DNA of 64,000 nt, from assembly GCA_036873755.1 (NCBI GenBank), contig JAVTVY010018944.1, positions 1-64,000 of the forward strand, in the 5' to 3' direction. The notes below the pieces were generated by a model that saw only the letters and a program-made list of their open reading frames with translations, did no database searches and was not told the origin of the DNA. The position numbers and the translations under genes are program-made. Each line of letters opens with the position of its first letter. Position 1 is the stretch's first letter. Source of the stretch: Hanleya hanleyi. Taxonomy: Eukaryota; Mollusca; Polyplacophora; Lepidopleurida; Hanleyidae. Of this stretch, positions 1 to 64,000 are shown in pieces.

Positions 1-1
1 G

Positions 2-245
2 GTGAATTTAATGCCCTACCGTGTTTTTTTGGGCTTCCCTCTATACGCGAATACCTGTATTTATTTGCTCTGTCACCAAAAAACCCACTTTGCCGAAAAA
101 ATTTCAGAAACGGTAGAAAACAGCGCCAGTCAGCTATGTTGTCATATACACAAGTTTGACCACGTGGCTTTGTTTTTCTTTCATAAGACCCGGATGTGAC
201 ATGCGCACTTGGAAACCACGACATACCTTATGATACTGTCATTAG
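2..245 (+). repeat. Direct repeat unit A, copy 1
   Basis: This segment recurs at 1424-1657 with small substitutions and indels. In both places it runs directly into a foldback element. It holds a short palindrome (CCTTATGA / TCATTAGG arms) just before the foldback, and the same palindrome appears inverted near 2886-2909. No credible protein is encoded. It probably belongs to a larger repeated unit with a period of about 1.4 kb. Confidence 0.7.
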
Positions 246-726
246 GTCCCACGTACATCCTAGCCAACATCGTAATGTAGAAGCTCCTTACCATGCATTT
301 TCCGATAAAACGTATCATGAACCGAATCGTCCGAACGGCCAACATCTGTTGTCTTTTTGAATGGATTTCGTCGCCTTTTGTACCAGTCCCCGCTTGAATA
401 TATGATCAGCTCCGCCATGTTTGTTTTCACGCTGGAGTGTCGACTGCGCAAACGGTGGCGTGTATGGTGTTTATTGCGGTCACCGTTTTTGCGCAGTCGA
501 CACTCCAGCGTGAAAACAAACATGGCGGAGCTGATCATATGTTCAAGCGGGGACTGGAACAAAAGGCATTGAAACCCACTCCAAAAGACAACAGATGTTG
601 GCCGTTCGGACGATTCGGACTAGTTCATGATACGTTTTATCGGAAAATGCATGGTAAGGAGCAACTAAATCATTGTTATACGATTCGGGCTTTTACATTA
701 CGATGGTGGCTAGGATGTACGTGGAC
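246..726. mobile_element. Palindromic foldback (MITE-like) element, copy 1
   Basis: The left end reads GTCCCACGTACATCCTAGCC and the right end is its near-exact inverse. The two arms stay complementary to a centre near 470, where a cgctggagtgtcgactgcgc arm meets its inverse. Short open frames inside both arms are by-products of the palindrome. The sister copy at 1658-2138 has almost the same length. Ends without coding capacity fit a MITE or foldback transposon; the superfamily is not identifiable. Confidence 0.75.
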
Positions 727-733
727 TGCATAG

Positions 734-990
734 GTTTTAAGATTGTAAGAGAATTTTTTTTCGAGCAGCTACGCTGGAAGATGTTTGTAACCGAGTAAAA
801 GAAGATTGTATTTTAGATTATTTAAGAGAGATTGGTTTGTTGTACAAATTTTAATGTTTGTACCTGTTTTAACGCATTAGTTTGCTGAGTTGTTGAATTG
901 AAAACTTATAATTTTGTTTGATCGTCGCTATATATAGCTGAAATATTGCTGAATGCGACGTCAAACCTTAATTTTCTCTCTCTAACATTA
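734..990 (+). mobile_element. 3' tail of an RNase H-type LINE
   Basis: From ttttaagattgtaagaga onward this matches the 3' end of the LINE at 28195-29855, including gatcgtcgctatatagctgaa-like sequence, the gaatgcgacgtcaaacctta end and a ctctctctct tail. Only the extreme 3' end remains, so it is a heavily 5'-truncated insertion. Confidence 0.65.
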
Positions 991-1007
991 ATCTTGTGGT
1001 CTCGCAG

Positions 1008-1099
1008 GGAAATGGCTCCGATATCATATCTGTGCATCTAAGATGTCTTTTGCTGCTGGGGCCCGGTGTAAACTGTCAGCCGGTGTCATTTCACAACTG
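1008..1099 (+). other. Candidate 5' coding exon (unconfirmed)
   Basis: A pyrimidine-rich tract and gtctcgcag acceptor precede this stretch, and ctg|gtaagt follows. An ATG at 1043 gives 19 in-frame codons (MSFAAGARC...) ending exactly at the donor in phase 0. No later exon could be matched, and an upstream ATG at about 1012 reads only briefly. It could be an exon of a gene that was broken by repeats, or chance. Confidence 0.25.
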
Positions 1100-1423
1100 G
1101 TAAGTCCTGTTGGTCACAAGGGTGGTGCTGATAAGGTATGGTGGTTTTTCATTGTTCCAATCGTCATGAAATTGTGAAAGAATTATCCAAATACTCGCAA
1201 AACGCATAGTCAACACACTTGATTGAATTCACTCACGTACTCAAGCGGACCTCTGATTAATTTAAGCCTAGCAGGTGACCAGAGTTATTGTTCTCTTTTT
1301 TAAAGCTCTTTTTTCCCACACCTGACTTCACAACGCAAACGAAACGAGTTCTGACAGACAAATCACAGAGCATGTTGAACCTCTTTGAATGTTTGCGATC
1401 GTTTGGCATTTTCTGCGGGTGAA

Positions 1424-1657
1424 TTTTATGTGCTAGCGTGTTGTTTTGGGCTTCTCTTTTCGCGAATACCTGTATTTATTTTCTGTCACCAAAAAACCCA
1501 CTTTGCCGAAAAAAAATCAGAAACGGCAGAAAACAGTGCCAGCCAGCTATGTTGTCATATACAAACGTTTGACCACGTGGCTTTGTTTTTCTTTCCTAAG
1601 ACCCGGATGTGACATGCGCACTTGAAACCACGACATACCTTATGATACTGTCATTAG
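1424..1657 (+). repeat. Direct repeat unit A, copy 2
   Basis: Second copy of the 2-245 segment, again abutting a foldback element. The shared order (unit, then foldback) shows the two were duplicated together. Confidence 0.7.
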
Positions 1658-2138
1658 GTCCCACGTATATCCTAGCCAACATCGTAATGTAGAAGCTCCT
1701 TACCATGCATTTTCCGATAAAACGTATCATGAACCGAATCGTCCGAACGGCCAACATCTGTTGTCTTTTTGAGTGGATTTCGCCGCCTTTTGTACCAGTC
1801 CCCGCTTGAATATATGATCAGCTCCGCCATGTTTGTTTTCACGCTGGAGTGTCGACTGCGCAAACGGTGGCGTGTATGATGTTTATTGCGGTCACCGTTT
1901 TGCGCAGTCGACACTCCAGCGTGAAAACAAACATGGCAGAGCTGTTTGAAATTTTCAGCGGCGACTGGTACAAAAGGCGGCGAAACTCACTCAAAAAGAC
2001 AACAGATGTTGGCCGTTCGGACCATTCGGACTAGTTCATGATACGTTTTATCGGAAAATGCATGGTAAGGAGCAACTAAATCATTGTTATACGATTCGGG
2101 CTTTTACATTACGATGGTGGCTAGGATGTACGTGGGAC
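1658..2138. mobile_element. Palindromic foldback (MITE-like) element, copy 2
   Basis: The ends GTCCCACGTA...TACGTGGGAC are exact inverses, with attag before and taac after. Internal arms match copy 1 apart from a changed segment around 1940-1990. A target duplication is not clear because ttag and taac are themselves palindromic. Confidence 0.75.
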
Positions 2139-2989
2139 TAACACAGAAACTCTGGCTGTGATAGGTGAATATAGGTAAGGGGGCGTGGCATTCCTATCAC
2201 AGCCCAGATCGAGGGTGGGTTAAATTTTAACGATACAAATTTATGTCGCGAAAGCGGCTTTTCGCTGACGAAAATAACGAAACAGGAGAGAAAAAATATG
2301 CCAATTTGATACAGTTTGACCGACCTGAGCTTCTTTGTCCATGTATCTATCACGACTGTTTTGATGCTGACAAAATATGATCAAATGTGTGAAAAAACCT
2401 CCATTGATTTTAACGTTTTCGCGCCTTTCTGGCATCTTGTGAGAATATGACCTTCGCTATTTTGATCTCGTGACCTTTCTGATCACGTGAATAAACACAC
2501 GTCGCTATTGGTTTAAAACCAACATGGATTCTTGGTGACGTGAGTCAAAAGGTCAACCCCATTCTGCGCATGTCCCTGTAAACTATGGAGAAAGAAACAC
2601 AACGGTTTTGTTGACAAAATCCGTGTTTGATGGCAGATTCCAGCTAATTAAAGGAGTCATTAGGTGGTTGTCATAGTGCTGGAGATGCCAAATCATATTA
2701 TTTATTCGATAAAATGCTTTTTGTGCCTCTGTCTCAATTCCCCACGCCGTGTGCAGTTAAAGATCTCGAGCGACTGACGTCTTTTTTATTTTTTTCCTTT
2801 TCGGTCTGTATAAGTGATTCGGGCTAAGGGGTCAGCAACAACAACCAAAAAAAAATGGACTCCTTAGCCGATGTTTTCGGGCGAACGTGGGACCTAATGA
2901 CAGTATCATTAGGTTCCAGTTGGGGCTAACGACTAGAGCGCCATCTGCTTTGGATAAGAAGCTTTATTTACATTATTCACATACACCCG
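2139..2989. other. Gene-free interval
   Basis: No credible gene is seen. Positions 2886-2909 repeat, in inverse orientation, the short palindrome that flanks both foldbacks. The rest is unique within the window. Confidence 0.5.
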
Positions 2990-3290
2990 CAGATGATATG
3001 GATAAGAAGTATGTTGTTTGTAGTGATTTAGGGTGCAAAGTCAGACCTTTATTCCTCCGTTTTCACTCTGTCATCATGTCATGTATTTTAACTGAGTGTA
3101 AACGAAGAAAGGTGAGAATGGTTCCCAGTCAAGGGTGTACGCTATGAGAAATATTCATATATAATTAGTGTATAGGCTATATGCGCTTGGAGGTACATGT
3201 ATTTCTTCAAGTACCGGTGGTATTTCTTCACTTTGTCCCACTCTTGCATATCGTTCCAATTTATTACCTGTACATGGTAGGATCAAAAAC
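2990..3290 (+). repeat. Duplicated repeat B, copy 1
   Basis: It starts near gatgatatggataagaag and includes a stretch about 160 bp long that recurs at 4178-4345, then a stretch that recurs at 4625-4715 (cctggaggt...cctgtacatggtagga). Copy 1 is uninterrupted and serves as the empty site for the LINE inserted in copy 2. A gcgccatctg...gctttatttaca motif just upstream (2938) also recurs at 3611. Confidence 0.65.
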
Positions 3291-3819
3291 GGCAAATATT
3301 GAAAAGAAAGGGGGGAAAAATAGCCACAACTGTTCCCATCAATAATGCCTCCGGTTGATATTCAGGCTGTCAGGCGAGCTTAACTTCTCGTGGGTGACAC
3401 GTTTATACTGTTTAGACATATTTTCCACCAACAGTACAATTACTAAATACTAATTATAACTGAATAAGACGAAGATGCCTACACATTGCGACCAACAAAA
3501 TGCCAGCATGCGTATGGTGAACTATTTGAACATTGGTCGATGCCCGGATGTTACTAGTCCTCGAGCGACAGCGCCATCTGTATTGTGGCATTCAGCTGCT
3601 GACGACTATAGCGCCATCTGTTTTGGGTAAGATGCTTTATTTACATACACCCCCAAATAGGCAGTGCAATCAAGTGAAATACAATGACATTTATAAACAA
3701 TACTAGCATAACAAATCGGTCAAGAACACTAGAATGAGCACAAGTGAAATATTATGCCATTTAGTTTAGCATATATGATGGTCACAACATGGAAAGTTCG
3801 AGCGGCAGATAATATGGAT

Positions 3820-4172
3820 TAGATTCAGATTTATTTGCACAACTATGCCATATAGGCCAAAGGCAATACAATTAGAACAGGCAAAAACACAAACAATACT
3901 ATTACCTTGAAACCATCCCGCCGGGTATCCAGGTCTATGTGTGTATATACCACAATGAACTGAGTGAACATTCATACTGAATACGAGGCAAAGCATGCAT
4001 GAGCGAACCTCCCCATCGCGTAGGGGATACAGACTACATCCACAGATAGTTCAATACGCCTGTCAATATGAGATGGGCACTCTAATAGAAAATGTTTTTC
4101 ATCTTCTACTACATTACAAAGAGAACATAATCTGGTCTCCCCAGGCACCCCTTTTATATACCTTCCACGCTC
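3820..4172 (-). mobile_element. 5'-truncated LINE with target-site duplications
   Basis: On the minus strand this encodes the C-terminal end of a LINE ORF2, with the pattern GRY...P.ET.LCSLCN..EDEKHFLLECP, typical of the region after the reverse transcriptase. A 3' UTR follows, ending in gtgcaaataaatctgaatc. The 9-bp AATATGGAT flanks it at 3811-3819 and 4173-4181. The uninterrupted paralogous site at about 2994 supports the insertion. The clade (CR1, L2 or RTE-like) is not resolved. Confidence 0.7.
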
Positions 4173-4181
4173 AATATGGAT

Positions 4182-4720
4182 AAGGAGTATGTTGTTTGTA
4201 GTGATTTATGGTGCACAGTCAGACCTTTATTCCTCCATTTTCACTCTGTTATCATGTCATGTATTTTAACGGCGTGTAAACGAAGAAAGGTGAGAATGGT
4301 TCCCAGTCAAGGGTGTACGCTATAATGAGAGATATTCATATAGCGAAGAAGTTCATATAGGCTATAAGACAAGATAAGATAACTTTATTGACACTAAAAC
4401 ACAGTCACATGGCTGGTATATGGTCATTTGGCACAAAAGAACGAAAATACAACTGTCAGCGCGAAACAATAACATTTAACAAACAGGTTGAAGTACGGTA
4501 TATAATACCGTGTATACGTATAGCAGTTACCAGTTGGACTAGTTGAAGTATAGATAGGACTATACACGTATTTTCAAGACACTAATAAGTTTCAGTCTTC
4601 CGCAAGTTCTCACATAGTTCTCTCTGTATGCGCCTGGAGGTATTTCTTCAAGTACCGGTATTTTTTCACTTTGTCCTACTTTTGCATATCGCTTAATTAC
4701 CTGTACATGGTAGGATTCTG
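4182..4720 (+). repeat. Duplicated repeat B, copy 2 (interrupted)
   Basis: 4182-4345 and 4625-4720 match copy 1 at 2990-3290. The intervening 4350-4620 is extra sequence beginning with agacaagataagataacttt, which resembles a reverse-strand retroelement tail. The left edge is the LINE target duplication. Confidence 0.6.
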
Positions 4721-5012
4721 TTGGTGGACTGTTAGTCCCCGAGGCCCGCCCTCTGTACGTGTCTCTCGACAGATATATGTATACACTGAGAGAAAAAGGA
4801 GAATCGTAGTAATGCTTGAAGGGGAATCCAGCAACGGTACCTCTCACGAGACCGCAACTGAATCAACAGGATGCCCTAATGGGGATCATAAGGAGATTCC
4901 TCTGGATGCCTTGGGTTCTCGGGAGGGGGGGTGGAAGGGAGAATTCATTGCTGGATTCTCCATTTCTCTCAGTGTTATGAATAAATTATGAATGAATAAC
5001 AACAACAACAAC
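4692..5012 (+). mobile_element. Retroelement 3' end with motif shared with Naiad 5' UTR
   Basis: Positions 4692-4757 (ttacctgt...gattctgttggtggac...ccccgaggcc) align with the leader of the Naiad element at 23563-23627. The segment then runs through a short open frame to ttatgaatgaataac(aac)n, the kind of simple tail found at the 3' end of non-LTR elements. No catalytic domain is present. It may be a LINE or SINE end carrying a shared structural leader. Confidence 0.4.
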
Positions 5013-5627
5013 GATGGTTTGCTACTGTCCACTCCTGTTTTCATCATTGATAGGAATTCTCTTAGTCTGACTTATAATGACTTCGATCAATTTGGCAAAT
5101 ATTATCCTTAGAAAATGACCACAAGAATTTAAACACAATGTACAAGTGTGGATAGTAACAAACCTGTGTTGTCCTTCACATTGATGATTCATCCTTGTAC
5201 ATCATCGCGTTGATCCAAGAACTTGAGGGATACTGTTTCACATTTGGAACAAAAGATTTGCAAAACCATTCTTGGGCTGACTACAAATGTAACTAGTGTA
5301 AAATATGACGTCGATGGCATGTAGAAACTTAAGATTGTAGATTTTACAGAACAAAGGCGACCCATGGTAGTCATTAAACAACAGACAGGCTGATGTAATA
5401 CCAAAATCACACGCATGCGCCGAAGATCTCACAGCCACGTGGTGGGGTGATCAGGGGAATCGTGTGGAGAAATTGGGGAATCGTGACGAATCCCTGGGGT
5501 ATCTTGTCGAGAACCAGGGGTTTCTAATTTCCAGATAACCTTTCCGGCATCATAGTAATTCCTCTGGGGAATCGTTCTGAAACCTATGGAAATATACCCG
5601 AGAACCAAGGGTCTCCAGCGTCTAGAT
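5013..5627. other. Gene-free flank left of the CACTA-like element
   Basis: Only weak internal repeats are visible, such as ggggaatcgtg variants at 5450-5580. No credible gene, RNA or transposon protein was found. Confidence 0.5.
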
Positions 5628-5945
5628 CCCAGCAAACATTGCCGTTACGGGCCGGTACTGGTCGTATTACGACAGTTCCGGAAGCCCAGTGTCGGCTTGA
5701 CAGAAACGACCCATCACTGGTGCGGTACTGGGGCTATGTCTGCATACCAGAACCGGTTAGACGGAAACGGCCCAGTACTGGTCCGACGTGGTCAATTGCA
5801 TCCTCGGTACCGGGCCTGTGTCTGTGTACCAGTATCGGTTTGACGGAAATGGTCCAGTACTGGCCCGGCCTCTGAATCACTGAACCAGCTGTGCCGGGAA
5901 TCAGTGAAAGGCCCGACGTCGGACCAGTTCAGACCGGAAGTCATA
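5628..5945. repeat. Left terminal and subterminal repeat region
   Basis: At least six variants of ggccNgtactgg or its inverse occur here, mixed with cggtttgacggaaa-like spacers. In CACTA elements such clusters bind the element-encoded accessory protein; that role is inferred for this one. Confidence 0.65.
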
Positions 5946-6286
5946 TCTACAAGGAACTGTGGGTAAACCGCTCAACCACAACTGTCGTCTGCTAGTTCAA
6001 ACTCGTTTTCTTCGGAGACAAATTTTCACCCGCTTCACGGTAAGTCTCTTCATTCATCTACTTATTTTGATCCATTTTGCTATATTTTCATCTCTAGCGT
6101 TCAGTTATTTACATAAATTTTGCAAAGCAGTTGGCACTTTTCCTGATTTTCAAATTTCTTTTGAACGACTCGGTTGCAACAACAGCACTCATAGCCCCCC
6201 CCCCCCCCTTTCCCCCTGCGCCCTCCTAGCTAGGCCGATATCTAGCGATATTGTCATAGAACAGAACCAATTTTGTGGTTCTAGTC

Positions 6287-8323
6287 ATGTCTTACTGGAC
6301 GAAGCGAAGAAAAGTTCAAGCAAAAATACAAAGGCACTTAGGAAATGTTGCAGATAATTTTATCCAGTCGCTTCATGATACCAGTATGGTTACTGATGAA
6401 GACAGACAGGGTGTTCGCGACTTGGATACACGCCGAGATCCCATTATAGAAACTGATGGCGATGAAGATCATCCTCTCCCCGAAACAAGCTATGGTTCAA
6501 ATGAAGTTGAAGTAACAGATGATGATTTCGACTATAGCTCAGACTTCCAAATTGATGACACTGAATCATCAGCAGATAATGATGATGAAACAGAGACTGA
6601 TCTCTCGATTTTACTGGCTAATTGGGCCGTAGAAAATAAAATAACCCATGCTGCTTTAGGAAATCTGTTGGACATTCTCAAAAGGTCCCATCCTAATCTG
6701 CCCAAAGACCCCCGGACCCTTCTATCTACCGGTAGAGTACAAGGAATAAAGACAATAGGTGGCGGCTCATACTACCATTTTGGTATTCAGTCTGGAATAA
6801 TTGAGAAATTAGCATCGCACCCAAAACTGCAAAGTGAGGACACAATATTCCTTCAATTAAGTACTGATGGCCTACCTTTGTTCAAAAGCAGTAACGCACA
6901 ATTCTGGCCTATTCTAGGTCTATTGCAAACATCCAGCAAGTCTGAGCCATTTATTATCGGTTTGTTCTTTGGGAAGGTAAAACCATCCAACCCTGAGGAA
7001 TTTCTGGCTGATTTTCTGGAAGAAATGGCTCTGTTACAGTCGCATGGATTCACTTATAATGGACGATTCTATGGCATTTCCATCACCTCTGTTATTTGTG
7101 ACGCCCCAGCCCGTGCTTTCATTAAAAGAGTCAAGTCCCATAGTGGTTATTCCGGGTGTGAGAAATGTACCCAGACTGGGGTATATAATGGAAAAATGAC
7201 TTTTCCTCAAACAGATGCCCCACTTCGAACAGATGAATCTTTCACCAGAGTGGAAGATGAAGATCATCACACTGGACCAAATCCATTCAGCCGGATATCA
7301 CTTGGAATGGTCTCAAAATTCCCTATAGATTATATGCACTTAGTTTGCCTTGGGGTCGTGCGGCGTCTTTTGATGCTGTGGATGAAAGGACCTCTGAAAA
7401 CTCGTTTGGGACGTGCAACAAAATCGCTGATTTCTGAATGCTTGGTATCTCTTCAAAAGTTTATCCCAAAGGAATTTGCCAGAAAACCGCGGTCCCTCGC
7501 TGAAATCGAAAGGTGGAAAGCTACCGAGTTTAGACTTTTCCTTCTTTACACAGGACCAGTGGTTTTAAAGGGGAAAGTAGGTGACGAGGTGTACAAGAAC
7601 TTCCTGTTGCTCTCAGTAGGAATCAGCATCCTTGTTAACCCACTTCTGTGCTCTCGTCTTTGTGATTATGCCAACAATATTTTGATTAAATTTGTTCAGC
7701 ATTTTGAGAAGTTGTATGGATCAGATCAACTCGTGTACAATGTTCACAACTTAGTTCATCTTGCTCAGGATGTGAAACAGCACGGACCCCTCGACACATT
7801 TTCAGCGTTTCCCTTTGAAAACTTTCTGAAGACTCTGAAAAGCTTCATCAGAAAGCCAAACTTTGCTCTACAGCAGGTGGTTTTGAGGCTATCAGAGAAA
7901 TCTAAATTACCAGTAGCACCTGCTCCAAAGACACCTCATTTACCTCTGAAAAAATCACATGATCGAGGCCCCCTTCCTTCTGAAAGTGCATACGTTCCTT
8001 GCGCACAGTTCCGCGAAGTTCACTTGGATAACTTCATGGTTTCGACAAACACTGGGGATAACTGTGTGAAAATTGGATCAAAGTTGTGCCTTGTCAAAAA
8101 CATATTAAAGTGTGAAACAGGGGTACACGTTGTATTCCAGACTTTCATGGTTTGTCAGGCCTTCTTCACCTATCCCCTAACTTCAAGCCACATTGACGTT
8201 AATACTGTTTCACAAATTTCTGATCAACTGCAAGTTGCTAAAATTCAGTCAGTAAAAGGAAAGTATGTTTTATTGCCATACCAGCAAAAGCAAGTTGCCA
8301 TTCCTCTCTTTCACACGTTTTAG
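6287..8323 (+). CDS. CACTA/EnSpm-like DDE transposase
   Basis: A 678-aa protein that should cut and rejoin the element ends in the nucleus. The start is the ATG at 6287, two bases after a ttctag acceptor. A gtaagt donor at 6040 suggests a 5' UTR intron (6040-6284). An acidic N-terminus (to about residue 110) leads into the catalytic core. Candidate DDE residues are D194 in STDGLPLF, D272 in CDAPAR and E511 in FPFENF. Also diagnostic are the CEKC pair just after CDAPAR, FPIDYMHLVCLGVVRR, and the PRSLAEIERWKATEF...LLYTGPVVL block. The frame is open throughout and could be functional. Related metazoan proteins are the EnSpm/CMC type; a KDZ-type relation was considered and fits less well. Confidence 0.8.
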   Translation: MSYWTKRRKVQAKIQRHLGNVADNFIQSLHDTSMVTDEDRQGVRDLDTRRDPIIETDGDEDHPLPETSYGSNEVEVTDDDFDYSSDFQIDDTESSADNDDETETDLSILLANWAVENKITHAALGNLLDILKRSHPNLPKDPRTLLSTGRVQGIKTIGGGSYYHFGIQSGIIEKLASHPKLQSEDTIFLQLSTDGLPLFKSSNAQFWPILGLLQTSSKSEPFIIGLFFGKVKPSNPEEFLADFLEEMALLQSHGFTYNGRFYGISITSVICDAPARAFIKRVKSHSGYSGCEKCTQTGVYNGKMTFPQTDAPLRTDESFTRVEDEDHHTGPNPFSRISLGMVSKFPIDYMHLVCLGVVRRLLMLWMKGPLKTRLGRATKSLISECLVSLQKFIPKEFARKPRSLAEIERWKATEFRLFLLYTGPVVLKGKVGDEVYKNFLLLSVGISILVNPLLCSRLCDYANNILIKFVQHFEKLYGSDQLVYNVHNLVHLAQDVKQHGPLDTFSAFPFENFLKTLKSFIRKPNFALQQVVLRLSEKSKLPVAPAPKTPHLPLKKSHDRGPLPSESAYVPCAQFREVHLDNFMVSTNTGDNCVKIGSKLCLVKNILKCETGVHVVFQTFMVCQAFFTYPLTSSHIDVNTVSQISDQLQVAKIQSVKGKYVLLPYQQKQVAIPLFHTF

Positions 8324-8732
8324 TTTGACTCTTATTGACCCTGTGCCCTATTCAAAGCCCTATTCAAATTATATGAACCCTGGCGGTTCTAGTTTAAGCT
8401 TTAAGGCGGGGGGGGGGGGATAGGGGGTAATTGGCAGTTATCAACAGATTGCTATTTCGCGTTATATCGTGAGTCGAAATTGCATGAGAAGGATAAAATA
8501 ATAAGTTACGCACCTGTCTCAAGTTACAGGAAGCCAAAACAATTTTATTCACTGTCAATTCATTTTTCTCAAAAATTCAAACTGATTGTAGGAAACTAAG
8601 AACAGTTTAAAAACACGAAAGCAATATTATCATTTCGTATATCATTAGCGCGTTTAACTTTTTTAAACATTTCAATTCCTGGAGTAAGTGTACTGAATTT
8701 TACTTATTCCAGAGGAGACGTAGACTGATAAA
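8324..8732. other. Spacer between the two transposon genes
   Basis: It contains a poly-G run near 8407 and AT-rich sequence. It presumably holds the transposase 3' end and the promoter of the second gene, although no clear TATA or AATAAA stands out. Confidence 0.4.
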
Positions 8733-11700
8733 ATGTACGCAGTTGTGGTTTTCGATGATACAAGTGAAGTTGAATTAGTGGCCTCAAATTGGCTGGAGTC
8801 AAATAAAAAGACGTACTGGCCACCGTTCAAATCGTCGGCAGCCTTCACAAAGGCTGTTAAAGACAAACTTGAGCCAGACAAGAAAACATGGATGAGCTAT
8901 AAGATCCGTGTGCTGTCTGCTTGTGGTGAGTATGCCTATCCACTGCCTGTTCAAGATAATATATCCCAGAAGATTTTGGCGTTATGTCTGAAATTTGGAG
9001 TTAATTTTTCATACAATGTTGAAATTTCACACAGTATATAAACTGAGAAAAATAGTAATTTTATTCCCGTACTTCACGAAATTCAAAAACATACCATGTC
9101 ATTTTGGGACCACGATGACGTTGATCTGCCAGTATTAGGCCTGTAACATACATGCAATATTGAAAACTACTGGGAGAATTTTCTTGATATCATACGTTGG
9201 AATAAAATTACTATAATTGAGGTCATATAACTATGGGAAGTTTCGATGTTGTACGAAAAATTGTCTCCGAAATATTGGGGATATATTTTCTAGGAATGTC
9301 GGAAGTAATTCAATCATCCTATTAGAATTCAGTGACCCCCAATTTTATGGACAAGATTCAACCAGTTCTATTAACTGGTGACCCTCTCAAATGTTTAATA
9401 TGACTAAGAGAAAAAAAAGATTACTTTCATGATTTTGTACAAGTCAGCGTTCTGTTCTAATAAATTTGATCTGCTGTGATTCTTTGGTGAGATATTTCAC
9501 TTCCTGTGAATTACCGTACGCTCAAGCGAATATAAAAGTATATGTCCATTTCAATTTATCTTATTTGGAAATGAAGAAAATACACAAGTGGCTTCGCATG
9601 TATTTACTTTTTGCAGCATGTATACAACAAACTGATCTTATAAATAAATTTATCTATTTATTGCATAGATATATAGGTGGTCATATTGTGAACAGTTAGC
9701 GAAAATGATGTAATGGCTTTGGAAGACATAACTTAAAGAATTTGATGGGATAGACTCTTTCAGAATCTTGATCCGAGAAAATGGTATGGCCAAGTAAACG
9801 AGAGCATTTTTACAGCATAAACCATAAAATTATTTATTACAGTATAGTTGTTTTATAGATAAACTTGCGTTATATATTACAGAGAGTTACGAGGATGGTA
9901 GGAGAAAACTGATTATGGCAGAGGAGACATCCGATTTACAGACGGATGGTGAAGAGGCGCCGATGGGAAAGGGTGCTCGGAAGTACGTATTCTGTCATAT
10001 TTGAACTTGTTACCTAACTTGCTGTACCAGTGTCAGTATATCACTGAATAGTGAAAACTTGTGAAAATGATCAGTTCATATACGGAAAATCTTATCAATA
10101 CTGCAGGCTAAAAGCAAGTCATCTGTGAATGTATAAACCAGATATTCATAAATACTGAACTTCTATAACAGATTGATAGCTATGTACCAACTGGGAACAG
10201 TTGAAAAGTCTGAGTAACTATTACGGAAATTAATGTACAACATGTAAGCCATTAAGATTGTTCATCAGGTAATCTTTAGTAATGTCTCTGATCGTGCAAG
10301 GAAATGAAAAAAAATTCATTCTACTTTACTGAACTGACGAATGAACGGATAGGAATAACATACATAGCGGCATTTGTCGAAGTGATAGAAAAGATATGTT
10401 TCATTTCTTTGTTATTCTTTATTCCTACAGACGTAAGCCAAAACCATTGTTCTCGGGTGGTGAGAGTGCTGATGAGGAAGAGCTTGTCTCCCCGCCAAGT
10501 AAGAAACCAGCAAAACCTCCCACACCTCCACCTTTTCCTGGCAGTTTTTCTCTTTCGGGATCGGGGTCAGCGGACAGTATCCCAGATTCTGGATACAATC
10601 CCCCACAAAGACAAGCAAGGCAATATACTGGCGGATTGAATGACAGCTCTCCCCAGCGAGCTGGTTCTTCCCATGTGATACGAGCCGCATCTCATCGAAG
10701 TTTAGGTTAGTTCTTGACATCTTTTGGACAGGACAAAGAGAGCGAATGGGCAGGGCTAGATGCTGGAATTAACTAGACTTCTTGTTTACACAAACTTGAA
10801 TACCTGTACAATATGTTATCAAGCATTTTATATCTCACGCAGATGTAACAAATGTAAACAGACATGAAAGTAGGCTTGATATGTGTAGCATACCGGTATC
10901 TTACAATAGATGGACGTTAGCTGAACATGTTGCATAAATAATGTTAAAAGTATGCGGGATTTTAGTAAAGTAGTAACATCTGCTCGTCACCGCTATTAAT
11001 TGATTTATTAGTTTTAATGGAGTGTGTGTGAGAGGGCGGGGGTGAGGGGGTCGAGGTAGTTTTCCTCTCCCTCTCTCTCCATCCCCCTCCATTCTAATTA
11101 AGTAATTAACAACAGTAATTAACCCGTGTATGTTTAATTGACAATCAGCTATTATATTTTCAAGAATCAGAACTGGAAGCAGTGGTCCCTAGCAGCAGTG
11201 AAAGTGCAAGCAATAACTCTGTGAGGCCTTTTCCAGGGTTGTCTGGTGAGTAATTCGATGTTTAACAACCATTCCTTAACCAGGCTCATCCATTCCACTG
11301 ATGATCTGGTCAGTTTGACTGATATATATTCGTGACTGTGTATGGATTAAACCACTTTTGTATCTAGAGCAAATATTGATTAAACATGTTGAAAGAAAGG
11401 CTAAATATTGCTAAGTTGACAAAGTGCATTGGTGGATCTGGTCGGCCGTTGTATCTGTGAAATAAATATGTTAACAGCAATTACAGGAAGGGATATGACC
11501 GCTGTCTGCAAATGCTAAAGGTAGAAGTCATCAACCAAAACTTGGATATATTGTGACGTGATTTGTTTTACTGTTTTATTAATTTATAGCCAACGAAGTA
11601 CAAGTATTCAGAGCCATTAGTGAGGTCCAGGTAACCGTTGAAGACATGCACAACGAGTTATTATCTCAACGACGAATACTGAACAAAATTTGGCAGAAGC

Positions 11701-14700
11701 TAGGGGATACCGGATCTGAGCCAAGCCAACTGGAAGACATACAGTTGCCGATTAAAACAATGGAAGACCTATATACTTTAGAGAGCAAGCTGGAGGACAA
11801 GTCCACGAAAACTTCTTTGGTATGGCTTGTTTAGTAATATGGCGTATTTAAACAAAACCCAGGGTGCAGTTTTGCTCGAAGGAGCGGGTTTACTATGCTG
11901 AATGAAAGTGGAGTGACAAAACGAATTTGTGCATATTTACAGAGAATACTATGTCATATTCTCTGAAAACTTGTAAATGTTTGTACAAATGTAAATATGC
12001 ACAAGGTTGATTTTATCGCTTTAGGTTTAATCGGCTGGCATAGTGCATTTTCAGAAGAAAGCCTTATCATGCCGAAAGTTATACTCATTCGTGTATATTG
12101 GGTCTCTGCCCTTGCCTCTCTCTCAATGATCAATAGATATGAACGATGACTGTGAATTGAATGTCGATCATATGGCGATGTATGGATCGATTCTTCTCCT
12201 GCGCTCTAATATCGGTTAAAAGCCGATCATATATCCCCCTGAAGCCTTTTGCACATTTTAATGAAAAAGTAAAACTTAATATATGTCATCAAAATGAACA
12301 TATAGACTGAATTTGTTATTCTTTCAACAGGTTAACCATTTGGGTGTCATAGGTGGAAGTACATTAAAAGAAAATGTAAAGAGAGTCATGGGTCAAGTCA
12401 TAGCACATAACATCGCCTTAAAGCATAACTGGGCCGGCAAAAGCGGATGGAGAGGACAGAGTCCCGAGACCAAAAAGGCGTTTGGCGTCCTTCGCCTGTG
12501 CGATGCAGTCACAAGTATGTTGTCTACCTTTTCTCACTAAAGAATGTGTGATGTTCACCCGAGAATAACTCCCTCGGACACTGGCGTGTGTATATGTATT
12601 GTCCAGGCCGGGTCGGCTGCCCGCTATGACGTCAAATGCACAGTCGACTCTGTGCTATTTTGGTACGTTCTATTTTTAAAGGAACAGGTTTCCTCAACAG
12701 TAACGTTTTTGTAGGCCAGTCGTACAGAATTATTCGTTTCGGTTGAAATTCCATTTTTATCCCATTTTCAAACAATACAAAAGGATTAGTTATTACTCAA
12801 TGTATCATATATTAACTCGCAACCGCCTTTTATTTAAATAATTTGCGATTACGTGAAATTATTGCTGTTTCAAAAGTAACTTCTTTACGTTATTGTTATG
12901 TTGCAAATCGAACTTGCCGTAGAATATCTGGTAGTATGACACAACGGGAACTTGACCCCGCCTCGGGCTGGTCATCATCGGCTTCGGCTGTAGGCGCTTC
13001 GATGGTCTCATCGTTCGCAGATTTCATATCTACATAATATATAGCCCTACATTGAGGGCATAATAGTCCCTCAGTGTTGACTTCAAAGTCACTCATGCGT
13101 TTTACCCACTCTAACTGTGAACCAGATATTTTTCTGGTCTGGCCTGAACGCGTATTCTTGTGACAACACTCTCACTTCGACTTGTTGAATGGTGCATTAC
13201 TGTTCATAGTGAGAACTATAATGATTCTTAAATATAACGAGAACAGTTCAGGAAAATACACATGAAGTTTCCCTCGTTTTTTTATACATGGGAAGTATTG
13301 CTGACCCATGAAACTAAACCCATTCAGTCACGGGGACTTGGACATGTTATGAGTGTGCTGCGATAAGGGTCGAGTTGTAGTAGTGAATGCAAAAATGTTA
13401 TTAACTGAATATCACTGAAGATTGTTTCACATAAATAAATCCAAATGTTAAATATTGGAAAGAAAGAATAAGAAAATAGGAAGAATTTTTTTCTGATCCA
13501 AATGTGAATCGAACTCATAGCTCAACAAACTGGTCACCACACTGTTTTTGAAAGCGAGCAGCCTAACAACTGGACTACGACGACGTCTACTTCAAAAGCA
13601 ATTTTTACTTGCTCACATAACGTTTCTGGTAGAATACAAGCGAAGCATTTGCACAATTTTTAATTTTGATGAAATATGACACCTCAAACCAGAATGATAT
13701 TTCAACAGATTGTAACACTAACCATTGTGATAATAAATACACACAAATTGTTTTGGTTTGAGGTGTCATATTTTATATATGAAGGGAAATCCCTTCAGAA
13801 AATGTCCCTAAAATGTCGAAAGAGCACATTCGACCGTTTTCAAACTTGAATAAATCCAGTTTAGAGCAATTGACAATCACCATTTCGCATGATATGAAAC
13901 TTCAGCATTTTTACAGCACATAACAATAACTTTTACCCGTTTCACTTTCAAACGAAAATCATGTTCACTACCGTCACGTCCGAGGGAGTTATTCTCGGGT
14001 AACCATCACACATTCTTTGCTGAGCTGTATTTTAAAGCCGCGTTAATTACACTATGGGCTAGTTTCAGATGACAGATTAATGTTGTTTGCCTGTTGAATC
14101 AGTTCTGTCAGTTGATTAACGGTACTGGGCCAAAATCCAGAAACATGAACAGGCAATCCGAGAATCCGATTGGATAGTTATTGTGCAATTCCCCCTTTCC
14201 CCCTCCATACATACATGGCAAACAATAAATTGACTCTCTGCGGCACAAATGTCCTTTGTCGTAATAGAGTATATTGATGCATATTTACACCAGTTATTAC
14301 ACGTTAAACTATTCCCTCATGATTCCATAAGCGAATGAATGAGTACCTACAAGCCACACAGGACGTGGCCCGATTTAGTGAGGTTTTGGCCCCATGAGGT
14401 GCAGTTTGGAGTGCTAAAATGGAATATCACATATGAAAGAAACGTTTCAGTTACTTTTGCGTAACGTATATTAGCTTATCGTTCTTCCGAATATTGTCCA
14501 GGCCCTGGTTCTTAGGGTTTTGAATAATATCATCTTAAGCACATTATCGCTAGCCAAGGCTCCAAACGTGCAGAGACCATTTTGCACAAATTCACCACAT
14601 GTACTTCAAGATGCTGTTATTAAATAAACATATAAGACCCATTAACTGGCTGAGATTTACACAGAACACACGATCATATACTATAAGATAGCTGAAAATG

Positions 14701-15105
14701 TCCTTTGTACATAATATTTCATTTTGGTACAGTACTCCAACCCGCACCTCGTGGGGAGTCAAAGTATTACCAAAACGCGTCACACACTTTACGCCCAGGA
14801 ACCAAACAACAGCGCATGTATCAATGTGTAGACTAGAGTTAATTCATTGTTTGAGATTGATATTGGGAACGGGGCATTAATGGTGATGTTCTATTGCTCA
14901 TCTTCCAGAAGCTGTTCTGAAGAACCCCTCAATCGATGCCACCGAGGCTAAAACAGAAAGGGAGATAATGCTTTGGCTCCGAAACACAGCTGACAGAAAC
15001 GGAGGCAGAAAAAAAAGAGCAATTGAAAAAAAGCGAAGAGAAGAAGAGGCACAAAATGAAGAAGACCAATCAGACATGTCCGATATCAATGAGGCGGTAG
15101 AGTGA
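8733..15105 (+). CDS. Spliced accessory gene with DUF4806-like domain (419 aa)
   Basis: Seven exons are inferred from frame-consistent GT-AG junctions: 8733-8925, 9883-9982, 10431-10705, 11165-11245, 11590-11819, 12331-12514 and 14909-15105. They sum to 1260 nt with stop TGA. The N-terminus (MYAVVVFDDTSEVELVASNW, then a YWPP motif) is the head seen in DUF4806 proteins. Exons 2-4 encode an acidic, Pro/Ser-rich linker. Exons 5-7 carry the domain: a PIKTMEDLYTLESKL helix, HLGVIGGSTLKENVKRVM, and a KHNWAGKSG segment, ending in a basic RKKRAIEKKRREEE tail. By position it resembles the second gene of CACTA elements, whose product binds subterminal repeats. That function is inferred. Exon 1 is not preceded by an obvious promoter. 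Confidence 0.72.
12896..13096 (-). CDS. Short acidic CxxC protein frame (hypothetical)
   Basis: A 66-codon frame opens with MSDFEVNTEGLLCPQCRAIY and has a CPQC pair, a strongly acidic middle and a stop. It lies antisense inside the nested intron element. Composition looks coding-like, but no family was recognised and no splice partner was found. It could be the start exon of a decayed transposon protein. Confidence 0.3.
   Translation of the reverse strand: MSDFEVNTEGLLCPQCRAIYYVDMKSANDETIEAPTAEADDDQPEAGSSSRCVILPDILRQVRFAT
13499..13592 (-). mobile_element. Degenerate tRNA-derived SINE
   Basis: On the minus strand, a gtagtccagttgttaggctg A-box-like region is followed about 50 bp later by a gttcgattc B-box. 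Arm pairing is lost, so this is a SINE remnant rather than a tRNA gene. Confidence 0.4.
13673..13772. repeat. 100-bp foldback
   Basis: Perfect arms aatatgacacctcaaacca and the inverse ttggtttgaggtgtcatatt enclose about 60 bases. It could be a tiny MITE nested in the intron element. Confidence 0.6.
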
Positions 15106-15959
15106 CTGTGACTTTCTCCACGTTTAACTGAATGTTTCGCGTTTAATTTTCCATGTAAAACACCAGTTTGAAATTGATTGTGTAATAAATTGTTCCAAAG
15201 AACTTGGCTTGAAATTTAACTTTTTTGGAAACCCGTGGATACGGTCAAGTAAAACAGATAAATGCCAAGTAATTGACCGTTTAGTCCTCTTCAATTGTGT
15301 AGTACACAACAACAAATACATAGAGGCGAAATATAGCATTAATATCCATGATTGTTTTTTTAATAAAACTGTTACGTTAGTAGAGCCAAACAATTAATCT
15401 ATAATTCTGCACATTCCTAGAGTGATAATATTCAAACACTCACAGTAAAAAGGGCTCGTAAAAAGTGACATAAAACAGCATTGACTCGCGGGGTTTTTTC
15501 CGTATACATTGTAGAATGGATTTTTCAATACATCTAAAATAATGACCCCTTGAACCAAATAATATTTCATTGTAATATCACGGCAGATGTGGTTCTTTGA
15601 AAACAGATTCGGTTGGTTCAAGATTTCATGTTCTAGATGTACTAAATAATCCATGCTAAAATGTATACGAAACAGCTAAAAACAGATTAAGGCCCGATTT
15701 AAAAAAATCAATGGACGCTGTTTTACGTCACTTTGATTCTGAGAGTTAACCACATCAAACTTCAGTGTTTTTATCTGTACGAAACACAGATATTTGTGCA
15801 GAATTAAACAAAATTAATTTTGGCTTAACTAACATAACACCTCAGGGAGTTTCGAGTATGTTACGGTAACTACTCCTTTCTCGTGATTGACAATAGAACG
15901 TGAACGACGTACGGGGTTCTCTGATGATCTCTCAGTTCCTGGAGAGGTCATCAAGATGC
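15106..15959. other. 3' spacer of the CACTA-like element
   Basis: Contains AATAAA at 15184-15189, about 80 bases after the accessory-gene stop and a plausible polyadenylation signal. Two open minus-strand stretches (15124-15393 and 15394-15654) lie here, but neither shows a recognisable domain or a convincing start. Confidence 0.45.
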
Positions 15960-16381
15960 CCGAACTTGGTTTATGCCCTATACCCGCATAATTCAACGGA
16001 AACCTACTGTACTTAACCAACACTGGCCCAATATCGGCAATATTGGAGCCAGTACCGGCATTGTACTGGACCGCCATCGGTTGGATGCCGGCCCAGTAAA
16101 GGCACTACATATTCGCGCCATCATCGTACCTAAAACGGGCCATATTCGGCGCGATATCGGACCAATTCTGAAATTACTTACTGGCCCTATTTAGTTGTGC
16201 CAGAACTGGTTCTTATCTGGTCCATTTCGGTTCAATTCCGGGCCATTTCTGGCACACTGTATTGGCCCAATTTAGCGCCAATGAGCACGCCGGTGCAGGC
16301 TCAGAATCGGTTGCAGTAAACGGGCCAATTATGAGGTAGTTATTGAACCAGTATTGGCCCAATGTTTCTATGTTAGCTGGG
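15960..16381. repeat. Right terminal and subterminal repeat region
   Basis: Many variants of cactggcccaatat, ggcccaatt and ccagtaccgg in both orientations mirror the left end. The last 6 bases are GCTGGG, the inverse of the left CCCAGC. Confidence 0.65.
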
Positions 16382-17168
16382 TTGTAGGTCCTTATTCCCA
16401 CATGGTCATTTTGGGTGTTATGTGGGTGTATGTTTGGGATAGAGAGGGACCGCTATGGGTTCGAATGGGGCGTGGAAGGTGTCATGTTGTAGCTCTCGGG
16501 GGAATAAATAAATGAATAAAAAAAATCAATAAAAAATAGTAGTAGACAAAGGGAAAATTGGGAAGTACTGACCATGCCCATTGAAGGGGCATCTGATGGG
16601 TTGGGTGTGCGGTAGGAATATCATTCTGCGCATGCGCAGACGCAATGCGGAGCTCTCGTCCAATCAGAAGCGAGTATTTCAAATCCGTCACAGAGCTCTC
16701 AGCCAATCAAAAGCGAGTATTTTGACCCGGTGCATTATGGGACATATCCAAGATGGCGGCACGTATGTTCAAGATGGCGGCACATCCGGTGTCGAAAACT
16801 GGCCATTTCGTCGGAATGTGGTCACCTAGTGTCGAAAACTGGCCCCTCTATGCGTCCCGCTAGCGCCTTGACGCCATGATATAGACCGGAGAGAGAAAAC
16901 AACAACAACAAGGATGACACATGAGGGAACAACAACAAGAAGATTTGTTTTCATATAGTTTATTTTCCCCTCCATCATAACATACCCACGCTGGGGGAGC
17001 CGCGTTGGGTATGTTTACAATTCAAGAAAGACTCTTGTCCAATCAGAGACCGCCATTTGCATCTGTCCTATTCGTTCCTGTCCGTTAGATGTATTCTTGT
17101 CCAATCAGAAGTCGCCATTTCAGAGAGTTCCTTCTTCGGTCATGTTCATTCTGAACCGTTTATTCTAA

Positions 17169-17729
17169 TCATCGGCGGACAGGCCTGGATATTCTTCGGG
17201 CAGCATGTCCTGAAACAGTTGTTTGCGCATTCTTATCGCATTTTCCAGGGCCTCGGTGGGTGGTAGCCTCTTCCAAGTGACGCTTGGTCTTCATGATGGA
17301 CCTGTGCGTGGGGTCGCCTTTCATTTCAAGCGGTAGTAAGGTATACTGTTCATAGATCGCCATGGCTGTTTTCCTGATGCGGGGGCGCATTTGGGTGTAC
17401 GTCTGCTGTAAATTATCCTCTCCGGCGTCCTCGATCGCTTCAGCGTAAGTATTGATAGCTGCTGTCACAATACGATCCCAGAAGGTAGGTGCTGCCTCAC
17501 TTTCCTGGGATGTAGGCTGACTATCTGAGGTCAAGCTCCCCGCATCACCAGATAGACTCTCGGCAATCTCTGTTTCGGTATCAGTCGGCACACTCTCATC
17601 AATCTCTGTATCAGTATCTGCCTCAACGGGCTCATCGGCGTCTTCAGTCCCATGTATATTTTTCTGGTGTCGCATCATATCGTAATGTCTGGTGAACGTG
17701 CGTTCGCACTCAGAGCAAGTATAAGTCAT
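17169..17729 (-). pseudogene. C2H2 protein gene, left-arm copy (frameshifted)
   Basis: The ATG at 17729 opens the same protein as the right-arm gene at 20114-20686: a C2H2 finger (CSEC...H...H), an acidic Thr/Glu/Asp-rich linker, then a helical domain. An 8-bp deletion near 17270, relative to the right arm, shifts the frame after HLEEA and replaces the C-terminus with an unrelated basic tail. A TATA-like box (CTTTTATA in plus orientation, 17776-17783) lies about 50 bp upstream. Confidence 0.75.
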
Positions 17730-17996
17730 GTTGACGGTTGAACGTCGACTGTGCGTGTTTTTGGAAATACGCTCGCTTTTATAGACAGTAACGCCCGTCA
17801 ACGCTTAGCTTAACGCTTCAACGCCCTGGTGAATTAGCTCAGAAGCTCTGATTTCCATGGAATTGACATCAATTCATCGAAATGCAGTGACGCCCGTCAA
17901 CGCCCGTCGTTACGCCTTAACGCTCGTCTCAACGCTTTAACACACTATCTTAACGCTTTAACGACGTTTAGTGATGCGTTCGAACAAATGCTTCTT

Positions 17997-18302
17997 TTAT
18001 GCTATTGCTCTGACATACGCCGCTTTCCAGTTCATGCCCGAGGTTTTCAACATCGACGCTGTTCTTTCAATTTCCATATGGACTGGGTCCTTATCTAACA
18101 ATTTCATATGGGTCAGTAAGTCGACATACTGCTGACGTAAAGCCCGTCGTAGTCTGGGTGCCAATCTGTTATGGGCTAAAATTGCAGCTTCCTCTTTCGA
18201 ATACCCTTTGCGTTGAAACTTGTTTCCTGTGGCCTCCAAAATCTCGCCCATCTCGGCGTCCATACTTTCTTTGAACAAATCCTTCCATAACCTCGAGTTC
18301 AC
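17997..18302 (-). pseudogene. Truncated ATPase-gene 3' end in left arm
   Basis: About 101 codons are almost identical to the C-terminal tail of the ATPase gene ending at 19846, with the ATPase domain missing. The homology continues only to 18323, where the arm ends at a hairpin. This shows the left arm arose by inverted copying of the right end. Confidence 0.75.
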
Positions 18303-18323
18303 ATTATCTTTTTCAACCTCGGG

Positions 18324-18617
18324 CGCGGTGTAAAGGTTTCCACCGTGCGGTGGAAACCTTTGCGCGCCGGGGTCAAAGGTCAGTTCCGGCCACCACCACC
18401 ACCACCACCACCACCACCACCACCACCACCGGGCGTTGACGCCCGGTGGTGGCGTTGGTGGCGTTGGTGGTGGCGTTGGTGGCGTTGATGGTGGCGTTGG
18501 TGGCGTTGGTGGTGGCGTTGGTGGCGTTGATGGTGGCGTTGGTGGCGTTGGTGGTGGTGTTGGTGGTGTGCGGTGGTGGTGTTGGTGGAGTCGGTGGTGG
18601 TGTGTGTGGTGGTGGTA
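18324..18617. repeat. Central hairpins and CCA/GGCGTT repeats
   Basis: Two perfect 14-bp hairpins, each with a TG loop, lie at 18332-18361 (aaaggtttccaccg arm) and 18423-18452 (ccaccaccgggcgt arm). Between them is (CCA)n at 18391-18430. After the second hairpin, GGTGGCGTT-type units run to about 18610. Long Gly- or His-rich frames here are products of the repeat. The position marks the junction between the inverted arm and the unique ATPase region. Confidence 0.75.
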
Positions 18618-18678
18618 GAGTCTTTAAATATAGGAATGAACATGTGTCCATCATCAGTCCATATGTATTGGTCGACTG

Positions 18679-19846
18679 ATGAACATGTCGTGTACGTGTA
18701 CGTTCTGTGAGAGAGCATTCTCTCGTCGCGATAGTATGCTCAGGCACATTCAACGCAAACACAACCAAGAGACACAGCCGAGTCCCGCTATAGGTCCAAG
18801 AAGAGCAGTAGAGCATCCCTATACGATGACGGTGAGCGGCCCTACAGGGTGTGGAAAGACATCCTGGGTGATGAAGTTCTTAGAGGGAGGTGTGGCAACC
18901 CCAGCTCCGACACGTGTTGTTTGGTGTTATAGCCAATGGCAGCCCGCCTATGAAACTACAAGGTTACAGAATGTGAGCTTTGTCCCAGGAATTCCTCACG
19001 ACATAGACGAACCCTATTACTTCGATTCCGAGCAGACCAACGTGGTAGTGCTCGATGATCTGATGAGTGCGGCCAAGGAAAATTCGAAAAGGGTCCCATC
19101 ATCGCAATCTGTCCGTCATCTATTTGACTCAGAATCTCTTCCCTCAAGGGAAGGCGTCCAGAGATATTGCCTTGAACTGCCAATACTTTGTGGTGTTCTC
19201 CAATCCCATTGACAGAGCACAAATCCGTGTGTTTGGTAGTCGAATTTATCCTCAGAACATTGACCATTTTATGCGGGCGTTTCAAGAAGCGACAATTCGT
19301 CCGTACGGCTACCTGTTCGTAGATTTAAAAGCCCATACCCCCGAAGATCGTCGGCTGACGACCCACCTGTTACCCGGCGAGGAATCACCACAACGGCATA
19401 TACCCCTACACCATCCGCCGAGTCCACTCCTGGCAGAGCAGCAGCAGCAGCCCACCCCCATACAGCGGGCCTCCTTCATACCACCAGTACCGGAATATCA
19501 CCCAACCGTGAAGGACCAACCCGAGGTTGAAAAAGATAATGTGAACTCGAGGTTATGGAAGGATTTGTTCAAAGAAAGTATGGACGCCGAGATGGGCGAG
19601 ATTTTGGAGGCCACAGGAAACAAGTTTCAACGCAAAGGGTATTCGAAAGAGGAAGCTGCAACTTTAGCCCATAACAGATTGGCACCCAGACTACGACGGG
19701 CTTTACGTCAGCAGTATGTCGACTTACTGACCCATATGAAATTGTTGGATAAGGACCCAGTCCATATGGAAATTGAAAGAACAGCGTCGATGTTGGAAAC
19801 CTCGGGCATGAACTGGAAAGCGGCGTATGTCAGAGCAATAGCATAA
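18679..19846 (+). pseudogene. C2H2 finger-A32-like ATPase fusion gene, frameshifted
   Basis: The start at 18679 follows a TATA-like ttaaatata near 18622. Residues 5-28 form a C2H2 finger (CTFC...H...H). Walker A is GPTGCGKT at residues 54-61 and Walker B is NVVVLDD at 121-127. The frame then breaks near 19090. The remainder is read in the next frame, from SHHRNLSVIYLTQNLF (the conserved block after Walker B in A32-type packaging ATPases) to a helical C-terminal domain ending at 19846. A few conserved codons appear lost at the break. In related elements the enzyme would pump DNA or drive capsid packaging; here it is inactivated unless recoded. No restored version is given. Confidence 0.72.
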
Positions 19847-19864
19847 AAGAAGCATTTGTTCGAA

Positions 19865-20050
19865 CGCATCATTAAACGTCGTTAAAGCGTTAAGAAAGTG
19901 TGTTAAAGCGTTGAGACGAGCGTTAAGACGTAACGACGGGCGTTGACGGGCGTCACTGCATTTCGATGAATTGATGTCAATTCCATGGAAATCAGAGCTT
20001 CTGAGCTAATTCACCAGGGCGTTGAAGCGTTAAGCTAAGCGCTGACGGGC
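19865..20050 (+). promoter_or_regulatory. Iteron-like GCGTTAA/GCGTTGA array
   Basis: About eight occurrences of GCGTTRA or its close variants lie between the ATPase gene and the downstream C2H2 gene, with a gaattgatgtcaattc hairpin in the middle. The left arm carries the mirror image (about 17790-17990). The layout resembles iterons or operator clusters. Origin or regulator function is inferred only from spacing and repetition. Confidence 0.5.
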
Positions 20051-20059
20051 ATTACTGTC

Positions 20060-20067
20060 TATAAAAG
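20060..20067 (+). promoter_or_regulatory. TATA box of the C2H2 gene
   Basis: TATAAAAG lies 47 bp upstream of the ATG at 20114, immediately after the iteron-like array. The same box is conserved in the left arm. Confidence 0.55.
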
Positions 20068-20113
20068 CGAGCGTATTTCCAAAAACACGCACAGTCGACG
20101 TTCAACCGTCAAC

Positions 20114-20686
20114 ATGACTTATACTTGCTCTGAGTGCGAACGCACGTTCACCAGACATTACGATATGATGCGACACCAGAAAAATATACATGGGACTGAA
20201 GACGCCGAGCAGCCCGTTGAGGCAGATACTGATACAGAGATTGATGAGAGTGTGCCGACTGATATCGAAACAGAGATTGCCGAGAGTCTATCTAGTGATG
20301 CGGGGAGCTTGACCTCAGATAGTCAGCCTACATCCCAGGAAAGTGAGGCAGAACCTACCTTCTGGGATCGTATTGTGACAGCAGCTATCAATACTTACGC
20401 TGAAGCGATCGAGGACGCCGGAGAGGATAATTTACAACAGACGTACACCCAAATGCGCCCCCGTATCAGGAAAACAGCCATGGCGATCTATGAACAGTAT
20501 ACCTTACTACCGCTTGAAATGAAAGGCGACCCCACGCACAGGTCCATCATGAAGACCAAGCGTCACTTGGAAGAGGCTATGGGGCTACCACCCACCGAGG
20601 CCCTGGAAAATGCGATAAGAATGCGCAAACAACTGTTTCAGGACATGCTGCCCGAAGAATATCCAGGCCTGTCCGCCGATGATTAG
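20114..20686 (+). CDS. C2H2 zinc-finger protein with acidic linker and helical tail
   Basis: A 190-aa intact protein. Residues 5-26 form one C2H2 finger (CSECERTFTRHYDMMRH...H). Residues 33-75 are an acidic, Thr/Ser-rich linker with a repeated TDTEI-type motif. Residues 80-190 are predicted helical (FWDRIVTAAINTYAEAI..., RPRIRKTAMAIYEQY, GDPTHRSIM). The finger and the helical tail are both similar in layout to those of the ATPase protein, so this looks like the same protein without the ATPase module. A role as DNA-binding regulator or packaging partner is inference. Confidence 0.65.
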   Translation: MTYTCSECERTFTRHYDMMRHQKNIHGTEDAEQPVEADTDTEIDESVPTDIETEIAESLSSDAGSLTSDSQPTSQESEAEPTFWDRIVTAAINTYAEAIEDAGEDNLQQTYTQMRPRIRKTAMAIYEQYTLLPLEMKGDPTHRSIMKTKRHLEEAMGLPPTEALENAIRMRKQLFQDMLPEEYPGLSADD

Positions 20687-21484
20687 AATAAACGGTTCAG
20701 AATGAACATGACCGAAGAAGGAACTCTCTGAAATGGCGACTTCTGATTGGACAAGAATACATCTAACGGGCAGGAACAAATAGGACAGATGCAAATGGCG
20801 GTCTCTGATTGGACAAGAGTCTTTCTTGAATTGTAAACATACCCAACGCGGCTCCCCCAGCGTGGGTATGTTATGATGGAGGGGAAAATAAACTATATGA
20901 AAAAAAATCTTGCTGTTGTTGTTCCCTCATGTGTCATCCTTGTTGTTGTTTTCTCTCTCCGGTCTATATCATGGCGTCAAGGCGCTAGCGGGACCCATAC
21001 AGGATCCAGTTTTCGACACTAGGTGACCACATCCCGAAAATGGCCAGTTTTCGACACCGGATGTGCCGCCATCTTGAACATACGTGCCGCCATCTTGGAT
21101 ATGTCCCATAATGCACCGGGTCAAAATACTCGCTTCTGATTGGCTGAGAGCTCTGTGACGGATTTGAAATACTCGCTTCTGATTGGACGAGAGCTCCGCA
21201 TTGCGTCTGCGCATGCGCAGAATGATATTCCTACCGCACACCCAACCCATCAGATGCCCCTTCAATGGGCATGGGCAGTACTTCCCAATTTTCCCTTTGT
21301 CTACTACTCGCCGATTTTATATTTTTTTATTTTTTATTGATTTTTTTTATTCATTTATTTATTCCCCCGAGAGCTACAACATGACACCTTCCACGCCCCA
21401 TTCGAACCCATAGCGGTCCCTCTCTATCCCAAACATACACCCACATAACACCCAAAATGACCATGTGGGAATAAGGACCTACAA

Positions 21485-22734
21485 GAGGCTTGGCCTAAAT
21501 TAAATTTTATTGTACAAACACTCAAGATGAGCAGGTACATAACAAATGTAACATACAATCACAAAAATACAGTGGCAATAGTTTTGGTGCAATACAACAT
21601 GGCCTAGTGCGAGATGTCTCCCTTGCGTAATAAGGTTCAGATGGCGCTATGGCTGGAAAGCTGCGATTATCCGGGGAATGCTGCCAATTGCCATCCTATG
21701 CGCCATTTTGTGACACAAAACTCTTAAATTCGTGCATCATATTATTCTAGAATGTATTGTGAACAGTTTGAGATAAATTGAGACGTACGGGTAAGAGAGA
21801 TCTTGTCTGTTTAGTCAATTGTTGGATCATGTCGTCTGCCAGTTCGTTGTTGGTGCTGGCAGTACTACGCTGTAATCTCAGCTGAGCCATGCGCGAGGCA
21901 TGGTGTAATTCTTGTTGATAAAGTCAATGAGTGATTTTGAGCGACAAACTCTATAAATAGTAAGATCGTAGGCATATATAGTGATGGTGTACGGATATTT
22001 CATGGTGTACGGGGATTTCCTAGCATAGATATTATTAAAAAATAATATCATTTTATTTTGCATTTTTCTGAAAGTTGATGGAAAATTGGCACTCTCTGGG
22101 AGCATCTGAGCAGTATAACATTATAACAACTGAACTTTGATTTATGCCAAATTGTCTCAAAAAAATGACGATCACTACATTGATAAACGTTACAAGCTGA
22201 AATGATCATTCAATCTCGGGTTTGCACTATAATTCAAGTTAGTCCTTAGACAATACTATTCTGCCCCGATAGCAGTGGAATGCATTGACGCGCGGCTGAG
22301 CACATGAGCTCTGGTTCATTAATTGGGTTGCCTTTGCTATCTTTTTAACATAGAAAATATTGTTAATCGATGATAACTGGGCTATTTTCTACCTGCAGTT
22401 GTCGGACTTGGAATAGCAGGAAAACTTATCCGAGAGAAAATTCCGAGAGAGGTGGGAGGGGTGGGGGGGATTTCCTAGCATAGATATTATTAAAAAATAA
22501 GTTATATTACATACGTGTACGGCGTTGATTGGTGTTACTGAGTGATACTGGTCAGCTGCATCTCATCAATGAGGCGAACACGGTACTTTTGAAGCTTCAC
22601 TTCCTGGGATGACTCCATGACTGTAGGCTCAGACTGATCAAAAACGGTGTAATAGTCTGGTGAATTTGCACTGGTAAAATGAAATAAATTAAAAGGTTCT
22701 CCACAGCTCATACAAGCAGGCAAGCAGGCTGGCT
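21485..22734. other. Gene-free interval with a possible LINE 3' UTR
   Basis: On the minus strand, 21485-21600 reads as a 3' UTR-like tail (gtgtttgtacaataaaattt), suggesting a LINE end. A 35-bp direct repeat ending tagatattattaaaaaataa occurs at 22011-22045 and 22466-22500, bracketing about 420 bp. No gene was recognised. Confidence 0.4.
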
Positions 22735-22800
22735 AGAGGTGAAGCAGGCAGGCAGGCAGGCAGGCAGGCAGACAGGCTGGTCAGGTCAGTCAGGCAGGTA
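22735..22800. repeat. AGGC microsatellite
   Basis: A run of (aggc)n with a few interruptions. Confidence 0.8.
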
Positions 22801-22884
22801 GTGCAATGAATACACCCCACCCCATGCCGTACATACCCTCTATGTCTACATGCCGATCGTTGACTTGAGCTCAGTAAACACTTG

Positions 22885-23132
22885 TACCATTTTGACCACC
22901 ACACACGCCGCCATTTTGACCACCACACATGCCGCCATTTTGACCACCACACATGCCGCCATTTTGACCACCACCACGCAGCCGCCATTTTGACCACCAC
23001 CACACAGCCGCCATTTTGACCACCACCACACAGCCGCCATTTTGACCACAACCACACAGCCGCCATTTTGACCACACTCCCACAGCCGCCATTTTGACCA
23101 CCACCACACCACAGCCGCCATTTTGACCACAC
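22885..23132. repeat. Minisatellite of GCCGCCATTTTGACCAC units
   Basis: About nine units of 22-27 bp share gccgccattttgaccac, with variable CCA-rich spacers. A tenth, diverged unit lies at the left. In inverse orientation each unit reads CAAAATGGCGGC, a YY1-like site. Open frames across the array (repeated KMAA) are repeat artefacts. Confidence 0.85.
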
Positions 23133-23316
23133 ACCAACAAGTCTAGACATGCCTTGATCACGTGATCAAGTTACGCCCCAAATACGGCCCGGGGGAACAA
23201 AAAAGTAGGTCAATGTGGTCTGTGCCGTGTTTTATATACTACTCACCGTATCACCTGAATTTTCAGCGAAATGGGCGCTGTTAACATATTGAGTTTGCAT
23301 TCTGAGCGCTATATGT

Positions 23317-23560
23317 TCAGCGAAACGGATTTGATATTTTCGGAACATCATGATGACTTGCCGGCATCATTGAAAACTATTGACCGCTTCTCTCTTGCAG
23401 GAAACAAGCCTATGTTTATGTATGTATACTATGATTGTCTTTTTGAATTTGGTGCTAATACTGTTATATGGAAAATGAAATAGGTCTTTGGATTATGGAC
23501 GCGGATATTCTCTAATGGACGACGGCTGGATTATGAATGACGGACTAGACGCTTGTAATT
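23317..23560 (+). repeat. Naiad A 5' pseudo-LTR
   Basis: Matches 26956-27199 over its full 244 bp with about two differences. It represents the 3' end of an upstream, truncated tandem unit, as expected for Penelope-like elements. Confidence 0.85.
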
Positions 23561-23660
23561 TTAACCTGTGTATGCCTGGATTCTGCTGGTGGACAAGTTG
23601 TCTCCGAGGCCGGGCCCCTGCACACCCAACAAACATAATGAGCACAACTAAAAGAAAAAT

Positions 23661-26600
23661 ATGAAGACAGACCCGAGGAACCTTAGTGCAGGTTTCTCGG
23701 CCGAGTCTCTAATAGTTCGAAATGCACTAAGACCTTTTTCAATCCAAATGACAGATATATTTCTGACAGCAAAGCAAGGCCACGACATCAAACCTTGTAA
23801 TATTGCGCTTGATGATTGTTTAGCACCGAATTCTACATGTAATAATTTCAAAATTTTTAAGTGTGGACATCGTGGATGTCTCATGTGTCCACTCTTTAAT
23901 ACTTCAGATGCATTTAGTTCCGCGTTAACTGGTAACTCATATTCTGTTAACTGGTATGTTGATCTTAGTTGTTCTACTAAAAAGTGTATGTATTTAGTTT
24001 CCTGTAAGAAGTGTGATCAACAGTATGTTGCCAAGACCACCCAAAGACTCCATCTTAGGGTGAACGGTCACAGAAAATCCGTTGGGAAAAAGTAATTGCT
24101 TATAGGTAAGCATTTTTCTGGACCCGACCATGGCTGGGATAACTCTAGTATTCAGATCATAGACGTCGTCTATCCATCTACTAAGGATTCCCCCTTTGGA
24201 TTTGAGAGAAAAATCCGAGAGCGGGAATTATTCTGGATGCTAGAACTTGGGTCAGTGTTTCCGTTTGGTTTAAATGATAATGTCAGCGGGTTCGGCAATG
24301 CTACAAACGCCGTTCAAATATATCCAACATTACCCAACTATTTAAACCCCATCAACGGAGACATCGCAGCCATGGTTGGCGAAAGTTTAATAGTTCGATG
24401 GTTCACGATCATACCACTTTAAATTACTTAGTGGGTTTAACTAACACACTCAATAGTATACATAGCTTACGTACAGTTCTGTATGCGTTACCTCTGAGAG
24501 CTTTAGATCAAATAGCCAGAGATATACAACAATCTGCGTCTTCAGGAAAAATAATACCACCAAAAATCATTAAAGTATGTCAAGATGTAGCGTATTTTCG
24601 GTTGTATCGTCCAGTGAACATAATCGAAACATCTCAAGATCGGCTTTTCTTGAAACTCAACTACTTAGATAAAGGACTGGTCATCATTAATTTACCTCGA
24701 ATCCTGAATGATCCAGAGGTACGCAACGCTGTACCAAACTATTTTAGGTTCACAGAACCTCCTTGCATTTCATATAAGTATACTAAATCTATAGCCACCA
24801 AAATATTCAATTACTCCAATGCTGTCCAGGAGTTTGACTGGAACTTATACACGTCAGGAGGCTATAGTTGTGAATCGTTGAACTTTATCTATACACCATG
24901 CAAACATATTGTAAATGGTAACCTTGATGTGGTGAGTGATAAGGACCTAAAATTACTCCTGATGAGTACCAAACTATTTTAGGTTCACAGAACCTCCTTG
25001 CATTTCATATAAGTATACTAAATCTTTAGCCACCAAAATATTCAATTACTCCAATACTGTCCAGGAGTTTGACTGGAACTTATACACGTCAGGAGGCTAT
25101 AGTTGTGAATCGTTGAACTTTATCTACACACTATGCAAACATATTGTGACTGGTGACCTTGATGTAGTGAGTGATAAGGATCTGAAATTACTCCTGATGA
25201 AAGGACCTAAATATAGAGAGCCAAGAAGAATAAACCTGAAGGCCGACCAGAAGATAGTCCTGTCTGCATTGGAACAGTACGTTATTGATTGGTCTAAGCG
25301 AGAAAAAGTTGAACCTACATTATTGGCTGATTGGCTGGACCTCACCAAGAGGAAGGTCGTTGAAACAATCCGCCATATTGACAGAAGTACTCTTCCCCAA
25401 GCAAAACAAGTACTGAGAAACTTCAATTCGCAAGAAATTCTAGCAAATCTCCAGAGTAAATTCGTCATAGTCCCAGCAGACAAAGCTCCGAATAATATAA
25501 TCTTCAAATGTAAATATTACTATTACCAGGTGCTGGTTAAAGAATTGAGTGTAAAAATGTCTTCATCAAATACGTCTACTTACTCCCAAACTGCATTTAC
25601 TCTGGAAGATATATTTAACAATCACAAAAAGTTTCTCAGGGAAAGAGGTATTTGTCTTCCAACCAATCATAACGACATACCAAAACTATACTGGACTCCC
25701 AAAATGCATAAAACACCATACAAAGCTAGATTCATAGCTGATTCTAGAAGCTGCACCACCAAGCTTCTTTCACCCCTATTGACGAGGGCCCTTCAGGAGG
25801 TAAAAGCATTTTGGGAAAGGTATTTCGCCATTATTTCTAAGAACTCTGGCGTTGAATGTATGTGGATATTGAAAAACTCAAAATGTCTTACGGAAGAACT
25901 TGATGCTAAAGGTCACATACCGTACAGACATGTATCCACATGGGATTTCTCGACTCTCTATACTGCAATCCCTCATCAGGACCTTATTGACCGTATAAGT
26001 TCATTAATAGTATCTGTGTTCAAGAAAACTGATCGTAGATATATTGATGTCGGAAGCCATAAAGCATTCTTTAGCTCTACTACATACAAGAGATATCATT
26101 CATGGGATGTTTCTTTGTTTGTAGAGTTGCTTGAATTTCTCATTAAAAATATCTATGTGAAATTTGGCAACACTATATATCAGCAGCATATAGGTATTCC
26201 AATGGGTACTAATTGTGCACCCCTGTTGGCTGATCTGTATCTGTTCTCTTATGAATATGACTATATGCAGGCGCTTTCAAAAACCGATCCTTTCAAAGCC
26301 GGCCGATCCTTCTCATTCACCAAACGCTATATAGACGATCTTCTCTCTGTGGATAATCGCTATATAAATGACGCAGTGAAGGATATATATCCACCTTCAC
26401 CGGATTTGAAGGAAACTACAGATAGCCGTACAGGCACACCATATTTAGACCTATATCTCTATAAAAATGAAGCGGGCATTCTCTCTCGTCGACTTTATGA
26501 CAAAAGAGATGATTACAGTTTCGACATCGTATACTATCCCTTTCTGGACAGTAATATTCCAGTGGGGCCTGCATATGACGTATACATATCTCGCTTAGTA

Positions 26601-26790
26601 GCATTTGCTAGATCCTGTATTAAATGTGACGATTTTAATTAACGTCACAAAACATTGGTGCAGAAACTTAAAAAACACGGCTATTCCACCAAGCGCCTAC
26701 ACTCAAAGTTTCTCAAATTTGGCGATACATATCGCATTCTGATAGCAAAATACGAACGTAGCGTGCAAGATCTATGGCTCTACCTTTCGT
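23661..26790 (+). pseudogene. Naiad A polyprotein: GIY-YIG, linker, reverse transcriptase (broken)
   Basis: The ATG at 23661 opens the nuclease part: a Cys/His cluster (KCGHRGCLMCP), then YLVSCKKCDQQYVAKTTQ, in which the usual Gly of YVG is Ala. An in-frame TAA stands at 24093 where copy B has CAA. A frameshift near 24390 leads into a linker that has lost its CxC pair. A 235-bp internal tandem duplication (24731-24965 repeated at 24966-25200) shifts the frame again. The RT frame 25113-26642 keeps WDFSTLYT, GIPMGTNCAPLLADL and catalytic YIDD. A second TAA at 26640 replaces CAA of copy C, and coding homology then runs on to about 26790. Confidence 0.82.
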
Positions 26791-26955
26791 AACTTGTGTC
26801 TAATTCCGCTTAACCCGGGTCTAGGGCCCGTATGAACCCATGTACTTCAAGAACCTCATGGTACTCATATGAACAGTCACAATCAAAGCGTGACTGAGAT
26901 ACATCATTCTTTAGATGACGACTTTACAACGAATATTATGGATTAAGAATACTGA

Positions 26956-27199
26956 TCAGCGAAACGGATTTGATATTTTCGGAACATCATGATGACTTGC
27001 CGGCATCATTGAAAACTGTTGACCGCTTCTCTCTTGCAGGAAACAAGCCTATGTTTATGTATGTATACTATGATTGTCTTTTTGAATTTGGTGTTAATAC
27101 TGTTATATGGAAAATGAAATAGGTCTTTGGATTATGGACGCGGATATTCTCTAATGGACGACGGCTGGATTATGAATGACGGACTAGACGCTTGTAATT
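26956..27199 (+). repeat. Naiad A 3' pseudo-LTR
   Basis: Second copy of the 244-bp repeat, at the true 3' end of the element. Confidence 0.85.
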
Positions 27200-27634
27200 G
27201 CACCTACACCAGACTCTCGTTGGCAAATCCCAACTTTGAGATCGAATGCATCAAAGATGGGACACAACATTATTTTCATTGTTTTCGTTGTATTTGAAAA
27301 CAACGTCTTTATTAAAATTTTTGCAACTTTTTCAGGCCTTCTCATGTGTCCCTTTAATTGTTTGTCAGTGAAATGGTGCATATGTCAATGAAACCCCATA
27401 TATGATATGTTTGGTAAGGTAATTTACATATTTCACGTTTTCATAGCTTCGGGATTATTCAGTCGTTTATATATCGCGATAGTGTGTGTCATTTGGTTAT
27501 CATTCTTCATGCTGAAACTCGATTAAACACAGGAAGAAAAACCTTGAATCCTTGAATACTGAATAATTTATTTTTCTATTGAGAAGAAAACAAAATTCCC
27601 TCACATCATCGCCTTCATCCTGGATCCAGTGTTC

Positions 27635-27771
27635 ATGAACCCGACGAGGTTCTTTGTCAGTGTCCAGAAGTTTGCGAGTTCACTGCTACTGTCGATTGGG
27701 CTATTGGTTGTCAGTGCACAGGAAACAAGACGATCATGCCATATCTCCAATGAACGACGATATGTTACCTG
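27635..27771 (+). other. Candidate first exon of a secreted protein
   Basis: An ATG at 27635 encodes 45 codons beginning MNPTRFFVSVQ, with a hydrophobic SSLLLSIGLLVVSAQ core that looks like a signal peptide. Mature-like sequence with a Cys follows, up to a tg|gtaata donor. No downstream exon was found before the LINE at 28.2 kb. It may be an orphan exon left by transposon insertions. Confidence 0.35.
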
Positions 27772-28194
27772 GTAATAAACTTCTGTGCGTTCTTTCGTTT
27801 ATTATTCTGTCCCTGAGCCTATTTGGTAACTGTAGCTATAATGGACATCTCTTTATTAGTGCATTTCGGGCTAATGAGTTGGAACGTTCGCTTCACTGAT
27901 CCAACGCACTGGTCTAATGGATGGTGTCAATATTAAAGCAGTTTACAAAGAACCGAGTTAGTATACAATGAGGAATTGAATAAACACTAATAGTAGTTCC
28001 TTGAAACAATGTTTATCTACGCAATCTTTTAACTCCGCCGCATTGATATATTATCAATTAAATACACTGGAGCAGGTGGCCGTGAATAGCTAATGAAAAC
28101 TTCAAAACTTTTCTGTAAAGGAGAAAAAATATATAGAGACGGGAAATATCAATTTGAAGGTCGACTGGAAGATTGCCCGAACTACACTTAGTAT

Positions 28195-29855
28195 ACACAA
28201 TATTGAGAGAACATTATAACTTTGTCAAAATGGAATTCAGAAATAGTGTCTAGAAAATGCTTCAAATTCTCCATAGTTAGGACAAATTGTATACACTTTT
28301 GCAGAAAATATTTTCAGCACAAAGATCGAGTACTTAAATTAGATGGAACTGAGATCAAAGTGGTAAAATCGGTCAAATTCTTAGGAATATTATTTGACCA
28401 CCGATTAACATTCTCTTGATTTGTTGAAGGTAGTTGCCAAATATAAGTGGGGAGGATATCACCAAGCACTTCTCCATTTATATCGATGACTTGTTCGTTC
28501 CAAACTTGATTATGGCTCTATTGTTTACAATGGTGCAAGCAAGTCAAAGCTAGATCCTATTCTCCATCAAGGACTAAGATTTTGCCTTGGAGCGTTCAGA
28601 ACATCCCCTAAAGAAAGCTTATATTTCGAAGCAGATGAATTTCCTTTAAAAGTTCGAAGAATTAAACTATCACGGCAATATATCATAAAATTGCGATCAA
28701 ATCACACGAATCCTGTATATAACTGTGTTTTCAAACCTCAGTTCGCGGATCTCTATTTAAAGAAACTTTCCATTATTCCGCCTCTTGGAATTCGTATGAA
28801 ACCACACACTGTAGCAGCTGGTATTAAACTCGGTCAAATTTTACCTAATAAGGTCTTACCAATTCCACTATGGCAGTTGGTTCAACCAGAAGTGGATATG
28901 ACATTAACGAAATATAAAAAGGCAAACACGAGCCAGCTCTTGTATACACAAGAATTTGGTCTGCTCAGAGAAAAATACAGATCACATCAGGCTATTTATA
29001 CAGATGGTTCTAAAGATGGTGAGAGAGTAACATGTGCTACTGTCTTTAGTTCCAAAACTAAAACCTGTCGACTACTGGGTAAAAGTTGGATATTCACTGC
29101 AGAAGCAAAGGCTGTGTTGCTAGCTTTGGAAATATGTCATATTTTCAGATTCACTGTCACGTCTTCAGGCGATTAAATGTGGAACTTCGGCTCATTCCAC
29201 TATCTTGAATATTCTACAATTATATGAGTGTAGATTTGATCAACAGATTGATATTGTGTTTTGTTGGTTGCCTAGTCACGTTCGCATTAAATGTAATACT
29301 TGGCTGATAGAATGGCTAAGGCAGCCCTAGATAATGAGATTGATCCTGTTGGAATCCCATATAGCGAGTTCAGATCCTCTATCTGTGCTTATGTGAGACG
29401 GCTGTTTCTATGTTTTTGGGATGCTGTGAATAATAACAAACTTCATCAGTACAAAAAAACCTGAAGGCTATACTCATTTGAACAGCCAGAAACGTTTCGA
29501 TCAAGCCATGATCAGGCGATGTACAATCGGCCATACACGATTAACTCACGAATATTTACTAAAAAATGAGCCAGTCCCAAGGTGTATTCCATGCCACGAA
29601 GATCTCACGGTGAAGCATATCCTTATCGACTGCTTAAATTTTAAGATTGTAAGAGATGCTTTTTATCGAGCGTCTAGGACTGCATCTTGGGTTATTTGAA
29701 AGAAATCGGTTTGTTGCATAAGTTTTAATGTGTGTATGTTTTAATGTTTTGGATTACTAAGTTATTGGCTTGAGTACTTTGTTTGATCGTCGCTATATAG
29801 CTGAAATATTGCTGAGCGCGACATGAAACCTTAATTCTCTCTGTCTCTCTCTCTC
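28195..29855 (+). mobile_element. RNase H-bearing LINE, 5'-truncated (I/Jockey-like group)
   Basis: The sequence starts inside the reverse transcriptase (end of the palm/thumb: LKLDGTEIKVVKSVKFLGILFDH, about 28330-28400). It continues through an RNase H domain (YTDGSK near 29000 and AEAKAVLLALE near 29100) and a terminal IGHTRLTHEYL...C.PC...HILIDC motif. The 3' tail ends with gctgaaatattgctgagcgc and a ctctctgtctctctctc run. Several frameshifts and stops break the frame, so it is a dead copy. Confidence 0.75.
28222..29699 (+). pseudogene. LINE ORF2 remnant (RT end, RNase H, C-terminal Cys/His motif)
   Basis: Readable in pieces at 28222-28419, 28691-29176 and 29478-29699, in changing frames. 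RNase H keeps the first Asp (TDGS) and the Glu (AEAKAV). The final piece carries the Cys-Cys-His-Cys array common near the end of such ORFs. Confidence 0.7.
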
Positions 29856-31545
29856 TTCTAGTGCATTCGACTGCTGTCAGGGATGTTGGACCCCTGTTAT
29901 CAGGATGATAAATGCGGTGTAAACATATTGAAGATTCATACGTGAGACGATAGGCTGTGTAGAACTCGTTTTAAGAGATCTTTTATGGGTGATTCGTCGA
30001 AAAGGGGTGAAAATGGCCTATCTGTGTTGTTAGATTTCAGCTTCAAAACTTTTGGCGGAAATTTTTAGTATAGATTATAAGTAGCTTGTTGTATTTAATT
30101 TTTCCGATCGTGTGCAACGTTCATTTCACCATTTTGAATTTTTATTCAAATTTTCTACTAATTGTTTCGTGACTAGTGTATTTACCGTCACCAAATGAAA
30201 AATACTCAAATTAAAAAAAAAACAGTTTTTATACATTTTATCTTTTAAAAATTTCCGTGTTTTTCCGAACAAGGCCAGGTTATTCCCCCTGGAAGGGTTG
30301 CCCAGTGGTTTGCAGGCATAATGTGTTCTCAACTTACCCCAAAACACTACGACAAACAAAACGTATGGTCGTCAAGTTCGAAAACATGAGAATATTTTAC
30401 CCTTATGTGTAGTCAGAGCTGTAGGAAACAGAATGGTGATGTTTCATCGAAACTATGTGATTATAGAGATAAAAATATTACGGAAATGATCAAGAAATGA
30501 CGGTGACGTGAAGGACATTTCGGTTACGGTAGGGACAAAATATAAGAGCCATACTGAGTTTACCTAAAGCAAACGACCCACAATATTTTGTTATTCTTCA
30601 TAAAACATTGAACCAATCAAAAATGCTCAGACTGTGAAAATGCACTCTGCAAGTGTGCGGTTTATTTTCCATTCATTGTCGTGATGGGAACTGCATGGAT
30701 ATGCTGGGGGAAAGAGTTGAGGAACATTTGTCGTTGTTACATATTAACATAGTATCAGTTAAACAATATGAAACGTGGGTTCTAAATTTAAACGTTGCTA
30801 CGCGACAATAACACTTTCTCTTAAACAGCTAAAAACTGAATTTATCCATGTTATGCACGGATTTGTCTTCACCGTCACTAGAAGAAAAGTGACGATAAAG
30901 ACGGGTGACGGTACAGACATGGAAGCAGTGTGATTGCTTCAAAGTGCTCGAATCAAGTGTTGTGATGAGCCATCCTAAATTACACTTCTAATGAATATAT
31001 GGCTTAGACATAGGAAGCAAGTTATGCTCCTCTTAGGTGTAGAATCAGTTTACGGAAAAGACAGAACAAAGATATACGTACGCACAGACTTCTCAATCCT
31101 GAATTCTGCTTGAAAATCAGCGGCTGAGTGGACAAGTATTTGGCGCGCCGTTTCCGATCCCGCCTCAAGCAAAGCACTGAACAGGTGATTCACAATCAAA
31201 GTTACATACATTGGCTTGTACTGTTGACGGTATAGATGATGACGGTAAACACAGTAATTTTAGGACAAAATTCCCCCAAAGATGGAGGAATGGATAAACT
31301 GGCAACTTGGTAAATGTACAGAACAAGATTGTACAACGTTAGAAATATACGATCATGCTTTAAAAGTATATTGAATACAAAAACGGCTTATGTAAATCTT
31401 CAATCTGTACCTCTGGGTTAGTAGACTGACAATCAGAAAGATAGTGTTATTTTATTGAGAGTTGCCACTGGGATCACTTGTGGTACTTGCGATATTTTAG
31501 AAATATGCAGTTGGTATATTTGTCTGTGGGTCATATGACTTCTTG
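29856..31545. other. Gene-free interval
   Basis: No gene, RNA or transposon protein recognised. Short acggtgacg-like motifs recur (30500, 30880, 30905, 31240) without a clear period. Confidence 0.45.
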
Positions 31546-33228
31546 TCTATCTACGATCAGATTTTTTGAACACAGATACTATTAATGCACTTAGACGGTC
31601 AATAAGATCCTGGTGAGGGATTGTAGGATAGAGTCGAGGAATCCTATGCGGGTACATGTCTGTACGGTATGTGACCTTTAGCACCAAGTTCTTCAGTAAG
31701 ACATTTTTAGTTTTTCAATATCCACATATATTCAACGCCAGAGATTTTACAAATGCCTTTACCTCCTGAAGGGCCGTCGTCAATGGGGTTGAAAGAAGCT
31801 TGGTGGTGCAGCTTCTAGAACCAGCTATGAATCTAGATTTGTATGGTGATTTACGCATATTGTGAATCCAGTATACTTTTGGTATTTCATTATGATTGGT
31901 TGGAAGACAATCACCTCTTTCCCTGAGAAACGTTTTGGGATTGTTAACTAAATCTTCCAGAGTAAATGCAGTTTGGGGGTAAGTAGACATATTTGATGAT
32001 GATATGTTTACACTCAATTCTTTAACTATCACCTATTATATTATTTGAGCTTTTTCTGCTGGGACTATGACGAATTTACTCTGGAGATTTGCAAGACTTC
32101 TGTCAATATGGCGGATTGTTTCAACGACTTTGCTCTTGGTGAGGTCCAGCCAATCAGCGAGCACTGTAGGTTCGACTATTTCTTGCTTAGACCAATCAAT
32201 AACGTACTGTTATTCTTCTCGGTTCTCTATGTTAAGGTCCTTTCAGCAGGAGTAATTTTAGGTCCTTATCACTCACCACATCAAGGTTACCATTTACAAT
32301 ATGTTTGCATGGTGTATAGATAAAGTTCAACGATTCACACCCACAACTATAGCCTCCTGACGGGTGTGAGTTCCAGTCAAACTCCTTGTCAGCATTGGGG
32401 TATTTGAATATTTTGGTGGCTATAGATTTAGTATACTTATATGGAAGGCAAGGAGGTTCTGTGAACGTGAAATAGTTTGGTACATCGTACCGCTGGATCA
32501 TTCAGGACTGGCGGTAAATTGATAATGTCCAGTTTTTTATCTAAGTAGTTGAGTTTCAAGAAAAGTCGATCTTGAGATGTTTCGATTATGTTCACTGGAC
32601 GATACAACCGAAAATACGCTATATCTTGACATACTTTTGTGATTTGGGTGGTATTATATTTCCGGAAGATGCAGATTGTTGTATAGCTCCGGTTATATGA
32701 TTTAAAGCTCTCATATGTAACGCATACAGAACTGTACGTAAGCTATGTATACTATTGTGTGTGTTTGTTATACCCACTAAGTAATTTAAAGCCATATGAT
32801 CGTGAATCATCGAACTATTAAACTTTCTCCAACCATGCCCAACCTACTGACATTCTCATTTAAACCCTACGGAAACACTGACCGAAGTTCTAGCATCCAG
32901 AATAGTTTACGCTCTCGGATTTTTCTCTCAAATACAAAGGGGAATCCTTGGTAGATAGACGGTGTCTATGATCTGAATACTAAAGTTATCCCATCCATTG
33001 TCGGGTCCAGCAAAATGCTTACCCATAAGTAATTGCTTTTTCCTAACTGATTTTCTGTGTCCATTTACCCTAAGATGGAGTCTTTGGGTGGTCTTGCCAA
33101 CATACTGTTGGCCACACTTCTTTCAGGAAACTAAATATATACAGTTTGTTGTAGGACAACTAAGATCAACATACGAGTTTACAGAATATGAGTTACCAGT
33201 TAACGCGGAACTAAATCCTCATTAGTTC
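31546..33228 (-). mobile_element. Naiad-type Penelope-like element, copy B (truncated, reverse)
   Basis: On the minus strand this covers the GIY-YIG core, the linker and the first part of the RT up to the block corresponding to about 26040 of copy A. Both ends are truncated. Key motifs are cleaner than in copy A: YVGKTTQ keeps its Gly, and the linker keeps the CxC pair (SGGYSCGCES, within 32232-32501). Confidence 0.8.
31715..33225 (-). pseudogene. Naiad B coding remnant
   Basis: Reads from the nuclease near 33225 down through 31715 in several frames. At 33123-33125 the conserved Cys codon of the YLVSCKKC motif is TGA. RT blocks present include KVYWIHNMRKSPYKSRFIAG. The catalytic YIDD region is missing because of the 3' truncation. 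Confidence 0.75.
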
Positions 33229-33529
33229 ACTCATCTGTGACAATGTCAAATACACACGCGACTTCAAAGTAACAAATCAGTGAATGCTAGATCATGCAAA
33301 TCTAAGTCGACAGGCGTCCGGTGAATTATAGTGTTAATGCATTTTTGTTCAAATATTTGGCCGTTTGGTTTATTTCAACAGATGGATATATTGATTTTTA
33401 TATTAACTAACTCGGCATTATTTAAATAGCCAAGAGTGTGTGTAGAATCGAGAGACGATTGACTTCCTACCGGAAAGCTACATCAATCAGACGGAAGAGG
33501 AAACCAATCACGGTAAACAAGCGGAGAAC

Positions 33530-33569
33530 ATGAGGGGAACAAGATTGCGCGTTGTCCTTGTGTTTTTAA
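33530..33569 (+). other. Candidate signal-peptide start exon
   Basis: ATG followed by MRGTRLRVVLVFL and then a consensus gtaagt donor at 33570. It is only 13 codons long and no partner exon is secure, so this is weak. Confidence 0.2.
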
Positions 33570-33660
33570 GTAAGTATACATTTAAGGATATATTTTTGAT
33601 ATATTTGTCAAATAGCAAACTATGTGTTTATATCATACATCATATATTAATATCATATGT

Positions 33661-33899
33661 ATTAAGAATACTGATCATCGTTACGGAATTGATATTTTTG
33701 GAACATCATGATGTCTTGCCGGCATAATTGAAAACTGTTGCCCGCTTCGTTCTTGCACGAAACTAGTCTAAGTTTATACTATGATTTGGTGCTAATGTTG
33801 TTACATGTATATTGAATCTGGAAAATGTTGTTGGATTATGGATGCGGATATTCGTTAATGGACGGCGCCTGAATAATGAATGACCGGCCAGACACTTCT
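33661..33899 (+). repeat. Diverged solo Naiad pseudo-LTR
   Basis: Aligns across its length with the Naiad 3' end (attaagaatactgatca...gccagacacttct), with many substitutions and a deletion. It lies in plus orientation although the nearby copy B is reversed, so it is a separate insertion or an inverted partner. Confidence 0.7.
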
Positions 33900-35127
33900 A
33901 GTCACATATGTTCCCGAATGTAACCGCGATTTCCCGCAAATGTCAAAGAAAAGCGAGAGCCTAATTGGCACTATGGACTACGCCATTAAAATATTAAGAG
34001 TTTTCGCGTTTTTCATCTTGGGCCGGAATGACCTTCACCTTTCACCTCAAATGTTTTGCGAAATATCGCGTTCCTCTCATACATCTACTCACACAAACTT
34101 ACCATTTTTAATTTTGATCTCTTACCGATTGACCTCAATTTTGGTGAGTGTCACCAACTATCTCAGCGAAATTTGTGAAAAATCAATCAAATTGTTGAAA
34201 AATTAAGAAACTAAAGAGCGAAAGAAAGGACAAGAACATGAGAACATCAGCCATCAGATTCGAAAAAAATATGAAGTAAGTTCTATGAACGTCCGCTCAG
34301 CTCCATAGCGATACGGAAGCTGTGTATATCAAAAATACTATAGAACAAATTAGTCACGACTTACAACTCCTTCATTTGCGCAATGTTACTCTAATGAGTT
34401 TATCAACGTTATCAATCAATAGTATGAATATCATCACGAGAGATCCTGAAGGATCTTGGCGCCCACCGTTGTCTGATAATTGTAAGCTAATGACAAGAGG
34501 ATATTTTTGTCCATTGTTACTAAGAACAAACAATTGATTTGTAATTTTGTTTGCAGAATTTCGAATTTGTGCGAAAAAGATCGAAAAAGGGACACTGCAA
34601 AACACCAAGATATTATCTATCCAAGGTTCAGGAGTTTCAAGATTTCTAGAAACTGTACTTGATGTCGGTTGTTACAGTACAAGTTAAATGAGCAAAGTTA
34701 GTTTGAAAGTGAATGTCCGGAGGATCCTACGTCTTCGTTTTGTAGTGTTTTTTTTTTTTTTTTTTGCACGTGTCATCATTGGGTACTGGAGGCGAAGACT
34801 AATTTCTTTGACACTTTGGCATGAGCCCTGATTATCTCCCTTGGATCGAAACACGCAGTAGTCTACAGTTGTCGAGTTGTGACGTTGTTTCACAAGAGTG
34901 ACGTCCCTTCGGCAGACAAAGCGGTGGGGCAGTTCACTTCCAACGGCATGGACTAAAGTAAACTGATTTAAAATTTGAAGAAATACATTTTAATTCGGAA
35001 TCATTTGAACTCCTTGGTATGGAAGGTGAAAGTATGGATATTCTCTATAGTCAATATATAGAATATGCCCCATCGTTTGATAAGCCGACTCTTGTGATGC
35101 AACGTCACAACTCGGGAATACAGTATT
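33900..35127. other. Gene-free interval
   Basis: A poly-T run at about 34748-34766 may be the inverse of a retroelement poly-A tail. No credible gene is seen. Confidence 0.4.
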
Positions 35128-36353
35128 ATTGTGAAGCGTAACTTGGATTTTACAATCGGACCAAAAAGGTATCTTGCACAACTGCACCACGAGGGAAAAC
35201 CTGTATACCAAATTTGAGAAAGATCTATGTAGCACTTCCTGAGAAATCACGATAAAATTTCATGGGGAAATCCAAAATGGCCGCTTGGTTGCTATATTGG
35301 ATTTTCGAATCAGACCAGAAAAGGTATCTTGCACAACTAGACCCCACGAGAAAACTGTATACCAAATTTGAGAAAGATCCATTTAGAACTTCCTGAGAAA
35401 TGACGATAACAATGTTTCATGAGGAAATCCAAGATGGCTGCCTGGTGGCCATATTGAATTTTCGAATCGGACCAGAAAAGGTATCTTGCACAACTAGATC
35501 CCAAGGAGAACTTGTGTACCAAATTTGAGAAAGTTCCATGCAGTACTTCTTGAGAATTTACGATAACAATTTTTCATCTGGAAATTCAAGATGGCTGCCT
35601 GGTGGCCATATTGAATTTTTGAATCGAACCGGAAAAGGTATCTTGCACAACTAAACTCCAAGGGGAACCTGTGTACCAAATTTGAGAAAGATCCATGCAG
35701 TACTTCCTGAGAAATCGCGATAAAGTTTCATGGGGAAAACTAAGATGGCCGCCTGGTGGCCATATTGGATATTCAAATCGGACCGAAAAAGGTGTCTTGC
35801 ACAATTAGACCCCAAGGGAAACCTGTGTATCAAATTTTGAGAAAGATCCATGTAGTACTTCCTGAGAAATTACGATAACTATGTTTCATGGGGAAATCCA
35901 AGATGGCTGCCTGGTGGCCATATTGGATTTCCAAATCGGACCAGAAAAGGTATCTTGCACAACTAGACCCCAAGGGGATCCTGTGTACCAAATTTGAGAA
36001 AGATCCATGCAGTAGTTCCTGATAAATCGCGATAACAAAGTTTCATGTGTAAATCCAAGATGGCCACGTTGTGGCCCTATTGGATTTTCGAATCGGCCCA
36101 CAAAAGGTATCTTGCACAACTAGACCCCAAGGGGAACCTGCGTACCAAATTTGAGAAAGATCCATGAAGTAGTTCCTGAGAAATCGCGGTAACAAAGTTT
36201 CATTGGGAAATCCAAGATGGCCGCCTTGTGGCCATATTGGATTTTCGAATCGGACCAATAAAGGTATCTTGCACAACTAGACCCCAAGGGGAACCTGTGT
36301 ACCAAATTTGAGAAAGATCCATGAAGCAGTTCCTGAGAAATTGCGGTAACAAG
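35128..36353. repeat. Tandem array, ~157-bp unit, eight copies
   Basis: The string aggtatcttgcacaact recurs about every 155-159 bp from 35168 to 36267. Each unit contains ccaagatggc-ccatattgg, a cgaatcggacc block and ccaaatttgagaaagatcca. The first unit is the most diverged. Short reverse-strand frames repeat from unit to unit because the length is close to a multiple of three; they are not taken as genes. Confidence 0.88.
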
Positions 36354-36957
36354 AATTGTTTACGGACGGACTGAATCTTTCGGAAAAGTTCGCAGAATAT
36401 GAATGGTTATCTAGTTTAATTCTGCCCGGCCCGGGGGACACTAAACCAACTTGTTCACCTCAGCTATGGAACGAAGAAAACGAGATAGCTGAAACTTTCT
36501 GACTATCCGCGAATCATATGGGTATCATTTGATATGGTTTGCATAATCCTACGGGCAAAAGGTCATGGGAAATTCAAGATGGCGGCGACGAAGTGTTCTC
36601 GGAAAGTCGTGTTTTGGTCTTTCCTTTCTTGCTTAAAATGACAAAAGTAATTTAATTTACCAAAGCTAATTATTCTCTATCATAGTAATAACTTATTGAG
36701 AGAAAATATAAAAAAATAAAAAAGAATCGGAAAATCGGTCCAGAATTAGACGAAGAAGTGATTCCGACAAGATGACATGACTGTCAAGTCATCGTGGCGG
36801 CCATCTTGGATTTTTTTTTTCATTTTCTCGTAGACCAAGACCCAATTATATAGAATGAAAAATATTCAACCCCGTAACCCAAGAGGTAACTGAAATAAAT
36901 AAGGGGTCGTAATCCCTCCCCCCAAGCCCTGGTACTGTTTGAAACACCGTAGAAACA
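36354..36957. other. Gene-free interval
   Basis: AT-rich sequence with attcaagatggcggcgac near 36570 and tggcggccatcttgga near 36797. No gene. Confidence 0.45.
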
Positions 36958-37125
36958 CCGCGATCTAAACTACTCGGTCAACGGGCCTCCCCAAAAAATA
37001 GGAGGTAGCAGACCGGTGATCTTGAAAGCGAACATACAGTACCCCTCTGGTGATCGTAATGACACAGCTCCCATATTCTAAGATAGTGTAATCCCAAATT
37101 AACGAAAATACTGTTATACGAACAT
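36958..37125 (-). mobile_element. tRNA-derived SINE fragment
   Basis: The inverse of a tRNA A-box region (tctaaactactcggtcaacg) is followed by sequence shared with 51330-51440. A second SINE tail (ctaagatagtgtaatccc...aaaatactgtta) comes next. It is composite and degenerate. Confidence 0.5.
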
Positions 37126-37189
37126 TTTCTAAATGACAAAAAATATATCTACACAACGCACCAAAACACATGCACATACAGTCTTCTTT

Positions 37190-37795
37190 CACCCGACAAA
37201 AAAACGATCTTCTAAAGTATCTACTTGATAAAAACAGTCTGACAATCTTAAAATGTATACAGTAGATCGGGTATGGCCGATTCTACATCGCCTGACCATG
37301 GCTTGATCGAAACGTTTCTGGCTACGCAGATGAATATATCCTACAGGTTTTTTTAACTGATAAAGCTTGCTGTTATCCACAGCATCCCATAAAGATTGAA
37401 ACAGCTTTCTTACATAAGCACACATAGAGAACCGCTACATTGGATTCCAACAGGATCAACCTCATGATCTAGGGCTGCCTTAGCCATTTCTTCAGCGTCT
37501 GTATTTCCTTTGATGCCAACGTGGCTAAGCAACCAACAGAGCAAAATCAATCTGTTGATGAAATCTAAGATCATATAATTGTAGAAAGTTCAAAATGGTG
37601 TGGTGAGTTGGAGTTCCACTCTCCATCGCTTGAAGGCATGACAGTGAATGTGAGAATATGACATATTTTCCTCCTATAGCAGACCCAATACCTTTTGAAG
37701 CTAACAATAGAGCTTTGGCTTCAGCATGGAAAATCGAACTCTTTCCTGGAAGTCGACAGGTTTTAGTTTCGGAACTAAAGCTAGTATATCTAATT
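37190..37795 (-). mobile_element. RNase H-type LINE fragment abutting the receptor gene
   Basis: The reverse strand encodes parts of the same ORF2 as the LINE at 28.2-29.9 kb: the RNase H region (37525-37790) and FDQAMVRRCRIGHTR (about 37310). Internal sequence is deleted. Its 5' truncation point lies within about 10-90 bp of the receptor start. Confidence 0.7.
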
Positions 37796-37877
37796 TTGAG
37801 TCATGTTCCAAACTTTTGTTATAGCAGCAATAGTGCATAAATACGTCTTGGAACTCAAATACTTGTCATACTTTGTC

Positions 37878-40800
37878 ATGCCACTACTGCCACCGATATC
37901 ACCAACTATCTTCCCCCTTTTATTTCTTGTAGTGATCTGGTCAGCAAGGTCGGGAATAGGTGATGAAAATAATACCAATAACGCAATGGTTGGTGAATCT
38001 ATACAATTACCACATGGAAAGACTATCAAGGGAGAAGGAGGGGACAAAGGAATTGATTTGGGTGGCATTGGTATACCTGCTAATTCTTTTGGGCTCAGTG
38101 GGTCTAACCAAAGTCCTACCTGTTGGTTACGTGACCTCTGCTCAGGGCGATGTGAACTTTCATCTCGTGTTTTCGATAAAAAAATCAGCAACAGTATCCC
38201 GTGCAAATGTGACCAGCTATGTGTAGTATTTGGAGATTGTTGCGTTGACTATTTTCAAGAATGTTTCAACCTCACCCAAGACGGAGAGTCAGAGCTTGTT
38301 ACGAACGTAATGACCGCCATACAGGAATATTTGGTCTTTGTAAATGTGAACGAAAGCGTACCTAAACGACAAGTGCCCGATATTGCAGCGTCCTGTACTG
38401 TATCATTGAGAGAGCTATCGTCCAACTTCACTCTCGAAAGTCTTTTCCTTGTTCAAAGTTGTTTTCAATGTAAACGGCTGACAATATATGATGATCGCAA
38501 GTTCACCAAAAAATCCCTCCACGTGTTAACAAAATGCCCGATCTTAGGGGAGAAACAGTCAACCAAGGTGGCTTGTGAGTCTCCTAAACCTCCTTTATTC
38601 AACATACCCGTGCAAGACATTAAGGAACCCGCCCTGATTTACCGCAATATGCACTGCGCAATCTGCCATGGTAAAGAAGTTGCTGACGTCTCCCAATGGA
38701 TTCCTGCCATTTCTTGTCCGGAACCTGAATTCACAGAGATCATTCTTAATTCAAGTAACGAGATAAACGAATATATAGAAGGAAAGTGCATGATTGGTTA
38801 TACTCCAACGAACGCAACCTGGACCAGGGCTGAGTGTCCGTACGATCACACATTCAAAGAATTACCAACATTGGTTAACTCATCGAGGATCAATATTGAA
38901 CTGAAGTTGTGTCAGTTGTATTTCGACCCAGTTTCTCATCCACTTAATAGAAGCACGATTTATCGGAATGAGCACTGTGCCAACCTTGACATGGTTCGCA
39001 ATTTAGATTGCCTCGATATAAAAGAATTAGAAAGCGATTCCATACCGGGACCGACCTTGATAGTAAAACCATTGTCCGTATTGTTCAGTTTCAAGAATTC
39101 CGCTGTCGGTATCCAGTATGGGGAAGAAATCATATATTTATCTCCTGCTGAAGGCGAGGAATGTTCAGTAGATGAGGTTTACAGCTTCTTAAGCCGGAGA
39201 TGTGAGAAAAATCTTGCAACGATGTCACTCACAGAAACTGAAATGTTCATCCATATCGATATCCGCGTGTTGTCCAGTGTTTGTGGTCTTGTCGTCCCAG
39301 ATATAGGTAGTTTTTTGGGCTCTACTTTACTTTTGGGTGAGGACAAGGCATGTGTTACGCTAGAAGCCACCGAATTTAAGTTAGCAACGCGACAGGAGAA
39401 TGCGACGCTTGTCATTAATGAACAACCGTCAGCCATTGTGAATTTGCTTCTCACTAAACCTGATGGCATGAATACCCAAAAGTGCAAAAGCAAGATACAT
39501 TGTGGTTGGTGGCACATAGATTACAAGGAGTTGAATAACTTAGAACATAAGGCCACCACTGACCAAGATTATTGCGAAACAGAGCTAGACATTTTGTTTG
39601 AATCGGATGATTTAGCCTGGGAAACCTTCGTCGATTTCTTGAAGAACGTGAACGAGGCAATTGACAAATATTCTGGAATATTCTATAGCCCTGACAGGGA
39701 ATTTATTTTGGTATACGAGAATATCAGCGTCACTAATGAGAACAGAGAATCGAATAAGACCTGTCCATCCGAAAACAGAGTGGATATCGCCTATACCGTT
39801 AACGAGGAGAACCCATGGATTCTTACCCTAGACCAAGAACCTTCGCGAAATATAAGTCTACAGAACTGGGCCTTTTTCTTGGATTACCACTTTGGTTCAA
39901 ACAGCAGCAATGGACGACATGACTTTAAAATATGTGACCAGTTCGGTAGCGGGGACCAATACTGGTTTCCTAATTGTAACGTTGTCTTTTCGGTTGATCA
40001 CACAAAATACTGGACAAAAGATGGAAATCTTTACATCAGCGTTAACTTCAATGTCTTTAAGATCAGCAAATATCAGAAGGTAAAAGGTACGATGTATTAC
40101 TGTGCAGATTCAGTGATAAAAGTACCCGATGTTCTCCATGATAACTCGGTCCTCACAATTGTTAGTTTAAGTTTATCTCTCACTTCACTTCTGTTCGTGA
40201 TTATGACATACACATTTTTCTCGCCGTTGCGCAATCTCCCTGGAAAAATAGTTATTGGCCTGACTTCAAATCTCTTCTGTGCGATGCTTCTGTTCCTGTT
40301 TGGTACAGGACAGACTAAGAATCCTGTTCTCTGTACTATCATGGCTGCTCTTCTTCATTTCTTCTGGCTGGCCTCATTCTTCTGGACAACTGTTCTGTCT
40401 TTCAACCTAGCTCAAACTTTTGGCTCCAAAACTATGACTGTCCGATACGAGAAAAAATCTTTTCTGTATTACTGCACATATTCATTCGCTGGTCCGCTGC
40501 TAATTGTTCTTGCGACACTTCTGGAAGGGTTCTTTCACAAACCTGATTCCTGGGTGCATGGCTCTTATGGCAGTGCTGCTGCCTGCTGGATCAGTCAACG
40601 ATGGGTGAACATTGTCGCCTTTGGCTTGCCCGTTGGACTCACGGTTTTGCTGAACACTGTTATGTTTCTGTATACCGTCCGAAGTCTCTATAAGATATCC
40701 AAGATAACCAAACGTGTCCATAAAAAGGAGAATCGTGGACAATCGACAATCTTGTATTTCAAACTGTCTCTCATAATGGGACTCTCCTGGGCTCTATTCT

Positions 40801-41009
40801 TTTTATCCGGCGTTCTGGAAAATGAGATTCTACGGGCTCTCAGTATTGTCCTCAATGCTCTACAAGGCTTCTTTCTGTTCCTTGTTTTCGTGTGCAACAA
40901 GCATGTGTACACTTTATACAGGGACGTGTTCCACAGTTTCACCTTGAAAGGACAAACCCTTCCTGCCGGAACTGAAACCACACTTACCAGCAAACAAAAT
41001 CGGATCTAA
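37878..41009 (+). CDS. Somatomedin-B, Methuselah-like class B GPCR (single exon)
   Basis: A 1043-aa receptor counted from the ATG at 37878, chosen because MPLLPPISPTIFPLLFLVVIW makes a signal peptide. An upstream in-frame ATG at 37803 would bury it. Residues about 82-129 form a somatomedin-B domain (CSGRC...CKCDQLC...GDCCVDY). A Cys-rich ectodomain has two YRNxHCA motifs. Seven hydrophobic segments lie from about 757 to 1010. FFWTTVLSFNLAQTF in TM3 and LSLIMGLSWALFFLSGV in TM6 match Methuselah-like class B receptors. No GPS cleavage motif is seen before TM1. The gene is uninterrupted by introns. Ligand unknown. Confidence 0.88.
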   Translation: MPLLPPISPTIFPLLFLVVIWSARSGIGDENNTNNAMVGESIQLPHGKTIKGEGGDKGIDLGGIGIPANSFGLSGSNQSPTCWLRDLCSGRCELSSRVFDKKISNSIPCKCDQLCVVFGDCCVDYFQECFNLTQDGESELVTNVMTAIQEYLVFVNVNESVPKRQVPDIAASCTVSLRELSSNFTLESLFLVQSCFQCKRLTIYDDRKFTKKSLHVLTKCPILGEKQSTKVACESPKPPLFNIPVQDIKEPALIYRNMHCAICHGKEVADVSQWIPAISCPEPEFTEIILNSSNEINEYIEGKCMIGYTPTNATWTRAECPYDHTFKELPTLVNSSRINIELKLCQLYFDPVSHPLNRSTIYRNEHCANLDMVRNLDCLDIKELESDSIPGPTLIVKPLSVLFSFKNSAVGIQYGEEIIYLSPAEGEECSVDEVYSFLSRRCEKNLATMSLTETEMFIHIDIRVLSSVCGLVVPDIGSFLGSTLLLGEDKACVTLEATEFKLATRQENATLVINEQPSAIVNLLLTKPDGMNTQKCKSKIHCGWWHIDYKELNNLEHKATTDQDYCETELDILFESDDLAWETFVDFLKNVNEAIDKYSGIFYSPDREFILVYENISVTNENRESNKTCPSENRVDIAYTVNEENPWILTLDQEPSRNISLQNWAFFLDYHFGSNSSNGRHDFKICDQFGSGDQYWFPNCNVVFSVDHTKYWTKDGNLYISVNFNVFKISKYQKVKGTMYYCADSVIKVPDVLHDNSVLTIVSLSLSLTSLLFVIMTYTFFSPLRNLPGKIVIGLTSNLFCAMLLFLFGTGQTKNPVLCTIMAALLHFFWLASFFWTTVLSFNLAQTFGSKTMTVRYEKKSFLYYCTYSFAGPLLIVLATLLEGFFHKPDSWVHGSYGSAAACWISQRWVNIVAFGLPVGLTVLLNTVMFLYTVRSLYKISKITKRVHKKENRGQSTILYFKLSLIMGLSWALFFLSGVLENEILRALSIVLNALQGFFLFLVFVCNKHVYTLYRDVFHSFTLKGQTLPAGTETTLTSKQNRI

Positions 41010-42716
41010 ACTCCATATCCGAAGACTGGTAGTATTACCCGTGAGTAAACGATTGCCGAAATGAAAATTACAAATAATTTTCATTTTTATTTTCTGATTG
41101 GTCAAGACATCTGAGCGTCAGATTACTTTTCATCGTGAGCTGCCCTGCCTTTATTATATATCGTGCTCGTTTTCCTAGCTATAATTATTCCACGGTGATG
41201 TGAAATTCTGAAAAAAAAACAAACACTCCACTTGTTTGCAGCGTTCGAATATGTACATGGTAGGTCCAGCTGCGCTGTGTCGTATTTTTTTTTGATTGGA
41301 TGAGCCGTCATGGTTGTTTTTTGTAGTCCAAATGTGTGTAATGTTTTTCATCATATTTTCGTCGTCTATGAGAGGCATCATTCGATAAATGACACAATAT
41401 CCCAGATACTATTGCCAGGGATACCTCGAACGTCTCCTGGTAGAAGTAAAGCTAATGCGGACCCTGATATATGTTAAACAATCTGACTATTTCGAACACT
41501 CATCTTTGTGTCTTTATACTAAATATAACTGCGCATGCGCGGGACTATATAAGATTCTACACCAATGTTATTGACTATTACACAATCGGAGTTTCTTGAT
41601 ACATTTTTTCAAAACTGTTTGTTTGAGTGCTGAAAACAAACTGGTGTTCAGAATAAAATCTGATTATAGCTGTATTGTCTGCTCTTTAGTTATATGATCT
41701 TAACAAAGATTCGCCCTGTCGCGAATCATATGAATTTGCAGCTACGTCACAATTCTGACAGCGAAAATTGTGACAACACCACCTGTCCCGCTTCATATAT
41801 GCAAACGATACAATGTCATAACACTTTATATTTATTGACTCACCTGATATATTCATACGGGCAACGGGTTTATTTATAAACCTATACAAATGTAGTGAAC
41901 TCTTAGAGGTTTATCTTGGAAACATACAATGAACAGCATTGAAGGTGTTCATTTCTTGGCGTGATAAGTAAATTGATAAAACTAACCATTTGGACCATCA
42001 TAGTATATAATAGATATCAACAATATAAAGCGTCAGCCGATATGTGTACCATTTCCGGGAGAGGGTGGCTCTCTTCGTTCTACTTTTGATGCACTGCTGA
42101 ATAGTTTCTAGGCTATTTAACTTGTTTTTACTCAATAGATTTCATATACGTCGATTATTGTTTGCAGAAAGACTCACATGTGCAGTTTAGAGTTTAGGCG
42201 AGTGGTTCAGACGAGTTAGACAGCGTTCAATACCCGAGCTGGGACTAATAGAGATATATTATCTAATTGTATAATCATATTATCATTACGATTGTGTCTT
42301 TGTAAACATGAGAAAACGCATTAAACGAATTTGGTCCTATTAGCGTATGTCCATCAACTTATTAACTATTATTTTTCGGAATATTGAGAAATTTGAACCA
42401 GCGATACTCACAAAGATGATATCGACATCCACAAGCTCACCTATCATTCAACCTATCATTATATTTGTAGAAATCACATCTTTTGTTATGTCCTTTAGTT
42501 GCGTGGCACTCAATTAAATGATGTCTCATCTTTAATGGATCAGGGACGTGGAATGATGTTGTCGATTGAGGAGGGGGAGGTTCACATACGTACAAGCATG
42601 GAATATGCAGTAAATCAGCCGAAGACCATTTTAGTACTGTTATTGAAACACTAATTCATAGGAATTATTTTTTTTCTATTTTGGCATTTAGCAAGTGATC
42701 ATATTACATTATTTTC

Positions 42717-42833
42717 GTTATTTTGAGATTACGCTCTCTTAGTATAGCACAGATGTTAGTGCTGAAAATTGATCTAGTCCCATGCGAGATTTGAACCAGA
42801 AACTGGAGGGCAAATCCGTCATGTAAGACACAT
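42717..42833 (-). mobile_element. tRNA-derived SINE, partial
   Basis: Tail, then agtgctgaaaattgatctagtcccatgcgagatttgaacc, the inverse of a B-box region. The A-box part is missing. Confidence 0.5.
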
Positions 42834-43639
42834 ACAATAGGTGACTACATGTGGGGAACCATTCAACCAAGGAGTGAAAAGGGCCAAGTATATTGCACGC
42901 AAAGTGTTGCCGATTGAAGTTGTCATAAATGATGGGTCTGCCAGAGTAAGGCACCTAATCGTCAGCGCTATATGTGGGTTAGGCCGCCGGCGTATAGGTA
43001 GCAGTCTGCAGTAGAGCCAAGGCACCTGAAATTAATATGTAGGCTGGTTCGTTTTGAGAGAACCCCATAGAATTATATATTTTCTAAAAGAGTAGGCTCT
43101 TGCCATGAAGCCAAGACAGGTGTAAGCTTGCTGACCAAAATAGGGGTCCCCATAACTCCTACTGAACTTGCCCAAGATTTCAGGAAAATTGTCTAAATTT
43201 GGTCCGAAGTAGGTCGTATTCTCTCCCCATCACAGAAAAACTTGACAGTCGATTGTCCTTTAACTCACCGACACTGTGCCCATAGATCAACAATAATTAG
43301 CAAAGAAAATAGGGGGTCGACCAGGCCGTTCTCAAACTCATTTTCCCATTGCAAAGTATACCATGTGCTCGCAAGCTAAAAAAGGCCCCAATTTACAGCC
43401 ACATTTGCACACTTCCATCTACATAGTGAGGCATGGACCAATCTGACTGGTAAAATACCATGAACTGATTTCAAGCAAATCAACCAGTCAACTGAATGAT
43501 ATTACAAATATTAATAAAGAAAAAGCCAACAAAACTTCTCATGGGGCCAAACCTGGTGGAATATTAATTTCAAAGATTTTGAGAGGGGGGGGGGGGAGGC
43601 AAAAATCCGCAACTATAGACTACCCCCTATAGTGCTGGC

Positions 43640-43765
43640 GATTCTAAGGTGCCTTACTCTTGGGGTCGCAGGTTTGAATCTCGGATAGGACTCGACCAAA
43701 TTTCAGCACTAGAATCTGTGATATACTAAGATAGTGTAATCCCAAAATAACGAAAATACTGTTAC
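43640..43765 (+). mobile_element. tRNA-derived SINE, plus strand
   Basis: ggtttgaatctcgg is a B-box-like site. Then follows the cagcactagaatctgtgatat tail and an aaaatactgttac end, shared with 51660-51790. Confidence 0.55.
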
Positions 43766-45406
43766 ATTATTTCATGCCTACATATTCACACCGAAAACTG
43801 CCAACTGGATCTCCTGTCAGACGCCTTTATCAGTACCTCAACGACAAATTGTATAGATCTAGGTTTCCTGTCACGTCGTATAGAACGTTATAGAAGCTTC
43901 ACCAGGCAGAACTCGACAATGATTTTTGTTTAACCGTTAATCGTAATTGTTAAGTTCCCTAAACGCAAAACATTATCGATATGTTATTACCTCACTGGTG
44001 AAGTGAGGAAATAAGCGTTCCATTGAAGATGAAGCTCCAGCTGAAGAGGAACTAGACGGCGAAACATTGCTAGAACTCCTCATTACAGAGATACAGTAGG
44101 GGTAATGTATGAAATACAGCTAAATTGAAGATCCGCTGAGGTAAACGCGGACCGCGGTCATTACAGATAGAGTATCAACAGCCCGCCTTTATTCATGTAC
44201 CAGTATAAAAGAAAATTAAGGTTTATCGTTAAGAAGTTTGGTTCGCTTCTTAACTTTTAACCCAGCTAAGATTAACACAGTGGAATGGTGAATGGTTCTG
44301 TCGTATGGAAAATTCTGTCCTGATTTCCTAGATCAGTGATTCCGGGATGGCTACATTTCTACGGAAATACTGGTATAAAAGAGCGTAGGTCTGCTGGGAT
44401 ATGTTGGGAAATCAAGTCCGGATTTTAGGAATTAATGACTGCTTCAATATATGTCGTGTACAATATTGGGCGTGGAAGATATTCCCTGGAGGGCTAAATT
44501 TTTACGTAAGTCTTGTTCCTCCGATTCTCATTTCGGCGGATTGTAATTCCTCTGGGAATGCACTTAAGGAGGAAATTGGATTGATATTTGCTGTTTGTCA
44601 ATCCATGTGTCATCGGTTGTAGTGGGTGAAAATATAGGATTGTAGACGTATGGGGGAGTTTCTCCGTAAATTGTTGTTTCTTCAATCACGATTTTACTAG
44701 CGTTTGTCGCTAATACGCCGCCTTATAGTGTCTGTCAGTATTTTCTCGATTTGAAAAGTTCGTAGATTTAAAACTTTTCCAAACAGAAGGATAAACCATA
44801 AGTACCGAGCAATCGGGATAGAAGTTTTCATTTCCAAGTAAAGACTTCCCCTCGCCAACTCATCAGTAATTGAAATAAATCGCGATTGGAACGACATTTA
44901 GAAACTCTTGAAAGATATTTAATGCAGTCTTTATTTAATCGCAGCTGTGACAAAGCAATCGAAAAAGATTTTGCATAGCATCATAAATCCGTGTCATACT
45001 ATTTGGCAAGATGAACTTATATACGCTTTCACCAACATCTTTTAGTGATTCTTCACCCGAAGTAAGTGGGGGGGGGGGGAGTCAACCAGGAGACACAGTG
45101 CTTCTCAATTTCCTCAGATTCAACAGTTTAGCCAATATTCTACATTGGTGATAGACCTAAGTTGCTTATGGTGCAACTGTTGTACATAAACATTCCACAA
45201 AACTATTTGACCAAACTTTAAGGACAGCTATATGGCGTATACCTACCTCACCTAGGGGCATTTAATAAATTTGCTACAAAATGTAACATGACAAATGGCA
45301 ATGATCGAAAACTGTTAACCACCTCCTTCTTCTGGAAAATTCGCATATATAGTTTACAAGTATTTATGGTTATGTTGACTTGGAGTTTGTGGCTAGTATT
45401 GTTTTA

Positions 45407-48400
45407 CGCTTAACCCGGGGTTAGGGGCCGTATGAACCCATCTGCTGGTGGACAAGTTATCCCGGAGGCCGGGCCCCTGCACATCCTAAATTCATCATGA
45501 ATACAATAGAAGGAAATAATGGTAAGACAGATCCGATGAACATTATTGCATGTTCCTCGGCCGAGTCTCTAATAGTTATAAATGCACTAGGACCTTTTTC
45601 AGTCCAAATGGCAGATACATTTCTGGAAGTAAAACAAGGTCTCAACATCAAACCTTGTAACATTGCGCTTGATGATGGTTTAATACCGAATTCTACATGT
45701 AATAATTTTATCATTTCTAAGTGTGGACACCGTGGATGTCTAAAATGTCCACTCTTCAATACTTCAGCTGCATTTAGTTCCGCGTTAACTGGTAACTCAT
45801 ATTCTGTAAACTCGTATGTTCATCTTAGTTATAATACAACAAACTGTATTGATTTATTTTCTGGTAAGAAGTGTGGTCAGCAGTGTGTTGGCAAGACCAC
45901 CCAAATACTCTATCTAAGGGCGAATGGTCACAGGGCAATTGCTTATAAATAAGCATTTTTCTGGACCCGACCATGGCTGGGATAACTTTAACATTCAGAT
46001 CATAAACGTCGTCTATCCATCTACCAAGGATCCCCGCATTGGATTGGAGACAAAAATCCGAGAGCGGGAAATATTCTGGATGCTAGAAATTGGGTCAGTG
46101 TTTCCGTATGGTTTAAATGATATTGTCACTGGGTTCGGCAATGTTACAAACCGCCGTTCAAATATATCCAATATTACCCAGCTATTTAAACCGTATCAAC
46201 TGAGGCATCGCAACCATGGTTGGAGAGAGTTTAAGATTGAGATGATTCACGAACATATCACTTTAGATTACTTAGTGGGTTTAACTAACACACCCAATAA
46301 TATACATAGCTTGCGTACAGTTCTGTCTGGGTTACCTCTGAGAGCTTTAAATTATATAGCGAGAAATATACAACATTCTGCGTCTTCAGGAAATATGATA
46401 CCACCAACACCCACTAAGCGTATGTCAAGATACAGCGTATTTTCTACTGTATCGTCCAGTGAACATAATCGAAACATCCAAAGATCGGTTTTTCTTGAAA
46501 CTCCACTACTTAGATAAACGACTGGACATTATTATTTTACCTCGAATCCTGAATGATCCAGAGGTACGCAACGCTGCACCAAACTATTTTAAGTTCACAT
46601 AACCATCTTGCATTTCATATAAGTATACTAAATCTAAAGCCAGCAAAATATTCAATTACTCTAATGCTGTCAATGAGTTTGACTGGAACTTATACACGTC
46701 GGGAGGCTATAGTTGTGATTGTGAATCGTCGAACTTTATCTATACACCATGCAAGCATATTGTGACTGGTAACCTTGATATGGTGAATGATAATGACCTA
46801 AGTTTACTCCTGATGAAGGGACCTAAATATAGAGAGGCGAGAAGAATAAACCTGAAGGCCGACCAGAAGCTAGTCCAGTCTGCATTTGAGTAGTACGTTA
46901 TTGATTGGTCTAAGAGAGAAACAGTTGAACATACAGTACTCGTTGATTGGCTGGACCTCACCAAGAGCAAGGTCGTTGAAACAATCCGCCATAGTGACAG
47001 AATTATCCTTCCCCAAACAAAACAAGTACCGAGAATCCACAATTCGCAAGAAGTTGTAAATCTCCAAAGTAAATTCGTCATAATCCCAGCAGACAAAACT
47101 CAAAATAATATAATATTCATATGCAAAGATTATTATTGCCAGGTGCTGATTGAAGAATTGAGTGAAAACATATCATCACGAATTACGTCTACTTACTCCC
47201 AAACTGCATTTACTCTGGAAGATCTATTCAACAATCACAAATCATTTCTCCTGGAAAGAGTTTTTTCTTTCAACCAATCATAACGACATACCAAAAGTAT
47301 ACTGGACTCCCAAAATGTATCAATCACTATACAAAGCTAGATTCATAGCTGGTTCTGGAAGCGCACCACCAAGCTTCTTTCAACCCTGTTGACGGGGGTC
47401 CTTCAGGAAGTAAAAGCATTTCGGGAAAGATATTGCGCCACTGTTTCTAAGAACTTGATGCTAAAGGTCACATACCGTACAGACCTGTATCCACATGGGA
47501 TTTCTCGACTCTCTATACTACAATCCCTCATCAGGCCCTTATTGACCGTCTAAGTTCATTAATAGTATCTGTGTTCAAGAAAACTGATCGTAGATATATA
47601 TAATGTCGGAAGCCATAAAGCATTCTTTAGCTCTATTACATACAAGACATATCATTCATGGGATGTTTCTTTGTATATAGAGTTGCTTGAATTTCTCATT
47701 AAAAATATTTATGTGAAATTTGGCAACACAATATATCAGCAGCATATAGGTATTCCAATGGGCACTATTGTGCACCCCTGTTGGCTGATCTGTATCTGTT
47801 CTCTTATGAATATGACTATATGCAGGCGCTTGCAAAAACCGATCCATTCAAAGCCCGTTCCTTCTCATTCACCAAACGCTATATAGACGATCTTCTCGCT
47901 GTGGATAATCGCTATATAAATGACGCAGTGAAGGATATATATCCACCTTCACTGGATTTGAAGGAAACTACAGACAGCCCTGCAGGCACATCATATTTAG
48001 ATCTATATCTCTATAAAAATGAAGAGGGCATTCTCTCTCGTCGACTTTATGACAAAAGAGACGATTACAATTTCGACATCGTAAACTATCCCTTTCTGGA
48101 TAGTAATATTCCAGTGGGACCTGCATATGGCGTATACATATCTCGCTTAGTAGCATTTGCTAGATCCTGTGTTAAATGTGACGATTTTAATCAACGTCAC
48201 AAAACATTGTTACAGAAACTTATGAAACAGGGCTATTCCACCAAACGCCTCCACTCAAAGTTTCTCAAATTTGGCGATACATATCGCATGCTGATAAAAA
48301 AAATACGAACGTAGCGTGCAGGATCTATGGCGCTACATTTCGTAACTTGTGTCTAATTCCGCTTAACCCGGGGCTAGGGTCCGAATGAACAGTCACAATC

Positions 48401-48780
48401 AAAGCGTGGCTGAGATATATCATTCTTTAGATGACGACTTTACAACGAATTATGGATTAAGAATACTGATCAGCGATACGGATTTGATATTTTTGGAACA
48501 TCATGATGTCTTGCCGGCATCATTGACAACTGTTGACCGCTTCTCTCTTGCAGGAAACAAGCCTATGTTTATGTATACTATGATTGTCTTTTGAATTTGG
48601 TGCTAATACTGTTATATGGAATATGGAATAGGTCTTTGGATTATGGACGCGGATATTCTCTAATGGACGACGGCTGAATTATGGATGACGGACTAGACGC
48701 TTGTAATTTGGATTATGGACGCGGATATTCTTTAATGCACGACGGCTGAATTATGAATGACGGACCAGACGCTTGTAATT
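45407..48780 (+). mobile_element. Naiad-type Penelope-like element, copy C
   Basis: Starts with a short piece of Naiad 3' UTR (cgcttaacccgggg...gtatgaaccca) fused to the 5' leader (tctgctggtggac). It runs through nuclease, linker, RT and 3' UTR to cttgtaatt at 48708, then adds a second partial copy of the last 72 bp (48709-48780). This partial tandem structure is characteristic of Penelope-like elements. Confidence 0.8.
45497..48314 (+). pseudogene. Naiad C coding remnant
   Basis: The nuclease (ATG 45497) has the Cys/His cluster (KCGHRGCLKCP) and CVGKTTQ. The linker near 46700 keeps CxC (SCDCES). RT is broken by several frameshifts, but the C-terminal frame 47781-48314 keeps YIDDLLAVDN and extends to FNQRHKTLLQKL...GYSTKRLHSKFLKFG, the part cut off by a stop in copy A. 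Confidence 0.78.
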
Positions 48781-48899
48781 GTGAAACGAGGTATTCCGAT
48801 TATCGAGGCGAACATTCTTTATGTACGACGGAGTCAATGGAAACTGCACACATATCTGAATCTAATCGGGCAAAATTCTGCCAAAATGTATCCAATATT

Positions 48900-49440
48900 C
48901 ATTCCGTTTAATGATCATTGAACTTGGTTTAAATAGTATTTATTCACTTTTGAGATAAAATGGGGAGCGCATTAAGACAACTTATTATTGCGTACAAAAA
49001 ATATATATTACATCAGGCAAGTTACAAATAAGACAAATGCAAGAAATGACAGAGGGAAGGCAAGGCTAAACAAATGTGACCAAATTCACGATCAAGATTA
49101 AGATTTTGTTATGAATGGGAGAAGCTCGGGGTGTCACCGTGCTGTGAGAAAATGAAAGCACCAGACGAGTAAAACCTGTGTGGACACTGAAACAACAGTA
49201 GATGAACAGATAGGACATATACGTAGTTTGAACTCAGAAACGTTTAGTTTTTGTAATGTAATCGCCCAGAAATTTTTGAATACGTAAAGTATTAACCTCA
49301 TCTTTTTCAAGATCGCCGAACAATAGTGTTTTTGGACTTGGAATACTCGGGATAACGTAAATAATTGCAAGATTATTTAGGAGCAAGATACGTTGAGTGT
49401 GGAAGATGGGACAGTGCAGAAAATAGATCATTGAACTTGA
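48900..49440 (-). mobile_element. LINE 3' end, reverse strand
   Basis: Minus-strand FLHCPIFHTQRILLLNN...LLFGDLEKD...FLGDYITKTKRF (49234-49431) is the C-terminal end typical of a LINE ORF2. A 3' UTR of about 300 bp follows, ending in gtgaataaatac. 5'-truncated; clade unresolved. Confidence 0.5.
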
Positions 49441-51209
49441 AGAGATACCGATCTCAGAAATGTATATATTCTTTAAATCATGGCGAAATATTTACCTGAA
49501 ATGTTGGTGCCAATTCGCCGGAAATTTTTGCGATATACACACGCTTGTTTTGCTTTATCATTTCCGTTGAGAGCGCCTCCATAAGATAAAGCTATATTTA
49601 TTCCACGGTGATGAGAAATGCTGAAAAAGACAAACGCCCCACCTTTTTATAGCATTCGAACATGTACATGCTAGATCCAGCTGCGCTCTGTCGTATTTTT
49701 GCGGATTGTATGAGCCGTCAGTGTTGTTTTTTGTAGTTCAAATATGTGAAATTTTTTCATCATATTTTCGTCATCTATGAGAGGCATTATTCGATAAATG
49801 ACACAATATCCCATATAAAATTGCCACGGATACCTCCAACGTTTCCTGGCAGGAGAAAAACAGCGGCGGACCCTAAAATGTGTTAAACAATCTATTTCGA
49901 AAAAACATCTTTATATCTGCTCATGCGCAGGACTAAATAAGATTACCACATGAATGTTAGCTATTACACCATGGGAGCTTCTTGATACATTTTTTCAAAT
50001 ATGTTTGTGAGTGCTGAAAACAAACTTGTGCTTACATCTGTGCAGAATAAAATCTGATTATAGCCGTATTATCAGTTCTTTAGTAATAGGAGGCCAACAA
50101 AGATTCGCCCTGTCGTCATTCATATGAATTTGCAGCTATGTCGCAATTTTGACAGTGAGAATTTTGAGAACAATTTTGACAGCGAGAATTTTGACAACAC
50201 TACCTGTTCCGCTTCACAAATTCAAACAATAGAATGTCATAACAATTTATGTTTATTGATTTACTTGATGTATACATCCGTCTATTCGTTTATTTATAGA
50301 CCTATGCAAATGTAGTGAAATCTTAGAGGTTTATCTTGGAAACATACAATTAACAGCATTGAAGGTGTTCATTTCTTGGCGTGATAAGTAAATCGATAAA
50401 ATTAACCAATTGGACCATCATAGTATGTAATAGATATCAACAATATAAAGCGTCAGCCGATATACGAAATACGCTAATTAAGGACAAAATCGTCGTATCT
50501 ATTGTAATGTGTATTATTACCGGGAGAGGACGGCTCTCTTCGTTCTACTTTTGATGCACTGCTGAATAGTTCTTAGGTTATTTAGCTTATTTTTACTCAA
50601 ATTATGTCATATACGTCGGTTAATTTTTGCAGACAGACTCATATGTGCAGTTTGGAGTTAAGACGAGTGATCTAGACGGGATAGAGAGCGTTCATTACCG
50701 GAGCTGGAACTAATAGAGATATATTATCTAATTGCACTAAACTACAGTACTTTGGTTCTATTAGTTTATGCCCACCAACTTCTTAACTATTATGTTTCGG
50801 AATATTGAGTCGCGTGAACCGTAAAATGAGCTCCCTGTTTACAAAGATTAGCATAATGATCACTATTCTAGAGGTTTGACCGAGCGATACTCACAAAGAT
50901 GATATCGACATCCACGAACTCACCTGTCAGTCTGCCCTTCTATTTGTAGAAATCACATCTTTTGTTATGTCCTTGCGTAGCATGACAAAATAAACCACTC
51001 ACCTAAATGATGTCCCATTTTTAGTCGATCAGGAACGTGGAATGATGTTGCCGACTGAGAAGGGGGATGTTCGCATACGCACAATCAATCGAAGACATAC
51101 GCATACGCATAATCAATCGAAGACCAGTTCAGTACCGTTATTGAAACACTATTTCAGAGGATTTTTTTTTTTTTTTTTGGCATTTAACAAGTGATCATAT
51201 AACGGTATC

Positions 51210-51357
51210 TCCTTATTTTGAGATTACACTGTTTTAGTACAGCACAGATTCTCGTGCTGAAAATTGGCCGAGCTCCATGCGGGATTCGAACTTGCAACAC
51301 AAAGAGTAAGACATTTAACCATGTCGGCGATCTAAACCACTCGGTCAATGGGCCTCT
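51210..51357 (-). mobile_element. tRNA-derived SINE, nearly full length
   Basis: On the minus strand: gaccgagtggtttagatcg (A-box region), then gcaagttcgaatcccgcatgg (B-box), then a tail with cagcacgagaatctgtgctgt. The tRNA head is clear although the cloverleaf is imperfect. Confidence 0.6.
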
Positions 51358-51489
51358 CACGGAAACAAGAGGTAGCCGACCGGAAGTCTTGAATGAGAAC
51401 ATACAGTAGCTTTCTGGTGATCGTAATGACACAGTTTCCATTGTTGAATACATAGGAATTACTAAAAAAAAATTAACATTTAAAAAGTG

Positions 51490-51790
51490 ATCATACAACA
51501 GTATGTTCGTTATTTTGGGATAGCACTATCTTAGTTTAGCACAGAAATTAGTGCTGAAAATTGGTCGAGTCCCATGCATGCGGGATTCCAACCACGGACC
51601 CACAGAGTTATGCACCTAATCGCCACCGCTATATGTGGTTTAGAATGCCGACATATAATGCTGGCGATTCTAAGGTGCCTTACTCTGGGGGTCACAGGTT
51701 TGAATCCCAAAAGGGACTCGACCAGTTTTCAGCACTAGAATCTGTGATATACTAAGATAATGTAACCCCAAAATAACGAAAATACTGTTA
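51490..51790. mobile_element. Head-to-head pair of SINEs
   Basis: A minus-strand copy (51490-51655) and a plus-strand copy (51655-51790) meet at their heads, so that cacctaatcgcca and tggcgattctaaggtg face each other. Both have a B-box and the cagcact...agaat tail. Confidence 0.6.
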
Positions 51791-53430
51791 CACTATTTCA
51801 TGCCTACATATTCACACCGAAACCTGTCATCTGGATCCTCTGGTATACGCCTTTAACACTACCTCAACGTCAAATTGTATAGATCTAGGTTTCCTGTCAC
51901 GTCGTATGGAACGTTAAAGAAGCTTCGCCGGGAAGAATACGACAATGATTTTGTTTAACCGTTAATCGTAATTGTTAAGTTCCCTAAACGCAAAACATTA
52001 TCGATATGTTATTACGTCACTGGTGAAGTGAGGAAATAAGCGTTCCATTGAAGATGAAGCTCCAGCTGAAGAGGAACTAGACGGCGAAACATTGCTAGAA
52101 CTCCTCGTTACAGAGATAGGGGTAATGTATGAAATACAGCTAAATTGAAGATTCGCTGAGGTAAACGCGAACCGCGGTCATCACAGATAGAGTATCAACA
52201 GTCCGCCTTTATTCATGTACGGTACCAGTATAAAGGAAAATTAAGGTTATCGTTAAGAAGTTTGGTTCGCTTCCTAACTTTTAACCCAGCTAAGATTAAC
52301 ACAGTGGAATTGTGAATGGTTCTATCGTATGGAAAATTCTGTCCTAATTTCCTAGATCAGTGATTCCTGGACGGCTACATTTCTACGGAAGTACTGGTAT
52401 AAAAGAGAGTAGGTCCGCTGGGATATGTTGGGAAATCAAGTTCGGATTTTAGGAATTAATGACTGCTTCAATATATGTCGTGTACAATATTGGGCGTGGA
52501 CGATATTCCCTGGAGGGCTAAATTTCTACGGAAGTCTTGATCCTCCGATTCTCATTTCGGCGGATTGTAATTCCTCTGGGAATGTACTTAAGGAGGGAAT
52601 TGGAATGATATTTGCTGTTTGTCAATCCATGTGTCATCGGTTGTAGTGGGTGAAAATATAGGATTGTAGACGTATGGGGGAGTTTCTCCGTAAATTGTTG
52701 TTTCTTCAATCACGATTTTACTAGCGTTTGTCGCTAATACGCCGCCTTATAGTGTCTGTCAGTATTTTCTCGATTTGAAAAGTTCGTAGATTTAAAACTT
52801 TTCCAAACAGAAGGATAAACCATAAGTACCGAGCAATCGGGATAGAAGTTTTCATTTCCAAGTAAAGACTTCCCCTCGCCAACTCATCAGTAATTGAAAT
52901 AAATCGCGATTGGAACGACATTTAGAAACTCTTGAAAGATATTTAATGCAGTCTTTATTTAATCGCAGCTGTGACAAAGCAATCGAAAAAGATTTTGCAT
53001 AGCATCATAAATCCGTGTCATACTATTTGGCAAGATGAACTTATATACGCTTTCACCAACATCTTTTAGTGATTCTTCACCCGAAGTAAGTGGGGGGGGG
53101 GGGAGTCAACCAGGAGACACAGTGCTTCTCAATTTCCTCAGATTCAACAGTTTAGCCAATATTCTACATTGGTGATAGACCTAAGTTGCTTATGGTGCAA
53201 CTGTTGTACATAAACATTCCACAAAACTATTTGACCAAACTTTAAGGACAGCTATATGGCGTATACCTACCTCACCTAGGGGCATTTAATAAATTTGCTA
53301 CAAAATGTAACATGACAAATGGCAATGATCGAAAACTGTTAACCACCTCCTTCTTCTGGAAAATTCGCATATATAGTTTACAAGTATTTATGGTTATGTT
53401 GACTTGGAGTTTGTGGCTAGTATTGTTTTA

Positions 53431-53703
53431 CGCTTAACCCGGGGTTAGGGGCCGTATGAACCCATCTGCTGGTGGACAAGTTGTCCCAGAGGCCGGGCCC
53501 CTGCACATCCTAAATTCATCATGAATACAATAGAAGGAAATAATGGTAATTACAAGCGTCTAGTCCGTCATTCATAATCCAGCCGTCGTCCATTAGAGAA
53601 TATCCGCGTCCATAATCCAAAGATCTATTCCATTTTCCACATAACAGTATTAGCACCAAATTCAAAAAGACAATCATAGTACACATAAACATAGGCTTAT
53701 TTC
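53431..53703. mobile_element. Naiad fragment D: 5' leader joined to inverted 3' tail
   Basis: 53431-53549 matches the start of copy C up to aatggtaa. From 53547 the sequence is the inverse of the last ~159 bp of the Naiad 3' end (attacaagcg...aggcttatttcc). This sense-antisense junction is a rearranged or inverted insertion. Confidence 0.75.
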
Positions 53704-54545
53704 CTTCAAGAAAACCCCCCGACTCCCTCCAGGTCCCACCCCATATTTGCTAGTTCCTCAGGATTTTTTTTTGTGTTTGTGGGGGGGGGTCGCTTTCCGC
53801 CTCCTGTTGGCTTTCCGCTCCCATCTCCACATTTCAAGTTAAGTACTACTTAACGTTCCGTCATTTACCTTGACCTGATGAATAGAGTAAATTGTTCAAA
53901 CTGGGAAACGCACTTGATATGATACAGCCAATCAAGATAGGAGCTGACCACACTGGGCAGCGAGGATTTTCTTTGATGTCTGCCTGTGTGATTACCAAAT
54001 ATGCATTTGCGTACACTTCACCATCCATAAGATGGCTTGCGAATCGTGTGTCTCCATTATCGCAGAGCGATAAATTCTGTTCGGCCTTCATCCGGCGGGG
54101 AGCAGACTCGAGAAATCTGGTAAATTACAAGTTTTCATACCACTTCGGAAACCGATATTGCCTGGGCTTACTAAATATATAAGAATGAATAACTTTCGTA
54201 TCGTCCAAGAGGTGTGGTAGATCTGTAATTTTGAACAAGTAGGACATCACATGATTCGAAAATGGCGAGTTACGTTGGGGTTACGTCGGTAGACTTTAGC
54301 TGATTGTCTGGCGAAGTCACGTGGTATTGATTTATGGAAATTCCCTCTTGCATTTGCCGAAAGTAGGCTGAACATGGATACACACGATCCCAGGGTCAGT
54401 CTTACCGCGTATAGATGACCGAAATGGTTACAGGTTGCCAAATATGGTAAGGGATGGTTGTATTGGTGCTAATTTCTTTCGAATAGCCAATCAAATTTGA
54501 ATTTTAAAGAGGTCATACATTACACTTCTTCTAATATGGCTCACG
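53704..54545. other. Gene-free interval
   Basis: A poly-G run at about 53780 and unique sequence. A 96-codon frame at 53892-54182 shows no recognisable domain. Confidence 0.4.
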
Positions 54546-54725
54546 AAATAAACACCTCAACAAAAGTAAGTTCCCCCCTAAGCATTGGCTAATATTTTCT
54601 AAGATAGTTATGCGATTGCAACGAGATTTCTCAATGAGCATCAGTTTGACCAGCGCAACAATCGGTGAAAATGATTACACTCTAGGTGGTGCTATGTCTG
54701 AATGAGCATGGATTCAATCCAAGAC
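54546..54725 (+). repeat. Left arm of large inverted repeat
   Basis: Inverse of 61268-61452, with ends aataaacacctcaacaaaa and ttttgttgaggtgtttatt. The inverted pair brackets 6.9 kb of repeats. Confidence 0.7.
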
Positions 54726-54845
54726 GAGTGAGTGAGTGAGTGAATAGAATTTAACGTCGCTTTCAACAATATTTCAGCTATATCACGACGAACCAATCAA
54801 GCACCACCCAGCCCAGTTGTGTTCCTGCTTCTTTGAAGCAGCATG
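54722..54845 (+). mobile_element. SINE-like insertion with LINE-shared tail
   Basis: Begins agtgagtgagtgagtgaata and continues tttaacgtcgctttcaaca, atatttcagctatatcacgacg. This matches the inverse of the LINE tail at 29770-29830. It interrupts the inverted-repeat arm after ccaagacg. Confidence 0.55.
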
Positions 54846-55339
54846 GAACCAGACACCCTCCATCCACACTATAAAATACTGAGTACAGCGCACAAGATAC
54901 AGACAGGCCGCTTTCATGGCGCAATAAAGACAAGTGATATTACAATGCTAGACATAACATTATATCAAGTTCCTGTTGCTTCTCAAAAATTGCAAAACAG
55001 ATTAACAAAGACAGATTTTATACAATCACGGACAAATCCTAACAGGTAGAGCGAACACAGTGCTATCCAATCACACGGTCTGACCAATCTAGGTAAACCA
55101 AGATGGTAAATCAGGGGAATGCCATATATAATTTTCCGTGGTATTATATCTGAATTTACTGAGATTGACGATTTGACCAAAGCAACAATCAGTGAAAATG
55201 ATTACCGTGTACGTGGCGCATTGCCTGAATGAGCATGCATTGAATGCAAGACGGTAGCATTTCCATACATTACAAAGCAGATTATCAAAGACAATAACGA
55301 ACAAATCCTACCCCGGAAAAGCAAACACAGTGCTATCCA

Positions 55340-55935
55340 ATCACACGGTTTGACCAGAACAGCAATCGGTGAATATGGTTACCGTGGAGGTGGTGCTATG
55401 CCTTAACCCTGTTAGACCTGGCGGGCCATCATGGACCCCTCATATCAAACTTTCTGTCATATCTAAGGAGCGACAACAACATGGAAGCAGACTTTTTAGT
55501 TTCTCATGTTGGGGTCATTTTGAACGTATTTGCATACTCCCCAAACAGAGGATCACGGGTAAATCCAAAATGGCGGCCATGTGAGTTACCAGAAAAGCGA
55601 TGTTTTCATCATTTTTCTTCAAACTTTCTGCTTTTCCTCGCGGAAGAGTGGGTAAAAATAATTTTACTTCACATCGGACTATTATTTACTAATTTATGAT
55701 GCAGTTTTTGCAAGAAAAATACATAAATAAAAAAAATCGAAAAATATGACCGAAAAATCGACCAAAAAAGCAATTGGTCTGACCTCGCGTTGAAGTGGGT
55801 AAAAATGATTTTTTTTGAACATCGGACTATTATTTACTAATTTATCATGCAGTTTTGGCCAGCAAAATACATAAATAATAAATTCGAAAAATCGACCAAA
55901 AATGCATTTTTGAAATTGACGTCACTGTGACGTCG
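55340..55935 (+). repeat. Repeat family R, copy 1
   Basis: Contains aatcacacggtttgaccag, ggtggtgctatgcc, a taaggagcgacaacaacatgg block, and aaaatggcggccatgtgag. Copies recur at 56195-56421 continuing at 61126-61186, and at 61550-61935. Part of the stretch 55690-55860 is internally duplicated. Confidence 0.7.
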
Positions 55936-56194
55936 TCAAATGTTCTGTTTGCGTGATCCAAGGGTGTCTCAAGTGGTAAGAAAACTATTTGGGTGTGTGT
56001 GTGTGGTGTGGGGGGGGGTGAAATAGCCCCCCCCCCCCACCCCAGGCATGGACAGGTAAAAAAATCCAAGGTTAGATTGGGTTAATTAGCATGCATTGAA
56101 TCCAAGACTGTATCATTTCGATATATTGCAAGACAGATTATCAAAGACTGATTTTATTCAGCAACGAACAAATCCTGACCGGTAAAGTTAACAC

Positions 56195-56421
56195 AGTGCT
56201 ATCCAATCACACGGTTGACCAGAACAGCAATCGGTGAATATGATTACCGTGGAGGTGGTGCTATGCCTTAACCCTGTCAGACCTGGAGGGCCATTATGGA
56301 CCCCTCCTACCAAACATTCTCTCCTATCTCCGGAGCGACAACAACATGGAAGCAGACTTTTTAGTTTCTCATGTTGGGGTCATTTTGAACGTATTTGCAT
56401 ATTTCCCGAACAGAGGGTCAT
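56195..56421 (+). repeat. Repeat family R, copy 2 (left part)
   Basis: Matches copy 1 until cagagggtcat, where the 4.7-kb transposon interrupts it. It resumes at 61126 (gggtaaatctaaaatggcgg). Confidence 0.75.
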
Positions 56422-58324
56422 CACACCCTGCATACCAAACGGCTGCTCCAACTTCCGCCGGAGGGAAATTACAAATTTGAGAAGCTAAGTAAGTTCAGAT
56501 TTTTCATTTTTTTGGTAGTTTTCACGTATTTACTACTCGAAAATTTAATGAGAAAATGTTCTCAAGGGGGCGTGTTAGCAATTCGTGTGAAATTTTCAAC
56601 TCGTCCTTGTATTATTTTTTAATTACAATTCATTTTATCTGACATTAAGAGCTATATTGCAACATAACAGTGATTAGATGCTTAAAAAATCATCTATTTG
56701 TGCATCATCCGCCAAATAAGTTATATATATATGAAGAGTAGTTCCTTAACAGCAGGCTGATAGCTTGTAGTTTCAAATAGTTCAATCTACTTCGGTCAAT
56801 GTTAGTTTTTCTAGCTCATGCATGTTCGTATATGGTACAAATACCGCCGGAGGAGCATGTCTCGAAGATATGATTACCGCCGGAGGATCTAATCTCTAAT
56901 TGCGTTTGTGTATGTACACGATCAGGCCACTTTACTATATGTTAACCATGCAGATATAGCCCTGATCATCACTAATTTTATCCTCGACATTTACGCTCCA
57001 TCGTGCCAACTCGTGTATTGGCCTAGGTGTTCTCATCAGCAGTTTGTAACCCCCTAAACTGTCGGTGAAACAGCGATATTTCTGACAGTATAAGGTATAC
57101 AATCTGACGCCGTGAGAATGTTGCGAATGTGTATCCGTCAGATACAGTCTAGGTATCGGATAACCCTCAAACACTTTTGAGAGCATTTATTTAGAGCACC
57201 ATTAAGCGTTTCTAAACAAAAAGTACCGTAATAGATAACAATTTATGAGTTTATTGAGTTGTTTAAACCACACGATTTATGGAAAATTAAGTAATAAAGC
57301 TAGGTGGCAACTCACTAGGTTAGCGTTACACTATGATGAAGATCAAAGCAGTGATGCGAACAATGTGACGAGACAATAATAACATAAAGACTGAAAATAA
57401 ATCCGAAATGGTAAATATCGTAGCTAGTACTCAACACGGCATGTGCAAGAAACCCAGACGCGGGCGTGGTGTGCACACGCACTGACATCCCGGCTCACGT
57501 ACGGCTCTCCAACCGGTCCAAATATAGCATTGTTCGAGATGGGAGGTCCGGTTATAAACTGCTATATCTGAAAAAATATAGGTTCCCCCAAACGTATTTA
57601 CCCCTACAAAGTTTCTACAATATATCACCTTCCCTATGCTACAAATTAATGTAATTTATGATTTTATTTGGCGGATCTAAATTCGATTTAAACGAAGAAG
57701 TAGTGTGAATCCCTTCTCCATGTTAAACGAAACGAGAGAATGCCTTGGCCGACAGCATAGGTCTACAAAAGACGATTGATTTCACCCTCTTGCATTACCA
57801 ATGAAACATTTATTTACCCCTCACCAGAAAGACAAAATTCATGTAATTATATTTGTGAAAAAATATGAAAAATTACGTCAAAACACTTTTGAAAGAGAGC
57901 GAAATTCAGCTTTTTTGGCGAAGTCACGGTCGGCTGAACACCTACGGTTGTGTCTGATTGGACGAAAGTGAATATGCTGGACAGCGGACTGAGGTCAACA
58001 TATGGTCAGCGTATAGCGTGTGCGAGTTTAGTCTCATTGATATGTGACTGGCTTTCTTTGGTAGGCCTTATGTTTAGAACTGATCCAGGCGATGATAGCG
58101 CCCAACTATTGTGATTCAAGCGAGATTTAGACCTCAGACCATAAATGACGAGGAGTTGTGTGTTTAACTCCGTGGATTTAGTTTAAAGGTTATACAAAAT
58201 GGTCTCAAAATCTGCTACTTTTTTGTGCTAAATTGTTGTAGAGGTGATTATATAGACTTGTTTTACATTTTTGTATGTTTTCAAACTGCCCAAGGTTGGA
58301 AATAGCAGCAATAAACTGTCCGTG

Positions 58325-58735
58325 TACGAGTAATTTGCCCTTGCCCGCTAGTAGGCGCTCGAGTCAGGGGGGACAAAATGTGGACTGGATAACATGTAAA
58401 GAGATAGGGCGGCCTGAAATAGTGACATAAATTGAGCAAACGGCATTTCCAAGAACTTCAAAATTGAGCTAGGTGGCATGACAGATCACCCTTGTCAATT
58501 TAATATTTTTTATTTGCACATATCCACGTTCAAGACGACATTTTCTATTGTAACGCCAACGACGTCATTAGATAAAGCGTAATGCCCTTTGTTTTACGTC
58601 ATGATGCCGTCGTTATATCCGTTTGTCGCATGACGTCACAATACAACGTTGCTACAAGAGCGATACATTGTATAGGTTTTGTCCTACCCGACTCAAACGC
58701 CCACTGGCGGACAGGAGCAAATACTCTTACCATTA
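58325..58735. repeat. Foldback inside the 4.7-kb transposon
   Basis: gagtaatttgcccttgcccgct...ctcgagtcaggggggacaaaa (58329-58377) pairs with inverse sequence at 58677-58730. The centre contains a further acgtcat/atgacgt palindrome. Confidence 0.6.
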
Positions 58736-58784
58736 CAGTTTGGAGACTTCCTTAATCCATGCCCCTTTCAAAACGGCGAAAGCT

Positions 58785-58995
58785 GTGACCGCTTGACCGC
58801 TTGACCTGTGACGTCACAACCTGATTACGATCTCGCTCAAATGCCTGTTGTGACGTCCAAATGTCAGCGACATCAAGCTAGAACTCCCACAGTTACGTGA
58901 ATCTTTCGTAACAACGCCCGACGTCATAGACTATGACGTTTACGGCGCAATCGTAATCAGGTTGTGACGTCATGCACCAGAGGTCACGGCTTCAA
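58785..58995. repeat. Second foldback with TGACGTCA arms
   Basis: gtgacgtcacaacctgattacgat (58808-58831) is the inverse of sequence at about 58946-58970. The loop is about 115 bp. Several tgacgtca (CRE-like) sites cluster here. Confidence 0.6.
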
Positions 58996-59640
58996 TACGT
59001 TTTCCCCCACATGTGTGCTATTCGTGTCCTAAAACCCAATAGAAAAAAATACTAATTTGTTGTTTGGAACACTACTGGGTATGTTTTAATGCAAAGTAGT
59101 ATAGAGTCATTTGGTATAACCTTTAAAGACGTTCCTCACCTTTGCTGATGCGCACAACGTCGCGCATGTATTTATAGCGCGAATGTCAAATGACGTTGCA
59201 GTAGGTAGTCTCCCTTCGATCACGCTGATAACAGCACACACCATAAATTATATAGGCTTTAACAATTCGACAATTCCATGAGCAAATTATCATTGAATTC
59301 AGATGGAAATGGTCCAGTCTGAAAGACAAAGACCACGTGAACATGAGCAGCGCCCATTGATATTCGGTGGTGTGTGACAATTTTTGGAGCAAAATCGTAC
59401 AATTTAAATTTCATCATTTTTTTTTTACAAATTAGACAAAAACGCCCCATAGGTGGCGTCATGAGCTTGAAAGTGAGTTCGATGACTTAGTAATTTTTTT
59501 CTTGAAATGAATTTGTATATTTCCAAGGTACATCCGTGCAAAATTTGGTGAAATTCTGAAGATGATTTCTTAGGGTGAGGAACGTCCTTTTATTGGGCCT
59601 AAAGATTGTGGTTCAAGCCAGATTCAGATCTCAGACCATA

Positions 59641-59863
59641 CACTGCGAAAAAATTGTGTTGAAGCCATTTTAGCACCAAAATTGTGTTGAAAATAACGCA
59701 AATTATGTAAGAATGAACACTAATTTGTATTGAACTCAACACAATTTTGTGTTGATATAAAAAGTTAAACACAAAACCATGTTGATTTCAACACAAAACA
59801 TTTTGTGTTGAAGCCATTTTAGCACAAAATTGTGTTAAAAACAACACAATATTTTTTGCAGTA
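59641..59863. mobile_element. MITE with TA target duplication
   Basis: Ends CACTGCGAAAAAATTGTG and caacacaatattttttgcagta are near inverses, and internal aacacaa/ttgtgtt arms repeat. TA lies on both sides. The paralogous sequence at 58131-58160 (cagaccataaatg) is the empty site. Confidence 0.7.
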
Positions 59864-61125
59864 TAAATGGTGTGTTTAAGGTGGTTCATACCTCAAAACT
59901 TTGTCCGGTGACCAACCCCAATATTTTTGTTGTGGGTAGCTGGGGTGCTGACCAGTAATAAAACGTAAAAAAAAATTATGGTCTTCGATCTAGATTTTTT
60001 TGTACGTAGCCGCGAATATCACCATATCAACCGTTTTTTTGCCGAAATCATGAAAAATCAGTTTTCTGCGCAACAAGGCGAGAAAGTCAAAGTATACTTA
60101 TATATATTCACAAGTATTGTTTATTTATAATGAGAAACTTTCACGGGTCTTAGAAACACCGGAAAGTTGAACATAAATGCAATAATTGTATATGAATTAG
60201 GCATTTCATCGAACTGTATGACGTTGGAAATTACATTTTCAGACTATGAAACCCTCTCCCAAATCGAAAATCACCCGGTGACCTATACTGATATTTTAAA
60301 CACAGTTTCCCCACCATGTGATCTTTTTATTAACCAAATTTTATATAAAATGCTTTGAGTGACCATATCCCCATAGTTTTCTAATATTTGCGACGGCATT
60401 ACCTCCCCTGGTAACGTCTGTTATCAGGAAAGGCGATATATGACGTTGGAAGAGTTATTACAGGGGAAGTAACCCTGTGTGATGACGTCGCCGACGTCGT
60501 TTGAGGTTTGATCCACCTTAACTCAGAGGATTTCGCTTTGAAATAGTATCTTTTTCATTTGTTCGATGGATTCAATATTGAGTGAGGACGGTACATTCAT
60601 TTATCTCGGCCAAGAAGGGACAGTGGTACTCCGGCGGTAATTGTGTCATATTATTATTGACTCCGGCGGTAGTCAGATCTCACTCCGCCGTATGTTGTAT
60701 CACCACTTCCACACAGGTCATACTCATGCGTCTTAAAATCATCGAAATTCTTCCTTTTCACATATAAATATCATCTTGCCATTAAAAGGCAACCTCGTTT
60801 TACAGAACGATCGTAGGTATATTCTTGATTAATTAGATAAAATGCATATTTGATGTAGTTTTTCTAAGAAAGGTTTCTAGATTCGGCTTCTAATGGATGT
60901 AATTGTGTATTTAGAATTATCCCGTTTTCAAAAACACGTCAGCTAGTTAAATATACGTACCATCTAACGATTGAGACAATTTGATATTGTTGATAGGGTA
61001 TGGTTCTGACATATTAACGTAAAAACCAACAAGTTGTCCTACCATTTTTCACGATCTTCCCTCCGGCGGAAGTTCACCCTCCGGCGGAAGTTGGAGCAGC
61101 CGTTTGGTATGCAGGGTGTGGTCAT

Positions 61126-61186
61126 GGGTAAATCTAAAATGGCGGCCATGTGAGTTACCAGAAAAGTGATGTTTTCACCACGTGCA
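61126..61186 (+). repeat. Repeat family R, copy 2 (right part)
   Basis: Continues copy 2 after the 4.7-kb transposon (aaaatggcggccatgtgagttacc), then switches abruptly to inverse sequence. Confidence 0.65.
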
Positions 61187-61267
61187 GGGTAATTATTTTC
61201 ATCGATTGTTGCTCTGGTCAAACCGTGTGATTGGTCTTTGAAAATCTGTTTAGCAATTTTTGAAATG

Positions 61268-61452
61268 CGACCGTCTTGGATTGAATCCATGCTCATTCAG
61301 GCATAGCACCACCTACAGGGTTATCATTTTCACTGATTGTTACGCTGGTCAAACTGATGCTCTGAGAGAAATCTTGTTACAATCGCGTAACTATCTTAGA
61401 AAATATTAGCCAATGCTTAGAAGGGAACTTAATTTTGTTGAGGTGTTTATTT
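61268..61452 (-). repeat. Right arm of large inverted repeat
   Basis: Inverse of 54546-54725 without the SINE interruption, showing that the left copy was the target of that insertion. Confidence 0.7.
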
Positions 61453-61549
61453 ATAGAGCTATGACTCACCAAACTCGTATTCTAATCAGATAATGTGTTA
61501 TGTTCAGCCAAGGCAACACGTGTAGTGTTCGACTTGGATACGCGAAGAT

Positions 61550-61935
61550 ACCATCTCCGGAACGACAAAAAATGAGAGATGAGACTTCGTGACTTTGGGG
61601 TCATAAGGAGCCTAGTTGCATGACCCCTGAGCAGAGGATCATGGGTAAATTCAAAATGGCGGTCATGTGGGGTATCAGGAAAATGATATTTTCGTCAGAT
61701 TTCTTGAAATTTTTTGCTTTTCTGCATGGGAAAGTGGATAAAACCTATTTTGTTTCATAGCAGATTACTATTTACTAATTTATCATGTAGTTTTTGCGAA
61801 GAAAACAAATTTAAAAAAAGGAGAATTCTGACCGAAAAATCGTCCAAAAATGTCTTTTTTGAGAATGACGCCACTGTGACGTCATCATGGCGGCTATCTT
61901 TGATTTTTTCACATTTTTTAGTAGAGCTTGGCCCA
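61550..61935 (+). repeat. Repeat family R, copy 3
   Basis: Diverged copy with cagaggatcatgggtaaatt, aaaatggcggtcatgtgg and gacgccactgtgacgtcatc blocks. Confidence 0.65.
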
Positions 61936-62173
61936 AAAATATAGTGTGGTAAGTCCGCTCCACTCCATGTGATTTTCCTCAAATCAGTCTGAAATTGACC
62001 CCAACCTGGTCTAGGACTGGTTTACCCCTCATGTACAAACCCGCGAGATGAAGAGCAGACTGAACTTTAAATGCACATACCCAAGCATCATCACACGGGA
62101 AGGGGCGACGGTCGGGTTTAGGAATGGTACTAAGAAAGAAAACGGCAAATTATGTACGAGTTTGAGATATATT

Positions 62174-62550
62174 TCATACACCTTCTTCTTTGCAGCTGTC
62201 TTGTACCGCGGCTTTGTAGAACACATTCCATCGATGTTCTCTTTCGCAATGGCTATCTAGAAAAGACTCCATGTTCTCTCCAATGCCCATGTTACACTCT
62301 GCTGCAGTCTTTTTCAGCACGTTTGCAAGCATACTTTTCAACAATGAGGAGGGTTTGGGAGCAATGTACGTGTAGTCGAGTGACAAAGATGTGTTAAGGA
62401 GGAATGCATATTTAGTTTGCTGAAAAGGTGGGATAAGGACGTCGGACGACTTATCGTCCTTTACTATCAGGTTGCCGGTGATCTCAGCTATCAAACTTAT
62501 ATAATAAACATGTTCTCCATGATCACTATGAAAGTGTCAATACTGTCCAA
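62174..62550 (-). pseudogene. Unrecognised coding remnant
   Basis: A minus-strand frame of about 120 codons, open from a TGA near 62545 to the stop at 62174. It contains GEHVYYISLIAEITGN, SSDVLIPPFQQTKYAFLLN and LANVLKKTAAECN. Composition and smooth hydrophobic pattern look genuinely coding, but no ATG starts it and no family was recognised. It may be an internal exon or a decayed transposon protein. Confidence 0.35.
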
Positions 62551-62997
62551 TATCCCCAACATAAAAAATGTAGATCAATGAAACGGCAGTTATATTATTA
62601 GATCAACAGAATGACGACTTTTACAAAATGACCGTAGAAATCCACTGTCTAAAAGGTAGTGTGTTTAGAAATCCGTTCTGGACACCCGTTATCAAAAAAC
62701 TGTATCTTACACACCCGCTGAAGCAGACCTCTTCAAGAAATATGGGTGATATATTTCACCAGGTATGAAAGGATACTACAATAGTCTAAGAAACTGCCAC
62801 AAATGAGTTTTGTTTTATTTGTTATTTTTTCAGTATAGTTGATAGCCCCTCCGATACTGAAGAGTGTTTCTACGGAGAGAAGTCCTAACGTAGCATGTGT
62901 GCAAGCCCCAACAACCAAACACAAGCCAAGGACTCTTAATTATTCTTGATCTCACAAGCGCATGCGCGAAGCGTAGATGTTTAAAACACAAGGTAGA

Positions 62998-63075
62998 GTA
63001 TGTCCGTGGTCGAATAGTTAGCGTGCTCGAATATTTTCTCTAAGGTCGTGATATCGAGACCACTGCTGCATTGCC
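62998..63075 (+). mobile_element. Degenerate tRNA-derived SINE
   Basis: gtggtcgaatagttagcgtgc (A-box region) and aggtcgtgatatcgagac (weak B-box) have the spacing of a tRNA head, but stems do not pair well. Confidence 0.45.
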
Positions 63076-63249
63076 CAGTCGGATAAGACAGGCGCTAAAT
63101 TGGAAATGGAGTGTTATCAAATGGATTGCTATCACAGCTCATAATGGAGTGGGGCAGGAATGACACCAGGGCTGCAAGCTGACAGACGCACGAGATCGAG
63201 TGCCTCCCTCTACTTTTAACGAAGAGGTAAGGCTGTACACTCACCGATA

Positions 63250-63381
63250 AATCAGATAAAATGCTATAAGCCAAGTGCGACGTTCAAGATGGAATGGCGA
63301 CAGCCTGAGCGCCGTTAAAATCAGATGAAACGCTATGAGTAAAGTGCGACGTTCAAAATGGAATGGCGACAACCTGAGCGT
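63250..63381 (+). repeat. Two-copy tandem repeat, ~70-bp unit
   Basis: aatcagataaaatgctata...gcgacgttcaagatggaatggcgaca...cctgagcg occurs twice in tandem with a few substitutions. Confidence 0.7.
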
Positions 63382-64000
63382 TCACCATGGGGCAGACGGA
63401 ATGCCGATCCCGCCTATATAATTCATATCCCGGAGATGGCAACTGATAAAGTTGACGTTACTTCTCCAGGAGAAGGCTCGCATGGCATAGTTAGTATACA
63501 TCTATAGACCAGGGTCTGAAGTGATACGTTTAGTTTTCCAAAACTTTATGATGCCACTGGCAAAAACGTTGAAATGACCCATCAAGGATCGGAGCTGCAG
63601 ACGGCTCCGAGGTGTGACGTCCTGAGCCGACGATAGAGGACCGATGATTGCAGCAAGATGGAGAACTGAGCGCATGGAAGCTTGAATAAATACAGGAACG
63701 TGTGCCTGAATATTATGTCAGAGATCCTGCGGCGATTTCGGCGAAACAACCGAAGTGGTGTAGGCAACGCCCGGGAAAAAATCTCTGCTGTGACGGTTTC
63801 AAGTCTGACTTTCTCTCTTGATAAAGGTACCCCCGAGCAAGTAGGATCTGCCGGATGAAGTCCTTGACTTTTCCAGTTATTTGCCGACGGGGGGGGGGTG
63901 GTTCTCTCTGGGTACTTCAGCTTCCTCTACTTGGAGCTGGCTGTTACCAAACAAGAGAAATATTCTTGAAGTGTGACATTAAACTCACCCCCTTTTGTCT
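63382..64000. other. Gene-free end of window
   Basis: No credible gene. A poly-G run at about 63889-63898. Confidence 0.4.

Follow-up and report, generated by a model that had tools for sequence, protein, structure and literature searches.

A palindromic element with Polinton ends and a C2H2-finger ATPase gene of packaging type in the genome of Hanleya hanleyi

We have analysed a window of 64,000 nucleotides (contig JAVTVY010018944.1, positions 1 to 64,000 of the forward strand, assembly GCA_036873755.1) from the mollusc Hanleya hanleyi. Within the window lies a damaged copy of a palindromic, virus-related mobile element that is repeated in the genome; its features are the following.

16382..18323, minus strand: inner part alone of the left arm (97% inverted match to 19520-21484)
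17169..17729, minus strand: left copy of ORF2, the C2H2 gene, with an altered C-terminal part (open reading frame list, C2H2 match)
17997..18302, minus strand: left ATPase remnant, C-terminal tail only (open reading frame list); the most complete copies have the whole ATPase here
18324..18678, no strand: centre of the palindrome, CCA/GGT-rich simple repeats (repeat search)
18679..19212, plus strand: first part of the ATPase, with C2H2 finger at 18694-18762, Walker A at 18838-18861 and Walker B at 19042-19065
19067..19846, plus strand: remainder of the ATPase in another frame, with the HHRN..YLTQNLF block, the rest of the core and a predicted helical tail (open reading frame list, alignment; tail helices from the model of a homologue)
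19520..23243, plus strand: right arm, whole as far as the terminus
20114..20686, plus strand: ORF2, 190 aa, with a C2H2 finger at the N-terminus and weak likeness of its tail to the ATPase tail (open reading frame list, C2H2 match)
23128..23243, minus strand: terminal repeat common to the window and a 20.9-kb Polinton (40/40 at 23128-23167; 79% over 82 columns at 23167-23244)
23231..23243, minus strand: right terminus, AGTAGTATATAAA
23244..23249, no strand: 6-bp target-site duplication CACCGT, with its partner on contig C23164 (L016)

The stretches 16382-18323 and 19520-21484 are inverted copies of each other with 97% identity over 1970 aligned columns, as an earlier sequence-only reading of this DNA had claimed; arms of kilobase length were found repeatedly, so chance is not an issue. 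That reading also placed the ends of the element at 16382 and 21484, with TTGTAGGTCC as its terminus. These positions are merely the points where the arm match ceases, and TTGTAGGTCC is therefore ruled out as a terminus: the right arm runs past 21484 to 23243, matching the copies on contigs C23164 and C4160 at 96-98%, and it ends in TTTATATACTACT, which is AGTAGTATATAAA on the minus strand, read inward. The outer part of the left arm is absent, the arm being broken off at 16382. Sequence to the left of this point recurs at at least four further places, and the junction itself is spanned by the window alone among 40 scored places, the best of 2,499 first-look candidates; either this allele has been truncated here or the assembly was misjoined.

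The ATPase frame in the window is disrupted by a short deletion past Walker B, near 19087, and therefore reads as two overlapping open reading frames; undamaged copies are present elsewhere in the genome. Walker A, Walker B and the HHRNLSVIYLTQNLF block, noticed beforehand as marks of an A32-type ATPase, are all present, and the hallmarks of the A32/FtsK-HerA group (Walker A, Walker B, HHRN..Q block) are seen in an alignment of 39 proteins (A1). Comparison of a predicted model with a structure library, covering mainly model residues 36-249, points to the fold of viral packaging NTPases, that is, not outside the A32/FtsK group; the tail helices are seen in the predicted model of a homologue. 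The N-terminal C2H2 finger that had been noted on the ATPase is likewise present. Its match, like that of ORF2, lies below the Pfam cut-off, and a finger ahead of the ATPase core is conserved in relatives 33-45% identical. Few of these C2H2-ATPase relatives are named, and they come from corals, a sea anemone and a symbiont MAG; among the viral contigs of IMG/VR no relative was confirmed for the ATPase alignment. ORF2 had no homologue at E <= 0.001, and the likeness of its tail to the ATPase tail was observed on the proteins of copy L024. Median dN/dS is 0.52 for ORF2 (298 pairs of open copies, from 28 frames, some of overlapping loci) and 0.79 for the ATPase (only three usable pairs), which is weak evidence for selection on the two genes. 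Rfam gave no match in the window and PHROGs gave weak matches only.

The genome comprises 52,793 contigs totalling 2.48 Gb. When the first part of the ATPase served as a protein query, 38,785 first-look candidates were returned, which is not a copy count, and 150 were scored. Frames of at least 400 residues occur in 60 of these best 150 scored matches (three of the 60 with a stop inside), and many short or interrupted ATPase frames are found in the match list. Twenty stretches were fetched, nine for an inverted pair in that list and 11 without one. Inverted arms around a short centre are present in 18 of the 20, including nine of the 11 picked without an inverted pair; in the remaining two (L020 and L023) the contig itself ends where the ATPase starts. 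In the most complete copies a 408-aa C2H2+ATPase gene and a 190-aa C2H2 gene are each present twice, head to head, with about 0.3-0.6 kb between the divergent ATPase starts where both are present. Many copies are imperfect: one arm is reduced to ORF2 and outer parts in L021, the ATPase is shortened in one arm of L014, L016, L024, L027 and L028, the right arm breaks off in L017 and L022, an insertion is confined to one arm of L010, and L019 is rearranged, with 0.75 kb between its ATPase starts. Both AGTAGTATATAA ends lie within the stretch in L013, L024, L025 and L027, giving a size of 8.5-9.7 kb. The last three have AGTAGTATATAAA ends flanked by 6-bp target duplications (CAGCCC, GACCTT and ATCGTA, respectively); L013, one of the four copies with both ends, has no target duplication.

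Collecting genome copies, as the sequence-only reading had proposed, thus bore out the palindromic structure. Its statement that the open reading frames of 16382..21484 include no polymerase, integrase or capsid gene also holds, and the possibility that other copies carry polymerase or capsid genes found no support: within stretches L001-L028, tblastn gave no match to the rve integrase of L034, to the C2H2-type protein-primed PolB, or to two queries that we take to be likely double jelly-roll capsid proteins. Because the integrase, the polymerase and the likely capsid gene are unmatched in these stretches, the element was not filed as a Polinton. The ATPase palindrome has Polinton ends and is non-autonomous.

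The target duplication of the window copy was recovered from two contigs. CACCGT stands before the left terminus on C23164 (L016) and after the right terminus in the window. When the two flanks are joined, the window and C23164 each match the joined sequence at 100% on their own side, and the other 38 of the 40 scored places are 74-83% relatives that continue across the joint with no element, i.e. paralogous empty sites. Most likely, therefore, a single insertion has one end in the window and the other on C23164, perhaps as two haplotypes, and its duplication is genuine.

Polintons (Mavericks) are distinguished by a 6-bp target duplication and by terminal inverted repeats beginning with AG. 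A pattern of the terminal sequence with 21 specified bases has 562 exact matches in the genome, compared with 0 for the reversed control. Among the matches listed, 12 contigs have inverted end pairs, 3.1 to 20.9 kb apart, and each pair listed has an identical variable triplet at both ends. One pair, C4988:252404-273270, bounds a 20.9-kb Polinton with 40/40 identical terminal bases and a 6-bp duplication, TCCCAG; the analysis covered seven short pieces of it and its right end. Its terminal modules match the right end of the window at 79-100%, so this Polinton and the ATPase palindromes have the same kind of terminus. An integrase part with a chromodomain is 35% identical to that of L034, its rve match being below the Pfam cut-off. 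The A32 ATPase of C4988 is 43% identical over 187 columns to that of the palindromes, which is thus not a fresh fragment of it, and it stops where the linker and tail of the latter begin; in a tree of ATPase cores it is not firmly placed, owing to long branches. Two open reading frames follow the ATPase as they do in L037 (52% and 29% identity), and a further protein shares 50% identity with L037's likely capsid protein. The gene order departs from that of L037 in having the integrase upstream of the ATPase. The capsid label of L034, L037 and L057 is our presumption, made by eye; neither Pfam nor PDB gave a sequence match to the likely capsid protein, and a profile of two such proteins found nothing in the PDB. 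A 222-aa frame in C4988 that we take, by eye, to resemble the exonuclease region of a polymerase was not confirmed as PolB by searches, and 253500-254100 of C4988 (L061) contains no nameable gene. The integrase-side piece (L056) matches L011 at 83% in DNA; this match probably falls beyond the L011 element and was not counted as evidence.

The palindromes and this Polinton, which we regard as a candidate helper, have in common AGTAG ends, terminal inverted repeats, a 6-bp duplication and an A32/FtsK-type ATPase. In contrast to the Polinton, the palindrome is less than half the size, is palindromic almost throughout and lacks findable integrase and capsid genes; it also has an extra gene, ORF2, and an ATPase bearing a helical tail as well as a C2H2 finger, the comparison with the helper ATPase covering that protein downstream of its N-terminus. 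Adintovirus-like or Polinton-like contigs (L029-L034, L036 and L037) carry ATPases whose cores are 34-52% identical over the best segments. These proteins are 215-242 aa long (five complete frames), and PolB adjoins the gene in most of the contigs; in L034 it also stands beside genes for an integrase and a likely capsid protein. The five of these contigs that were tested for inverted repeats had none, nor did L035. This last contig, which was assigned to the bin of a Bathymodiolus symbiont, encodes a C2H2-ATPase 33% identical to that of the palindromes over residues 7-204. Unlike them it is one asymmetric locus, not a palindrome on this contig, with a C2H2-type PolB and the C2H2-ATPase back to back and divergent, their starts less than 100 nt apart.

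A second family of palindromes carries PolB. On C4967 a palindrome of about 17.5 kb has a C2H2-type PolB (1171 aa, three fingers) in both arms, and C28015 and C41214 have inverted PolB pairs with matching ends, AGTAGTATAGGATG. Eight of the 15 exact ends of the PolB type sit 2.0-2.2 kb past a PolB gene. None of the three PolB palindromes has a clean target duplication; C4967 has TAGGCG on one side and TAGGCC on the other, plus two additional bases. Most of the named relatives of this PolB come from bivalves (Mytilus, Mya, Ruditapes, Saccostrea), with one from a mite and one from a symbiont MAG. The ATPase and PolB families both begin with AGTAGTATA; only nine terminal bases are common to them, and no DNA similarity was found between the PolB palindrome L050 and the ATPase stretches L013, L024, L025 and L027.

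In order to compare the arms of the ATPase palindromes, a 1-kb stretch was taken from 13 copies with both arms, giving 78 pairs of copies, which are not independent. The arms within a copy differ by 0.1-1.9%. Over the 78 pairs, 1316 columns are the same in both arms of each copy and different between copies, compared with 23 that are arm-specific and shared, 13 of which come from the window and C23164, i.e. from one insertion. Both arm distances are smaller than every between-copy distance in 41 of the 78 pairs. In the remaining 37, which stem mostly from a recent burst, some other copy is at least as near as the partner arm, so the case for joint evolution rests on the differences between subfamilies. 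As these differences are common to both arms, the arms evolve together. Left and right labels do not cluster in a tree, as expected of arbitrary labels. A fold-back intermediate in replication may lie behind the likeness of the arms, although gene conversion in the genome may be responsible instead.

We hypothesize, with confidence slightly above even, that the palindrome is a non-autonomous satellite with Polinton ends, likely moved by the integrase of the C4988 Polinton and predicted to bias packaging through its own ATPase. Such dependence would make it the satellite of a genome-resident virus. The shared ends and the equal length of the duplications make integration in trans the natural reading, in which the integrase of that Polinton would insert the satellite. 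The palindrome would replicate by a strand folding back on itself, with mismatches between the arms being repaired such that the arms stay alike, and the central region would drive divergent expression of both gene copies. The C2H2 finger would give the ATPase a DNA address, leading helper capsids to be filled with satellite DNA, and ORF2, which has a finger and tail without the motor, could act as a specificity or inhibitory subunit. We infer the steering of packaging from the finger, from the retention of the ATPase and from the separate ATPase of the helper. The satellite, deletion-derivative or minimal-lineage interpretation of the sequence-only reading is partly supported. The proposed logic resembles, by analogy, that of phage-inducible chromosomal islands (PICIs), bacterial, terminase-based satellites which are shown experimentally to redirect helper packaging with a protein of their own (PMC6739421); in the present case the satellite and helper share cis ends. 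Zinc-finger proteins of related animal DNA viruses offer another parallel. The 'Ziftr' regulators of some adintoviruses and an adomavirus are separate genes, and the excerpt of PMC11071296 describes no ATPase fusion. A wider version of the hypothesis, which we hold to be unlikely, would have a dynasty of palindromic satellites with self-folding hairpin replication and a zinc-finger-addressed motor that pirates helper Polinton capsids, a eukaryotic counterpart of packaging piracy by PICIs, with the PolB palindrome as its complement, both having arisen when a two-gene ancestral satellite was split by fold-back duplication.

With so many broken copies, the genes of the satellite may be passengers. 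A doubtful explanation that nevertheless carries real weight is that the element is a passive derivative with Polinton ends, spreading in trans like a MITE, and that the ATPase and ORF2 are decaying without a role. The numerous short and interrupted ATPase frames among the matches listed, the broken ATPase of the window itself and the dN/dS of 0.5-0.8 among open copies favour decay; however, long frames are retained in 60 of the best 150 scored matches, the union of C2H2 finger and ATPase core recurs in relatives only 33-45% identical, and the ATPase is just 43% identical to that of the helper. It is tempting to suppose that a two-gene ancestor was split into two palindromes. Taken further, the ATPase palindromes, the PolB palindromes and perhaps capsid elements would be segments of one multipartite element descended from a PolB/C2H2-ATPase ancestor, which we consider quite improbable. 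The gene pair of L035, the shared AGTAGTATA start, the palindrome and inverted end pairs of C4967, C28015 and C41214 and the regular spacing of eight of 15 PolB-type ends suggest such a division, yet a full-size Polinton with ends of the ATPase family exists, the families share nine terminal bases and no DNA match (L050 against four ATPase stretches), the PolB palindromes lack a clean duplication (0/3), and exact ends number 562 versus 15, the two patterns being unequally strict. That the palindromes were created by fold-back reads or by the assembler is barely credible. Long palindromes are hard to assemble and the 16382 junction occurs in the window contig alone, but the arms differ by 0.1-1.9%, L010 has its insertion in one arm only, and the two flanks differ in sequence while bearing the same 6-bp duplication in three of four copies and in the pair formed by the window and C23164.

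To our knowledge, non-autonomous derivatives usually keep no viral gene, and we noticed no account, in the literature searched, of a Polinton derivative that is palindromic or has a zinc-finger ATPase. The satellite keeps one reshaped virion-assembly gene, a packaging-type motor, in a palindromic genome, and the joint evolution of its arms offers a trace, readable in the sequence, of the way in which such palindromes replicate. Should the motor steer packaging, Polintons would have virion pirates, and it would follow that Polinton virions are made, and are worth pirating, in animals, a proposition that would thereby become testable.

A full-size Polinton lies on contig C4988 of the H. hanleyi assembly (G000), and polymerase and ATPase genes also occur on two contigs from elsewhere:

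C4988:252404-273270, a 20.9-kb Polinton with a 6-bp duplication, part of an integrase, an ATPase and a likely capsid protein
L034:1236-10788, an adintovirus-like element with a polymerase, an ATPase, an integrase with a chromodomain and a likely capsid-protein gene, on a contig binned as Limnohabitans
L035:2607-5146, a C2H2-PolB and a C2H2-ATPase whose starts lie back to back with a gap of <100 nt; the bin that includes this contig is that of a Bathymodiolus symbiont

An end pair of the same kind as that of the C4988 Polinton, at nearly equal spacing (20.9 kb), was observed at C7280:17105-38020.

The likely Polinton capsid protein, so labeled from its appearance, gave 24,546 first-look candidates in G000, of which 108 were scored. 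Some of these matches are adjoined by a conventional PolB, and many lie on a contig that has no PolB among the matches listed. On C2834, a likely capsid-protein gene was located 7.6 kb away from a AGTAGTATATAAAG end.

A C2H2-fused family B DNA polymerase is present in both arms of palindromic elements on C4967 (L050/L051; ~17.5 kb in size) and on C41214 and C28015 (L052-L055), all with the termini AGTAGTATAG.

Other frames were found in the window:

6275-8323, a 682-aa frame with a DUF4218 match slightly under the cut-off, possibly transposase-related
25113-26642, a reverse-transcriptase-like frame with an RVT_1 match below the cut-off
37803-41009, an uninterrupted 1068-aa frame encoding domains of two kinds, Somatomedin_B and the secretin-family seven-transmembrane type
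45497-48314, a second set of frames that, as judged by eye, resembles the reverse-transcriptase-like frame; we take both to be possibly Penelope-like
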